Shown here: positions 1 through 64,000 of the stretch, in pieces
How positions within the stretch are numbered: position 1 is the first letter of the stretch
How the letters are laid out: each line of letters starts with the position of its first letter
Assembly: GCA_903813345.2 (NCBI GenBank)
Contig: CAIIXF020000007.1
Coordinates: 37,162,759 to 37,226,758 of the forward strand
Source of the DNA: Owenia fusiformis
Lineage: Eukaryota > Annelida > Polychaeta > Sabellida > Oweniidae
DNA: 64,000 nt
Direction of reading: 5' to 3'
Position numbers and translations under genes: made by a program
The notes under the pieces: model-generated
Databases searched by the model: none
Told to the model about the DNA's origin: nothing
Seen by the model: the letters and a program-made list of their open reading frames with translations, nothing else

Positions 1-182
1 GAACACTATGTTGAAGTACTAAAGGTGTTCCACTTACTCAGGTTTTACTGTACAAGTACCTTGACACTCCTTCAAGTTGAACACCTCCAAAGTTGAACAC
101 TATGTTGAAGTACTAAAGTGTTCCACTTATTCAGGTTTCACTGTACAAGTACCTTGACACTCCTATAAGTTAACCTTCTGCA
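1..182. mobile_element. Pogo/Tigger-like transposon ends, tandemly duplicated
   Basis: Two copies of a transposon right end lie about 101 bp apart. Each has subterminal motifs such as GTTGAACAC and GTGTTCCACTTA and finishes in AGGTTTTACTG or AGGTTTCACTG followed by TA. The flank TACAAGTACCTTGACACTCC follows each copy. CAGTRAAAC ends, TA flanks and short subterminal repeats are typical of pogo/Tigger-type mariner elements; no transposase is visible, so the family is inferred from the ends. Related ends recur throughout the window. Confidence 0.5.
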
Positions 183-1890
183 CTCTGACTTATTTCAGCA
201 AATATATCCCACGCATCTGACTTATATTTCAAAAATGATATGCCTGGACTAAATAATTAATATCTCAATAACTACTGAATGAATCTGGATAAAATTTTCA
301 CAAAAGGAAGATACACTAGCGTGGCTCATGAGAAAAATGTTCTCATGAATTTTTTTCGTACATAAACACGACTGGGCATAAATATACCATGAAAACTCCT
401 CCGGAATCCGCCGTTTCGCCCCTCGGGAGATTCAACGTCTGGTCAGAATCCAAAACTGAATTTGCAGCGATCGAATGTTCTTCTTTTAAGTTCAGAAAAT
501 ATTCTAGTTTCTATTTTCAATGACCATTATCGGCTTCCAAGAGCCTAAAGAGCTCGAAATCGCAATCCATTTCCTCCACATTTTCGTTGTGATTTTATTT
601 GGCTGTCATTTAGTACGATTTGTTCACTAAAAACGACTTAAACACTGTTTAAATTGTTGAATTGAGAAATATTTTTCGAAACATCGCCATTTCTAGGTCA
701 ACAGGAAGTCACCTACTAAGGACTGAATAGGTCGGACAATCTAATTGAATCATAAGAACGGCGGGAAAAAGTAAAGTTTTCAAAAGTTAGATTTGTGTCG
801 TCCGGATCCGCCGGTGGATTCTGGCGGTAATTTTGAATGGGCGGACGCGGTCGCCGGTGGTCTGCTAAAGGTTGGAACAAACTTGTATGAAGCTCTCTTT
901 TACATAATCAAAATCAAATTATTAGAAAGAGTATTGATTTACTTGAGTTTCTTGTATAAATGCATGTCACTCTATTCAAGAAATGAAGATATTATAGAAG
1001 CTCTCGGACATCTTTGGGCATCCAAGGTCGGAGTAAGTCGACCACATGTTAGTTCCTCTAAAGTGTTCAACTTGAGATTTATTTGATGTACAGAGGTTCA
1101 GTTTAACTTAAACCAATTGATCACAGCACTTTGAAAAGTGTTCAACTTATAACGGTATTTTATTAACATAAATGTTCCACTTTACAAGAAATACTTTTGT
1201 AAAATAAAAGCTTTTTACAAGGCATTAACATGACAAGATGTCACCACCTAGTTGAAGCAAGATAATAAAACCTTTTTGACCTTGAAGAGGTCATTAAAGG
1301 TCAAATCTATAGTCAGATTTGAAATGTTGAGAAATTGTAGATGATTTTGAAAGAAAAATTGGTCAAGTTAAAAAAACAACTTTTTGTCCTTTTTTGACCT
1401 TAAGAAAGTCATTGGAGGTCAAATCTTAAATCAGATTTGAACTTCTGATAACATAGATGATTTTGAAAAAAAAATCGGTAAATTAAAATCGGGGTGAAAA
1501 TGACCTTTTCGACCTTTTTTTGACCTTGAAAATGTCACTGAAGGTCAAATCTTAAATATAAAGTCAGATTTGAACTTCTGTAAACATGTAGATGATTTTG
1601 AAAACAACTGAAGTCAGTCCATACAGTATTTGTTAAATTATTGGAAGTTGTAAGAATTTGTAACAAACGCCGACCACCACTCACCAACTGCCATAAAAAC
1701 AAGGCACAGGACGTGAACGAGATCACACCATCAAATAGGCAGACACTATGAACCAGGAAAACTGTTCTCCTATTATGTTTACAAATTTCAAGAACAAGAA
1801 AAAAATGTTGGCTTTGGTCATATTAATCAATAGCTCACATCTTGAGCTAAAATTTAAGGCAATATGACAAAGTGGATTGTTTTCGATGAG
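183..1890. other. Intergenic or intronic DNA without a recognised gene
   Basis: AT-rich sequence with no supported coding region. Around 1025-1165 there are decayed pieces of the same transposon family (AAGTGTTCAACTT motifs). Between about 1265 and 1600 a degenerate repeat of roughly 120-130 bp recurs three times, each with TTTTTGACCTT, GTCAAATCT, CAGATTTGAA and AGATGATTTTGAAA. The short open frame at 793-1086 has no recognisable domain and is not called. Confidence 0.4.
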
Positions 1891-3330
1891 AAGATTTATC
1901 GAAAAACCTTCAAAATGGCCGCCAGAAAACAAAATGGCCACCCAAAATTTAATAAGTTCTAGAACTTGATATCCCCTATCATGTACAGGAAATCCGATGA
2001 GCAGTTTTCCTGAAGTGGCAATGACAAGATTTTTTGAAAAACCTTAAAAATGGCCACCAGAAAACAAGATGGCAGCCCATAAGTTAATCAGCTCTAGTAC
2101 TTGATATCCTCTATCATCTGTGTGAATTTGAAGGAAATCCGATGAGCGGTTTTCCTAAATTGGCGATGACAAGATTTTTTCGAAAAAAATTCAAATGGCC
2201 ACCAGAAAACAAGATGGCTGCCACAAAGTTAATCAGCTCTAGTACTTGATATCCTCTATCATGTGTGTAAATTTGAAGGAAATCCGATGAGTCGTTTTCC
2301 TGAAACGGCGATGACAAGATTTTCAAAAAACCTTCAAAATGACCACCAGAAAACAAGATGGCCGCCCAAAAGTTAATCAGCTCTAGTACTTGATATCCTC
2401 TATCATTTGTGTAAATTTGAAGGAAATCCGATGAGCGGTTTTCCTAAATTGGCGATGACAAGATTTTTCGAAAAACCTTCAAATTGGCCACCAGAAAACA
2501 AGATGGCCACCCAAAAGTTAATCAACTCTAGTACTTGATATCCTTTATCATGTGTGTAAATTTGAAGGAAATCCGATGAGCGGATTTTCTGAAATGGCGA
2601 TGACAAGATTTTTCGAAAAATCTTCAAAATGGCTGCCAGAAAACAAGATGGCCGCCCAAAAGTTAATCAGCTCTAGTACTTGATATCTTCTATCATTTGT
2701 GTGAATTTGAAGGAAATCCAATGAGCGGTTTTCCTGAAACGGCGATGACAAGATTTTCAAAAAACCTTCAAAATGACCACCAGAAAACAAGATGGCCGCC
2801 CAAAAGTTAATCAGCTCTAGTACTTGATATCCTCTATCATTTGTGTAAATTTGAAGGAAATCCGATGAGCGGTTTTCCTAAATTGGCGATGACAAGATTT
2901 TTCGAAAAACCTTCAAATTGGCCACCAGAAAACAAGATGGCCACCCAAAAGTTAATCAACTCTAGTACTTGATATCCTTTATCATGTGTGTAAATTTGAA
3001 GGAAATCCGATGAGCGGATTTTCTGAAATGGCGATGACAAGATTTTTCGAAAAATCTTCAAAATGGCTGCCAGAAAACAAGATGGCCGCCCAAAAGTTAA
3101 TCAGCTCTAGTACTTGATATCTTCTATCATTTGTGTGAATTTGAAGGAAATCCAATGAGCGGTTTTCCTGAAATGGCGATGACAAGATTTTTCGAAAAAC
3201 CTTCAAAATGGCCGTCAGAAAACAAGATGGCCACCCAAAAGTTAATCAGCTCTAGTACTTCATATGCTCTATCATCTCTGCGAATTTGGAGAAAATCTGA
3301 TGAGCAGTTTTCCTTAAACGGCGATGACAA
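1890..3330. repeat. 145-bp tandem array, about ten copies
   Basis: A unit of 144-145 bp repeats head to tail. It contains AGCTCTAGTACTTGATATCC, AAGGAAATCCGATGAGC, GGCGATGACAAGATTTTT and AAACAAGATGGC. Copies 2351-2784 and 2785-3218 are nearly identical over 434 bp (three units), a recent higher-order duplication. The open frames on both strands arise because the unit lacks stops in some frames; they match no known protein and are treated as shadows. The array ends in a (GACCAC)n-like run near 3340-3370. Confidence 0.85.
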
Positions 3331-3399
3331 AAAGCGGGACGATCACGACCACGATCACGACCACGACCAGTATGACGACTATATCCCACCGATGGTGTG

Positions 3400-3450
3400 A
3401 TAAAAACGGAGACCATAACAATATGTCACCACTTTTTGGTGGTGACATAA
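3400..3450. repeat. Short palindrome from a dispersed repeat family
   Basis: GGAGACCATAACAATATG leads into a palindrome, GTCACCACTTTTTGGTGGTGAC. The reverse complement of the first part (GGTGACATATTGTTAT) recurs at about 53836 and 56137, marking a shared dispersed repeat. Confidence 0.4.
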
Positions 3451-3623
3451 TAATAAAGCAGGATAGATCAACTTATCTTATTTGTTTAATTTAAACAATA
3501 CCTGTGTCCCCAAAAAATATCAAAATGAAACAAGAATAACTCTTTTTTTCTCATCAAAAAAGCTAAACTTCTCACATGATGAAAAGTTAAAAAATTAATA
3601 GAAACTATAGTGAATTATTACTC

Positions 3624-4473
3624 ACCCTATGCAGACAGAGCCTGTGGGAAATATTGGGTGCGGCGCAAATGAGCGGAGGGTGCGGAGCTAACGGTCATTT
3701 TTGAATTTAAAATTGGGGTATTTCTGAAACTAAGCCGTTTTGGGACTTCAAATATACCAAGATATGTGTATTTGACACCAAATATCAATAAAATTGTGAA
3801 AATAGTAGTGCAATTCATTTTATAGCGACGCAGTATGCCTTAAACATTTCCCAGACCTATATATTTTGAGACTATCCTTTTAATACTGCGTCCCCAGCAT
3901 TCATAAAAAATGGTGTTCAAGATACACTACCCATGCAAATTATTTTTGCATCTTGGAAGCCAGGCAGTATCTGTGTGATTTTATAAAAATTCGGAAATGT
4001 TCTTCAGATATGAGCCCCCTCTAAATATTGGGTGTGGAGCTACGTTTATGGAGCTGCTCCGCACCCAATATTTAGAGGGGGCTCATATCTGAAAAACATT
4101 TCCGAATTTTTATAAAATCACACTGATACTGCCTGGCTTCCAAGATGCAAAAATAATTTGTATAGATAGTGTACCTTGAACACCATTTTTTATGAATGCT
4201 GGGGACTCAGTATTAAAAGGATAATTTCAAAATATATAGGTCTGGGAAAGGTTTAAGGCACACTGCGTCGCTATAGAATGAATTGCGCTACTATTTTCAC
4301 AATTGTATTGATATTTGGTGTCAAATACACATATCTTGGTATATTTGAAGTCCCAAAACGGCTTAGTTCCAGAAATATCCCAAATTTAAATTCAAAAATG
4401 ACCGTTAGCTCCGCACCCTCCGCTCATTTGCTCCCCACCCAATATTTCCCACAGGCTCTGTCTGCATAGGGTG
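3624..4473. mobile_element. 850-bp fold-back element
   Basis: Two arms of about 415 bp are near-perfect reverse complements around a short centre at about 4040-4056 (GCTACGTTTATGGAGC). The outer ends read CACCCTATGCAGA on the left and TCTGCATAGGGTG on the right. The arms differ by scattered substitutions and short indels. No coding region was recognised; the short frames at 3627-3818 and 4278-4469 are the two arms read in opposite directions. It is probably a non-autonomous fold-back transposon. Confidence 0.85.
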
Positions 4474-5404
4474 TTACTGAGAAGTTTGATATTTTAGGTG
4501 ACATGCCCTAAATGACCTCTAACATGATCGATGTAGAGCTTCATGCACTACTGGAAATTGAAAATTAGAAATACTTAGCGAAACTTTCAGATTTTTTTGA
4601 TGATCTTAAAAACGGTTTGTAAGATGACCAAATTTTATCTTTTTTTGGGACATCCTGTATATAACCGAACAGTATTCACAGTAGGCAGTAGGTGATTTTT
4701 AACAGTTGTTACAGTTGATTTGAGAGGTAAATAACCAAAATATTTTTGCATTGATACTTTTTCCTTCAGATATGCTAATTCCATAAATGTCTAAATACTG
4801 AATATGCAACTGTAATCTTTCAATTTTTAACCAAGTCTGATTACTTATTAAAGATTTACATTTTCAAATTGATGACCTCAAGGTTCAGTCAATTTTAAAA
4901 GTCTGATTTTATATACAATGTATGACAGGACTCAATTTTATTAAGGAACAAATCATGATTTGAAGTAGTCTAAACCAAGTTCTTTAAACCAAACAGCTTT
5001 ATATAGGGAGAGGTGTTTCCTTTTATAAGGGTTGTTTGATCTAGTATCCATTCAGGGGAGATTTTTTTTATTTCTGAGACATTTTTAGAGGGGGGGGGGG
5101 CAATACAAAAGGAGGGCAGTGTTGGCTGCCGCTAGGTTATTTAGACTTTTGATTAGATATGGCATGTATTGATGCTATAAAAATATATTATACAGAAACC
5201 ATCTGATACAACTGTACATGTACATATGATCATTTCAATAATGTGTATGTTAGGTTGACTTACCACTTTATAGTGTTTAATTCCATATTTCCTCAAGGCA
5301 GTCTTATTAAATTCTGATTAAATAGATACTATATACACTCTATTTAGTGACAAGTCACATTTATAGGAATGTGTAAGAGACAAAGTAATTGATTGTTGAC
5401 ATTT
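4474..5404. other. Non-coding spacer downstream of the TRIM-NHL gene
   Basis: AT-rich DNA with a G-homopolymer run near 5090-5100. No gene, RNA or clear transposon end was recognised. Confidence 0.4.
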
Positions 5405-5405
5405 G

Positions 5406-5411
5406 TTTATT
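5406..5411 (-). terminator. Candidate polyadenylation signal of the TRIM-NHL gene
   Basis: TTTATT on the plus strand is AATAAA on the coding strand, about 37 bp past the stop codon. The hexamer is canonical, but it is common by chance in AT-rich DNA. Confidence 0.35.
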
Positions 5412-5447
5412 CTACTGTCAATCCTTCATTCTGTCAATCCATTACTG

Positions 5448-7271
5448 TCACTCTTTGAATTCTACTTCAAACAAGTTTCCATCCCAATCGCCAACCAGCA
5501 GGTGTCCCTGATGACCTATAGTCAGACATGAAGGGCCAAACAATCCATCTTCCTCAATGAGGAGGTGTTTGATGAGATGGCCAGTTGAACAGATGAGGCT
5601 TACTCTGTGGTTCCCTGTATCAGCTACAATGATGTTATTTCCATCAGTACACACACTGAGTGGATGCTTGAGCTGCCCATCATCAAACCCCTCAGTACCA
5701 TACTCCATTTTCTTATTGCCATACCTGTCTATTACTGTGATACAATGCTTGGTGAGATCAGCCACTACTACATCATTGTCCAGGTTGACAGCAACAGAAG
5801 AAGGTGTTTGAAATAATCCTTTTGGGGTTGTAGTCACAACTGTCCCAGTATTATAGTCTATGTGAGCCACAGTCCCTGTCTTCCAGTCACTGACCACAAG
5901 TTCTCCATTGGCATTACATGCAATTCCATACAGGTTAGTGAAGGGAATCTTAATGTCTGGTTTGTGTACACCCTTCTTGTCATAGATGCTTATCACATCT
6001 GTGAGGTTGGTTAGTGCAATGCAATTGTCAGGTGTAATAGCTGCCTGCCTCATTCTGCCATGTATTGTATTTGTTAACTCTGAGTTGTTGTAGAACAGGA
6101 CTTCCTCTTCTCTTACTGCAACTCGTGTTGAAGTATCAACCTCAGCTATATCAAAAACAACATTTTCAGATGAGCTTATAGACAGATTGGTCTCCTTTCT
6201 AACAATTGGTTTTTGTAGATATTTCTGTGTAGGCATTGGAAGAGGCATCTCAGGTTGAGGTTGGACCATGGAACCACTCTCAGAAATACTCATTGACTCT
6301 TCACTCCTTTGCTCACTTGAAATACTCATTGGGGTTTCTTTGGTGAACTCTGTTGGTTGACTCTCAAAGAAGTGATCAAGCATACTCATACTAGGCATCC
6401 TATTATCATCCCTTTTATGATACAGACTGCCAAATATAATTCGATTGTGTATTATCTCACAGGGTTTGAACTGGTATGGATCAGGAGGTGAATGTTCAGG
6501 GATCAATAGTTCTTGTACATTCAGACCTGTGAATAATCTGACCTTTTCTACATTGTCCTGTATTGTTCCAATATATGTTGTAAAGGTCTCAATCATGGCC
6601 TTAGATATTTGCAAATTCTCTTTGATTGCTGCTCTTGACTGACATTCTTTCTGGTGGTACTCATCAATGTTTTGCTTTAAAGATGAAAACAGGTTGCTGA
6701 TTACTTCAATAACCCTTTTGTGATCTTGTTCCAATTCTTCAGTAAGACGTTCATTTTCGTTTTTAAAGTAAAGTTTGTCCTCTTCTACTTTCTTTAGTCG
6801 GTCTGTTAACAATTTTAAATGTTCTTCCTTGCCCTTGTTCCATTCCTCCTCAAACACTTCCACAGCTTCATCAATGTTTAGCAAAGAATGTCCTGCATGA
6901 TCTTTAACACAGCTATGACATATGACGTGATTGTCCTCTTGACAGAAAAATGACAAGGGGTTAGCAGGGTGACGCCCACACTTTGCAGGCTCAGTGCTAC
7001 TGTTAGCTGCTAGTATCTCCTTTAATGTATTGATCTTGAAGTCAGCTCGTAAAGCAGATGGTCCCCCAGGTGGAACCTGCCATTCATCTCGGCACACAGG
7101 GCATTGTAGAGGTTCCTCTGGGTTATTACTATCAACTAAACCCTCAACACATTTCAGACAGAATGAATGATGACAAGGCAAAAGTTTTGGATCATCTAAG
7201 TCCTCATAGCAGACTTTACATTTCAGAATATCTTGAAATCTATCATATTGAGTTACTGATGCTGTTGCCAT
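5448..7271 (-). CDS. TRIM-NHL protein (RING, B-box, coiled coil, NHL repeats)
   Basis: A single uninterrupted exon encodes 607 residues. Residues 18-60 form a C3HC4 RING (Cys18, 21, 33, His35, Cys38, 41, 57, 60) and residues 98-128 a B-box type 2 (CGRH, CQED, CHSC, DHAGH). A charged coiled coil follows (about 136-250), then a Ser/Met/Pro-rich linker (about 300-355) and five or six NHL-type propeller strands to the C-terminus (VSDWKTGTVAHID, VADTGNHRVSLIC). No filamin domain is apparent between coiled coil and NHL, unlike TRIM2/3/71. Family knowledge predicts a RING E3 ubiquitin ligase whose NHL propeller binds protein or RNA; the substrate is unknown. The start is the first ATG of the frame, with purine at -3 and G at +4. 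Such intronless TRIM genes are often amplified in marine invertebrates. Assignment to TRIM-NHL is secure; orthology to one vertebrate member is not. Confidence 0.93.
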   Translation of the reverse strand: MATASVTQYDRFQDILKCKVCYEDLDDPKLLPCHHSFCLKCVEGLVDSNNPEEPLQCPVCRDEWQVPPGGPSALRADFKINTLKEILAANSSTEPAKCGRHPANPLSFFCQEDNHVICHSCVKDHAGHSLLNIDEAVEVFEEEWNKGKEEHLKLLTDRLKKVEEDKLYFKNENERLTEELEQDHKRVIEVISNLFSSLKQNIDEYHQKECQSRAAIKENLQISKAMIETFTTYIGTIQDNVEKVRLFTGLNVQELLIPEHSPPDPYQFKPCEIIHNRIIFGSLYHKRDDNRMPSMSMLDHFFESQPTEFTKETPMSISSEQRSEESMSISESGSMVQPQPEMPLPMPTQKYLQKPIVRKETNLSISSSENVVFDIAEVDTSTRVAVREEEVLFYNNSELTNTIHGRMRQAAITPDNCIALTNLTDVISIYDKKGVHKPDIKIPFTNLYGIACNANGELVVSDWKTGTVAHIDYNTGTVVTTTPKGLFQTPSSVAVNLDNDVVVADLTKHCITVIDRYGNKKMEYGTEGFDDGQLKHPLSVCTDGNNIIVADTGNHRVSLICSTGHLIKHLLIEEDGLFGPSCLTIGHQGHLLVGDWDGNLFEVEFKE

Positions 7272-7705
7272 CTCTAATAGTATATGTATCAACTATCCCA
7301 ATTTGTCTACATTCAAGAAAATTCTTAGCTACTGAACTTTCAGTTCCAGTAGGTCTCGTTTAATAGGGAGCCAGATTTAATGTTGAGTCATTATGTGCAC
7401 AAAGCATCATTCTAAAATAAATATGCTTGTCTTTCATTCTTTTGAAAAGCAATTCAAGTTTTTTGAAACCTTTTTTATACAAAATATTCACTGACATTGA
7501 ATACTACATGAATAGCCTTTCAGATATCGATCTGTTCAAATAATTTGCATAGAAAGTTATAGACCAAGGTAAAGTGCCTCAATCAGTAAACATTCCCAAG
7601 AAATCTTACTCGACCAAACAATACCATTACACACCCACAGAGGCTATATTAAAATACTCCTTTTTGTAACAGTTCCAAAACTAAATTTTCTTCTTTCACA
7701 ATAAT

Positions 7706-7884
7706 ATATGAGCCTGGCCATAGGAAAACCGGTCTTATCACTTTTTGGTCTATATGCAAGGAAAAATTGTTAAGACATAAGCCATGGCTCATTTGAAAGG
7801 TCTCTTTGAACTTTCTAAACCAAAAAAATCAGAATATTGAAAAAATGTGTGATAAGACCACTTTTCCTGTAGATTGGCTCATAT
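7706..7884. mobile_element. 179-bp MITE with about 36-bp inverted repeats
   Basis: The left end (ATATGAGCCTGGCCATAGG, then GGTCTTATCAC) matches the reverse complement of the right end (GTGATAAGACC, then GGCTCATAT). The interior has no coding potential. Confidence 0.65.
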
Positions 7885-9060
7885 ACATTTTGTTTTTTCA
7901 GTAATGTCTCGGATATCTCCACCTCCTTATTCCTAGATTGGTGATTCAGGATTGCAAAATAAAGACAAATACACCTTTTTGTCCCTCTTGATAATAATTG
8001 TTATGTAATTTTCACGAGGTAACTGCACTTTTGGTTATTAAAAAGCATGAAAGGCATGACATAGAACAATTGCCACTATATTGTTATATCAAGTGGTCTT
8101 TGTTTTCATATGACTCTAAAAACCTCAACTAACAAGATTTTTTATTGGAAAGTTCAAACCAGGATTTCCATATAAACCACATGAAATAGTTAAAAACCAC
8201 ACAAACTCCAACAAAACAATACACATACATCTGACATATATATATACTGATATCACATTCTCATTCATTTGTTCTCTTGATTTAATCTATTTTAATTATT
8301 TTACTCCTATATTTAAATAATTTAACTTGAGCATCACTGACTATTGCTCTTCTTGTTTTAAACTTATTTAAGTTACAGAAAACATGACTTATATATTAAA
8401 CATTCAATTTTGTCAAGGGCTTTTGTTTCAAAACAATAGTCCCATGTGTTTTGGATACTCCGAAGCATCTCAATTTTCCAAAGCAAAAAATCAAGCTAGG
8501 TGATAGATAGACTGTCTTAAGGATATAGGGAAATGTGTAAAGTGGAACACCTCTAAAGTGGAACTTCTCTATTAGTCGAACACTTCAGAGTTCCTGAGCC
8601 TCTATGAGTGGAACACCTCCTTAGGTGAACACTTTTAGATACCAAATAAGAGAGCAAAGAGAGCTCAGAATGGTGATTTTGAAAGAATTTCTAGCCCGGG
8701 GAGGGGGGGGGGGTTGAACGTCAGAGTAATGATAACCAGGGCGGGAAAATCTGAGGAGTAGGCAAGTTCAGTCTTCTTGACATTACAACATATACCAACT
8801 TGGGGCTATCTTATAAACTGGCTATAAAAGATGCTGGGTAAATAATACTAAAAACATAAAGGATTTTTATAGACAGATATACCAGGATCTTCAAATTACT
8901 GATGACGTTAAAAAGCAGTTGAACGACTAAATAAACAGGCAAAAGTTAATAAAAATGTATTTCTTATCATATCCTAAGTAGAATAAAAAAATGTTTAAGA
9001 GGGGGGGGTAAAGATTTAATGCAAGATAGCCTTCGTTCTTGGTAAAATACATTAAAATAT
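7885..9060. other. Intron-like DNA with decayed transposon ends
   Basis: No coding region was recognised. Between about 8538 and 8635 there are GTGGAACACCTC and GTCGAACACTT motifs of the pogo/Tigger-like family. Two poly-G runs occur, near 8700-8712 and at 9000-9009. Confidence 0.4.
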
Positions 9061-9389
9061 GAGATTCTCTGACTAGATTATCTCATTCGCACCTCCCGCG
9101 AGCTCGGCGAGGATTCTACCGCTTCACCACCGTATTATTATGAATGGTGGAAGTAATTAAACGCTACTTATTTTGAATGCTATGATTCGGAAGTGACGTC
9201 ACGTTCTTCATTTAGAAACCTTTCCAAATTCAATGAAAAATCTTTGAAATGACACATTTATCGTAAGTATTTCTACACAAGATTTGCCCCATTTGTTCAT
9301 CATTCTATAATCTTTCATTAAGCTCAAAATGATAAAGTTTACCCCTGAAACAACCCAAGATTGCGTTTCGGAGCGTAGTCCAGCTTTAA
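9061..9389 (-). mobile_element. Truncated TTAA element with tRNA-Gly-like segment
   Basis: This is an inverted, truncated relative of the full element at 19494-20529. Its complete terminus (ATTGCGTTTCGGAGCGTAGT, then CCAGCTTTAA) lies at 9359-9389. Shared internal blocks include GGAAGTGACGTCAC and a tRNA-Gly-like stretch read on the minus strand from about 9132 to 9091 (GGTGGTGAAGCGGTAGAATC). The other terminus is missing. Confidence 0.75.
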
Positions 9390-9749
9390 ATTAGTCTAAG
9401 TTATATCTATATTTGAGGAAATAAAACAGGATACATATGGTATAGAGCCTAATTTATTGTGAATTAATGTCAAAATACAATGTGTTGAGTATTGACTTGA
9501 ACCTATAACATGCTGGTATTTTATATTTATGAATGCACTGAAAAGTGGTGTACTACTGTAGAAATGGAAGTATTTTTTCTATATAGAACACAAAATGCAG
9601 GGTTCCTAACAGATTGTGAAGCTGCCAATGGCAAACATTTTTCATTCTTGGCAATGAACTTGAAAAACAGTTGCCTATTGGGCAATAGATTGAATGCCAA
9701 TATGATAAATTGTAAAAAGTCTTCTCAATGTGCAGTAAATAATATCTAA

Positions 9750-9892
9750 TCTGAACAGGATGAGCCAAAAGTGTTAGAATTAGCAGGTGTTCACATTACA
9801 ATGTTTCTTAACATCTGAGTAAGTGGGAGATATCAGGATTGAGAAAAAAATTTCATTGTGATTTGTGTTCGGGTTTTACCGTACATCAGAGC
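9750..9892. mobile_element. Pogo/Tigger-like MITE fragment
   Basis: Contains CTAATCTGAACA, AGCAGGTGTTCACATT and an end GGGTTTTACCG followed by TA. The left terminus is decayed. Confidence 0.45.
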
Positions 9893-9945
9893 ATGCTACT
9901 AGTCGCAAGACAGAATGATAATCATCCAAGAAGATAACAGCTCAG

Positions 9946-10786
9946 TTAAAGGCCCCATATAAAGTTTAAACCACTTTGGCTTATATTGTAGTCTTACCCA
10001 GTGTTATCAAAGTGTGATATGTGAAACTTTTTTTTAAAATTTCAAAAAGTGGTTTTTGATAGACTTTTTGTTCCAAAATTTGTGAATTTATTTAAAACCA
10101 ACTTTTAGAGGTCACTCATATCTTCTAATTAGCCACAATCCATACCAATGCATAGCATTCATCCTCCCATGTTATTTGCCGAAAAAATTAAGAAAATCGG
10201 TTCATAAATAAGCAAGAAATGAACTTATCAGTGCATGAAAATGGTTCTGAGAAAAACGCATTTCAAAATTTTAGTTCTCATAGAAACCAATGGTATAATG
10301 ATATCTAAAACATAATTTATTCTTCCTTTTAACCTGGTTAGACAATCAACATTGGTTTTTTATGAAAGTCTAGCATATTTAGAAAAGATTGACATCGAAA
10401 AAAAAATTTCAATTTTTTTCAAAAAGTTTTTGTTACCTTAGTGACATCACTAATGTTTCAAAATATATTTGGTATGCTAAAACATTGAAGTGGCCCATTA
10501 AATATGGCATTTTATAATTGAAATAGTGCGTCCTTTGTTCAATCTTTGCATTGGTGTTTAAAAGATAATCTTTTTTGAAATGTATTAAGAAATATTTGAT
10601 GATTAAGAAATTTCAACTTTTTTTGAAAAATGGCGGGAAATTTGAATATTTGAGAAATGAAATGCTCACAACTTTTTTTTCAAAATTTTTTTTTTGTTCA
10701 AAAATCTCTAAAATTACTTTTTAAGTCCTGACAAATAGTAAATGAATGATAAAAAAATATTTTCAAACTTTAGACGGGGACTTTAA
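9946..10786. mobile_element. 841-bp TTAA-flanked non-autonomous element
   Basis: The left end TTAAAGGCCCCATATAAAG and the reverse complement of the right end, TTAAAGTCCCCGTCTAAAG, are imperfect inverted repeats continuing into AGTTTRAA. Both sit in a TTAA tetranucleotide, the target of piggyBac-like and Kolobok-like elements. The interior is AT-rich with no transposase. A right-end remnant recurs at 17502-17620. Confidence 0.7.
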
Positions 10787-10805
10787 ACATCTCAGCTATA
10801 ATTTT

Positions 10806-11325
10806 ACAGTCAAGGTGCACCATGCTACAGTCAAAGTACACCATGTTACAGTCAAGGTGCACCATGTTACAGTCAAGGTGCACCATGGTACACTCAAGGT
10901 GTGCCATGTTACAGTCAAGGTGCATGATGTTACAGTCAGTGTTCCATGTTACAGTCAAGGTACACCATGTTACAGTCAAGGTGCACCATGTTACAGTCAA
11001 GGTATGTCATATACAGTCAAGGTATGCCATGTTACAGTCAAGGTATGCCATGTTACAGTCAAGGTGTGTCGTGTTACAGTCAAGGTACAACATCCATGCT
11101 ACAGTCAAGGTGCATCATGTTACAGTCAAGGTGCGCCATGTCACAGTCAAGGTATGCCATGTTACAGTCAAGGTACATCATCCATGCTACAATCAAGGTT
11201 CACCATGTTACAGTAAAGGTATGGCATGTTATAGTCAAGGTGTTCCATGTTACAGTCAAGGTACACCATGTTACTGTCAATATGTGCCATGTTACAGTCA
11301 AGGTATGCCATGTTACATGAATACT
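10806..11325. repeat. 21-bp minisatellite, about 24 copies
   Basis: The unit TTACAGTCAAGGTGCACCAT plus G repeats with substitutions (GGTATGCCATG variants). It begins 20 bp beyond the right end of the TTAA element at 9946-10786. It is open in three plus-strand frames because the unit is a multiple of three and stop-poor; the resulting peptides are shadows. Confidence 0.85.
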
Positions 11326-11668
11326 TGCAACCTGTTCCCCTAAGGGCATAGATAAGGATGACATTTTGAATATTACTAGGATTTGTTGGGAATTTAGGGT
11401 CTTGATAGGTTAGGTTAAAGTGACCCCATTTGAATTACCATTTTGCACTTTTAAGTATCACATACCTCACACTATATATCTCTGAATCTTTACATATCTC
11501 TTTAAGTTCAAGGCTATTCACTTATTTTCGTTTTTTATGATGAGTTATTTTGACTGCTCATGGTATCACGTAAATCATGATTCTACCACAACAAACATTG
11601 GCCTTGAACAATAAATACTATTTATCATCATTGTTACAAACGTACCTTTAATTATTACTAAAGATAAC

Positions 11669-11811
11669 AGTGATCTCCCAAGCAAGAAAATTTGCACCCA
11701 CTTGAAAATGAGAAAAATCATGAAAAATTAGCATATTTTGACCAATATTGGTCTGAATATTGAAAATGAGAATTTTGCATCCACCTGAGGAAAAATCCTG
11801 GGGAGATTACT
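11669..11811. mobile_element. MITE with AGTGATCTCCC ends
   Basis: The left end AGTGATCTCCCAAGC pairs with the right end CTGGGGAGATTACT. A longer copy in the same orientation lies at 38982-39184; both share TTGCACCCACTTGAAAATG, then AGAAAAATCATGAAAAATT. Confidence 0.65.
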
Positions 11812-11908
11812 GGATAATCCAAACACCATTTGGACCAGCCAAAGGTTGTCTGATTGGCAAATGATCACACTATTGGGGATGTTAACAATGTTATTTCATA
11901 GTAGATTT

Positions 11909-12112
11909 AAAAAGTGTTCACCTTAAGAGGTCTTCATATTAGATGAGTGTTCAGATAAGAGAGGCATTCATATTAGAGAGGTGTTCGGATAAGAGAGTTG
12001 TTCAGATAAGAGAGGTATTCAGATAAGAGAGGTGTTTATCTAAGAGAGGTGTTCAGATAAGAGAGGTGTTCACATTAGAGGAGTGTTCAGATATACGAGT
12101 CTTACTGCATAT
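11909..12112. mobile_element. Pogo/Tigger-like element with amplified 20-bp subterminal motif
   Basis: GTGTTCAGATAAGAGAGG and close variants repeat about eight times, ending in a degenerate TTTTACTG-like terminus (GAGTCTTACTG). The motif is the subterminal repeat of the window-wide CAGTAAAAC family, here expanded into a small array. Confidence 0.55.
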
Positions 12113-12309
12113 ACATGTACATGTACATTCTTGCACACACATCAACTCATTTTGCAGGCTATGCTCAAAATATTCAAACCTTATGGCACTTTTATATCTC
12201 CAAAACTATTTTCCAAACTTGAATATGTACATCAGAACACTAAAAAATACACCAGGAAAATAATATCACGATTCTGCAATTAAAACAACCTGTCAGTTTA
12301 TAAGCAGAA

Positions 12310-12795
12310 TACACCCCCTGCATAAGTTTGGAAACCAGAACTTCACATTTTTGAATCATTGCCTGTGGAGATTGAAAGAACTTCATCAAATTTGCCAAAT
12401 ATTTCTGAACTTTTGCAACTCTAACAATCCGAGGTGCCTGCGGGAAACTGTAGTGTAACAAGCCAGATATGAAATGGGGTGTGCTAAATTCAATGCCCCC
12501 ATGCGGGAATCAAACTAAGGACCTTCCAGTCCAGAGTCCGGACCTTCATGACAGCTGAGCTGTAGTAGCAACTTGCTATCCAGGGGTTGATTTTTGAAGC
12601 AGTCATAGATTATGATTTGGTCGTAAGTCATTGTTTGTCAAAAAACAGACAATTGTTTTCTTTGAATCATAAGTTATTATCAAAAGTGAACCCCAGGGTC
12701 ATTGTACAACAACAAAATTAATATTCAAAAAATGACAGGCTCTAATTTGCTTTATGATTTAAACTTGTGGAAACAAACTTATGGAGAGGAGTGTA
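12310..12795. mobile_element. TIR element of the TACACTCCCCTCC family, copy 1
   Basis: The left end TACACCCCCTGCATAAGTTT is the inverted match of the right end AAACTTATGGAGAGGAGTGTA. Two more copies lie at 23939-24690 and 35297-35505. This one is interrupted by a tRNA-derived SINE-like insertion. No transposase was found. Confidence 0.7.
12449..12592 (-). mobile_element. tRNA-derived SINE-like repeat, copy 1
   Basis: Read on the minus strand it matches the copy at 39518-39690. Both have GATAGCAAGTTGCTACTAC, then a tRNA-like segment with GTTTGATTCCCGC (B-box-like), then GCATTGAATTTAGCACAC and ATCTGGCTTGTTACACTA. The tRNA fold is degraded. It sits inside the TIR element 12310-12795. Confidence 0.6.
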
Positions 12796-13059
12796 TATTT
12801 GTTCATTTGGCATATGTAAACATATGGAACATCAAAACTGACATATGAAAATAATAACATTTCCCATTGGCTGTATTTAGCACTTGTTGGTGTTTTGGAA
12901 TAAGTTCTGGAGAAAAATACAGGTTCATCAGTCAATAGGGAGTTTAAGCTTGCATAGAAAATCGAAACGCCAACCTATACGTATGACCAATCGCCCATAC
13001 AAATGCATCGCTTAAATATTTTGTGTTGGCGTTTAGGTTGCGAAACACCTCTCTCTCTA

Positions 13060-13195
13060 ATCTGAAAATCTCTCAAAGTGAGCGCATTTTATTGGTCTTT
13101 TTTATCTGCTATAGACTTGCATGTTAAAAAACCTTGAAATGTGAACACCTAAAATCTGAACAATTGTGGCTGGTTTCAGTAGCATTCGTATAGGA
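13060..13195. mobile_element. Decayed pogo/Tigger-like fragment
   Basis: Contains AACACCTCTCTCTCTAATCT, CCTTGAAATGTGAACACCT and AATCTGAACAATTGTGGCTGG, matching the interior of complete copies elsewhere. The ends are degenerate. Confidence 0.35.
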
Positions 13196-13480
13196 CAGTT
13201 TTCTTTGTATATTATTGTCATTGTAATTATATTCCATTATTGAGTCAAAAGTTATTGAAAGCTCTTTGTCTTTATCCATTCAAAACAAAGAATTTAGATA
13301 CTGGTATCATCATGGGCTCTGCATTATACAATTGTGACACATAATAATGATGTATCTCTCAGCCAGTTTTCTTTGTATATTATTGTCATTGTAATAATAT
13401 TCCATAATTGAGTCAAAAGTTATTGAAAGCTCTTTGTCTTTTAACTAATCAAAACTAAGAATTTAGATACTGGTATCATT
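13196..13480. repeat. Tandem duplication with about 168-bp period
   Basis: CAGTTTTCTTTGTATATTAT and downstream TGAGTCAAAAGTTATTGAAA occur in both copies. The segment between the copies (TTATACAATTGTGACACATA) is related to the unit of the 115-bp array at 24691-25115. Confidence 0.7.
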
Positions 13481-14083
13481 GTCTTGCATAATATCCCATT
13501 AATATTCTCCTACATAATAAAGTCTTTGTAACAGTAACCTGGCAATAACATTAACCATTGTACCTTGGAATAATACCCTGATTTTAAATCATCTACCCAC
13601 ACTACTCTGACTTAAACGAAAGATTCTATAGTTCTGATGGTTGTATGTTAAATGATCCTAAATGTAACTTAATGGCCTTATATGGGAGCTAACATGTTTC
13701 TGATTGGATATAGTCTAGCCAAAGGATCTAGGAGTTACCTAAAATCTTAAGAGTACAGACTGGGTTAAGATCTGTTCTAGGGTATAAGAATGAATATAAC
13801 TCAAAATAATCTCATTTGAAGAGTACAGATCTATTCAAGGGTATTGGAATAACTGTATATATGTCAAAGAATTATTCCCCCTTTAAAGAGTAACAGACTG
13901 GGTCTAGGTATTACCAAGGGTTTTTGAAAAAGATTTGTATAGGAACTATGTCAAATTAACCAGTAATATTTTATGACTGGAATATTCATTAAAGAAACAT
14001 TAATTAATTAGATATTTATTCGATGGGTTCGAGCGAACCCCCCTGGCCAAAAAATCAATCTGCAAGTTAGAGTCCATGCAGTA

Positions 14084-14280
14084 TAGTTAAACCTGGCTAA
14101 TCTGAACTCTAATTAGACCAGCCAAACGTGTTCAGATTAGCAGGTGTTCACATTTCAAGTTTTCTTAATACAAGATCAGAATGTGACTCAATTAAAGATA
14201 TCAAAATCCAGACTGAGAAAAAGTGTTCACATTGAGAGGTGTTCAGATTAGAGAGGTGTTCATATATATAGCTTTTACTG
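14084..14280. mobile_element. Complete 197-bp pogo/Tigger-like MITE
   Basis: Flanked by TA on both sides. The left end TAGTTAAACCTGGCTAATCT and right end AGCTTTTACTG are degenerate inverted repeats with internal AACAC/GTGTT subterminal motifs. Too short to encode a transposase. Confidence 0.65.
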
Positions 14281-14872
14281 TAAATAGACGAAGCTTTGCT
14301 CCAGCAAAATCTATTGAAAAGACCTTCATGTTTATGATAATAATCAATTTTAGCAAATTGTGCATTGAATAGGTGCAATTATATCTATTTTCAGAGTTAA
14401 TGGAAATTAGATGCCAGATGGTTAGCTTTTTCTAGGTCACTTTAAATCAATATCACACTTTTCATAGTAATGTATAAAATAGGTAACATATTTTTTTAAT
14501 TAAAGTAGTTTTAAGGCACGTGGCTGATTTATTATGTCGATTTAATGAGCCATTGTGAAAATGCATGGAAAACGTCAATATGTAGACTTTTGATAAATTA
14601 TATAAATACAGTTATAGATATACAGGTTAAGTTGTATCATGTATAATAGCTGTATTGGTTGATTGCATTTTAAAGTCAGAAAACAAAACCTTTCATAAAT
14701 CACTGTGGCCTATATTTCTCAAGCATATTATTTATTTTTTCATTGTTACAGTATGTAAAGATGGAATTGAATGAGTCTGGTAAAAATCATATCAACTCTG
14801 GTTTCTTTTATAACACATAGTGTTAAAACATTGTATTAAGATCAAGATGTCTTTAACATGGGATTTATAACT

Positions 14873-15084
14873 CAGGCCCGTAGCCAGGATTTGCCAAGGG
14901 GGTTCACTTTTTGAAAAATTCCAGGGGGGGGTTCACTTGTGACAATTATTAATTTTGGTCTAAAAATGGCCAAAATTACTTAAAAAGTGCTCAGAATGGT
15001 GAAAAACTGCATGATTTTGAAATAATTTTGGGCCAGGGGGGGTTCGCTCGAACCCATCAAACCACCCCCCTGGCTACGGGCCTG
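14873..15084. mobile_element. 212-bp MITE with CAGGCCCGTAGCCAGG ends
   Basis: CAGGCCCGTAGCCAGGATT is the inverted match of CCTGGCTACGGGCCTG at the right. It contains the palindromic G-rich blocks and the TCAGAATGGTGAAAAACTGC core also found at 29231-29418 and, partially, at 43612-43698. Confidence 0.7.
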
Positions 15085-15129
15085 TAACTATAGGGCCCAT
15101 GCAAGAAATAAATACTTATAACTAAACAG

Positions 15130-15281
15130 TTCAGTAAAGCTTGTATGACAGAACACTTTTCTCAGTCCTACTTTTGTCAACCTCCCGTTGACTCACATAT
15201 TAAGAAACCTTGAAATGTGAACACCTGCTAATCTGAACACTTTTGGCTAATTTAAGTAGTAGATTAAACAGGTTTAACTAT
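15130..15281. mobile_element. Pogo/Tigger-like MITE fragment
   Basis: Shares AGAACACTTTTCTCAGTCC, CCTTGAAATGTGAACACC and CTAATCTGAACACTTTTGGC with other copies and ends AACAGGTTTAACTATA. The left terminus is lost. Confidence 0.5.
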
Positions 15282-15289
15282 ATGAACAT

Positions 15290-17500
15290 TATACTAGATA
15301 AAGTTCATGAAAATAAAAATGGAAACCATATCAACCAGAAATATTTTCAGAGTGGTTACACAAATGACAAATGTTGATCACCATAATTAAATCTGAATAT
15401 CCATGTTCCTGATATTATCTTAATCAATTTGGCCCAGAACATGTATATCATACACGATGTAGTACAGAATCAATGAGTAATATTGCAATTCTCTTCAATA
15501 TGCCTAGGAATAAAATTTAATGTCAAATAATTAAAAAAATATTAGAAAAAAGAGAAATCATCAAGATTGAAGGTGATTAAAAGGTGATTAAACTTTATTC
15601 TATGCTAATTATTTTAAATAGAATAACACCCATTGTACCCTTTCAAATAATATCACTTTTATAGCGATCATGAGAATTTTTGGGAGGGATATCATCTTTC
15701 CAACATCTAATCAATACTGAATATTACACATTTTTCAGAAATGAGATATTTTATCACCATGCATTGTGAAAATAACAGTACTGATAATATTATGCCATTC
15801 ATAGCCTAACAAATATATGAATAAAGTTCGGTCAACATGCACTTGTTAGAACATCCTTTTAGATTTTTTACATCAAAGTACCCATGTCAACTCATGAATA
15901 CACCGAGAGAGGAAAAGGAAAGCAAAAAAAAACTTTGAACAAAATATTAATTTTTGACTTACCATTATTGTGTTTATCACCATGCTTAGCATCACAGTGT
16001 AATAATCCTATCAAATTAATATAAATCCTAAAATATATCCTCCATTATCCACTCCTTGCTCTTGTATCATTTTTAGTTTCAGACCATCTAATGGATTAAT
16101 CAATTATGGAAACATAGGGGTGACAGGTTGTGAGGAAACAAAACAAAGAGGTTGGGTTTATTAATAAAAGGGGTGACAGGTTAATACCAAGTACCTGAGT
16201 ACTTTATGATGTATTGTCATGGCAACCATGATAAAACTTGGATGCAATCAATATATAACCATGGAAACTAGACAATTATGCATCATTATAATTGTGCTTA
16301 TAATTCACTCACATCAACCTAAGCTAAAAGTCAAAATGATTTTACATTTTTTAGATTTTTAATAAATATATTTTTGCTAAGGAAATCATGAATAAAAAAT
16401 ATCTTCTCCTTCATGCTCAAGTCTGAGAGTCTGTTAAATGAATGGGTCATTACAATTAACTTTATAAAATTAAGAATTCTTTAATCATTTGTCGTTACCA
16501 TGGATATAAAATGCATCAGAAAACATCAGACTTAGGTAATTCTACTCTTAACTTCAGAAAGTGTCTGTCCATGACCCCAATAAAATGGAAGTTTAGTAAT
16601 CTTTACTTTAAATTTATCAGCATCCCAGCAATTTCTTTACTCTTTGGAGTTAAACGGGAATGTGTGTTTTAGGATACTTTCATCAAGTTTTGTGTTTCAA
16701 CTCAAATAAGAAGTAAGATAACCTAGAAACCTGTAAAAACCAGACCAGGTATTCCAGGGGTTTATCTAAAGGTAGCTGCTCGAGCATAAGATCTTCTCTT
16801 GAACAAAAGTTATATACTGGGAGGTTAAGATACAGGGTTTACCCAGAGGGAAATATGTGTATCTTCCAAGAAACCACAGAGACACGTTAAACATACTTAT
16901 AACAACTTGTAATGTATATTTACTCCTCTTTAAGTACTTAGGACTTCAGTAGTTACGGAGTACAACTCTTCTTCATGTCAAAACCTGACATATATTATTC
17001 ATTTTCTAAACTTTTATTTCAAACAAGAGGATATGCTTACATGCCTAATTCCTTCATTTATTTCTATCTTAGTAACTCTATTTTATTTTCCATGTCAAAA
17101 CCTAACCAAGAAAATTCACCTGACAGATGGTTTGAATTCTTGGTATCTGGCTTGATTTTATCATAGGTGTATGTGCCACTTAAAAGCTTTCATCATCCTT
17201 AAGAACAACCTGGCAACACCTGACTACTCTAGAACTGGACAAATTGCAGAATTCCAAATTACTAATATTTCATGAAATACTAGACACGAAGTAGTTATTA
17301 TTCATTTAATTAGACATTTCTCATTTCTTGAGACATATAAAACTTAAACCCAGTTGAACCTTTGGTGAATTACTTAAAACGATGAAAAGCAAACAATTAG
17401 TACAGAAAAAAATCATTAAAGTATTTGAGCATTCAAAGTAAAAATAACTGAATTCAAAATTCCCCCGGTTTTCCCTTCCCCATATATAATATATTGAAAG
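15290..17500. other. Intron-like DNA, no gene recognised
   Basis: AT-rich sequence with no open frame that shows a domain or splice-consistent coding pattern. It lies on the minus-strand path of the HECW gene between exon 3 and the missing downstream exons, so it is probably intronic. Confidence 0.4.
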
Positions 17501-17501
17501 T

Positions 17502-17620
17502 TTGAGAAATGAAATGCTCACAACTTTTTTTTCAAAAATCTCTGAAATAACTTTTTAAAGTCATGACAAAAAGTAAATGAATGATAAAAAAATATTTTCA
17601 AACTTTAGACGGGGACTTTT
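17502..17620. mobile_element. Right-end remnant of the TTAA element
   Basis: GAGAAATGAAATGCTCACAA to TTTAGACGGGGACTTTT matches 10645-10784 with a small internal deletion. It is a truncated second copy of the element at 9946-10786. Confidence 0.7.
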
Positions 17621-17641
17621 ACAATGTAAATATTACACAGT

Positions 17642-18012
17642 ACAGTAAAATTAATCTTATCCAAAGTCTACTGACTGAGACCATCCACATCTTCAGAGTT
17701 AGCAGATGTTCAAATTTCAAAGCATTTAGAATATGCACGTGGGACACAGCCAATATAATTCGGCGCTGTTTCGGCATCAAAAAAATTTGGCGCCGTTCCG
17801 GCACTGTTTCGGCACTGTTCCGGCACCGAAACCTTTCGACACCAAAATTTGCCACGGGACTAGTTAGTCAGGCACAGAAATTTTGCACCGAAATGGCGTT
17901 GAAAATCAGATAGCATTTTGGGGGTGTTGAAATGACCAACATGACCAAGAAAAAGTGTTCACATTGAGAGGTGTTCACATTGAGAGGTGTTCAGATATGT
18001 AGGTTTACCTGT
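17642..18012. mobile_element. Pogo/Tigger-like MITE split by a GC-rich insertion
   Basis: The left part starts CAGTAAAATTAATCTTATCC and the right part has AAGTGTTCACATTGAGAGGT ending in GTAGGTTTACCTG then TA. The middle, 17757-17927, is a distinct GC-rich repeat, so this copy is a nested insertion. Confidence 0.55.
17757..17927 (-). repeat. GC-rich dispersed repeat (TTTCGGTGCCGAAAC family), copy 1
   Basis: Inverted relative of 25381-25566. Shared blocks are GGCGCCGTTCCGGCACTG, CGAAACCTTTCGACACC and the terminal CAAAATGCTATCTGATTTTC read on the minus strand. Base composition is markedly richer in GC than its surroundings and is self-complementary. Nested in the MITE at 17642-18012. Confidence 0.7.
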
Positions 18013-18283
18013 ATTATATAAAAAACAAACATAGGCAGACATGTCAGCATGTTTCTCTTTAAATTACCCATAATAACATGATAATTATATAGTACATTAG
18101 GAGCATCTGTTTTTAAATTTATTCAAAAATGAGACTGAATTGACCCCTATAGATTCATATACAAAGGCCATATGGAATTGAATACTGGTAACTGTTTTTA
18201 ATTGGACATAAAAAACAAAATGTGTTTGTTAGTCTTAGCTATGAGGCTGCACTTGAAAACCATAAAATAATATTTTCAATATA

Positions 18284-18690
18284 CAGTTAAACTTGTATAT
18301 CTGAACACCTCTCTAATCCAAACACCTCTCAATGTGAACACTTTTCTAAGTCCCAATTTTGTTGCTTCCAATAAAATCCATCCTCCGATCACAGGGCTTC
18401 AAAATCCAGAAAAGCTTCTTAAGCAGTTAGCCTTTCCCTGATTAAGAACTCGCAATTTGATAGGCTGTCGCAGCACTGCGACAGAAATCATGTATAAGTC
18501 ATTACGCATAATTAGATCATGTGATTCAGTTTAATCGGGCGCTTCCAAATTGGTTATAGCAGGGGGATTCTGGATACCTGCTTAGGAGGATGATAAACTC
18601 ATGTTTTAAGAAACCTTCAAATGTGAACACCTGCCAATTAGAACACTTTTGGCTAGTCCCAGTGGTGTTCTGAATAGACATGTTTTACTG
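18284..18690. mobile_element. Complete 407-bp pogo/Tigger-like element
   Basis: Flanked by TA at 18282-18283 and 18691-18692. The left end CAGTTAAACTTGTATATCTG and the right end, reverse-complemented CAGTAAAACATGTCTATTCA, continue into subterminal AACACC motifs. No transposase frame, hence non-autonomous. Confidence 0.75.
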
Positions 18691-19949
18691 TACATAAAGT
18701 TATACTGAAAGTATTGAAAGTCTCTATTATATGTTTTGACAATTGAGGAACATTTGAGATTCATATTGCCAAAAATATATCAAAGGAGTTGGGTATGTGG
18801 TGAAGTTATCAAACGACAAAGGGAAAAGAAACTGAAAATTGACTTATTTTAGCCTGCTTATTGTCTTTTGAAACTACCTCGATGCTGCCATCTTTCAAAA
18901 TCAAGACAAACCATAATCATAAATCAGGTCATGCAGTGTTGTAATAGAACTGCAATCTGATTATATTAGGCACAGAACACTTATTTGTGGTTGCCACATT
19001 ATTTCAAATCATCAAAATTTCTTTAATTTTCATAGCTATTTTGGAGGAAATTCTGAAATTCCTTAACTTTTCCGAACAGAAAATACCATAATTACGGGGT
19101 GTGCCCTATCATTATATCCTATTCAATAACTTAACAACGCCTCATCTATTTCTATTTTCTCTTTCACTATCCTTCAGTTTTTGAGAAGGCAAGTCATCAT
19201 AATAATTTAATGAGTTTGCAAGATATTTTCCGGTGAAAGCACTTAGACCCTACTGTCAGAAAGTCGTCCATATTTTGTTAATATTTCTGTTAAATGGATA
19301 CAAAAAACCAGCATAGAAAATAATAAAAAAACATTCCTATTTTGGCCTTGCTTATTAATATTGTGGTAAACTTACAAATTTAAACTTTGTCCACCTATGT
19401 AACAGAATTTGACATTTTTATGGAAAAATTCTGAATCCTGTACAGCAGGTACACAAAACCTAACTCAAAAACATTCCCTTTTTCAGCTATTCTTTAAAGC
19501 TGGACTACGCTCCGAAACGCAATCTTGGGTTGTTTCGGGGGTGAACTTTATCATTTTGAGCTTAATGAAAGATTCAAACATGACCGTGCTCTATTCGAAT
19601 TTCTCAACCAATCAGAATGCAGCATAGCCAATATAGAACGTTCTCTAATTCTCCATAGATGCACGACCATGCTCTATTCAATCTGCAATTTGCATTGTTT
19701 TGAGTGACGTCACATCTCAGCTGCACATCTGGGGCTCTGTCCGGGGATAGCTGTTCTTTTTTACTCCCTCCGTAACACGTGTATGCACGTTTGCATACAC
19801 CGTATAAAATCTAAAACGGGGAGTAAAATAGAACAGCCCAAACAAATTCTAAAAATTTTCCGGCCGACTTCAGAATCTTGACAGCATGCGTATTCTTCCT
19901 TCATGCCCGTTCCACAGACACGGCTTTTACTAATTTTTATGTTTGAATC

Positions 19950-20108
19950 GGAATAAATAATGATAGGCCATTCAATATGGTGAAATTCAGCACTCGTTGG
20001 ACAGAATGTTAGTACAAATGCACTCACCTTCGGTTCGTGCTTTGTACAACATTCTGTCCAACTCGTGCTGAATTTCACCATATTGAATGGCCTATCATTA
20101 TTTATTCC
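19950..20108. repeat. 159-bp hairpin with about 61-bp arms
   Basis: GGAATAAATAATGATAGGCC at the left is perfectly complemented at the right end, and the arms remain nearly perfect through CAGCACTCGTTGGACAGAAT. The loop contains a smaller stem (AGTACAAA/TTTGTAC) and CCTTCGG. It sits inside the TTAA element; the open frame on the minus strand across it is a shadow. Confidence 0.8.
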
Positions 20109-20319
20109 TTAATTATAGAATGATGAACAAATGGGGCAAATCTTGTGTAGAAATACTTACGATAAATGTGTCATTTCAAAGATTTTCATTGAATTTGCTT
20201 CGATCGGTGCCGGCGATATGATTTTGGAAAGGTTTCTAAATGAAGAACGTGACGTCACTTCCGAATCATAGCATTCAAAATAAGTAGTGTTAATTACTTC
20301 CTCCTTTCATAATAATACG

Positions 20320-20385
20320 GTGGTGTAGCGGGTAGAATCCTAGCTGAGCACGCGGGAGGCCCGGGTTCGAATCCCGCACTAGCCT
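20320..20385 (+). pseudogene. tRNA-Gly-derived sequence inside a transposon
   Basis: GGTGGTGTAGCGGGTAGAATC followed by ACGCGGGAGGCCCGGGTTCG and AATCCCGC resembles tRNA-Gly(GCC) through the D-arm, the 3' half of the anticodon stem and the T-arm, including both internal Pol III box regions. The anticodon loop no longer has T33 and GCC, and the acceptor stem does not close, so it is not a working tRNA. Confidence 0.6.
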
Positions 20386-20562
20386 TTTTATTTTTTTAAC
20401 TAAATGATTGTTCTTTGATATTACGCAGAAAAAAACAATTTTTATTTACATAAACTTTATATTAGAGCTTGAAAATGTAAAAACAATATATGTCAACATA
20501 TTGCGTTTCGGAGCGTAGTCCAGCTTTAATATGGTAACATAATAATCTAAAGCATTACTTAC

Positions 20563-20669
20563 CCAAGTCGAGGTTACTGCATTTGGGTTATGCACTGTTA
20601 TGATTGGAGACGTAGCACGTAGCGACCCTGTTGCCCCGTGATAATAGCGGAATTCAACCTTTGTAACAG
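20563..20669 (-). CDS. HECW-like: HECW-like E3 ligase, coding exon 3
   Basis: Acceptor CTTCCACTTCAG precedes the exon and donor GTAAGT follows TCGACTTGG. Entering in phase 1 from exon 2, it encodes AVTKVEFRYYHGATGSLRAT, then SPIITVHNPNAVTSTW, and ends in phase 0. The KYYHG...RAT.P.ITV.NP pattern is characteristic of the N-terminal HECW domain of vertebrate HECW1/2. The next exons, predicted to start the C2 domain, were not found between here and coordinate 1. Confidence 0.88.
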
Positions 20670-21530
20670 CTGAAGTGGAAGATTTGATAGGTCAGTGAAG
20701 ATCCAGTGAAGAAAAAAATATCTAATGAAACAAATATCCAGTGAATTCTCCAACATTAAGGACAATACAATGGCAATATGACACTCAAAACGCAATATTA
20801 CACTTCTTAAAACTGCATGCTACCTTGATAAAAAATCAATTTGCCAAAATTATGAAACATTGAGATAATATTGACCGAATCAGGTAAAATTAGGTTGAGG
20901 CACCCTATTGAGAAAATTTTTTTGGGAGGCCAGTGAGACTCATCAATTACTGCGTTTGTCGAATTTTTGAGACCCCAACCTCCAATCAATATGACTTTCC
21001 TGATTATAATGAAGGCCGATAATTTTGGACAAAAGAGCCAAAGGCCATTCTTTGCAACAATGTTGACAGACCAAGTGTGATAACAACGTCATTGCCTCCA
21101 GAGGTTTTTTTTTTACTCGAATTGATAGGACTGTAGAACCATTCAACTTAAGATTGCATTAACAGAGGACATAAATGCGTCTGGTATTTTCGTCTGGTAC
21201 AACTGGAAATACTGTATCAGTTCATGCAGTGAACTGGACGTGTTTCTACCCCCTGATTAATGGCTCCAACTATGATTGTTCCACTTTCTAGAATGACCAT
21301 CCTCCTAACGCAGGGTTCCAGACATCATCCAATATGTTCCTTCTTCCAAGAAGAAGAAGGAGGTACGAGTTCTGAATGGTCTTTGTTCGGAGGATGAAAA
21401 TGGCAGACATTTAAAAATTCTCACAAGACAATATCATGATGTCATGTTTCATTTCGATCAAATTCTACCAGCACACATATGTGTGACGTCACTGATACAA
21501 AGTTGCAACGGGAATAAAAGTATTACATTG

Positions 21531-21640
21531 AAATATGTCTGAGTTCTGCCAATATAGGCCACCCTTGGGATGTTCTATATTTGGGCAAGAATGAAGGCCT
21601 CGATAGGTCAGCCTATATTGGCAGAAATCAGGCATATTTT
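21531..21640. mobile_element. 110-bp inverted-repeat element in HECW intron 2-3 region
   Basis: AAATATGTCTGAGTTCTGCC with AATATAGGC is the inverted match of GCCTATATTGGCAGAAATCA with GGCATATTT. It lies 56 bp from the donor of HECW exon 2, within the following intron. Confidence 0.6.
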
Positions 21641-21695
21641 ACGTAATAGTGACATAACCTATAAAAATTACATAGTACATTTTTTTAATTCTTAC

Positions 21696-21806
21696 CAGCG
21701 TTAAAAAATTCATCATTCTCGTCCAACTGCCACACTAGCTCCCCCTGCTGGGCTTGATTAACACCACGATTCTTGTAATCAATCCATCGATGTCTATTTC
21801 CTTCAC
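21696..21806 (-). CDS. HECW-like: HECW-like E3 ligase, coding exon 2
   Basis: A TTTTTTTTTTAG acceptor precedes it and donor GTAAGAATT follows. Entered in phase 1 from exon 1, it encodes GEGNRHRWIDYKNRGVNQ, then AQQGELVWQLDENDEFFNA, and leaves in phase 1. The W.D.KNRGV....G..VW core matches the HECW1/2 N-terminal domain in the correct order after DWIGL of exon 1. This exon proves that the frame of exon 1 is spliced, not continued through the 111-bp array, because the join occurs exactly at the repeated GTAAGT donor. Confidence 0.9.
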
Positions 21807-21809
21807 CTA

Positions 21810-23600
21810 AAAAAAAAACAATTTTTAATAATCAAAATAAAAGACAATATACAGATTCAGCAGTCTAAAATAGAATAAATAAAATTATTTATAAAGCTAG
21901 CAAATGGTCGAAAAGTGAATTTTGCGAGACAAAAATGGCGGCCATTTTAAAAAAAGGTGAGCTTTTGAACCAAGAAGGGAGGTTTTCTGTATTGATGTTA
22001 AACAAAAATAGCTTAAAACAGGAATCATATTGCCAGAGGTTTTAAAAAGGGTCATTTTTTGACAGACAGTTGGACAGACAGACATTTATTCTGTGTGTAC
22101 CAAAGTATTATATAATATGATCTGCACTTTTTGTATCTTATATTCTACCTTAAGTAAAAAATACTGACTTCCAAGATGAAAATTCTAGTGGCTGTAACCT
22201 TTTGAATTCCAAAAAATTAGAATAAAGAGTTTTTGATGATAAAACAACATCCTAATTGAAAAAGCATTTTAAGTATATTAATCTAATATCCTAATCTTAT
22301 GTGCGTGTTATAATCTATTTATTTAGGTCGAGATTTTCGCATTGGGAGTTGACGATTACAACGAACCCACGAAAATAAATTCATGATGATCAAATTTTTA
22401 AATCCAAAAAGAGGAGAGTAGAGTGGAATTCCCAACGAATAAAAAAATTAGATCCTTACTAAATTCTCCAAATTGTGTAGAAAACAAAAAAAATTCACCA
22501 AATATATCACTCGAAACATGATTTATGGAGAAATAAAAGAAAATAGATTTAAAGAGAGGAATTCCCCATACGGGTTTCCTATTAAGCCAAATTGATTTTA
22601 TATGAAGTAATCTTTTGATGCCTTAATTCAAATCAACGGAATGAATTACGATGACTCTTCTGTCTATGTTAGTTTTTTCCCATTTCTTTCACCAATATGG
22701 ATTGCTCTTATATTGACTTTGGGATTCAATAGACATTCCGTCATACGAAAATATTTACAATGATTAGAATGTAGCGTCGGGTTAAGAAAATTGCTTTGAG
22801 GCAAGATATTCAATGAATCTAAATAATTAGCTGTGAACATTGGTTGGAAGCGGGGGTGAGCAGTAGGACATAGCGACTTTGGGATTGAATAGTCTTATAA
22901 TAGACTTATAATAATTAGTCATCAACACTGGTTGGAGGGGGGAGGGTAATAGACAGAAGGGGGGGGTTGACAAAGGGGGATGAGCAGTTGAACATTGAGA
23001 CTTTGGGCTCTAATGTACATTTCGTTATATAAAATTATTTACAGTACAGCAACTCGTACAAAAGGCGGTGGTGTGTACTTGTATGTCTATGTATAAGTGC
23101 ACATTAAAGAACACAGGGCTCCTTCAAGGAGGGGTTTCTGGGTCTTCTAGGTTAATTACGTAAATTACGATCATATATATACGGGATACACCCAAGAGGT
23201 ATTGTTCACCTTCATTGGTGGTAAACGAAATACAATACAATACAATATAATACAATACTAGGAAATATAATGTTGGGTTAAGAAAATTGCTTGAGACAAG
23301 ACAGCCAATGAGTTGTGGGAGTAAGCTATATGACTTTGTGACTTTCAGATCCAATAAACATATTTTGTCATATGAAAACATGTTCAGTCACTATAAGGAA
23401 TGGTGTCAGGTTATGAAGATGGCAAAAAGGCAACACATTCCAGTGAGTTGGGAAATAAAGGTTGATAAAAATTGCTCATAAACTTGGGTGGGAGGAGGGG
23501 GGGGGGGTGACCGGTTAGAACTTTAGAAGGATATGAAAATATCTTCTTATTGGTTTGGTAGGTAGATCGATCAGGACACCCTCTCCGCAGCAAAATGGCT
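21810..23600. other. HECW intron 1 sequence with degenerate repeats
   Basis: Between about 22780 and 23490 a diverged segment recurs about three times, each with GGGTTAAGAAAATTGCTT, a G-rich stretch and GACTTTGGG-like text. No exon was recognised. A poly-G run lies at about 23497-23509. Confidence 0.4.
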
Positions 23601-23606
23601 TACCCA

Positions 23607-23739
23607 CAAACTGATTACAATATAGCACCAAAGAAAATACAACTGATTACAATATAGCACCCAAGAAAATACAACTGATTACAATATAGCACCCAAGAAA
23701 ATACAACTGATTACAATATAGCACCCAGGAAAATACAAG
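23607..23739. repeat. 32-bp tandem repeat, four copies
   Basis: AACTGATTACAATATAGCAC followed by CCAAGAAAATAC repeats almost exactly, in HECW intron 1. Confidence 0.85.
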
Positions 23740-23938
23740 AGCAATGCTAAAGTTAAAGTATAAAGATCAAAGTGGACACTGACTGACAGTTTCAAGCTTC
23801 TGAATAACAAGATTAAGTCAATCTTTGAAAAATATCAATTTTTATCCAAGGATAATTATAAGGCTCTAAATCCCTGCCTCTCAACTCTAGTGTAATACAT
23901 CATATTTGCTCTAGACTTCCTCTGTACACGCCCCTAGC

Positions 23939-24690
23939 TACACCCCCCTCCATAAATTTTGCAAACTGAAGTCCCCCTTTTGATCACTTTTCAAAGCCTG
24001 TTTATGTTTGGCGATTTAAAAAAATTCATCAAATATGTTAAAAATTTGGCGATTTAAAGAAATTCATCAAATATGTCAAAAATTTGGCGATTTAAAAAAA
24101 TTCATCAAATATGTCAAAAATTTGGCAATTTAAGAAAATTCATCAAATATGTCAAAAATTTGGCAATTTAAAGAAAGTCATCAAATATGTCAAAAATTTT
24201 AGAACTGTACATGTATTGCAATTAAGAAACAAAATTAACAATCAAACAATAACTGGCTCTGCTATGCTTTCATACATAGCTAGGCAAGGTGTGTCCGATT
24301 TCAGCCAATCCAAACACATATTTCCCAACACATTTGCTTTGTATGGGTTTCAAGGTGAGGAGATTGAAATTGATGCTTTGCCAATACTTGACCATTGAAA
24401 AAAGATTCATTGAAAATATGTTCCTTTAGTGATTTTGTATCTTTTAGGTGATTTTGGAGAAAATATTTGGCAATGTGTGAAAAGAATTTAAGCCAAGACT
24501 CAATGCATTGTAGCTGCTTCATTCCACCCAGGCGTTGTTTCCTAAACTTTGCATTCCCGCTGCGCAGTCATGCAAAGAAATGGAAACAACACCTTCATGG
24601 TGCGATTCAGCAAACAATGCATTGAGTCCAGGGCTTAAATCCTTAAATCAAATGAAACAACTGGTTGCCATAATTATGGAGGGGAGTGTA
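23939..24690. mobile_element. TIR element of the TACACTCCCCTCC family, copy 2
   Basis: The left end TACACCCCCCTCCATAAATT and right end AATTATGGAGGGGAGTGTA are inverted matches continuing into TTTTGCAA/TTGCCATA. It contains a 38-bp array at 24005-24205. Its right end is the exact start of the 115-bp array at 24691-25115. Confidence 0.75.
24005..24205. repeat. 38-bp tandem repeat, five copies
   Basis: TTTGGCGATTTAAAAAAATT followed by CATCAAATATGTCAAAAA repeats within the TIR element. A single related unit lies near 35370-35405 in the sister element, so the array grew from a pre-existing element segment. Confidence 0.8.
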
Positions 24691-25115
24691 CATCATATTG
24701 GCTAAACTCCCTATATAATAAAAGCAACAATTTCAATCTTTTATACAATTGTGACATATAATAATGATGTATCCCTCAGCCATCAAACTTATGGAGGGGA
24801 GTGTACATCATATTGGCTAGACTTCCTATATAATAAAAGCATCAATTTCAATCTTTTATACAATTGTGACATATAATAATGATGTATCCCTCAGCCATCA
24901 AACTTATGGAGGGGAGTGTACATCATATTGGCTAGACTTCCTATATAATAAAAGCATCAATTTCAATCTTTTATACAATTGTGACATATAATAATGATGT
25001 ATCCCTCAGCCATCAAACTTATGGAGGGGAGTGTACATCATATTGGCTAGACTTCCTATATAATAAAAGCATCAATTTCAATCTTTTATACAATTGTGAC
25101 ATATAATGATGATGT
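24691..25115. repeat. 115-bp array, each unit ending in a transposon terminus
   Basis: About 3.6 units follow the right TIR of the element 23939-24690 directly. Each contains CATCATATTGGCTAGACTTC, TTTTATACAATTGTGACATA and ATGATGTATCCCTCAGCCAT, and ends with CTTATGGAGGGGAGTGTA. The unit therefore combines element flank and terminus. Confidence 0.85.
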
Positions 25116-25380
25116 ATCTGAGATTTGTTGTATTGTTCACCTTTACCAATGATTAATAGTTCTGTTATCAGGTAGTTCTCTCATAAATATTTTTCTTAAA
25201 TAGGATTAGGGGCACAAGTTGTCAAAGCAGATATTAATTAATATATGAGAAAAAATATCTATAGATAATATTCAGCTTTTATATGTGTGAAGGATTACGA
25301 ATGTTCAATTTCTTGGGAAATATTCAAAATTGCTTTAGTTGATGCTTAGAATAATGCACCCAATCTACTACAGAGCTGCT

Positions 25381-25566
25381 ACACCCCAAAAATGCAATCT
25401 GATTTTCGACGCCGTTTCGGTGCCAAATTTCGGTGCCGTTTCGGCACCAAATGGACTGACTAGTCCGGTGGCAAATTTTGGTGTCGAAAGGTTTCGGTGC
25501 CGGAACGGTGTCGAAACAGTGCCGGAACAGCGCCGATTTTTTTCGATGCCGAAACGGCGCCGAATT
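25381..25566 (+). repeat. GC-rich dispersed repeat, copy 2
   Basis: ACACCCCAAAAATGCAATCT at the left, then repeated GCCGTTTCGGTGCC-like palindromic blocks, ending near AAACGGCGCCGAATT. It is the inverted counterpart of 17757-17927. The short open frame 25339-25590 overlaps it and is a by-product of its composition. Confidence 0.7.
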
Positions 25567-25574
25567 AAATTCTC

Positions 25575-25860
25575 AACCAGAGGTCAATAACCTCAACAGC
25601 AGATTTGCACCACAACTATAGGCTTTTACTCTCAACTTCAAAAATTCACCATCAACAACAAGTATGTACCCTAAATTGTAGAATTGCACCTTAAACTGTA
25701 GAATTGCACCCTCAACAACAGATTTGCACTCCCCACCCTCAACTGTGATAATTCACCCTGAGCAACATATCTGTACCCTAAACTGTAGAAGTGCATCTGC
25801 AGATTTGCACCCTCAACTGCAAATTTGCACCTTCAACTACAATTATGCAGTCAAGAGCCT
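25575..25860. repeat. Degenerate approximately 20-bp repeat tract
   Basis: Loose repetition of AGATTTGCACC, CTCAACT and GTAGAATTGCACC, with about a dozen imperfect units. Noncoding, in HECW intron 1, just before the 111-bp array. Confidence 0.5.
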
Positions 25861-25897
25861 TTAGTCCAAACACTACAAAACTACAGATTATCACGCT

Positions 25898-27688
25898 CTA
25901 AATAAAAGGACCATGTCTTCAACTTACCTCCTAAAAACAATCCTATCCAATCTGTACTGCCAACCTTTTCCTTTATATCCCAATGCACTAACAACTTATC
26001 CCCAGTTGCTAAATAAAAGGACCATGTCTTCAACTTACCTCCTAAAAACAATCCTATCCAATCTGTACTGCCAACCTTTTCCTTTATATCCCAATGCACT
26101 AACAACTTATCCCCAGTTGCTAAATAAAAGGACCACGTCTTCAACTTACCTCCTAAAAACAATCCTATCCAATCTGTACTGCCAACCTTTTCCTTTATAT
26201 CCCGATGCACTAACAGCTTATCCCCAGTTGCTAAATAAAAGGACCATGTCTTCAACTTACCTCCTAAAAACAATCCTATCCAATCTGTACTGCCAACCTT
26301 TTCCTTTATATCCCAATGCACAAGCAATTTATCCCCAGTTGCTAAATAAAAGGACCATGTCTTCAACTTACCTCCTAAAAACAATCCTATCCAATCTGTA
26401 CTGCCAACCTTTTCCTTTATATCCCAATGCACTAACAGCTTATCCCCAGTTGCTAAATAAAAGGACCATGTCTTCAACTTACCTCCTAAAAACAATCCTA
26501 TCCAATCTGTACTGCCAACCTTTTCCTTTATATCCCAATGCACTAACAACTTATCCCCAGTTGCTAAATAAAAGGACCATGTCTTCAACTTACCTCCTAA
26601 AAACAATCCTATCCAATCTGTACTGCCAACCTTTTCCTTTATATCCCAATGCACTAACAACTTATCCCCAGTTGCTAAATAAAAGGACCATGTCTTCAAC
26701 TTCCCTCCTAAAAACAATCCTATCAAATCTGTACTGCCAACCTTTTCCTTTATATCCCAATGCACTAACAACTTATCCCCAGTTGCTAAATAAAAGGACC
26801 ATGTCTTCAACTTACCTCCTAAAAACAATCCTATCCAATCTGTACTGCCAACCTTTTCTTTTATATCCCAATGCACTTACAACTTATCCCCTGTTGCTAA
26901 ATAAAAGGACCATGTCTTCAACTTACCTCCTAAAAACAATCCTATCCAATCTGTACTGCCAACCTTTTCCTTTATATCCCAATGCACTTACAACTTATCC
27001 CCTGCAGTTGCTAAATAAAAGGACCATGTCTTCAACTTACCTCCTAAAAACAATCCTATCCAATCTGTACTGCCAACCTTTTCTTTTATATCCCAATGCA
27101 CTTACAACTTATCCCCAGTTGCTAAATAAAAGGACCATGTCTTCAACTTGCCTCCTAAAAACAATCCTATCTAATCTGTACTGCCAACCTCTTCCTTTAT
27201 ATCCCAATGCACTAACAACTTATCCCCAGTTGCTAAATAAAAGGACCATGTCTTCAACTTACCTCCTAAAAACAATCCTATCCAATCTGTACTGCCAACC
27301 TTTTCCTTTATATCCCAATGCACTAACAACTTATCCCCAGTTGCTAAATAAAAGGACCATGTCTTCAACTTGCCTCCTAAAAACAATCCTATCCAATCTG
27401 TACTGCCATCCTTCTCCTTTATATCCCAATGCACTAACAACTTATCCCCAGTTGCGAAATAAAAGGACCATGTCTTCAACTTACCTCCTAAAAACAATCC
27501 TATCCAATCTGTACTGCCAACCTTTTCCTTTATATCCCAATGCACTAACAACTTATCCCCTGCAGTTGCTAAATAAAAGGACCATGTCTTCAACTTACCT
27601 CCTAAAAACAATCCTATCCAATCTGTACTGCCAACCTTTTCCTTTATATCCCAATGCACTAACAACTTATCCCCAGCTGCTAAATAAT
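25898..27688 (-). repeat. 16-copy, 111-bp array spanning the HECW exon 1 donor
   Basis: Each unit (minus strand) holds 81 nt of coding-type sequence (GDKLLVHWDIKEKVGSTDWI, then GLFLG), a GAG|GTAAGT donor and 30 nt of intron start ending in CCTTTTATTTAG. The unit nearest 27.6 kb is the real exon end; the others lie in intron 1. Translated without splicing, units 9-11 from the left contain a TAA and unit 12 a TAG, so the array cannot be one exon. Most donors are GTAAGT; two units read GCAAGT and one GGAAGT. The plus-strand 604-codon open frame across it is a shadow. Confidence 0.93.
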
Positions 27689-27890
27689 AGTCCGTCTTAT
27701 CAACAGTCAATTTGGAGGACTCTTTGAGAAAATCTGTGAATGCTAGATTGGTATCGCTGTTCGCTCGATCATGAAGTCTCAGACGTCCAAAGTTATTTAG
27801 GCTTGAGAGGGACAAAGTATTTGGAAGTATAGCCTCTGATCCATGGAGGCATTCTGTGCTTTGGCTCAGGCTGGCGGAAGCGCTGGCCAT
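27599..27890 (-). CDS. HECW-like: HECW-like E3 ubiquitin ligase, first coding exon
   Basis: An acceptor TATATTTTCAG ends at 27917, followed by a 26-nt leader and the ATG at 27890 (context AAGATGG). The exon encodes MASASASLSQ..., the diagnostic RANSDTNL (vertebrate HECW2 has RANSDTDL), then DKLLVHWDIKEKVGSTDWIG and LFLG, ending in phase 1 at GAG|GTAAGT. Exons 2 and 3 continue the HECW N-terminal domain in the same order and phase as in HECW1/2. Known family members are large HECT-type ligases (N-terminal HECW domain, C2, two WW, HECT) that ubiquitinate signalling and neuronal proteins in the cytoplasm; only the N-terminal roughly 125 residues are visible here. Oddity: the end of this exon is the founder of the 16-copy array, so alternative downstream donors exist. 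HECW1 versus HECW2 orthology cannot be settled. Confidence 0.88.
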
Positions 27891-27905
27891 CTTTCGAGGT
27901 ACGAG

Positions 27906-28918
27906 ACAGAAGTCCTGAAAATATAACAATCTAAAAGTTAAAAATATTATGCATATATATGATACAAAAGTTCTGAAAGTATAATAATATAAAAGTTATA
28001 CAGTAAAACTTGTTTTAAGTCGAACACCTCTATAAGTAGAAAACCTCAGGAGAACACCTCTATAAGTTGAACACTTTTTAGAGTCCCATGACCAAATGAC
28101 TTAGTGTTAAACCAAAAATTGTAAGTGGAACACCTCAAAAGTGGAACACTGGTACCAAAGGTGTTCTACTTACACAGGTTTTACTGCAACTTATGGGAGG
28201 TGTTCTACTTACAGAGGTGTTTCTCTTAAAAAAGTTATAAATAATTATTTTCTTCAAATCAATCATTTCATATTTAATCAGAATGATACCAGACATATAT
28301 GACATTTTACAGTACAACTACACTGTTAACTCTGTCTTGGCATTTTTAGTAGTTTAATAGTTCATAACACAAAACGAACTTTGGATATTTACACCGAGAT
28401 GTTAATCTCTTATTAATATTTAACTCAAAGACACACTTTTCGACTTGTACCTATGTTAAACCTATCTTAGATTAAAGGTGCAACAATTAGTACAAAGGGG
28501 CCATAAACGATCATGGACCAGTGTCAAAATATATTTAAGTTTGGATATTTCATCAAGACTAACATATATTTGTATTATCTACAAAGAAACCCCCTGGATG
28601 AACATTATTTCAGCTGATATTCCTCTTGAAACGTGGTGAATCTTAAATATCTATAAGTGGGACTCCCTTTATAGAAGCTTTGGATAGAATTTACACTTCT
28701 TAATGCTGAAATTGAGAGTTCATCCTTACATTTTAAGAAAATAGGTATGTCAAAGAAGATGTTAAGCCAAATATTGACCTGATAGCTCAGAAAAAATAAA
28801 AAATTCAATTTTTCTCTCTACAGTCCTTGTTGCCCCTTTAAAAGCCTTGACTCCCAGGAATTTTTGTAGAAGTGCCACAGGTCTGTTATTCAAAGACAAA
28901 CAATGAGTTCTTGACCTT
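27906..28918. repeat. Segment duplicated exactly 3,000 bp away (first copy)
   Basis: 27906-28472 matches 30906-31467 almost perfectly in the same orientation, and 28846-28918 matches 31471-31546. The intervening 28473-28845 is missing from the second copy. The duplicated block starts inside HECW exon 1 (its first 11 nt) and includes the acceptor, polypyrimidine tract and a pogo/Tigger-like MITE. Confidence 0.9.
28001..28186. mobile_element. 186-bp pogo/Tigger-like MITE upstream of HECW exon 1
   Basis: CAGTAAAACTTGTTTTAAGT at the left and ACTTACACAGGTTTTACTG at the right are inverted repeats. Subterminal GTCGAACACCTCTATAAG units repeat inside. TA flanks the left side. The same element is present in the duplicated block at 31001-31186. 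Confidence 0.75.
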
Positions 28919-28939
28919 ATAAAAAAAACAACCATTTTT

Positions 28940-29200
28940 TCCGAAATTCAATGGTTTCATTGCATATCATGTAACCATCATTTCAACCTTGAAGATCAAA
29001 GGAAAAATCATTATTTCAACCTTTAAAAACCATTGCGCAACCATTACTGCACCCAATCTTTTCAACCCTTTTTACATAAAGTTGCAATGGTTACGCAACC
29101 ATTTTTGAGAAACCATTGCAAAACTATTACAACCATTACCCATTGAAATAAACAGTTACAATTGATTGCAACCATTGATGGAGAACTGCAACTGTTGCAA
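28940..29200. repeat. Degenerate CAACCATTG-rich tract
   Basis: The 9-mer CAACCATTG and variants (AACCATTAC, GCAATGGTT) occur more than a dozen times on both strands with irregular spacing. No coding capacity. Confidence 0.45.
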
Positions 29201-29230
29201 TCATTAATTCTGGAAATGAACACTCATGGG

Positions 29231-29418
29231 TAGACCCGTAGCCAGCTTTTGCACTTTTTAAAAATTTCCAAGGGAATTCACATTTGATAAATATGGCCCA
29301 AAAAATGGCCAAAATCACTTGAGAAGTGATCAATATGGTGAAAAACTGCATGAATTTGAAATTATTTTTGGCCATGGTGAACTGCCCCTCCCCCGAACAA
29401 CCCTGTTTACGAGCCTGG
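29231..29418. mobile_element. Diverged CCCGTAGCCAG-type MITE
   Basis: Begins near ACCCGTAGCCAGC and ends near TTTACGAGCCTGG, sharing ATGGTGAAAAACTGCATGA with 14873-15084. Confidence 0.55.
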
Positions 29419-29664
29419 AAGACAATGATAACTTTCAAATTTTAAATACTTTCTCATTTAATCATTAGAGCCCTCTTATCAGGAATGCAGTACCCAATTA
29501 AAATCTGACACAAAAAATATTTAAGATTCTTTTTTGTTTCAATTCAATTTTGTTTAATTTTGCAGGCTTATTTTCATTTAGAAAATTGTAAAAATACAAG
29601 TTAAGATTTTACATTATTGAATTCAGATAAGGTACCAAGACAGAGCAGCAACAGTTACACAGAC

Positions 29665-29755
29665 AGAGCGGCAACGGTTGAAATGCTAATTATAACCATT
29701 GAAAAGCTAATTATAACCATTGAAATGCTAATTATAACCATTGAACAGCCAATTA
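29665..29755. repeat. 26-bp tandem repeat, about 3.5 copies
   Basis: TTGAAATGCTAATTATAACC followed by ATTGAA repeats near-exactly. Noncoding. Confidence 0.75.
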
Positions 29756-29759
29756 GATT

Positions 29760-30900
29760 AAGTTCTGTTTTGATAGTATAATAAAATCATTACAAATTAT
29801 GTCTCTTTCTAAAAATTATTTTTGTCTGAACAATTTATTTTTGAATTCCCCCTACCATAATAATGACACAATCATAGTTAATAAGATGAGATTCACATTA
29901 AGATTTTTAAAACCAGCTATGGTCTTGATGAATTCTCTCTTTTTGTAGCAATACTTAATTTAGAAGTTCATAATACAATTTTGAGACAATATTCTATACC
30001 ATAGGGTATGACTTAAGCTCCATACTCAAATTATTTCTATTTGATTAATTTCATTTGATTGTAGAGGATGAAGTGTATTCGTGCTTAGGACTTCAAGATC
30101 ATGCTCATATGCATATTATTTCTATTTAATTTTTAAGTTAATCATGAATATTAAATGATATCAATATCATTTATACTTGCATCTAATCTATTGCTAAGCA
30201 GAGACTTTTTATGTCTCTGTGCTAAGCAAGAATATTTCAGGAACAGGGATTTAGCTTTTGGGGTAGATTACAAATTGCCTTGATGTCTGTCTTTGAATAT
30301 TAGTTACTTCAGTCATCCAGATACGATTTCACTCAAGTATAGATTTTACTGTATTGTACATCTAATGATAGGTACATGTACTTAAAACTTTAAGATTCTG
30401 CTTCCCTATCTGATTACTGAACCTGAGGGTTTCTCTTCTGTAACTCAAACACTGACATTGATAAAGTTGGTTGCTGATCTTGAATTTAATCCAATAGTAA
30501 TAATTAACATTTGTAAATGATATTGAAGAAAAGACAGTCAATCCGGCTCTTGCCTAATCCAAAGCATAAATACAAGGATGTTGATGTTTCAAAATCATGT
30601 ATTGGAAAAACTTTCAGTTTAATCTACTTAATTGTTGTAATAAAACTTCTTTGATATTGGAGAAGCAGTTATTTCGGCACTAGCTTAATCCAAATCATAA
30701 ACAATAGGCAGGAAATACAATCTTTGATGTTTCATAATATGTATGTATTTTTAGTCAGAAACATTTTTTGTTGAGACAGGAGAAAAATAGGAAAATTCCA
30801 CAGAATGTTTTGTTGTATTGTTCAGTAAAACTGAATGAATCAAGAAAGAGAAATTACAAGAATGACCAGGCCAAAAATGAATACACTTGATTCTCTTCAA
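29760..30900. other. Spacer without recognised features
   Basis: AT-rich, unique-looking DNA with no coding region, RNA gene or transposon end that could be supported. Confidence 0.4.
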
Positions 30901-30905
30901 TGGGA

Positions 30906-31546
30906 ACAGAAGTCCTGAAAATATAACAATCTAAAAGTTAAAAATATTATGCATATATATGATACAAAAGTTCTGAAAGTATAATAATATAAAAGTTATA
31001 CAGTAAAACTTGTTTTAAGTCGAACACCTCTATAAGTAGAAAACCTCAGGAGAACACCTCTATAAGTTGAACACTTTTTAGAGTCCCATGACCAAATGAC
31101 TTAGTGTTAAACCAAAAATTGTAAGTGGAACACCTCAAAAGTGGAACACTGGTACCAAAGGTGTTCTACTTACACAGGTTTTACTGCAACTTATGGGAGG
31201 TGTTCTACTTACAGAGGTGTTTCTCTTAAAAAAGTTATAAATAATTATTTTCTTCAATTCAATCATTTCATATTTAATCAGAATGATTCCAGACATATAT
31301 GACAATTTACAACTACACTGTTAACTCTGTCTTGGCATTTTTAGTAGTTTTATAGTTCATAACACAAAATGAACTTTGGATATTTACACCGAGATGTTAA
31401 TCTCTTATTAATATTTAACTCAAAGACACACTTTTCGACTTGTAGTTATGTTAGACCTATCTTAGATTATAACAGCCTTGACTCCCAGGAATTTTTGTAG
31501 AAAGTGCCACAGGTCTGTTATTCCAAGACAAACAATGAGTTCTTGA
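30906..31546. repeat. Second copy of the HECW exon 1 acceptor block
   Basis: It begins ACAGAAGTCCTGAAAATATA exactly 3,000 bp from the first copy, and carries the 11 nt of exon and its acceptor with no following exon body. The MITE at 31001-31186 is a passenger. Scattered substitutions and a 5-bp deletion near 31310 indicate a young duplication. Confidence 0.9.
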
Positions 31547-31549
31547 CAA

Positions 31550-32560
31550 AACAACCTGTACATATTGATTTACATACAAGTCAGGTTGATTTACATACAA
31601 GTCAGAGCCGTAAGGGCAAAATATCAAAATGTCACCAATGCTTAAAATCCAAGATCAAATTCATTACTTTAAAGATTGCATTTTGTTTCACAATTGTATT
31701 GAATCAAAAGAATTATAGTGAAACTGACTCCAAGAAAAATGATGCTATATTCATGTCTCAGAATTTATCAAGAATATGTTGACTTCAATTATATTTCAAA
31801 CGATGCAATCTAATGTTTCATACTAAACAAATATTTCTTTCTATTTTGAGAGCAATCTATTTACCGTTCAATGTTTTTCATGGAGTGTATTCCCCGCAGC
31901 CCCTGCCGCCCCAAAAAGTGAGGGGGAGCCCCAAAAAGGGGTACATTCACCCCCAGAATTTAAAAACAAGTTACAGGTTACATAGTGCTTGCTTTAAGCA
32001 TTTGAAATAATGATCTAATTATATTTTTTCAACAAGTTATACAAAATTCCTTCCAATCGCACCCAATCGCACCCTTGCACCCCCCCCCCTTCCCTAATGG
32101 CTACACCCATGTATGAGATAAATGTATGTGTAAAAATCTTTTCTTGTATCATTGCTCTAAATACTACAAAAATGTCATAGTTTTTTAGAGGAAAGGGGAT
32201 TTTAAAGTCAGCTTGCGATAATTGTTTGATACTAACCCATTCTCCCCAGCCTAACATACTCGCTGCAATAACGAAGAACTCTAATTCTAATTCATTAGGT
32301 AGATCTCATACAATCATTGTCTATTGCTTCTAGAGAAAGTCCATTACATTGAATCTAAATTAAATGTTCTCTGCTTCGTGAAAACTCGATCCTATACAGG
32401 AGATCCTTTGCATATTCATGTATCTAATATCCACGTATCTAATATCAGATATATTCTATCCATTGCTTTTTTCAAGCAAAATCTCCAATGTATATATACA
32501 TTGTACAGTATGTGGCCATATTATTTCTACGTGATTTCCCAATCGTCTTATGATGCAACT
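31550..32560. other. Spacer with C-rich and G-rich stretches
   Basis: No gene recognised. A C homopolymer at about 32081-32089 and CCCCAAAAAG motifs near 31910-31940 stand out. Short frames here show no domain. Confidence 0.35.
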
Positions 32561-32565
32561 TTTAA

Positions 32566-32818
32566 GATTGAATTCCCAAATCATGTCAATGTATCCAGGC
32601 CAGCTGACAAATATATACACGTTGCTTCATATATTCATAATTAATAACTTCCGCCTTTTTCAACTCATCAAGTTTATTTTTCTTTCCATTTCTTTGAATT
32701 CCAAAATCATGCCAATGTATCCAGGCCAGCTGACAAATATATACACGTTGCTTCATATATTCATAATTAATAACTTCCGCCTTTTTTAACTCATCAAGTT
32801 TATATTTCTTTCCGTTTC
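32566..32818. repeat. Tandem duplication, 126-bp period, two copies
   Basis: AATGTATCCAGGCCAGCTGA through TAACTTCCGCCTTTTT is repeated once with few changes. The period is a multiple of three, so one frame stays open across both copies, but no domain is seen. Confidence 0.85.
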
Positions 32819-33334
32819 TTGCTCAATCCTCCAAGTATCCATATATGCAGTAAAGCATGGACTTTTATTTATGAAGAGGGATGGAATGCATACTAATTAA
32901 ATAAATTGCTCTAGGCTTATTTTGTTTTAACTATGGACTCAGCCAATCCTAAATCATTCCAGCTTATTTAGTGCGAGCTGCTGAATTTTATTTCTTGTTT
33001 TTCATAATTCCTGTGTTCGTTAATGTAGTTTATACCGAGTTCTTTTCCTCCAGTTTATACTGAGTTTTTTCCTACAAGTACATATATAATTATAAGTCTA
33101 TCTATCTTGCCAGTAGACAACCACTTTAAACACAACCATCCAGTATTATAACAAGAGAAGTCAGCCACTTTAAGAATCCAGTTCTAATAATTCGAGAAAC
33201 TCTAGCTCTCGTTTTGGATCATATATCAATGTTTTTTTACTACAATGCATGGTTTTGATTTCAACCTTATTTTTTATGTTGCAAAGTGAAATATCTGTCT
33301 GTCTGAAATTCAATATACCAAGTATACTTTGCTA

Positions 33335-34024
33335 CAGTAAAACCTGTCTAGTCCCAAACACAACCAAGACTGGCTAGAAGGGTTCAGATCAGGAGGTGTT
33401 CACATTTCATTTTTATGCATACCAGGTATATTGACCTGCTTATCCTTAATACAGGTTACCATGGTAACCCTATCTCTTAATTAATTTAAGATGTAGCTAT
33501 AATATTTGAGCATTGTATGTGTAATTACATAATCTACATTTTCTGAAATTATGAGATGGATATGTGAAAAAAATAGCAAAATGAGAGCATTTTTATCAGA
33601 ATATATGGATCGCCCCTTGTATACGTGAGTCAATGGGAGATAACAAAATAAGTGTTCATATCAAGAAGTGTTCTGATTAAAGAGGTGTTCTGATATACAG
33701 TTATTTTGGCTGTTCCGTTTGTCTGCCTCCTATTTATACCCCATGTCCCTCTTTAAAGAGGTGTTCTGATATACAGGCAGGGCTCTCACTAGGAAATATT
33801 TAGGCTGTGGTGCAAACATCTTCACTCTTCAGCATAACTGTTCAGTTGTGATAAATAATATTTATGTTATATTTATCCATTCTGCATGCTATTATTGTAT
33901 ATTCAGTTAAGTTTAGACTGTGAGAACAATCATGTTTTGCCAATAGGTTGTGGTGGGAGCTAAATAGAATGCGGTGCTGCGCCACAGTCTAAAAGCCTAG
34001 CAAGAGCCCTGACAGGTTTCATTG
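33335..34024. mobile_element. Pogo/Tigger-like element with nested hAT-like insertion
   Basis: Flanked by TA at 33333-33334 and 34025-34026. The left end CAGTAAAACCTGTCTAGTCC and right end ACAGGTTTCATTG are inverted repeats. The right end is interrupted at 33778-34011 by the CAGGGCTCTC element. Confidence 0.7.
33778..34011. mobile_element. 234-bp hAT-like MITE with 5-bp target duplication, copy 1
   Basis: CAGGGCTCTCACTAGG at the left and CCTAGCAAGAGCCCTG at the right are inverted repeats. ACAGG is present on both sides (33773-33777 and 34012-34016). The sister copy at 38553-38779 is flanked by CTCTA. CAGGGC-type ends with short target duplications suggest hAT; the 5-bp duplication fits the hAT5 group. 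No transposase. Confidence 0.75.
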
Positions 34025-34459
34025 TACATGTCATGCTGATACAAATACTGCTATATGCAAGTAGCATTTGTGTTTAGGTACAGTAAGAGATGTGGATCTA
34101 TGTCTATAATGTCCTTCAGGAGAGAATGCAGCTGCATTGAATCGAAGCCATGCATATATGCATGGAAGTATTTCTTTACCACAAAACATCCAAACCTCGC
34201 TATATATGTTGTACTACTTTTATTGGTATCATCATATAATTTGACACTTTGTTGTTATTTTCCCTCTAATGTTCATATAATTTTTAGGAATCCCTTAAAT
34301 TGGTACTGCTTTTATCCTTGAAAAGTCCTCTCCATTCGACAAGAGTTAATGTGACTATGTAATCATTTTTAAGGAATCCTCATAAATTTTTCCTTCTAAT
34401 GTAGTGAGAATTTCGAAAAATACCTTCAATAGGCCTACTGCTTTAATCCTTTAATTCCT

Positions 34460-35130
34460 TTCTGTTTTTACTCCAATTGACAAGAGAGACTGTGACCATA
34501 TAATCCTAGAAAATTCCTCCTAATTTCAGAGAGATACTGTGACCATGCATTCATTTTAAGATTTACATAAATGTCTTTAATCCTTGAAAATTCCTCCCAA
34601 TTTCACTCCAATTGACAAGAGATACTGTGCCCATGCATTCATTTTAAGATTTACATAAATGTCTTTAATCCTAGAAAATTCCTCATAATTTCAGAGAGAT
34701 ACTGTGACCATGCATTCATTTTAAGATTTCCATAAATGTCTTTAATCCTTGAAAATTCCTCCCAATTTCACTCCAATTGACAAGAGATACTGTGCCCATG
34801 CATTCATTTTAAGATTTACATAAATGTCTTTAATCCTTGAAAATTCCTCCCAATTTCACTCCAATTGACAAGAGATACTGTGCCCATGCATTCATTTTAA
34901 GATTTACATAAATGTCTTTAATCCTAGAAAATTCCTCATAATTTCAGAGAGATACTGTGACCATGCATTCATTTTAAGATTTCCATAAATGTCTTTAATC
35001 CTTGAAAATTCCTCCCAATTTCACTCCAATTGACAAGAGATACTGTGCCCATGCATTCATTTTAAGATTTACATAAATGTCTTTAATCCTTGAAAATTCC
35101 TCATAATTTCAGAGAGATACTATGACCATA
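34460..35130. repeat. Tandem array with roughly 90-bp subunits
   Basis: CATGCATTCATTTTAAGATT, ACATAAATGTCTTTAATCC and AAAATTCCTCCCAATTTCAC recur about seven times. Two alternating subtypes (with or without AATTGACAAGAG) form a higher-order unit. Confidence 0.8.
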
Positions 35131-35296
35131 CTTTGCACTTCAATGATTAAGTAGTCAACAATATTTGCTTTTTTCCAATAGGGACTGCTTGAGTCTCTGC
35201 TTTGCATAATGCTCAATACTCCATCAGAATAATAAAATCTCTATCATTTAGGTTTAGAGTACAAAAGAAATCAGACAAATCAATGTTATTTGGTTC

Positions 35297-35505
35297 TACA
35301 CTCCCCTCCATAAGTTTAGCAACAGGACGTCTACTGGATTTCTTGGATCACATAGTAAAGTCTGTTAAAATTTGGTGATTTAAAAAGATTTATCAAATAT
35401 GTCATTATAATGCAATAAAGAAAGAAAATTAGATAAAAACATTAATGGGGTTTAACATTCTATCTAATGGAAGTCTTCTAGTTGCCATACTTATGGAGGG
35501 GGTGT
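35297..35505. mobile_element. TIR element of the TACACTCCCCTCC family, copy 3
   Basis: TACACTCCCCTCCATAAGTT at the left pairs with ACTTATGGAGGGGGTGTA at the right, with GCAAC/GTTGCC inside. It retains the TTTGGTGATTTAAAAAGATT segment shared with copy 2. Its right end founds the next array. Confidence 0.7.
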
Positions 35506-36376
35506 AGAATAGGTTGCACTGTATATTGCCAAACTTATGGAGGGGGGTGTAGAATAGGTTGCACTGTTTATTGCCAAAGTTATGGAGGGGGGTGTAGAAT
35601 AGGTTGCACTGTTTATTGCCAAACTTATGGAGGGGGTGTAGAATAGGTTGCACTGTTTATTGCCAAACTTATGGAGGGGGGTGTAGAATAGGTTGCACTG
35701 TATATTGCCATACTTATGGAGGGGGTGTAGAATAGGTTGCACTGTATATTGCCATACTTATGGAGGGGGTGTAGAATAGGTTATACTGTTTATTGCCAAA
35801 CTTATGAAGGGGGTGTAGAATAGGTTGCACTGTATATTGCCATACTTATGGAGGGGGGTGTAGAATAGGTTGCACTGTATATTGCCATACTTATGGAGGG
35901 GGTGTAGAATAGGTTGCACTGTATACTGCCATACTTATGGAGGGGGTGTAGAATAGGTTGCACTGTATACTGCCATTCTTATGGAGGGGGGTGTATAATA
36001 GGTTGCACTGTATATTGCCATACTTATGGAGGGGGTGTAGAATAGGTTGCACTGTATATTGCCATACTTATGGAGGGGGTGTAGAATAGGTTGCACTGTA
36101 TATTGCCATACTTATGGAGGGGGTGTAGAATAGGTTGCACCGTTTATTGCCAAACTTATGGAGGGGGGTGTAGAATAGGTTGCACTGTATATTGCCATAC
36201 TTATGGAGGGGGGGCGTAGAATAGGTTGCACTGTTTATTGCCATACTTATGGAGGGGGGTGTAGAATAGGTTGCGCTGTATATTGCCAAACTTATGGAGG
36301 GGGGTGTAGAATAGGTTGCACTGTATATTGCCAAACTTATGGAGGGGGGCGTAGAATAAGTTGCACTGTTTATTGT
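35482..36376. repeat. 43-bp array of a transposon terminus, about 20 copies
   Basis: Each unit reads TTGCCATACTTATGGAGGGG, GTGTAGAATAGG, TTGCACTGTATA with small length changes in the G run. The first unit is the right end of the element at 35297-35505. Minus-strand frames here (CNLFYTP... repeats) are shadows. Confidence 0.88.
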
Positions 36377-36379
36377 GGG

Positions 36380-37480
36380 TAGATTAAGTATTGGAATTGG
36401 TCGGGAACTCTATGGGACTCAGGGCTGAATTCAGGCATAACAATCAAACTGTTTAGAATTTCATAATTGGATTGTATTGTTTTACTTTGAGTTGAGACAA
36501 AATAAATTGATTATACAATACACATGCATGTATGTATAATAAATTCCAACTGATTTCGAGTAAATACCACACAAATATTATAGATTTGGGTAATTGTATA
36601 TCTTTGAATTTGTGAATTGACGCCAGCATAAGAAGCTGTTTTAATAACTCCCTACTGCTTAATAAATTCTCACGATATTACGTGATCATATTTCAATATC
36701 TCTGGTTCATTTCTGATTGTTTTTCGCATCTGCAATCCCTCGAGACATGGTTACAGTTCATTGCTTCACCCATAAATTAATTGCTATTTTCCAAGCAGGT
36801 CGTATAAACATTAGCCTTATTTATCGATAAAATTGTTTTTTTAAATTTTTAGTACTTGATACTTTTTCATTTCAATAAATATCTGCAATTTCATTAAATG
36901 CCTGGAACACCTTTATAAGAGGAACACCTTTAGTTACAAGTCAAACACTTTCAAGTCTCATTGATTATATATAGGAGAAATTAATACTATGCTGATTTCG
37001 ATGATGTTTTCCTGTTTAGGAATACCTGAATTAACATGCTTGTTATCTATATAAATACTGTACGCGCAGTCCCATTATAAACTACCCTCTGCCTAGTATA
37101 GACTATATTCCAGTTTAGGAGCCCCACCCTGACGACCGGAGACTGTGACAGCCCGGGTCATAAATCATTTCACACCTACCATGCTGAACTTTTCTTAACC
37201 AATCAGTGAACTGTAAGGAACACATCCTAGATGCGAGTTCATCAACTCTACGATAATGTAAGAGTAAATGATCATATATAGAAAGTCATCCATTTTCAAT
37301 GAAGTTCACTCTGACTGGCTCATTGAGATCAGAGATTTATTGTAAATGAAAAAAGTGAAGACGAAGCTCTCTTTTAAGAAGTGAAGTTGACATTATTACT
37401 CATGATACTTTCACGATTATCAACTACGACATTGAGCCTTATGAATAAAATCAAAGAAATATGGAATAAAATCCATCTAG
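36380..37480. other. Spacer without recognised gene
   Basis: Unique-looking AT-rich DNA. A fragment near 36895-36955 has GAACACC motifs of the pogo/Tigger-like family. No coding support. Confidence 0.35.
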
Positions 37481-37489
37481 TGTTCTATT

Positions 37490-37680
37490 TTCCTTGCATT
37501 CGTTTGCACCTCTTTCCTTGCATTTGCATCTTTTTTCTTCCATTGCAACTTTTTCCTTGCATCTTCTTCTTTGCATTTACATATTTTCCTTGCATTTGCA
37601 TCTTTTTTCTTGCATTTGCATATTTTTCCTTGCATTTACATATTTTTCTTGCATTTGCTTCTCTTGCCTTGCATTAATGC
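37490..37680. repeat. Degenerate 20-bp TTTTCCTTGCATTTGCATAT repeat
   Basis: About nine imperfect units. The F/L/C-rich plus-strand frames over it are low-complexity shadows. Confidence 0.65.
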
Positions 37681-38296
37681 ATTTCAAAATTTGAGTTGTA
37701 ACTTCTTCTAATTTCTCTATCTAATATATTTCACAATTAAGGAAATACTCAACTATTGTCTAAGAGACTCTTGACTTATATTCAATAAGCTCTCTTTTAA
37801 GTGAGGATATCTTCTTGAATGTTACATACTATAAATGTATAGCAAGACATTCCAATTCCCCAAAATTCTAAAAAATCCTCCTTTTAGATGACGTCCACTT
37901 AATAGAAAAGCATGCCTAAAATTTTGCATCAGTCTAGACGCAGATGATATGCTAATAACGATACATTAGATGAAGACATCATTTTCTGTACATCGTCATA
38001 TTTTGAAACGAGACAAGAAAATCTAAACCAGTCTATTTATTAGAAGGTCTTTAATTAATACTCAGCATCTAAACCTAAGACTTATCAATTGAATAAGCAT
38101 TGATTTCTCACAATCATAAGCATTGATTTCTTGAAATTGTAAGCATTGATTTTGCACAATTGGTCAGTGAGACAACCCTATGCATAACTATTACCATAAT
38201 ATTAGAGGGGACATCACTTTAGCTAATGAGAAAATAGAGGAATGAATGAATATTGTAGGCTTTGAATAATGGCAATTAGGTTTTATACTGGAAGTA

Positions 38297-38455
38297 CAGT
38301 TAATCCTGTACATGTATATCTGAACACCTCTGTTATGTGATGAACACCTCAGTTATGTGATGAACACCTCTGTTATGTGAGCACATCTCAATATGAACAC
38401 CTGTTCTGAACACCTTGAGCCGATACAAGTGATGTCCAGATTAGACAGGCTCAAC
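38297..38455. mobile_element. Pogo/Tigger-like MITE with a 22-bp internal triplication
   Basis: The left end CAGTTAATCCTGTACATG follows TA. AACACCTCTGTTATGTGATG repeats three times and the right side contains ATTAGACAGGCTCAACTC. Confidence 0.55.
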
Positions 38456-38552
38456 TCAATAAATCTCAATATCTTATTATAGGCCTACAGGGTTACACAA
38501 AAATGCCACCAACTAATTTTGGTAAGGAATCTTTTATCCATTGAACACTCTA

Positions 38553-38779
38553 CAGGGCTCTCATCAGGAAATATTTAGGTGTGGTGCAAACATCTTCAGC
38601 ATTACCGTTCAGTCATGATGAATTATATTTATGTTATAGTCTATCCTTTTTACATGCTATAATTGTATATTCAGTTAAGTTTAGACTGTGGAAACAATCA
38701 TGATTTGTCAGTAGGATGTGGTGGAAGCTACATAGAGTGTGGTTCTGCGCCACAGTCTAAAAGCCTGGCGAGAACCCTC
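38553..38779. mobile_element. 227-bp hAT-like MITE, copy 2
   Basis: Same family and orientation as 33778-34011. It is bounded by CTCTA direct repeats at 38548-38552 and 38780-38784 and shares TTCAGTTAAGTTTAGACTGT and TGCGCCACAGTCTAAAAGCC. Confidence 0.75.
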
Positions 38780-38981
38780 CTCTATCTACACACAAAGATC
38801 GCTTACCAATCAAGTGAAAACCCTGCTAAATTATTGGTAAAGTTAGTATGTGGCATTTTTTTGAGTCACCCTGTACTGTGCTTTTTCATCATCAATATAC
38901 TGCCTCAAAAATATCTAAGCTAAATGTGTTCACTTGAGGTCCCTATCTTCTTATCAGAAGCCTATCTGATTCAACAGACGC

Positions 38982-39184
38982 AGTGATCTCCCCAGCATTA
39001 AAGCAAATCGGCATAGCACCCATCTGATATTATAGAAATAGGCTTGCACCCACCTGAAAATCCATTTGCACCCACTTGAAAATGAGAAAAATCATGAAAA
39101 ATTGACATACTTAGACCAATTTTGGTCTTAATTGTGAAATGAGAATTTTGCACCCACCTGGGACAAAATCCTCAGGAGATCACT
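38982..39184. mobile_element. MITE with AGTGATCTCCC ends, copy 2
   Basis: AGTGATCTCCCCAGC at the left and CTCAGGAGATCACT at the right are inverted repeats. The interior matches 11669-11811 plus an extra internal duplication of the CACCCACCTGAAAAT part. Confidence 0.65.
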
Positions 39185-39346
39185 TAGAGCAAACATCATA
39201 TTTTATGACTTTCATGTGATTAATAGTACAAATGTACACTGTACATGTAAGTTATTTGTAGAGCATCAAAAAAACACTTAAAACAACCTTGAATTCTTTA
39301 ACACAAGTCTTGAATTTTAGCCAGAAAAAACATACAAATAAACATA

Positions 39347-39757
39347 AAGTAAAACCTTAAAGAATGTGAATGCCACTGAGTCAAAAAGTGTTCAGTTGGC
39401 AGGTAAGGTATTCCCATTCTGAGCTTTTCAAACAATGCTAACTAATAGCAGATAAAAATGGGATTCAATGAGTGTTCGTATACAGAAATGTTCATATTAG
39501 ATTGGTATTCAGATTGTAACAACCCTTGATAGCAAGTTGCTACTACGGCCCAGCTGTAGTGGCTTAAGCCTTTATAGCTCAGTCGGTAGAGCATCAGACT
39601 TCGGATCCAAGGGTCCTAGGTTCGATTCTCACACAAGGCATTGAATTTAGCACACTTTTTTTCAATTTCTTTATCTGGCTTGTTACACTATGCTCGTTAG
39701 TTAGTCATTCTCTCGGGCGCCCTTTTGTCATTACATGATATATACAGGTTTTACTAT
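39347..39757. mobile_element. Pogo/Tigger-like element interrupted by a SINE-like repeat
   Basis: AAGTAAAACCTTAAAGAATG at the left, GTGTTCAGTTGGC and GTATTCAGATT inside, and TATACAGGTTTTACTA at the right. The SINE-like block from about 39518 separates the two halves. Confidence 0.5.
39518..39690 (+). mobile_element. tRNA-derived SINE-like repeat, copy 2
   Basis: Contains a tRNA-like segment at 39570-39640: TATAGCTCAGTCGGTAGAGC (A-box region), an anticodon loop CTTCGGA (TCG, Arg-type) and GGTTCGATTC (B-box). The T-stem and 3' half of the anticodon stem are mispaired, so it is not a functional tRNA. The tail GCATTGAATTTAGCACAC and ATCTGGCTTGTTACACTA matches the inverted copy at 12449-12592. 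Confidence 0.65.
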
Positions 39758-40214
39758 GGACTACACAGAAGCACTTGGCTATATAGCTTGACTATATTCT
39801 GAAGTCGTTTGCCTCGTATGAAGGTCGCCATAGACATTTCTAAATGCTCTTTCTAGAAGACCCTTTGGGAGAAACATTAATATATACAATTAATACTCAG
39901 TCAATATAAGCGATCTCAGCTGACCTTATAACTTCCAAAATATATATTGCCTACGCAAATTGATTCCTACAATATATATTGACTTACCAAAATGTGTACA
40001 GAAATCAAGTTCAGTACATGAACTTGCAATACAGTGCCTCGGGTCAAACACAAAATCCAACTGAACAAATTTGTCAGTAAAATTCACTCCTAAATCCAAT
40101 GAATTCAAAGTGACCTTAGTAGTCAACAGGTCTCAAACTTCAAAATACACTATAATTATCGAGTTGTAGTCTATTTGTATTAAGTTTATCTCCAAATTAC
40201 ATGTTATATTCAGT

Positions 40215-40650
40215 TCATGGTGTCCCTCTAAATCAGACTTGGTGATTTATTCACACTTATGCATTTCACTTTATTAATCTTATCTGAACTCCTATGTCTA
40301 AATATTGTGTGCTTAAGTTAATATACATACACAGTAAAACCTGTATGGGTGAACACCTTTCTTATCTGTACACCTCTAAATATGAACACTTTTTCATATG
40401 AATATTGTGCATTTCACTTTATTAGTCTTATCTGAACTCCTATGTCTACATTATCGTGGGCTTAAGTTAATATACATACACAGTAAAACATGTATGGGTG
40501 AACAGTAAACACCTTTCTAATCTGAACCCCTCTCAATATAAACACTTTTTCATATGAACACTTGTGCATTTCATTTTATTAATCTTATCTGAACATCTAT
40601 GCTTAAATATCATAATATACATACACAGTAAAACATGTATGGGTGAACAC
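40215..40650. repeat. Tandem duplication around pogo/Tigger-like ends, about 160-bp period
   Basis: CATTTCACTTTATTAATCTT, GAACTCCTATGTCTA, CATACACAGTAAAACCTGTA and GGGTGAACACC recur 2.5 to 3 times. Each unit contains a transposon terminus CAGTAAAAC plus flank. Confidence 0.75.
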
Positions 40651-41004
40651 ATGTATACATGTATTTAATACATGTTTATTGTTCAATTGGTTTCAAAAGT
40701 TTACTCAGTTTAAAATAATTCATTTTTGTATTTCATATTCTTTGTAAACTTGCCAATATTTTATATTATTTATAACATTTTCAGCCCTTGTATTGTACTC
40801 CTTGACCTCTGGTTTTAACTGGAGCTCAATCCCCGTATAGCTAAGGGCCTGATTCGATTACACATTAACTGTGCAAAATGATGTATGTATTTAAGACTTT
40901 ATACATCAATCTTTAAACAATGTTTCATTTATTCCATTTGTATTTGTATCACTTTACACCTCAGAGAAGATATACAATGACTAAACATACTTTTGTAAAT
41001 AGTG

Positions 41005-41553
41005 TTCAGTAGACCTGCCAAATAAGTGTTCAGAACTGCCAAAAAGTGTTAAGTATACTGCCAAATAAGTGTTCGGTATACTGCCAAACAAGTGTTCAGT
41101 ATACTGCCAAATAAGTGTTCAGTATACTGCCAAATAAGTGTTCAGTATACTGCCAAATAAGTGTTCAGTATACTGCCAAATGAGTGTTCAGTATATGGCC
41201 AAATAAGTGTTCAGTATACTGCCAAATAAGTGTTCAGTATAATGCCAAATAAGTGTTCAGTATACTGCCAAATAAGTGTACAGTATACTGCCAAATAAGT
41301 GTAGAGTATACTGCCAAATAAGTGTAGAGTATACTGCCAAATAAGTGTTCAGTATACTGCCAAATAAGTGTTCAATATACTGCCAAATAAGTGTTCAATA
41401 TACTGTCCAATAAGTGTTCAGTATACTGCCAAATGAGTGTTCAGTATACTGCCAAATGAATGTTCAGTATACTGCTAAATGAGTGTTCAGTATACTGCCA
41501 AATGAGTGTTCAGTATACTGCCAAATGAGTGTTCAGTATACTGCAAATTAGTG
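41005..41553. repeat. 23-bp minisatellite, about 24 copies
   Basis: GTGTTCAGTATACTGCCAAA followed by TAA or TGA repeats. The unit resembles the AAGTGTTCAG subterminal motif of the pogo/Tigger-like family and is followed by further such motifs (CTAATCTGAACATT at 41597). Confidence 0.88.
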
Positions 41554-42157
41554 TTCACATGTGTTCACCAAAATGCAGCTCTAAGTAAAGCCAGTCTAAT
41601 CTGAACATTACTTGGGATTATATAAAAAGTGTTCAAATTTCAGAGTGTTCATATTTCAAGGTTTCTGCATTAGTATATGAATCAAATATAGGGACCTAGT
41701 GGAATTTATTAGGACCATGGCAAAATGTTCACAATAGAGAGGTATTTAAATTAAAGGGATGTTAGGATGCTTTTACATGCAGAATTTTATATCATAAGCT
41801 CAAGGAGGATTGGCTCCCAGGATCGAAACTCTATATTTTCCAATAATGAAAACTTCAAAATCATTATTTTCTGAAATTATAACCGACTATAAATTCAAAA
41901 TCAACAGTGCAAAAGATTCGAACCAATATCTTGATCATTTCTTATGAGTTTTGGAATTTTCCGTTTGGAAATAAGACCAAAATTCATGATTCAAATGTTG
42001 AAGTGAACAAAATGGCAGCTGTTTGAATTTAAATTTTGTATCATGACATGCCCATATATGGAACAAAATATCGATGTTGCATTCTGGAAGCCAATCCTTG
42101 TTGTCCTAAGCCCATAAATTGAAATGTCAGACCTTGTTAGTATTCAACCTGACTTGA

Positions 42158-42549
42158 AAAACTGGTATCACTTCTTTAATTTCAAGCAACAATGCAGATG
42201 GAGCAGAAGATGTATGCAGATCGTTGATGATTGTTACGCCTCGTGAAGAAGGTTACAATGAAGGAGAAAGGCTTGGAAAAACAAATGATCAAAAAATAGC
42301 ATCGCTGAGTTATAATCGGGAAAAATTCTAAAGCATAATTTCGACAAGCTGAGAAATCAACTAACTACAGTTCCAACAGAAATACATTATTTTATCCGAG
42401 AGTCAGAAAGTTTGTTTATTAAATCAATGCATGAACAGTCTCTTAGCAAATGATCCTAATTCCTCCAATGAAATCAGTTGTCCTAAAGACATAATAGAAG
42501 AATCCTTCCATGAACAGATATATAGAATGGTTTCTATGACAACCTAGGC
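42158..42549 (+). pseudogene. Possible decayed gene fragment, unknown family
   Basis: Three consecutive frame segments look coding: one with DGAEDVCRSLMIVTPREEGY and NEGERLGKTNDQKIASL, one with HNFDKLRNQLTTVPTEIHYF and one with NEISCPKDIIEESFHEQIYR. Each ends in a stop just where the next takes over. One lost A near 42330 would explain the first switch. No start, splice sites or known domain were recognised, so this may be a processed or fragmentary pseudogene, or chance. Confidence 0.3.
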
Positions 42550-42687
42550 AATGCATTGTCCTAGCTGTCTATGGCAATTTGTGAAGAATAACTGTTACTG
42601 TAAATCTATGTACGACAGTACTAATAAGAATGAATATTTCTTTAAATTATAACCTTATGTAGATGCATAATGTATACAGTAAATATA

Positions 42688-42952
42688 GGCATAGCCAGGG
42701 GCTGGATCGCACCCCCACCCCCTAAAACGAAGAAATATTTGAATAAAATTAGATAGAAGCAAATAGCTTTAAAATACTTTTTATTTGAAGCTTATAGCTC
42801 AATTTTGAAGGAAGACACATCAATTTTTGTAAAATTCAAAACAAATCAAACAATTTTTTGGGCTTGCTTATGTTATGATCGCAACCCCCCTCCCCCTGTA
42901 ATCCGAAATTTTTTTGTGATCGCACCCCCTGACAGAAAGCTAGGCTACGCCC
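42688..42952. mobile_element. MITE with GGCATAGCCAGG and GGCTACGCC ends
   Basis: GGCATAGCCAGGGGCTGGAT at the left, ATCGCACCCCC blocks at both sides and AGGCTACGCCC at the right form an imperfect inverted repeat, a distant relative of the CCCGTAGCCAGG family. Confidence 0.5.
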
Positions 42953-42954
42953 AA

Positions 42955-45335
42955 GGTATAAACAGCATGACATTGTGCAAACTGCAAAATGGTCCACCAC
43001 CTAGCTACAGTATATAATCCTGCAGATAGGTATCTGAATTTTTGGGGAAATTAAAAGAACCCTTCAAATGAAATATATCATAAACAGTTCCTTATTTCTT
43101 AATTTATGCAGTGCAAGAGTATCCCTATTACCAAATGTTTTAAGCTGATGTTTATTTCAAATAACTACTTATGAAAGAGATTTTTTAGTCTAGATTCTAA
43201 CAATTGTGACTTTAAGAAGAAATCTTTCAATGCTATTTATAAATCTATTCAATATTCAGTCTAGAAGTAATTTGGGTCACACCAGTGAAGAAAACGCATT
43301 ATACACATAAAGCAATAAAATCACATTTTATCCTGCTATAAAAACTTCACTTGAAGAACAACAATGCTAGCACGACGAGGCCTATCATAGGAGTAGCACC
43401 CAGTACGCTGGGTACTAATGAACTTATTTCTCCAAATAGAGACTTGTCTTTGATTGAATCGGTCTACTGCATGTTACGCCTGCTTCTGGCAATTTTGATA
43501 TTTTTATATCTTGTAGACTTAAATTTCCTTTTTTGAATATTTTTAATTTAATTTGGGTGATATTTCTATATTTTTGAAATAAAAAATTATTATCCTTTAA
43601 CCTTTAAATGGTCCAAATCATTTGAAAAGTGCTAAGAATGGTGAAAACTGCATGCTTTTTAAAATAATTTTAGGTGGGGGAGGGGGCTACCAGCCCGATG
43701 AGCTTTTCAAAATGGCATTAGCATAGCACTAGATAATATGCATGAACATGTGCATGCATCTTCATTTTCAAACCTAGACCATCTTGTGAAAAATTAAATT
43801 TTACGTAGATTTTACCAGTTTCAATGATGCAGGATGCAGGTGAAGCTAATCTGTGTTGTATATACAGTAGAGTTAAAGTTGAAAAAAGCGATAAAAATAA
43901 GCTACATGTAAGCAGCAACCTTGCTCAGACTGAAAATAGCATTTGAATCTGATTGGTAGGATTTGTAAAGTCAATGGTGTTCATGTGTTTGCTTTGAATT
44001 TGGTGCCAATGTTGTCCAGAAAGGGGACTGACGTATTGCTTTTTCCAAATTCAATTACAAAGAAATGTTCTTGAATAGCAGATATTCACAAAAAAATTAT
44101 GAGAATTTGATTGTTTGGTTAAAATCATTCACTAGATGTGAAGTTACATGTAGGTCAATATAAACAACATGGAAGAAATTTCTCAATTTAAGGCATTTCA
44201 TGAAATAACGATGCAGGATTGCTGCGCAACTTATTTTTATTTATTTCTCCAACTTTTGCTCTATAGACAACAGGATCCAGATCATCTATCATGTAAATTG
44301 GTTCCGTAAAATTGAATTTTCTACAGGATGAGCGCTCTTGAAAGCCAGCGAAGCCACCTAGAAAGAAAAATATCCCAAAAAACTCTTCAAAGCCCATGGT
44401 GGCTTTGAACGAACTTGGAACTACTGGTAGTGGATGATGGTGAGTTATTACTTCGGTCCAAAGCCTTCTCTATATTCCGGCTTTGAGTAGAAGATTGAGC
44501 TGCCTTGGTACTATGAATATTGTAAATCATTGTGTTACACGCACAGTAAATATGGCATAATAATATAAAATATACCTTTATGTATACATGTAGATTTGAA
44601 GAACATAAGCCCACATCCCCGTCTGAATCTATTGTTATATTTGATTTCTTTAAGTGAGAATAATTTCAAAGTTTCCTCCATTTTATTCACGTCCAGAACC
44701 GGAAGCCATTTTTCATACAGCGAGAAAATGTCACCATGTGTCAAACTCCGAAATGAAATTTTGAAATATCTAAATCCAGACAAGCAACGCTTCATCCTAA
44801 ATACAATTAATATTCTTAAAGATATTTATAAAATTTAAAAAAAATGAGTACTAGGTGCGTGTAGCACCTTTTCTAGAGTACATACGAAATCAATGAAGTT
44901 ATGTCTAGCTGTAAGCTAGAGACTCGAGTAAGTGAGTTACAGTTGGGGACATAAGTAAATGACAGGTGGATTTGCTGAAGTGAGGATTTCCCATGTTAAA
45001 AATAAGAGAATTTACAAGAGGCCATACATCAGTGGATGAGATTATACAAAATGTAAAATATACAAATTTTAAGGGATATATATCTAGACAATATTGGAAA
45101 TTATGGGCTTTCAGACCACCATAATTAGGAAATGGTGATCGAAAATCGACCTGTCATTTATTTTTGTCCCCAACTGTATACTTGGAGGTTGAACTGTGAA
45201 CAGTGAACACTGGATGCCAGAGTTGTCCAGGAAAACAGTTACCATTTTCGTTTTATGTCAGTGAAAGAGTTACTTCATCCCGGAGGTTTCACACAAATTT
45301 TAATACAATTTTTTGTAGAAAGACTGAATTTAAAT
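42955..45335. other. Spacer; fragment of a CCCGTAGCC-type MITE at about 43612-43698
   Basis: No supported gene. 43620-43660 shares GTGCTAAGAATGGTGAAAAC with the MITE at 14873. The short frames at 43351 and 44596 have no domain and no splice-consistent partners. Confidence 0.35.
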
Positions 45336-45339
45336 AGAC

Positions 45340-45710
45340 ATAGGGTAGCCTCAAAGTCAGCACTATCAATGGTATACTATCTTTAGTATAAGAGAAAAGT
45401 CCGAAAGCTTTTTGTCAGAATTTTTACCGGAAGTGATTATATTTCCATTTATCCTTCAAACTGTGACATTTATGCTTCTAACTCGACATGTATATGATTC
45501 TTACATACCACTACGATCAAAAATGTTACTAACATACCAAATGAAAGGTGATTTCCTGGTCAAACTTGCAAAAGTTGGTCCAAACTCACACTTGATCCCT
45601 CCTATCCTCCAATACGCATGTGCAGCGATGTTAAAAATAAGGCCGTGACTAGAGAGCCTAACTTTTAAGGTTCTTTAGCACTTCGGCTAAAGAGCCTTAA
45701 ATTTTATGCA
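45340..45710. repeat. Left arm of a long inverted-repeat pair
   Basis: AGTCAGCACTATCAATGGTA, AAGAGAAAAGTCCGAAAG, TCCAATACGCATG and AAAATAAGGCCGTGACT all recur inverted at 47995-48262. This arm has about 170 bp of extra sequence near 45425-45595. Confidence 0.7.
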
Positions 45711-46100
45711 TGTACAAGCCACTCTAGTATATTTAAATGGTAAAGAGATAACATTTTATGAAACATCAGATTTTGGAAAACTATGTACATATAAAAGAAG
45801 ATTTTTACAGTATAACGGTAAGGATATTTTATGTGCAACTTGGCTTAGAGCATTTAAGTGCAAAGTAGATACCAAACTCTTAATTATCCACTGGAAAACA
45901 TTACACAACATATATCCATGTAATAAGATTTTGAATGGTTTTAGAATTAAAGGTAGTTCTTTTTGTGAGAATTGTAATGTAATTGACAATATGTTAAACA
46001 TGTTTTTATGAGTGTACAAAAATAAGGGATATATGGAAAATTTTTTGATAATATCACTTTTGAACAAATTATGGGAATAAATAAGTATAAGAATTGAAAG
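45706..46100 (+). pseudogene. LINE ORF2 C-terminal fragment (RT-associated zinc-binding region)
   Basis: The frame encodes LLIIHWKTLHNIYPCNKILN, then GIK-like text and a knuckle, SFCENCNVIDNMLNMF, followed after a frameshift by YECTKIRDIWKIF. The CxxC...ECxxxxxxW pattern and the WKTLHNIYP phrase are typical of the region after reverse transcriptase in L1-like LINEs. It is frameshifted and lacks the RT and endonuclease, so it is a dead fragment. Confidence 0.65.
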
Positions 46101-46269
46101 AGAAGTTTTAATAGCCAGGGGGGCAATATAAATTTTCAATAGAGACAAAACTGGAAGTATACATGCATATTTTGAAAATGAAAAACTGTACAGAAATTAA
46201 ACAATGTAACTGGGCCTATGTATAATTATATATGTTTTATTATTGAAATATAGTTTTTACAAAAAACAC

Positions 46270-46338
46270 ACTCTAGTGTTGTGGTTATGGCGTTTGCCTA
46301 GTACTCCCACCGCGCAGGTTCGATTCCACGTTGGTACA
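46270..46338 (+). pseudogene. tRNA-like sequence, Val-type body
   Basis: GTTGTGGTTATGGCGTTTGC and GCAGGTTCGATTCC preserve D-arm and T-arm signals resembling tRNA-Val. The acceptor stem and anticodon stem do not pair cleanly, so it is a tRNA pseudogene or SINE head. Confidence 0.45.
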
Positions 46339-46775
46339 TTTTTTTTCATTATGAACAACAAACTGGAAGTTTGTTCTCTGAGGTCCGGAAATTATGTACA
46401 CATTTTTTAAATTCATGGGCTCTCTCCAACGCTCAACCATCCATGTTGAGTGAAATTAAACGTGTATTGGCTTACTATATTCACAAGCTTACAGAATACG
46501 GGGAATCCCATTTGAAGGTGGCAAAAAGTATGAAGGAGACCTGGGGATGAAGAAAAGGATCTTGTTATATTCAAGATACAGCACATCATGATGCAGTTTA
46601 TCTGGAATGTAGGGACATCAGCTCGGGGACATCAGAGAATACACTTCCAAATCTATTGCCTATTAGATTCAAATGCCAATTTTCTAGGATTTTCAAATGA
46701 CAAGAGGCACAAAATATTTTTTCAATTTTTTGCCAAAACTTCCCCCTCAAAAGTAATTCATCAACGTTTTTAGGC

Positions 46776-46850
46776 TAGCCTCCAATTGGGCATCAATAAA
46801 GTGGCGAGTTTGGCTATCAAAATATCATGCGGTACAGTTCTTCAAGGCTA
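46776..46850. repeat. Short duplication of LINE sequence
   Basis: GAGTTTGGCTATCAAAATAT with CATGCGGTA at about 46805-46833 repeats 47028-47056, which is inside the RT fragment. This shows an internal rearrangement at the 3' side of the LINE remnant. Confidence 0.65.
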
Positions 46851-47376
46851 GAAATATGTCATTTATAAAGATATTGAAGAGACAGGGACCAAGAATACTT
46901 CCCTGAGGGATGCCTTCCAATATGGTTTGCCATGAGCTAGTTGAATTTGAAATTTTTACTCTCTGTGGCCTGTCAGAGAGGTAACTTTTCAAGAGAGAAG
47001 TAGCTGAGTCGCTAACTCCATAGGCTGTGAGTTTGGCTATCAAAATATCATGCGGTAAACAGTCAAACGCTTTTGACAGGTCCATTAACACCGTGCCTAC
47101 CACTTTGTTATTATCAAGGGCAAGCTTCCAGTCTTCGACTAATTTTAGTAACACAGACTGGCAGCTATACCCCTTCCTGAAAGCACTAAGTAGTGGCGAT
47201 AAAATATTATCAAAATAACAGGTAAGTTGATCAAAAATAATACCTTCCTGAACTTTAGATAAGCAGTTCAGGATACTCACAGGTCTGTAGTTACCTTTAG
47301 CTAGATCATCCTTCTTTTTATAAATGGGAGAAACGTCAGCTGGCTTCATGCCAGAAGGAAATTTTGAAGTCACCAA
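46825..47376 (-). pseudogene. Non-LTR retrotransposon reverse transcriptase fragment
   Basis: About 183 codons with RT motifs in order: DVSPIYKKKDDLAKGNYRPV, SAFRKGYSCQSVL, LMDLSKAFDCLPHD (first catalytic Asp region) and GIPQGSILGPCLFNIFINDI. The frame stops before the YADD block and lacks endonuclease and the N-terminal part, so it is 5'- and 3'-truncated. The pattern fits the CR1/L2/Jockey side of LINEs. Its orientation is opposite to the L1-like fragment at 45706. Confidence 0.88.
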
Positions 47377-47994
47377 TGATTTGAATGGGGTTCATGTTTC
47401 AAAGTTTATGCTGGACAGCAAACAGCATTCTCCAAAGGGCCTATTCTATACATCAACATCTTAACTGATAAGTCAAATTGAACAAGTATATGACTGCTCC
47501 AAGTAGCAGCACCACGAAGGTTATTGAACCTTTAAAAAGCCAAATTTATACTGAGAGTTGAAAAGGTTCTAAGAACTTTTATTTTTTTCGGTAGACCGGA
47601 AGTAAATTTACGAGTCGAGTAAAAAGTGATAATGTTCTTGTTATGAAGTTGGGAAGTCAAAACAGTTCTTATAGGAAGTCAAAGTAAGCATTCGAAGATC
47701 ATTTTATAGAAGCATTTAAAATCAAATCCACGGCAAAATTGAAATGACTAAAATCTTTGTATGTTTTCTTCTTCGTTTTCTTCGCGGACCTCAGAGAAGA
47801 CACTTCCGGTTTAATAATCGGTGAGTTTATCGATCGAAAAATATATTTTTATGAATATCTTCGGTATCTGCTTAAATATCGTTAAATATAGTATGTTAAT
47901 TTGTGTTGATTGTTAGATTACAAAATAGGTTGGGTAAAAATATGTCAGAGTCGTTTGATCTCGTCCCAGAAGCAATATTTTGTTATTTCCGTCG

Positions 47995-48262
47995 CTTAGA
48001 ATTCCTCTAAGACTGGCTCTCTAGCAAAATTGGCAATCAAAATGCTAAAGAGTCTTAAAATTTAAGGCTCTTTAGCCAAATTGGTTACCAAAATGCTAAA
48101 GAGCCTAAAATTTTAGGCTCTCCAGTCACGGCCTTATTTTTTACATCAGGCTGCGCATGCGTATTGGAAGGAGTGGATGGATCGGTAAATATTGTGACAA
48201 AGACCTTTCGGACTTTTCTCTTATATTGCTAAAGGTACCATTGATAGTGCTGACTGTGAGCT
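47995..48262. repeat. Right arm of the long inverted-repeat pair
   Basis: Inverted counterpart of 45340-45710. It also contains an internal tandem (ATGCTAAAGAGCCTAAAATT and ATGCTAAAGAGTCTTAAAAT). The pair encloses both LINE fragments and the tRNA-like sequence. Confidence 0.7.
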
Positions 48263-48274
48263 ACTGTGGGTAGC

Positions 48275-49113
48275 CTACAATCAAATTTTTTATTCTGTCA
48301 ATCAGTTCATATGGTTAGAATAAGGAAAGAATGTGATGTAACCACGTGTCTACTTACCGGCTTGTTCTATGTCATCCATCGGACTAGGTTACATCGTGGA
48401 ACGCAGCCGAACAGGACGCTGAAGGCAACAGCATATCTATCTTGATCTTAGCCGAATTTTTGGAAATTTAGATCGTCCATTTTGCAAGCTCACGTGACTG
48501 ACACGTGACACATGTCTGATCACGTGACTAGTTACTGTATCGATCATGTGACTTAATCACGTGTAAATGACGTGTCACCCAATCATGTCTTCAAGGAAAA
48601 CGGAAGTAAATATTTTTGAAAATGTTTTCCGAGCATTTGCTACTGATTATAGAAGGCCCAATTACGCAACGAACGAAACTGCTAAATTGTTTTCGTGCCT
48701 AACATGCGCAGTACGCAATAAAAGAAACTGCTAAATTGTATTTTTAGAGCTGTTTATTGATCTATTGATTCATAAAGACCTGTAATGATGCATTCAAATA
48801 AGACCGCCTCCTAAATGAAAACAGTACACACAAGGTTGTGAAAAAACAACGAACTAAAGTTGAAAGATCGCAACGTTCGCTACTTTGTTCAATTCCGGAA
48901 ATCTCCAAGGGGCTGCAAATGGGAAATTATTTAGATTTAGATTTTATAACCTCAGAATACTGGCTTCATTGTCGTGTTTGGCTGCGTTCCACGATGTAAC
49001 CTAGTCCGATGGATGACATAGAACAAGCTAGTAAGTAGACACGTGGTTACATCACATTCTTTCCTTATTCTAACCATATGAACTGATTGACAGAATAAAA
49101 AATTTGATTGTAG
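48275..49113. mobile_element. 839-bp fold-back element with about 140-bp arms
   Basis: CTACAATCAAATTTTTTATT at the left is complementary to AATAAAAAATTTGATTGTAG at the right. The match continues through TCCATCGGACTAGGTTACAT and ends near GGAACGCAGCC. It is inserted at the edge of the inverted repeat 47995-48262. Confidence 0.85.
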
Positions 49114-49119
49114 ATTAAT

Positions 49120-50780
49120 TTCAGAGACAATTTTCCATGTTTTATGCTCAAAGCCAAAATTGGCCGTGCTGCATATATCTACCCAAATTATTTGGAGTGA
49201 ACCCCCGGGTACTTCATCTACTATTCATTACTACTAATACAATTACAATGAATTCAAACGTTTCTAAATAAATAAGTAACTTACCTGAAAGAAACACCTC
49301 AAATTTACAGAATATTAAATGTTGCATTGAAATAACGAACGCCAATGTTCGGATTACATGTAGATTCTACTTCTCAATATTCACATTCAGAATGGCCATT
49401 TGTCTATTTAGTACATCGAAAATAATTCATTTGTATTACGCCTTTCTTATTGAACCATATAACATTAAATAGTCTTTCTATATTGCTCGATCAACGTGTA
49501 TCTGACGAGACAGTTTTGTTCTGTATTTTACTACTTCCTTGAGAACGAGGCTTCAATTTTAGAAAGTAAATCTTGGGTATATTTATCTTCATTATTTACC
49601 CTTTATTAAACTTTATATCCTTATTTGGAACGAATATACTTATTAAGCGTGGGGACATTTACTTCTATACTATTGTTGACATCATTCAAGTTCTTAAATA
49701 TTTTCACATATCTGCGCGTTTACCATGTTATTTTTTTCAATTTTTTGTTGTTTTGAATTCATTTCAAAATAGTCCTAGTGAACAGGAGGTTGTAGCAAGT
49801 CCTTTTTGCTCATTTACGGGGTTCTTATGGTGTCATCTCACTAGGCACACTATTGATACCCCATAGAGCATAGATCCCGTCCAGATTCTTTTGTAGTAGG
49901 ATCAGAAGCTCAAAGAATAATTCGGAAGATATGTCTAAGAAAATTTTTAAAATTACGATTGTGCGGCCGTTTCAGAAGAATGTGAGACAAATCGTACCTC
50001 AATTAAAGCGTCTTGTTATTCTTTACCTTTCTGATCACTAATGAATCGTATTCAAGCAATCCTGCGTTGATAAGAGACCAAGATAGTGATATTTTATCTT
50101 CGGGGTCTTGTCTCTCCAAATCTGAATGGTGCTCCTGTGATTCCAGAAATGTGACATCAGCATTACAATGATATTTTGACACACAAGAGCCCAGATCAAG
50201 TAAAAAATATTTGCCCTATTAAAAGTCAAATTACTGCGTCCTTAGGTAATTTACTCGAACCAAACAAGTAGAAATAGAAAGATCAAGAACTCGCCTATAA
50301 AATAAGTGCAAAATCTGTCATGGGGAAACAGGTACCATTTTGTATGAGGAATGTTTTGAAAGGTGGTAACTTTTTTTTGAAGAAAATTTCCAATTTAGTG
50401 ACGCATCTTCTGACATGTTCTTTGAGCCTGCAAGATCCTACTCCAAAACGATCTGGCCAACACCTGTGCCATAGAGGACCAGAAAGTACTTGATACAATC
50501 CCCGTGTTTATTTGATTGTGAAGGTTTGTAAATGTTGTTTATTTGTGATTGTTTGCATCAGACTTCAACGTATGGGGTTATTGCAGTGTGAAGCTATTTC
50601 AAATGGCACATAATTTCAATCTACGCTTTTCGCCATGTTCGTTTTGAAAATTTTAGTAATAAACTGAATTCTCCAGTAGGCAGTTATTTGTCATTTGACA
50701 TCTTGTGTCACTGCAATATTCCATTATTAGACATTTATATAAAACCATAAATATTATATTATGTTTTCAATTTTTGTTTC
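49120..50780. other. Region upstream of the zinc-finger gene
   Basis: No gene recognised. A first noncoding exon and promoter of the zinc-finger gene may lie here, because a TTTTTGTTTCTAG acceptor precedes the ATG exon, but no donor or TATA-like motif could be chosen with confidence. Confidence 0.35.
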
Positions 50781-50798
50781 TAGGAACTTTAAGTCAAG

Positions 50799-50889
50799 AT
50801 GGATTTCAGTCAGGATGACTATGGTTATAGCAGTGGGGGAGGGGGTGAATTCCCCCCATTCCAGTCTTCAACAAATCCATTCATACAAG
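50799..50889 (+). CDS. Matrin/U1-type zinc-finger protein, coding exon 1
   Basis: An acceptor TTGTTTCTAG ends at 50783, then 15 nt of leader and ATG in strong context (CAAGATGG). It encodes MDFSQDDYGYSSGGGGEFPP and a further ten residues, ending in phase 1 at CAAG|GTACAT. The six exons called here total 801 nt (267 codons) and join without a stop. They form an N-terminal disordered Ser/Pro/Gly region, zinc finger 1 split over exons 2-3 and zinc finger 2 in exon 6, both of the CxxC...HxxxxxH (H-x5-H) type found in RNA-binding nuclear proteins. The exact family is not recognised; the role is inferred to be nucleic-acid binding in the nucleus. The C-terminus lies beyond the window. Confidence 0.8.
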
Positions 50890-51247
50890 GTACATTAAAT
50901 ATAATTATCCAGGTGTATAGCCAGGTATACACGAAGCTACAATGATGGAGCAAAAAGATAAATTGTATAAAAATTAAACACGAACAATATATACAATAAA
51001 TAGTTTCCCATTTCACAATCTGATATCGCTCAGAACGCACCATTTAAATTTGCGGCGGCATACCCCTGTTTTGCTCGACCTCACAGCCTAACAAATAATC
51101 TGTCTCATTTTTTATACTTTGTATTTCACACATGATAAAAGGGACCTCTATTTAAATAGAAGATAATTCAGGCCTAGCAAATCCTGGCTACGAGCCTGAT
51201 ATTGGTGATATTATCATAACCTAGGTTTCAAATTGTATTAATTCCAG

Positions 51248-51627
51248 CATCATCGGGACAATGGCCCCCACCAAAGAACACAGGAAATTCTTGGCCACCT
51301 AATAATAACTATGGCGGCGATTCAGGTCTAACAAACTCATGGCCCCCAAAATCTCAAACTGGCTTGAGTTCTGGAAATTCATGGCCGCCCAAATCCAATG
51401 ATCGTTCAAAAGGTCCAAAAAATGGCCCTAGTTATCAGCATACCCAGTACTCATCAGAGCCGAAGATTGATTCGCAAAAACTCACACAATCAAAGCTTGT
51501 AACCAAATCTGCAAACGATGTGCCCTCAGCGTTTAAAACTCCAGCCGTTCCTAACACTGATTCTGCGGCAGAGTCTCGTAAGACCGAAGGAGGGGATAAG
51601 AGTAAACCAGAATTATTTTTTTGTGAA
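51248..51627 (+). CDS. Zinc-finger gene, coding exon 2
   Basis: Entered in phase 1 after ATTCCAG and left in phase 0 at TGTGAA|GTGAGT. The roughly 127 residues are low-complexity with a repeated SWPPK motif (GQWPPPK, NSWPPNNN, NSWPPKS, NSWPPKS), then a Lys/Ser/Asn-rich stretch. It ends KPELFFCE, giving the first Cys of zinc finger 1. The open frame extends 30 nt into the intron before a stop. Ser/Pro-rich disordered arms of this sort are common in RNA-binding proteins. Confidence 0.88.
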
Positions 51628-52537
51628 GTGAGTCACTTTAATTTCAATTTTTCAAAGAGCATTTAGGCTAATTTTCCTCGCAACCTTAAGTCTGACACCA
51701 GAGAAATTTGCAATTTTTTCCCAAAAGTTGTGCCAGGGGTTGCAAGAGACAAAATTTCTTGGAATTTTTGGCAGAGGTGGAACCCTATGAGCTGGGTCTT
51801 TCTCATGAACATTGACCTAAAATCGCTACATATGTCTATTAAACTAAGAGATTTTAAAGATCTAAAGTGGATTTCTAGTACATTATTTAGCGAATCTTTT
51901 CAATTTTACCAGATAACTTAAACAAGTACTTGTCTTTAATGTCGCAATGCCATAAATAATGTTTTAAAGCAAAAATAAATTGCCTATATCGGCAAATTTT
52001 TTTTAAAAAATTGTTTGAGACTGATTTTGAGTTGTTTTATCATGGAATTTATGATATATATTGACTAGAAAACTAGCTGAAGGTTCAAAAGATGTGGTAA
52101 GTTGTGCTGTTTTGTAAAAGTTACGCTCTGTATAGAAAGTTGTGGGAAGTTACGCACACAACAAAGCAACATTCTCTGGTATCAGCTAAGTACATTTAAC
52201 TCGCAATAGTAAAATGGTCTGAGCACTTTTCTTTTCTCTGGCCAGTCCCAGTGGCATTTAGATTATACAGATGTTACTCAGTACTCCTCAGTACTCCAAT
52301 TTTTGATGTCCATTTCTTCAGTGCATTACCTCAGTACATTGAACGCCCTATGAATATGTATATGAACATGTCTTGCAAGGGTTTCACTATAATTTCTTAC
52401 AACAGGCTAAATAATAATCATAAATTTAACATGGAAAAATTGAAAAGTCCCTAAAAACAACAGGCGATCATGTAAAAACAAAAGGTGAAAATCGCCTGTT
52501 GCCTGCTGCTAATGAAACCCCTGCTATTTATATGGCT

Positions 52538-52624
52538 ATGTCTTGTATTTGTGCACATATATAAATGTGCATATGTCTTGTATTTGTGCACATATATAAA
52601 TGTGCACATGTCTTGTATTTGCAG
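52538..52624 (+). repeat. 3 x 35-bp repeat forming the exon 3 acceptor
   Basis: ATGTCTTGTATTTGTGCACA with TATATAAATGTGCAC repeats twice, and the third unit is cut short as ATGTCTTGTATTTGCAG, the functional acceptor of the next exon. The pyrimidine tract is thus present three times, with CAG only in the last. Confidence 0.85.
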
Positions 52625-52693
52625 CTTTGTCAAGTAAGGGCCACTGGAGAACTGACCTGGAACCAGCACATGACTGGAAAGCTGCATAAAAAG
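52625..52693 (+). CDS. Zinc-finger gene, coding exon 3 (finger 1)
   Basis: Phase 0 in and out. It encodes LCQVRATGELTWNQHMTGKL then HKK. Joined to exon 2 this gives C-E-L-C, 12 residues, then H-M-T-G-K-L-H: a U1/matrin-type finger with H-x5-H spacing and the typical HxxGKxHxK signature. Donor AAG|GTAATA is repeated downstream. Confidence 0.88.
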
Positions 52694-52750
52694 GTAATAT
52701 ATAACTCATAAAAAGGTAACACATAACTCATAAAAAGGTAACACATAACA
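52685..52750 (+). repeat. 3 x 22-bp repeat spanning the exon 3 donor
   Basis: CATAAAAAGGTAAYAYATAA with CT occurs at 52685, 52707 and 52729. All three copies contain a good AAG|GTAA donor. Using the second or third would add 22 or 44 nt and shift the frame after finger 1. Confidence 0.88.
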
Positions 52751-52811
52751 CAAAACTTAATCCAGAGTTCACAAGTAAGGTTGAACACATGATTGCTACA
52801 ATTTAACATAT

Positions 52812-53697
52812 TGAAATTGACAGTTCAATATTGGCATTGACAGTCCAATATTGGCATTGACAGTCCAATATTGGCATAGACAGTCCAATATTGGCATTGA
52901 CAGTCAAATATTGACATTGTCAGTCAAATTTTGGCATTGATTGTCCAATATTGGCATTGACTGTCCAATATTGGCATTGACTGTCCAATATTGGCATTGA
53001 TAGTCCAATATTGGCATTGACAGTCCATATTGGCATTGGCAGTCCAATATTGGCATTGACAGTCAAATATTGACATTGACAGTCCAATATTGGCACTGCT
53101 AATCCAATATTGGTATTGACAGTCAAATATCGGCATTGACAGTCAAATATTGACATTGACAGTCAAATATTGGCATTGGCAGTCCAAAATTGGCATTCAC
53201 AGACTAATATTGGTATTGACAGTCCAATATTGGTATTGACAGTCCAATATTGACATTGACAGTCCAATATTGACATTGACAGTCCAATATTGACATTGAT
53301 AGTCAAATATTGGCATTTGCAGTCAAATAATGACATTGACAGTCCAATATTGACATCGACAGTCTAATATTGGCATTGACAGTCAAATATTGACATTGCC
53401 AGTCAAATATTGGCATTGACTGTCCAATATTGGCATTGATAGTCCAATATTGGCATTGACAGTCCATATTGGCATTGGCAGTCCAATATTGGCATTCACA
53501 GACTAATATTGGTATTGACAGTCCAATATTGACATTGACAGTCCAATATTGACATTGATAGTCAAATATTGGCATTTGCAGTCAAATAATGACATTGACA
53601 GTCCAATATTGACATCGACAGTCTAATATTGGCATTGACAGTCAAATATTGACATTGGCAGTCCAATATTGTCATTGGCAGTCCAATATTGGCATTA
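52812..53697. repeat. 20-bp minisatellite, about 43 copies
   Basis: GACAGTCCAATATTGGCATT and variants (TCAAATATTGACATT) repeat through intron 3 of the zinc-finger gene. A block of about 240 bp is duplicated within it (GACATCGACAGTCTAATATT occurs twice). Minus-strand frames across it are shadows. Confidence 0.9.
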
Positions 53698-53829
53698 ATG
53701 TAATAATAATATTTTTACAAACTTTATCAATGGTAGTCAAAAGAATGCTGGAGGCTTATTCTCAAATCGACTGTTGATTGCAAAATTCCCAATATGGCGC
53801 AAAAAAATAAGAAGTTTGAATTATTTTGC

Positions 53830-54270
53830 CACGAGTGGTGACATATTGTTATAGTCTCCAACTTTTTTGTGATGGCAGTCAGTGTTCATCATCTGTAACA
53901 AATGGCAGGTCATGACATTTTGCATGTTAATGCCTTGTTTATTTATCATATAGATATTCCATTCGTAATCCTTGTCACTTGGAACATTTTGTAACAACAT
54001 TGGCATACGCCTTGTAGTTTGAAATATCCAATGTCAACCTCCCTTCATTTTTGTGATTTTCTTTTGACGAAATTGATAATATACTACAATGTTCTTCTCC
54101 AGACCAATTATTTTGGCAATGAACATTTTGGTAATATTACTACCAAATTGTACAATGCCAGTCAAAAGAAGATCATAAGAGAATGCTGGGAGTAAATCCT
54201 CCTTGGCCAACCCAGTTTCATTCTCATTCAAACCATGTGTATTTGAGATTTTTATTCCATGTACTTTGAT
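53830..54270. repeat. Dispersed repeat related to 56130-56225
   Basis: GTGGTGACATATTGTTATAG, CTCCAACTTTTTTGT and TTAATGCCTTGTTT are shared with intron 5 at about 56135. Its end motif also occurs inverted at 3405. Class unknown; no terminal repeats settled. Confidence 0.5.
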
Positions 54271-54289
54271 GATGTTGGTTTAATTCCAG

Positions 54290-54314
54290 AATGAAGTCAA
54301 ACGGCAAAACGGGG
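54290..54314 (+). CDS. Zinc-finger gene, 25-nt microexon 4
   Basis: TTAATTCCAG|AATGAAG...ACGGGG|GTGAGT. Phase 0 in, phase 1 out, encoding NEVKRQNG. The basic residues continue the helix tail after finger 1. The exon is very short, but both splice sites are strong and only this choice connects exon 3 and exon 5 in frame. Confidence 0.72.
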
Positions 54315-54339
54315 GTGAGTGCAATAAACTGAACAGCAT

Positions 54340-55700
54340 TCTGATTTATCAGAACGCTTAAGTTTGTCGCAAACCAAACACTAGAATTCTCCTGGAAACC
54401 GGGGCTTGAATGTAAGCCTCGGCTGATAAAGGTGGTATCTTTGGTTATGTGTACAATTCAACAGATTATTTTTTGCGACTGTGATCGATTATAAATCTAC
54501 GCTTGAATCAGTAAAAAGACAGGGAATTTTGATTTGCAAATTTGGTTACCCTAAACTAAATTAAACTTTATTTTAAAATTGATGTAAACAGTGACATTGA
54601 TTTTGACTCAACTTCATAATTATAGAAGGCAGTGGTACATGATTATAAGAATTTAGAAACTGAATTTATGATCACGACACCATTGTCTATAATCTACGAG
54701 AGTAAATCATACATCGTCGTTGCAATGTATGTTTTAAACCAATAGGCATTGAATGTGTTCCGTTTTTGATCCATTTTCATTTACTTAATAGAATTATTGA
54801 ATATAATTAAACATTTGTAATCTGTTGAATAATGTACACAATTTAGGGGTACATTCAAAATATTGATTATCGTTTCAACAACTATTTTCATATTTTGAGG
54901 GGACCCCTTCTGTTTATAAAAAGTTTGATGATTAAAATCTGAATTAAACTACTTATAACTTAAATTGAAGTATTTATTTTGAATAAGTTTCCACAAAATG
55001 ATGCTTCAATTTTGAATGGATTTGCTTCATCATCTCATATACCATTTGAAAGCAGAAATGTTAAACTAACGCTTTTTCATTAATTTTGAGATTCAAAATA
55101 AGGCAAACATTTTCAGTATGGTAGTTCAATTCTTTTCAAAACATAAGAATATTGTAACCTGTTACACAGAAGGTTTAAATTGCTTCATTATAGAGCACTT
55201 TGACAATGAGCTTTTGTGACCTCAAAAATCCCTAGTTACAAAGCTTTTTTGTCAAAGTTAAGATTTCAAATTGTAGGACATATTCACTCTTCAAAGTAAA
55301 GATTTAGTGTTGGCAAATCAACAGTAAGCGTGACACGAAAATATCATAGGATATTTTTTGTCACTTGGCCTGTTTTTAGCCAATCACAGAAAGAGTAATA
55401 TGACTACGAGATTCTGAATTGCTCTTAAAAACAAGAGTGAAAATTGTCTCCAATACTCTGTTTTATTTTAATAGTGAGGTTTCAAGTACTTAACAGAAAT
55501 ATAAATGATATCTTGTATAAGTGGGACATTATAATGTAATTCCCGCTTTATCTTTTGTTTTAACATTCCCGTTGAAACAAGTTAGTCGAAGGAACTGGCA
55601 ACTTAGTCACAAACATCATTGCATCATGAAATCAATTATTTTGATAATTTTGATTTGATAATTTATTGCCATTAACTTTTGATGCTGTACATGTATATAT
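54340..55700. other. Intron 4 of the zinc-finger gene
   Basis: AT-rich DNA without recognised repeats, exons or transposon ends. Confidence 0.4.
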
Positions 55701-55705
55701 TACAG

Positions 55706-55801
55706 AACCTCTTACCCTACCAAAGAAAAAGTCTGCTGCAGGAAAGAGTGGAACACTCCGCATCACTCCAACACTTGAGGAATGTGATAAACCTCTTATA
55801 G
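55706..55801 (+). CDS. Zinc-finger gene, coding exon 5
   Basis: ATATTACAG|AACC... to TTATAG|GTAAGC, phase 1 in and out. It encodes EPLTLPKKKSAAGKSGTLRI, then TPTLEECDKPLI. A linker between the fingers; KKK is a possible nuclear-localisation element. The last 43 nt and donor are tandemly duplicated downstream. Confidence 0.85.
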   Translation, partial: NLLPYQRKSLLQERVEHSASLQHLRNVINLL

Positions 55802-55966
55802 GTAAGCAATTGTAGTTAACTCTTATGTGTCTAGCACATTTAGTTAACTCTAATGTGGCCATCGCATCACTCCAACACTTGAGGAATGTGATAAACCTCT
55901 CATAGGTAAGCAATTGTAGTTAACCCTCATGTGTCCAGCACATTTAGTTAACTCTTATGTGACCAG
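55759..55966 (+). repeat. 2 x 104-bp duplication of the exon 5 end and donor
   Basis: CGCATCACTCCAACACTTGA through ATAAACCTCTTATAG|GTAAGC and about 60 nt of intron occurs again at 55863. The second copy keeps the donor but has no acceptor. A smaller 27-bp repeat (AGTTAACTCTTATGTG) follows. Confidence 0.9.
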
Positions 55967-56326
55967 CACATGTAGTTAACTCTTATGTGGCCAGCTTCAC
56001 TTTTCACGAATAAAAGCATAAGTACAATGATGCAAGATGAAGAGCTTTGAATAAATGTCACAGTGTCTTGTATTTTGTCCACATGAAGGTGGGCAACATC
56101 TCATTCGCCATATTTTTACAGTCATGTGCTATAAGTGGTGACATATTGTTATAGTCTCCAACTTTTTTGTAGACAGTGTTCGGCTTTTGGTGTTTGGTAG
56201 TTAATGCCTTGTTTTCCTTGTAACCATTTTTTTAATCATAAGTACTCTTTATTTCATAAAAGTCATAAATAAATTTACATCTTAATCACGGCGTAATCGC
56301 CAAGAAAGGGCATTTCTACTCCCGCT

Positions 56327-56748
56327 TTAAGGTCAGGGTGCATGATGGGAAATTTTCTGTATTCCTCAATTGAGTCACATGTTATTTTTCAAACAAGAAT
56401 CACTCCTTCTCTTCATTGTCTTTATCTTCCAGTTTTGCACAAAGAGTGCACTTATGTGCCTACAAAAGACTTGTGAGAAGAATGTTTTGATAAAACGTAT
56501 AAAAAACAAGAAAATTCAGTGAAAAAAATCAGAAAATTTTCAGAATTTTTTTTCACTGAATTTTCTCATTTTTTATACATTTTACAAAACAAACCTTCTC
56601 ACAAGGCTTTTCTAGGCACAAAGGTGCACTCTTTGTGCAAACTTAAAAGATGTAGACAATGTGGGGAAGGAGTTATTCATGTTTGAAAAATAACATGTGA
56701 CTCAATTGAGGAGTGCAGAAAATTTCCCAACATGCACCCTGTCCTTAA
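56327..56748. mobile_element. 422-bp TTAA-flanked fold-back element
   Basis: TTAAGGTCAGGGTGCATGAT at the left is mirrored by GCACCCTGTCCTTAA at the right. The arms of roughly 200 bp (TCACATGTTATTTTTCAAAC, GCACAAAGAGTGCAC) pair around a centre near 56535-56550. Lies in intron 5. Confidence 0.85.
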
Positions 56749-57044
56749 GTGAATTTAAATTACAATAATGAATATAGAATTACATTTAGTCATAGTAGTG
56801 TAAAAATAATATAGTTTAAAGACAATCTGTTTTTCTACCTGTCTGGTGCCCTTTTTGGTGCCCTGAATTTGAATTATTGTTATCGTGTGTTTAAATGTGT
56901 TTAATGAAATTTAAAACTGCCTTAAAAAATTTGAAATTGTTTTCATTTGTCAGATCCTTTTCCCCAAAAGTAGGAAATTTGTCTCGTTTTTTAATGTTTC
57001 GTATTTAGTTACATCTCAGTTTAGTTCAGGTTTTACCACCACTA

Positions 57045-57550
57045 GCGCATTTGTTTCTCTCAGAACCTTTTGCGCATTTGTTTCTCTCGGAACATTTTGC
57101 GCATTTGTTTCTCTCAGAACATTTTGCGCATTTGTTTCTCTCAGAACATTTTGCGCATTTGTTTCTCTCAGAACATTTTGTGCATTTGTTTCTCTCAGAA
57201 CCTTTTGCGCATTTGTTTCTCTCGGAACATTTTGCGCATTTGTTTCTCTCAGAACATTTTGCGCATTTGTTTCTCTCAGAACATTTTGCGCATTTGTTTC
57301 TCTCAGAACATTTTGTGCATTTGTTTCTCTCAGAACATTTTGCGCATTTGTTTCTCTCAGAACCTTTTGCGCATTTGTTTCTCTCAGAACTTTTTGCGCA
57401 TTTGTTTCTCTCAGAACATTTTGCGCATTTGTTTCTCTCAGAACATTTTGTGCATTTGTTTCTCTCAGAACATTTTGCGCATTTGTTTCTCTCAGAACCT
57501 TTTGCGCATTTGTTTCTCTCAGAACTTTTTGCCCATTTGTTTCTCTCTTG
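57045..57550 (+). repeat. 27-bp array of acceptor-like sites, about 18 copies
   Basis: GCGCATTTGTTTCTCTCAGA followed by ACATTTT repeats. On the sense strand each unit carries TTTGTTTCTCTCAG|A, a strong-looking 3' splice site, immediately upstream of exon 6. Open frames on both strands are shadows of the multiple-of-three period. Confidence 0.92.
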
Positions 57551-57626
57551 TAACTATGAATCAAGGTGTAACAATTTTCCCAACTTATGTTTTTGTGTTG
57601 ATTTTCAATTCATCTTGTATTTTCAG

Positions 57627-57766
57627 GCCTTCAGTACATAACAGAGTTTCAGAAGAATGACCCAAGTGTTGAAGAGCGCTATGTCTGTAACCTTTGCGAG
57701 AGTATGTGTGACCCACGTGTCATTATTTCCCACGTCACTGGTCAGAAACACAGAATGAAATACTTG
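57627..57766 (+). CDS. Zinc-finger gene, coding exon 6 (finger 2)
   Basis: TTGTATTTTCAG|GCC... to TACTTG|GTAGGT, phase 1 in, phase 0 out. It encodes GLQYITEFQKNDPSVEERYV, then CNLCESMCDPRVIISH and VTGQKHRMKYL. The finger has C-N-L-C, 11 residues, H-x5-H with GQKHR, again matrin/U1-type. The next exon should begin in phase 0 and continue the helix; the 72-bp array offers KEYFMNYI in exactly that phase. Confidence 0.9.
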
Positions 57767-57799
57767 GTAGGTAATTATAGGATATCCTATGATTTTGAG

Positions 57800-58510
57800 G
57801 AATATCATTTTTATCTACGAGGTGATATTGATATCTGCATGAGAGAGCGAAGCGAACGAGTGCATATATCAATATCACCGAGTAGATTAAAATGATATTC
57901 TGAAAAAAATCTTAGGATGTTCTTATTATCCTACACTTACAAGGAGTGTACTGAATGTATAATATCATTGTAAAATGAATTTCATGCCAAATAGAGTCAA
58001 TTTGGCGGGAAATCAACTAGCGGAGTATATCGTCACAATATCCTCCGTATATTGGGTTTTCCGGAGGATATCGTCACGATATCCTCCGCCCGGAGTATAT
58101 TGTAACGATATCCTCCGGATATTCATTTTGCCAATAAATATCAAATTTATTTTTTCATGTTATTATACATTTAGTACACTAAGTGTAGGATAATGATATA
58201 TATCTTTGTGTGATAATCAGATTTGATGAAAGATATTTTTTATTTTATTCTGTCAGATGTGGTTTCATATTCAGAAAGCCTCCATGAAGTTGCTGTTTTC
58301 TAGTTAGTTTGTGTGTCATTTGTTCTTACTCTCTTTTGATACTGTTATTTTTTCATAAAAACTTAAATATTGCTGGTTAAGTATTTCTTATAGCAATGTC
58401 AGTTTAAAATGTAAGATGAATGATTGGTGAAATAATCAGATTTGATGAAAAATATTTTTAATTTTTTTATACTGAATGTCACGTCTCATATTCAGAAAGC
58501 CTATATTGTA
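57800..58510. other. Intron 6 with palindromic and repeated patches
   Basis: 58010-58125 contains alternating GGAGTATAT, GGATATCGTCACGATATCC and ATATCCTCCG palindromes. 57780-57895 is itself a loose inverted repeat (AATATCATTTTTATCTACGA against TAGATTAAAATGATATTC). AGATTTGATGAAAGATATTT recurs near 58438. Confidence 0.45.
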
Positions 58511-58513
58511 CTA

Positions 58514-58749
58514 CAGTGAAAGGTTTAAAGTTGAACACCTAAAGTAGAACACTTTTGAACAGTTCCCACATAGAACACTTTTGAACAGCTCCAAGATAGA
58601 ACACTTTTGAACAGCTCCCAGATAGAACACTTTTGAACAGCTCCCAGATAGACCACTTTTGAACAGCTCCCAGATAGAACACTTTTGAACAGCTCCAAGA
58701 TAGAACACTTTTGAGGCACCAATGTTGTTCTATTTATAAACGCTTTACA
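58514..58749. mobile_element. Pogo/Tigger-like MITE with internal 25-bp array
   Basis: CAGTGAAAGGTTTAAAGTTG at the left and TTATAAACGCTTTACAG at the right are degenerate inverted repeats. Between them AACACTTTTGAACAGCTCCC with AGATAG repeats about six times. The exon-acceptor array begins at its right edge. Confidence 0.6.
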
Positions 58750-58757
58750 GTATTTCA

Positions 58758-61700
58758 GAAATCCTTCTTTATTTTATCACTCTTTTGTATTTCAGAAAGA
58801 ATACTTCATGAACTACATAACACTTATGAACCAAACAACTTTATTTTTTCAGTCTTTTGTATTTCAGAAAGAATACTTCATGAACTACATAACACTTATG
58901 AACCAAACAACTTTATTTTATCACTCTTTGGTATTTCAGAAAGAATACTTCATGAAATACATAACACTTATGAACCAAACAACTTTATTTTTTCACTCTT
59001 TGGTATTTCAGAAAGAATACTTCATGAACTACATAACACTTATGAACCAAACAACTTTATTTTTTCAGTCTTTTGTATTTCAGAAAGAATACTTCATGAA
59101 CTACATAACACTTATGAACCAAACAACTTTATTTTTTCAGTCTTTTGTATTTCAGAAAGAATACTTCATGAACTACATAACACTTATGAACCAAACAACT
59201 TTATTTTTTCAGTCTTTGGTATTTCAGAAAGAATACTTCATGAATTACATAACACTTATGAACCAAACAACTTTATTTTTTCAGTCTTTTGTATTTCAGA
59301 AAGAATACTTCACTAACTACATAACACTTATGAACCAAACAACTTTATTTTTTCAGTCTTTTGTATTTCAGAAAGAATACTTCATGAACTACATAACACT
59401 TATGAACCAAACAACTTTATTTTATCACTCTTTGGTATTTCAGAAAGAATACTTCATGAAATACATAACACTTATGAACCAAACAACTTTATTTTTTCAC
59501 TCTTTGGTATTTAAGAAAGAATACTTCATGAAATACATAACACTTATGAACCAAACAACTTTATTTTATCACTCTTTTGTATTTCAGAAAGAATACTTCA
59601 TGAACTACATAACACTTATGAACCAAACAACTTTATTTTATCACTCTTTGGTATTTCAGAAAGAATACTTCATGAATTACATAACACTTATGAACCAAAC
59701 AACTTTATTTTTTCACTCTTTGGTATTTCAGAAAGAATACTTCATGAACTACATAACACTTATGAACCAAACAACTTTATTTTATCACTCTTTGGTATTT
59801 CAGAAAGAATACTTCATGAAATACATAACACTTATGAACCAAACAACTTTATTTTTTCACTCTTTGGTATTTCAGAAAGAATACTTCATGAAATACATAA
59901 CACTTATGAACCAAACAACTTTATTTTATCACTCTTTTGTATTTCAGAAAGAATGCTTCATGAACTACATAACACTTATGAACCAAACAACTTTATTTTT
60001 TCAGTCTTTTGTATTTCAGAAAGAATGCTTCATGAACTACATAACACTTATGAACCAAACAACTTTATTTTTTCAGTCTTTGGTATTTCAGAAAGAATAC
60101 TTCATGAATTACATAACACTTATGAACCAAACAACTTTATTTTATCACTCTTTTGTATTTCAGAAAGAACACTTCATGAACTACATAACACTTATGAACC
60201 AAACAACTTTATTTTTTCACTCTTTGGTATTTCAGAAAGAATACTTCATGAATTACATAACACTTATGAACCAAACAACTTTATTTTTTCAGTCTTTTGT
60301 ATTTCAGAAAGAATACTTCATGAACTACATAACACTTATGAACCAAACAACTTTATTTTTTCAGTCTTTTGTATTTCAGAAAGAATACTTCACTAACTAC
60401 ATAACACTTATGAACCAAACAACTTTATTTTTTCAGTCTTTTGTATTTCAGAAAGAATACTTCATGAACTACATAACACTTATGAACCAAACAACTTTAT
60501 TTTATCACTCTTTGGTATTTCAGAAAGAATACTTCATGAAATACATAACACTTATGAACCAAACAACTTTATTTTTTCACTCTTTGGTATTTCAGAAAGA
60601 ATACTTCATGAAATACATAACACTTATGAACCAAACAACTTTATTTTATCACTCTTTTGTATTTCAGAAAGAATACTTCATGAACTACATAACACTTATG
60701 AACCAAACAACTTTATTTTATCACTCTTTGGTATTTCAGAAAGAATACTTCATGAAATACATAACACTTATGAACCAAACAACTTTATTTTATCACTCTT
60801 TTGTATTTCAGAAAGAATGCTTCATGAACTACATAACACTTATGAACCAAACAACTTTATTTTTTCAGTCTTTTGTATTTCAGAAAGAATGCTTCATGAA
60901 CTACATAACACTTATGAACAAAACAACTTTATTTTTTCAGTCTTTTGTATTTCAGAAAGAATGCTTCATGAACTACATAACACTTATGAACCAAACAACT
61001 TTATTTTTTCACTCTTTTGTATTTCAGAAAGAATGCTTCATGAACTACATAACACTTATGAACCAAACAACTTTATTTTTTCAGTCTTTTGTATTTCAGA
61101 AAGAATGCTTCATGAACTACATAACACTTATGAACCAAACAACTTTATTTTTTCAGTCTTTTGTATTTCAGAAAGAATGCTTCATGAACTACATAACACT
61201 TATGAACCAAACAACTTTATTTTATCACTCTTTGGTATTTCAGAAAGAATACTTCATGAAATACATAACACTTATGAACCAAACAACTTTATTTTTTCAG
61301 TCTTTTGTATTTCAGAAAGAATGCTTCATGAACTACATAACACTTATGAACCAAACAACTTTATTTTTTCAGTCTTTTGTATTTCAGAAAGAATACTTCA
61401 TGAACTACATAACACTTATGAACCAAACAACTTTATTTTTTCAGTCTTTTGTATTTCAGAAAGAATACTTCATGAACTACATAACACTTATGAACCAAAC
61501 AACTTTATTTTATCACTCTTTGGTATTTCAGAAAGAATACTTAATGAAATACATAACACTTATGAACCAAACAACTTTATATTTTCACTCTTTGGTATTT
61601 CAGAAAGAATACTTCATGAAATACATAACACTTATGAACCAAACAACTTTATTTTATCACTCTTTTGTATTTCAGAAAGAATACTTCATGAACTACATAA

Positions 61701-64000
61701 CACTTATGAACCAAACAACTTTATTTTATCACTCTTTGGTATTTCAGAAAGAATACTTCATGAAATACATAACACTTATGAACCAAACAACTTTATTTTT
61801 TCAGTCTTTTGTATTTCAGAAAGAATACTTCATGAACTACATAACACTTATGAACCAAACAACTTTATTTTTTCAGTCTTTTGTATTTCAGAAAAAATAC
61901 TTCATGAACTACATAACACTTATGAACCAAACAACTTTATTTTATCACTCTTTGGTATTTCAGAAAGAATACTTCATGAAATACATAACACTTATGAACC
62001 AAACAACTTTATTTTTTCACTCTTTGGTATTTCAGAAAGAATACTTCATGAAATACATAACACTTATGAACCAAACAACTTTATTTTATCACTCTTTTGT
62101 ATTTCAGAAAGAATACTTCATGAACTACATAACACTTATGAACCAAACAACTTTATTTTATCACTCTTTGGTATTTCAGAAAGAATACTTCATGAAATAC
62201 ATAACACTTATGAACCAAACAACTTTATTTTATCACTCTTTTGTATTTCAGAAAGAATACTTCACTAACTACATAACACTTATGAACCAAACAACTTTAT
62301 TTTTTCACTCTTTGGTATTTCAGAAAGAATACTTCATGAAATACATAACACTTATGAACCAAACAACTTTATTTTATCACTCTTTTGTATTTCAGAAAGA
62401 ATGCTTCATGAACTACATAACACTTATGAACCAAACAACTTTATTTTTTCAGTCTTTTGTATTTCAGAAAGAATGCTTCATGAACTACATAACACTTATG
62501 AACCAAACAACTTTATTTTTTCACTCTTTTGTATTTCAGAAAGAATGCTTCATGAACTACATAACACTTATGAACCAAACAACTTTATTTTTTCAGTCTT
62601 TTGTATTTCAGAAAGAATGCTTCATGAACTACATAACACTTATGAACCAAACAACTTTATTTTTTCAGTCTTTTGTATTTCAGAAAGAATGCTTCATGAA
62701 CTACATAACACTTATGAACCAAACAACTTTATTTTATCACTCTTTGGTATTTCAGAAAGAATACTTCATGAAATACATAACACTTATGAACCAAACAACT
62801 TTATTTTTTCAGTCTTTTGTATTTCAGAAAGAATGCTTCATGAACTACATAACACTAATGAACCAAACAACTTTATTTTTTCAGTCTTTTGTATTTCAGA
62901 AAGAATACTTCATGAACTACATAACACTTATGAACCAAACAACTTTATTTTTTCAGTCTTTTGTATTTCAGAAAGAATACTTCATGAACTACATAACACT
63001 TATGAACCAAACAACTTTATTTTATCACTCTTTGGTATTTCAGAAAGAATACTTCATGAAATACATAACACTTATGAACCAAACAACTTTATTTTTTCAC
63101 TCTTTGGTATTTCAGAAAGAATACTTCATGAAATACATAACACTTATGAACCAAACAACTTTATTTTATCACTCTTTTGTATTTCAGAAAGAATACTTCA
63201 TGAACTACATAACACTTATGAACCAAACAACTTTATTTTATCACTCTTTGGTATTTCAGAAAGAATACTTCATGAAATACATAACACTTATGAACCAAAC
63301 AACTTTATTTTATCACTCTTTTGTATTTCAGAAAGAATACTTCACTAACTACATAACACTTATGAACCAAACAACTTTATTTTTTCACTCTTTGGTATTT
63401 CAGAAAGAATACTTCATGAAATACATAACACTTATGAACCAAACAACTTTATTTTATCACTCTTTTGTATTTCAGAAAGAATGCTTCATGAATTACATAA
63501 CACTTATGAACCAAACAACTTTATTTTTTCAGTCTTTTGTATTTCAGAAAGAATGCTTCATGAACTACATAACACTTATGAACCAAACAACTTTATTTTT
63601 TCAATCTTTTGTATTTCAGAAAGAATGCTTCATGAACTACATAACACTTATGAACCAAACAACTTTATTTTTTCAGTCTTTTGTATTTCAGAAAGAATAC
63701 TTCATGAACTACATAACACTTGTACTTATAAACCAAACAACTTTATTTTTTCAGTCTTTTGTATTTCAGAAAGAATACTTCATGAACTACATAACACTTA
63801 TGAACCAAACAACTTTATTTTTTCAGTCTTTTGTATTTCAGAAAGAATACTTCATGAACTACATAACACTTATGAACCAAACAACTTTATTTTTTCAGTC
63901 TTTTGTATTTCAGAAAGAATACTTCATGAAATACATAACACTTATGAACCAAACAACTTTATTTTTTCACTCTTTGGTATTTCAGAAAGAATACTTCATG
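58758..64000 (+). repeat. 72-bp array (>70 copies) carrying an exon acceptor, runs off window
   Basis: The unit is TTTGTATTTCAG|AAAGAATACTTCATGAACT, then ACATAACACTTATGAACC, AAACAACTTTATTTTTTCAG, TC. It contains two acceptor-like pyrimidine-AG sites and no good donor. From 58796 the phase continuing exon 6 (KEYFMNYITLMNQTTLFFQS then FVFQ, 24 residues per unit) shows no stop to the window end, about 1,735 codons; one unit near 63720 is 78 bp, still in frame. The +1 frame (ERILHELHN...) is broken by several stops. Subtypes (FFQSFV/FYHSLV; Y/C; N/K) form higher-order blocks with 15- and 21-unit spacing. The true exon body probably lies beyond the window. Confidence 0.93.

Follow-up and report, generated by a model that had tools for sequence, protein, structure and literature searches.

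A 105-copy minisatellite apparently born from an intron–exon boundary, and probably removed with its intron, in a probable protostome genome

What becomes of a transcript in which more than one hundred look-alike 3′ splice sites precede the one that leads into the next exon? The window, that is, the whole 64,000-nucleotide stretch of DNA analysed here (G000:C7:37162759-37226758, from one 498.26-Mb assembly in 525 contigs), runs out inside such a series, within a gene that reads by eye as zinc-finger-like and RGG-rich. A first-pass annotation had proposed that the array either serves as a run of alternative 3′ splice sites feeding the next exon or is translated as a giant 24-residue repeat. We followed the contig 20 kb past the window edge and examined the first 10 kb (L001) and part of the second (L002), using extended coordinates that continue the window numbering, so that L001:7728 and L001:7729 are extended positions 71728 and 71729. 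The array is best explained as a minisatellite born from the boundary of intron 6 and exon 7 that is probably removed whole with intron 6 through the last acceptor, a reading to which we give a probability of about 0.88. The features on which the argument turns are as follows.

57627..57766, forward strand: exon 6, ending in phase 0 with donor TTG|GTAGGT; a single match in the genome; in frame with exons 5, 7 and 8
57767..64000 in the window and on to L001:7728 (extended 71728), forward strand: intron 6, 13,962 bp in all
58767..64000 in the window, on to extended 65590, resuming at 70996 after an LTR element and running up to the authentic boundary at 71729, forward strand: putative 72-bp boundary minisatellite (TRF, boundary comparison)
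58796..64000, forward strand: KEYF reading phase, open through the array up to a TAA at extended 64151; probably untranslated
63692..63769, forward strand: 78-bp copy (+6 bp) that keeps the reading frame (acceptor spacing)
L001:1591-6995: LTR retroelement inserted in the array

Within the window, TRF reports 72.6 copies of the 72-bp unit over 58767-64000 with 96% matches, and 73 acceptors are present, in agreement with the more than 70 copies first counted up to the window edge. Across window and extension, 105 array acceptors stand in series before the authentic acceptor of exon 7, and all 106 carry the AG. The 105 spacings between them are 72 bp in 101 cases; the others are 78, 71, 5,481 and, at the end, 31 bp, and the 5,481-bp spacing arises because the LTR retroelement sits within a unit. 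Each array unit reads AAAGAATACTTCATGAACTACATAACACTTATGAACCA..., with its own CTTTATTTTTTCACTCTTTTGTATTTCAG directly before it. The complete retention of AG might be taken as a sign of selection, but among the 101 units of 72 bp only 16 of the 72 columns vary and the other 56 are invariant. Units recur in blocks at a lag of 15 (15 of 57 pairs exact), which shows block-wise turnover. A genome search with one unit returned 104 matches, all at this locus of C7 from the window to 37234455, among the best candidates scored, so that other places are possible. The array is far beyond chance.

The retroelement that splits the array carries two LTRs of 872 bp each, differing at 1 of 872 positions, and is flanked by a 4-bp target duplication, TACA (by eye from the flanks). 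The single LTR difference and the target duplication indicate a recent insertion into a pre-existing array. By eye, its internal frame has gag-, protease- and integrase-like parts and no obvious reverse transcriptase.

The exon to which the unit belongs lies 7.7 kb past the window edge, at extended 71729-71930 (L001:7729-7930). It is 202 nt long, has the donor AAT|GTATGT, and its boundary at L001:7729 reads TTTTATTTCAG|AAA GAA CAC TTC ATG AAC TAT GTC ACA CTT ATG AAG CAT. A single open frame results when exons 6 and 7 are joined to the end of exon 5 on one side and to the first 120 nt of exon 8 on the other, which identifies the exon at L001:7729 as the gene's exon 7 and its entry phase as 0. 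Both the phase-0 end of exon 6, with its donor after position 57766, and the first-pass view that the unit is an exon's acceptor lying in the gene's own phase are borne out by this join. The unit at 58868 is identical to the exon 7 boundary at 43 of 49 nt (11 intronic, 38 exonic), in a comparison whose query took in just 12 nt of authentic intron. This alignment scores 68, whereas 500 Markov shuffles of the same stretch gave no more than 28 and 228 control chunks from the window no more than 32. The first 37 nt of the units match exon 7 at 30-32 of 37 positions in 101 of 104 units. By sequence comparison, then, the 72-bp unit was copied from the place where intron 6 meets exon 7. A tandem duplication would have taken in the last part of the intron, represented by 29 nt of the unit, and the beginning of the exon, represented by about 38 nt or, with the last five bases of the unit, by 43 nt, while the authentic boundary stayed in place at the 3′ end of the duplication; slippage or unequal exchange would then have brought the array to 105 acceptor-bearing copies.

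A 26-bp array at 58545-58714 (CAGATAGAACACTT) was also considered as a relative of the exon 7 start and was rejected, its score being reached by 7 of 500 shuffles and by several control chunks. No paralogue that could represent the ancestral form was found, the exon 7 peptide having, besides its self-match, a single weak hit (E 0.03, 26%), and the exon 6-8 peptide matched no Pfam family above the cut-off, with three weak matches at E 0.07-0.15. Elsewhere in intron 6, nested inverted repeats at 57793-58132 are probably the remains of small transposons. Intron 5 holds a 27-bp array of 18.6 copies (57045-57547) with an acceptor-like unit (TTTGTTTCTCTCAG|AA), which by eye has no match to exon 6 and was rejected as a copy of that boundary. 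A 17-bp array in intron 7 (L001:8788-9382) was set aside likewise: it is acceptor-like, but by eye it does not match the next exon.

The reading phase entered at the first acceptor, which the first-pass annotation had followed to the window edge, stays open for 1,785 codons and closes at the TAA at 64151, 151 bases beyond that edge; its translation would yield peptides such as KEYFMNYITLMNQTTLFFHSLVFQ. The indel copy of +6 bp was confirmed as the 78-bp copy starting at 63692, and the ERILHELHN frame is broken as described, in the window by ILH* copies at 59316, 60396, 62268 and 63348 and by one TAA at 59514. A stop is reached from all 105 upstream acceptors, and exon 7 is entered in frame from the authentic acceptor only. 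Most of them (74 of 105) lead to the TAA at 64151, which follows the 71-bp copy; 21 lead to a stop at 65599 inside the retroelement; and the remaining 10 lead to a TGA at 71767, 38 nt into exon 7, which they enter in the wrong phase because the last copy is 31 bp long. This result supports neither proposal for the array: on the sequence, no upstream acceptor feeds the next exon productively, and the phase said to encode a giant repeat ends in a stop from every one of them.

Why, then, is the phase open for so long? The proposed comparison of synonymous and nonsynonymous differences between units in the KEYF frame revealed no coding bias. Among the 101 units of 72 bp, 16 columns carry 19 distinct single-base changes, of which 2 are synonymous, 17 are nonsynonymous and none creates a stop, where all possible changes to the unit comprise 36 synonymous, 170 nonsynonymous and 10 stops. 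With probabilities of 0.33 for two or fewer synonymous changes and 0.41 for no stop, the observed split equals chance expectation; two neighbouring changes always co-occur, and merging them gives 18 changes with probabilities of 0.37 and 0.43. In 20,000 dinucleotide shuffles of the 72-bp unit, a given frame was open in 16% and at least one forward frame in 41%; keeping the first 42 nt and shuffling the remainder left the KEYF frame open in 71% of cases. The long open frame of the array is not beyond chance. Three things keep the phase open: over half of the unit comes from phase-0 coding sequence, the intronic remainder has by accident no stop in that phase, and the unit length, 72, is divisible by 3. 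Of the two sources suggested earlier for the frame bias, descent from coding sequence explains it, whereas the coding bias expected of selection is absent among the units. The KEYF phase is inherited from exon 7 and not visibly maintained.

We then weighed how the transcript is likely to be spliced. Behind the last acceptor, and behind no other, the reading frame is intact and a proper donor follows after 202 nt. Exon 6 would be joined to it and the array would leave with intron 6, as published lancelet RT-PCR supports. Pyrimidines fill 12-14 of the 17 positions before the AG in array acceptors and 13 of 17 in the authentic one, so the sequence offers no reason for the array acceptors to be weak; the last one stands out by the proper exon and donor behind it. 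Against its use count the equally good appearance of the array acceptors, their earlier transcription and the position of the nearest, 31 nt upstream. The frequent GT sites of the array are poor donors, the best of them, TTG|GTATTT (47 sites), matching the consensus at 5 of 9 positions; a single CAC|GTATGA matches at 6 of 9. The data require no function of the array's own.

Such a series of sites might nevertheless act as poison acceptors, a share of transcripts splicing into the array, reading to a stop and being degraded, with copy number tuning the amount of protein. In favour of this, all 105 acceptors that precede the productive one keep their AG and pyrimidine tract, and every one of them leads to a stop. 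Against it, the lack of a good donor near by (TTG|GTATTT, 5 of 9) disfavours the array acceptors under exon definition, and RT-PCR on lancelet boundary duplications is said to give regular splicing (PMC3087553); we consider poison splicing unlikely. Should the TTG|GTATTT sites be used as donors, the units could become cassette exons of 63 nt from acceptor to donor, phase 0 to phase 0, placing a variable number of 21-residue repeats (21 codons each) in the protein, and lancelet PGBD5 repeat copies have been called exon by automatic annotation, though without mRNA support (PMC3902484). The 47 candidate donors are weak, however, with no G at +5, the first 37 nt of the units have drifted from exon 7, and differences between units show no coding bias, which together make cassette use highly improbable.

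Translation of the whole array as one 24-residue repeat, which the 1,785 open codons might invite, is the least probable reading of all, since the frame ends at 64151 and cannot rejoin exon 7 in frame, the array is split by the LTR element, there is no coding bias, and no Pfam family matches the KEYF frame at E 0.001. Long arrays such as this one, taken from one assembly, are prone to mis-sizing, yet the copies differ from each other, a retroelement with its own 4-bp target duplication lies inside, and the adjoining exon 6 is unique, so that an assembly artefact is very unlikely; the copy number may be wrong, the structure hardly.

The preferred reading, a boundary minisatellite removed with intron 6, has precedents, although the first-pass annotation knew of no described system of this form. 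The founding paper on such repeats, called mirages, is said to be the Adh paper. Lancelet mirages are minisatellite-like duplications of intron–exon boundaries with units of 10-160 bp that reportedly do not disturb splicing; the globin gene BflGb6 shows the same anatomy, with RT-PCR said to show regular splicing (PMC3087553). Haplotypes differing in length and somatic instability are further features of mirages. Our unit resembles that of BflGb6 (intron end plus exon start), and BflGb9 combines an exon end with an intron start; the lancelet globin mirages and this array share a kept authentic boundary, many units with splice dinucleotides, and homogenisation inside with divergence at the edge (PMC3087553). 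Unlike them, this array has 105 copies rather than the 6 and 3 given for BflGb6, is split by a retroelement and lies in a protostome-looking host (PMC3087553). A further report adds lancelet PGBD5 and troponin C examples (PMC3902484). There, the 60-bp and 108-bp PGBD5 repeats, as here, are tandem and overlap exon ends and splice sites; they number 2 or 7 and 3 or 6 copies, depending on the assembly, in a different gene and host, and in the authors' argument, which has little mRNA evidence behind it, splicing is left undisturbed (PMC3902484).

Taken feature by feature, the repeats span an exon–intron boundary (43/49 identity, far above controls), the unit length is minisatellite-like (72 bp in 101 of 105 spacings), and an intact authentic boundary stands beside the cluster (exon 7 with its donor, and one open frame from the end of exon 5 to the start of exon 8). 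Splice signals are kept in many units (AG in 106/106), and the units fit concerted evolution inside with the edge excluded: those of the first block are about 96% alike, whereas differences from them are seen in the last copy, of 31 bp, and in exon 7. Only the reported distribution, a lancelet host, probably departs from the pattern, and it is no part of the definition. On these tested features we class the array as a boundary minisatellite of the described kind, very large, and its effect on splicing we infer. In the open-licence literature we found no protostome report of mirage-type repeats, though one may be missed, for example in work on C. elegans minisatellites and multiple splicing decisions (PMC4039745) or in a nematode chromosome review (PMC9071541).

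The host is probably a protostome and not a lancelet. A mir-2 search scored 60 of 155,227 candidates and gave four matches within 5.2 kb on C3, three of them over the cut-off; 1 of 14 control genomes gave a signal, below the cut-off. The mature mir-2-like sequence TATCACAGCCAGC(T/A)TTGATGAGC occurs at three places in L021, one in L022 and none in L023, and from their positions these are four different places. To our knowledge, mir-2 occurs in protostomes only. GFP genes are numerous in lancelets, and neither the GFP family nor a lancelet-derived GFP found a genome match, which is weak evidence since an empty answer shows little; COX1 likewise found no match in the genome.

The 72-bp array has company. 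In about 212 kb we count six boundary or terminal-exon duplications including it, three of the five others in the same gene; they were picked by eye from TRF lists, so that six is a lower bound.

55759..55965, forward strand: end of exon 5 with donor TAG|GTAAGC, 104 bp x 2.0, same gene
L002:3090-3314: acceptor of a late exon, 111 bp x 2.0, same gene (exons by eye)
L002:4098-4375: terminal exon with its acceptor, 133 bp x 2.1, same gene (exons by eye)
25898..27687, reverse strand: end of a HECW_N exon with donor and intron start, 111 bp x 16, second gene of the window
L019:874-2604: end of a UBR2-like exon with donor, 92 bp x 18.6 (TRF, random C7 sample)

The HECW_N exon is identified by Pfam (E 2.2e-11) and by the HECW2 structure 2lfe (E 6.4e-8); its array carries the donor GAG|GTAAGT in 13 of 16 copies, and in the list of open reading frames the exon's frame is open over many copies, with stops in some. 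In the UBR2-like array, CAG|GTATGT is present in 19 of 19 copies found, and the UBR2 match (9wbv, E 6e-5) extends across joined exons, a single exon alone giving none. The latter was the one boundary array in a random sample of C7 that comprised 128 kb in sixteen 8-kb pieces, those that come first by coordinate among 18 drawn. Arrays of period at least 10 and length at least 100 occupy 9.9% of the random pieces; in the window their share is 22.7%, or 15.8% without the 72-bp array. As some 10-20% of sequence lies in arrays, it may be enough that minisatellites now and then coincide with exon ends by chance; arrays could conceivably target exon boundaries preferentially, but a few per gene could arise by chance.

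It is likely, on these findings, that boundary minisatellites are common in at least one protostome genome rather than a lancelet peculiarity, reaching more than 100 copies and affecting several exons of one gene. What is new here is the probable protostome host, the 105-copy size and the frequency of boundary duplications. Rogers, in 1989, reportedly described intron gain through tandem duplication of splice signals (cited in PMC3087553); set against that proposal, duplicated boundaries such as these could later become new introns or exons, while nothing here shows that one has arisen. If common in protostomes, they would generally and repeatedly give rise to decoy splice sites and could open a way to new introns, and their frequency outside lancelets would allow that proposed way to be tested in another lineage. 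Use of the last acceptor would mean that 105 acceptors of nearly equal quality, spread over 12.9 kb, are bypassed before it is reached, which bears directly on first-AG scanning, co-transcriptional competition and exon definition. Nature would here have set up an experiment on the way in which a single productive acceptor is picked out by the spliceosome behind 105 look-alikes. Boundary minisatellites also mislead gene prediction, the 1,785-codon open frame being very probably not protein.

Other repeats were noted in the sequence surveyed. The same three short tandem repeats occur at 27947-28221 and at 30947-31221, exactly 3,000 bp apart, and about 3 kb may be duplicated there. On the reverse strand, 32568-32820 holds a 126-bp x 2 duplication in apparent coding sequence (GKKYKLDELKKAEVINYEYMKQR), and L019:6602-7738, also on the reverse strand, contains a mucin-like 378-residue frame built on the nine-residue repeat SQTTVPINE.
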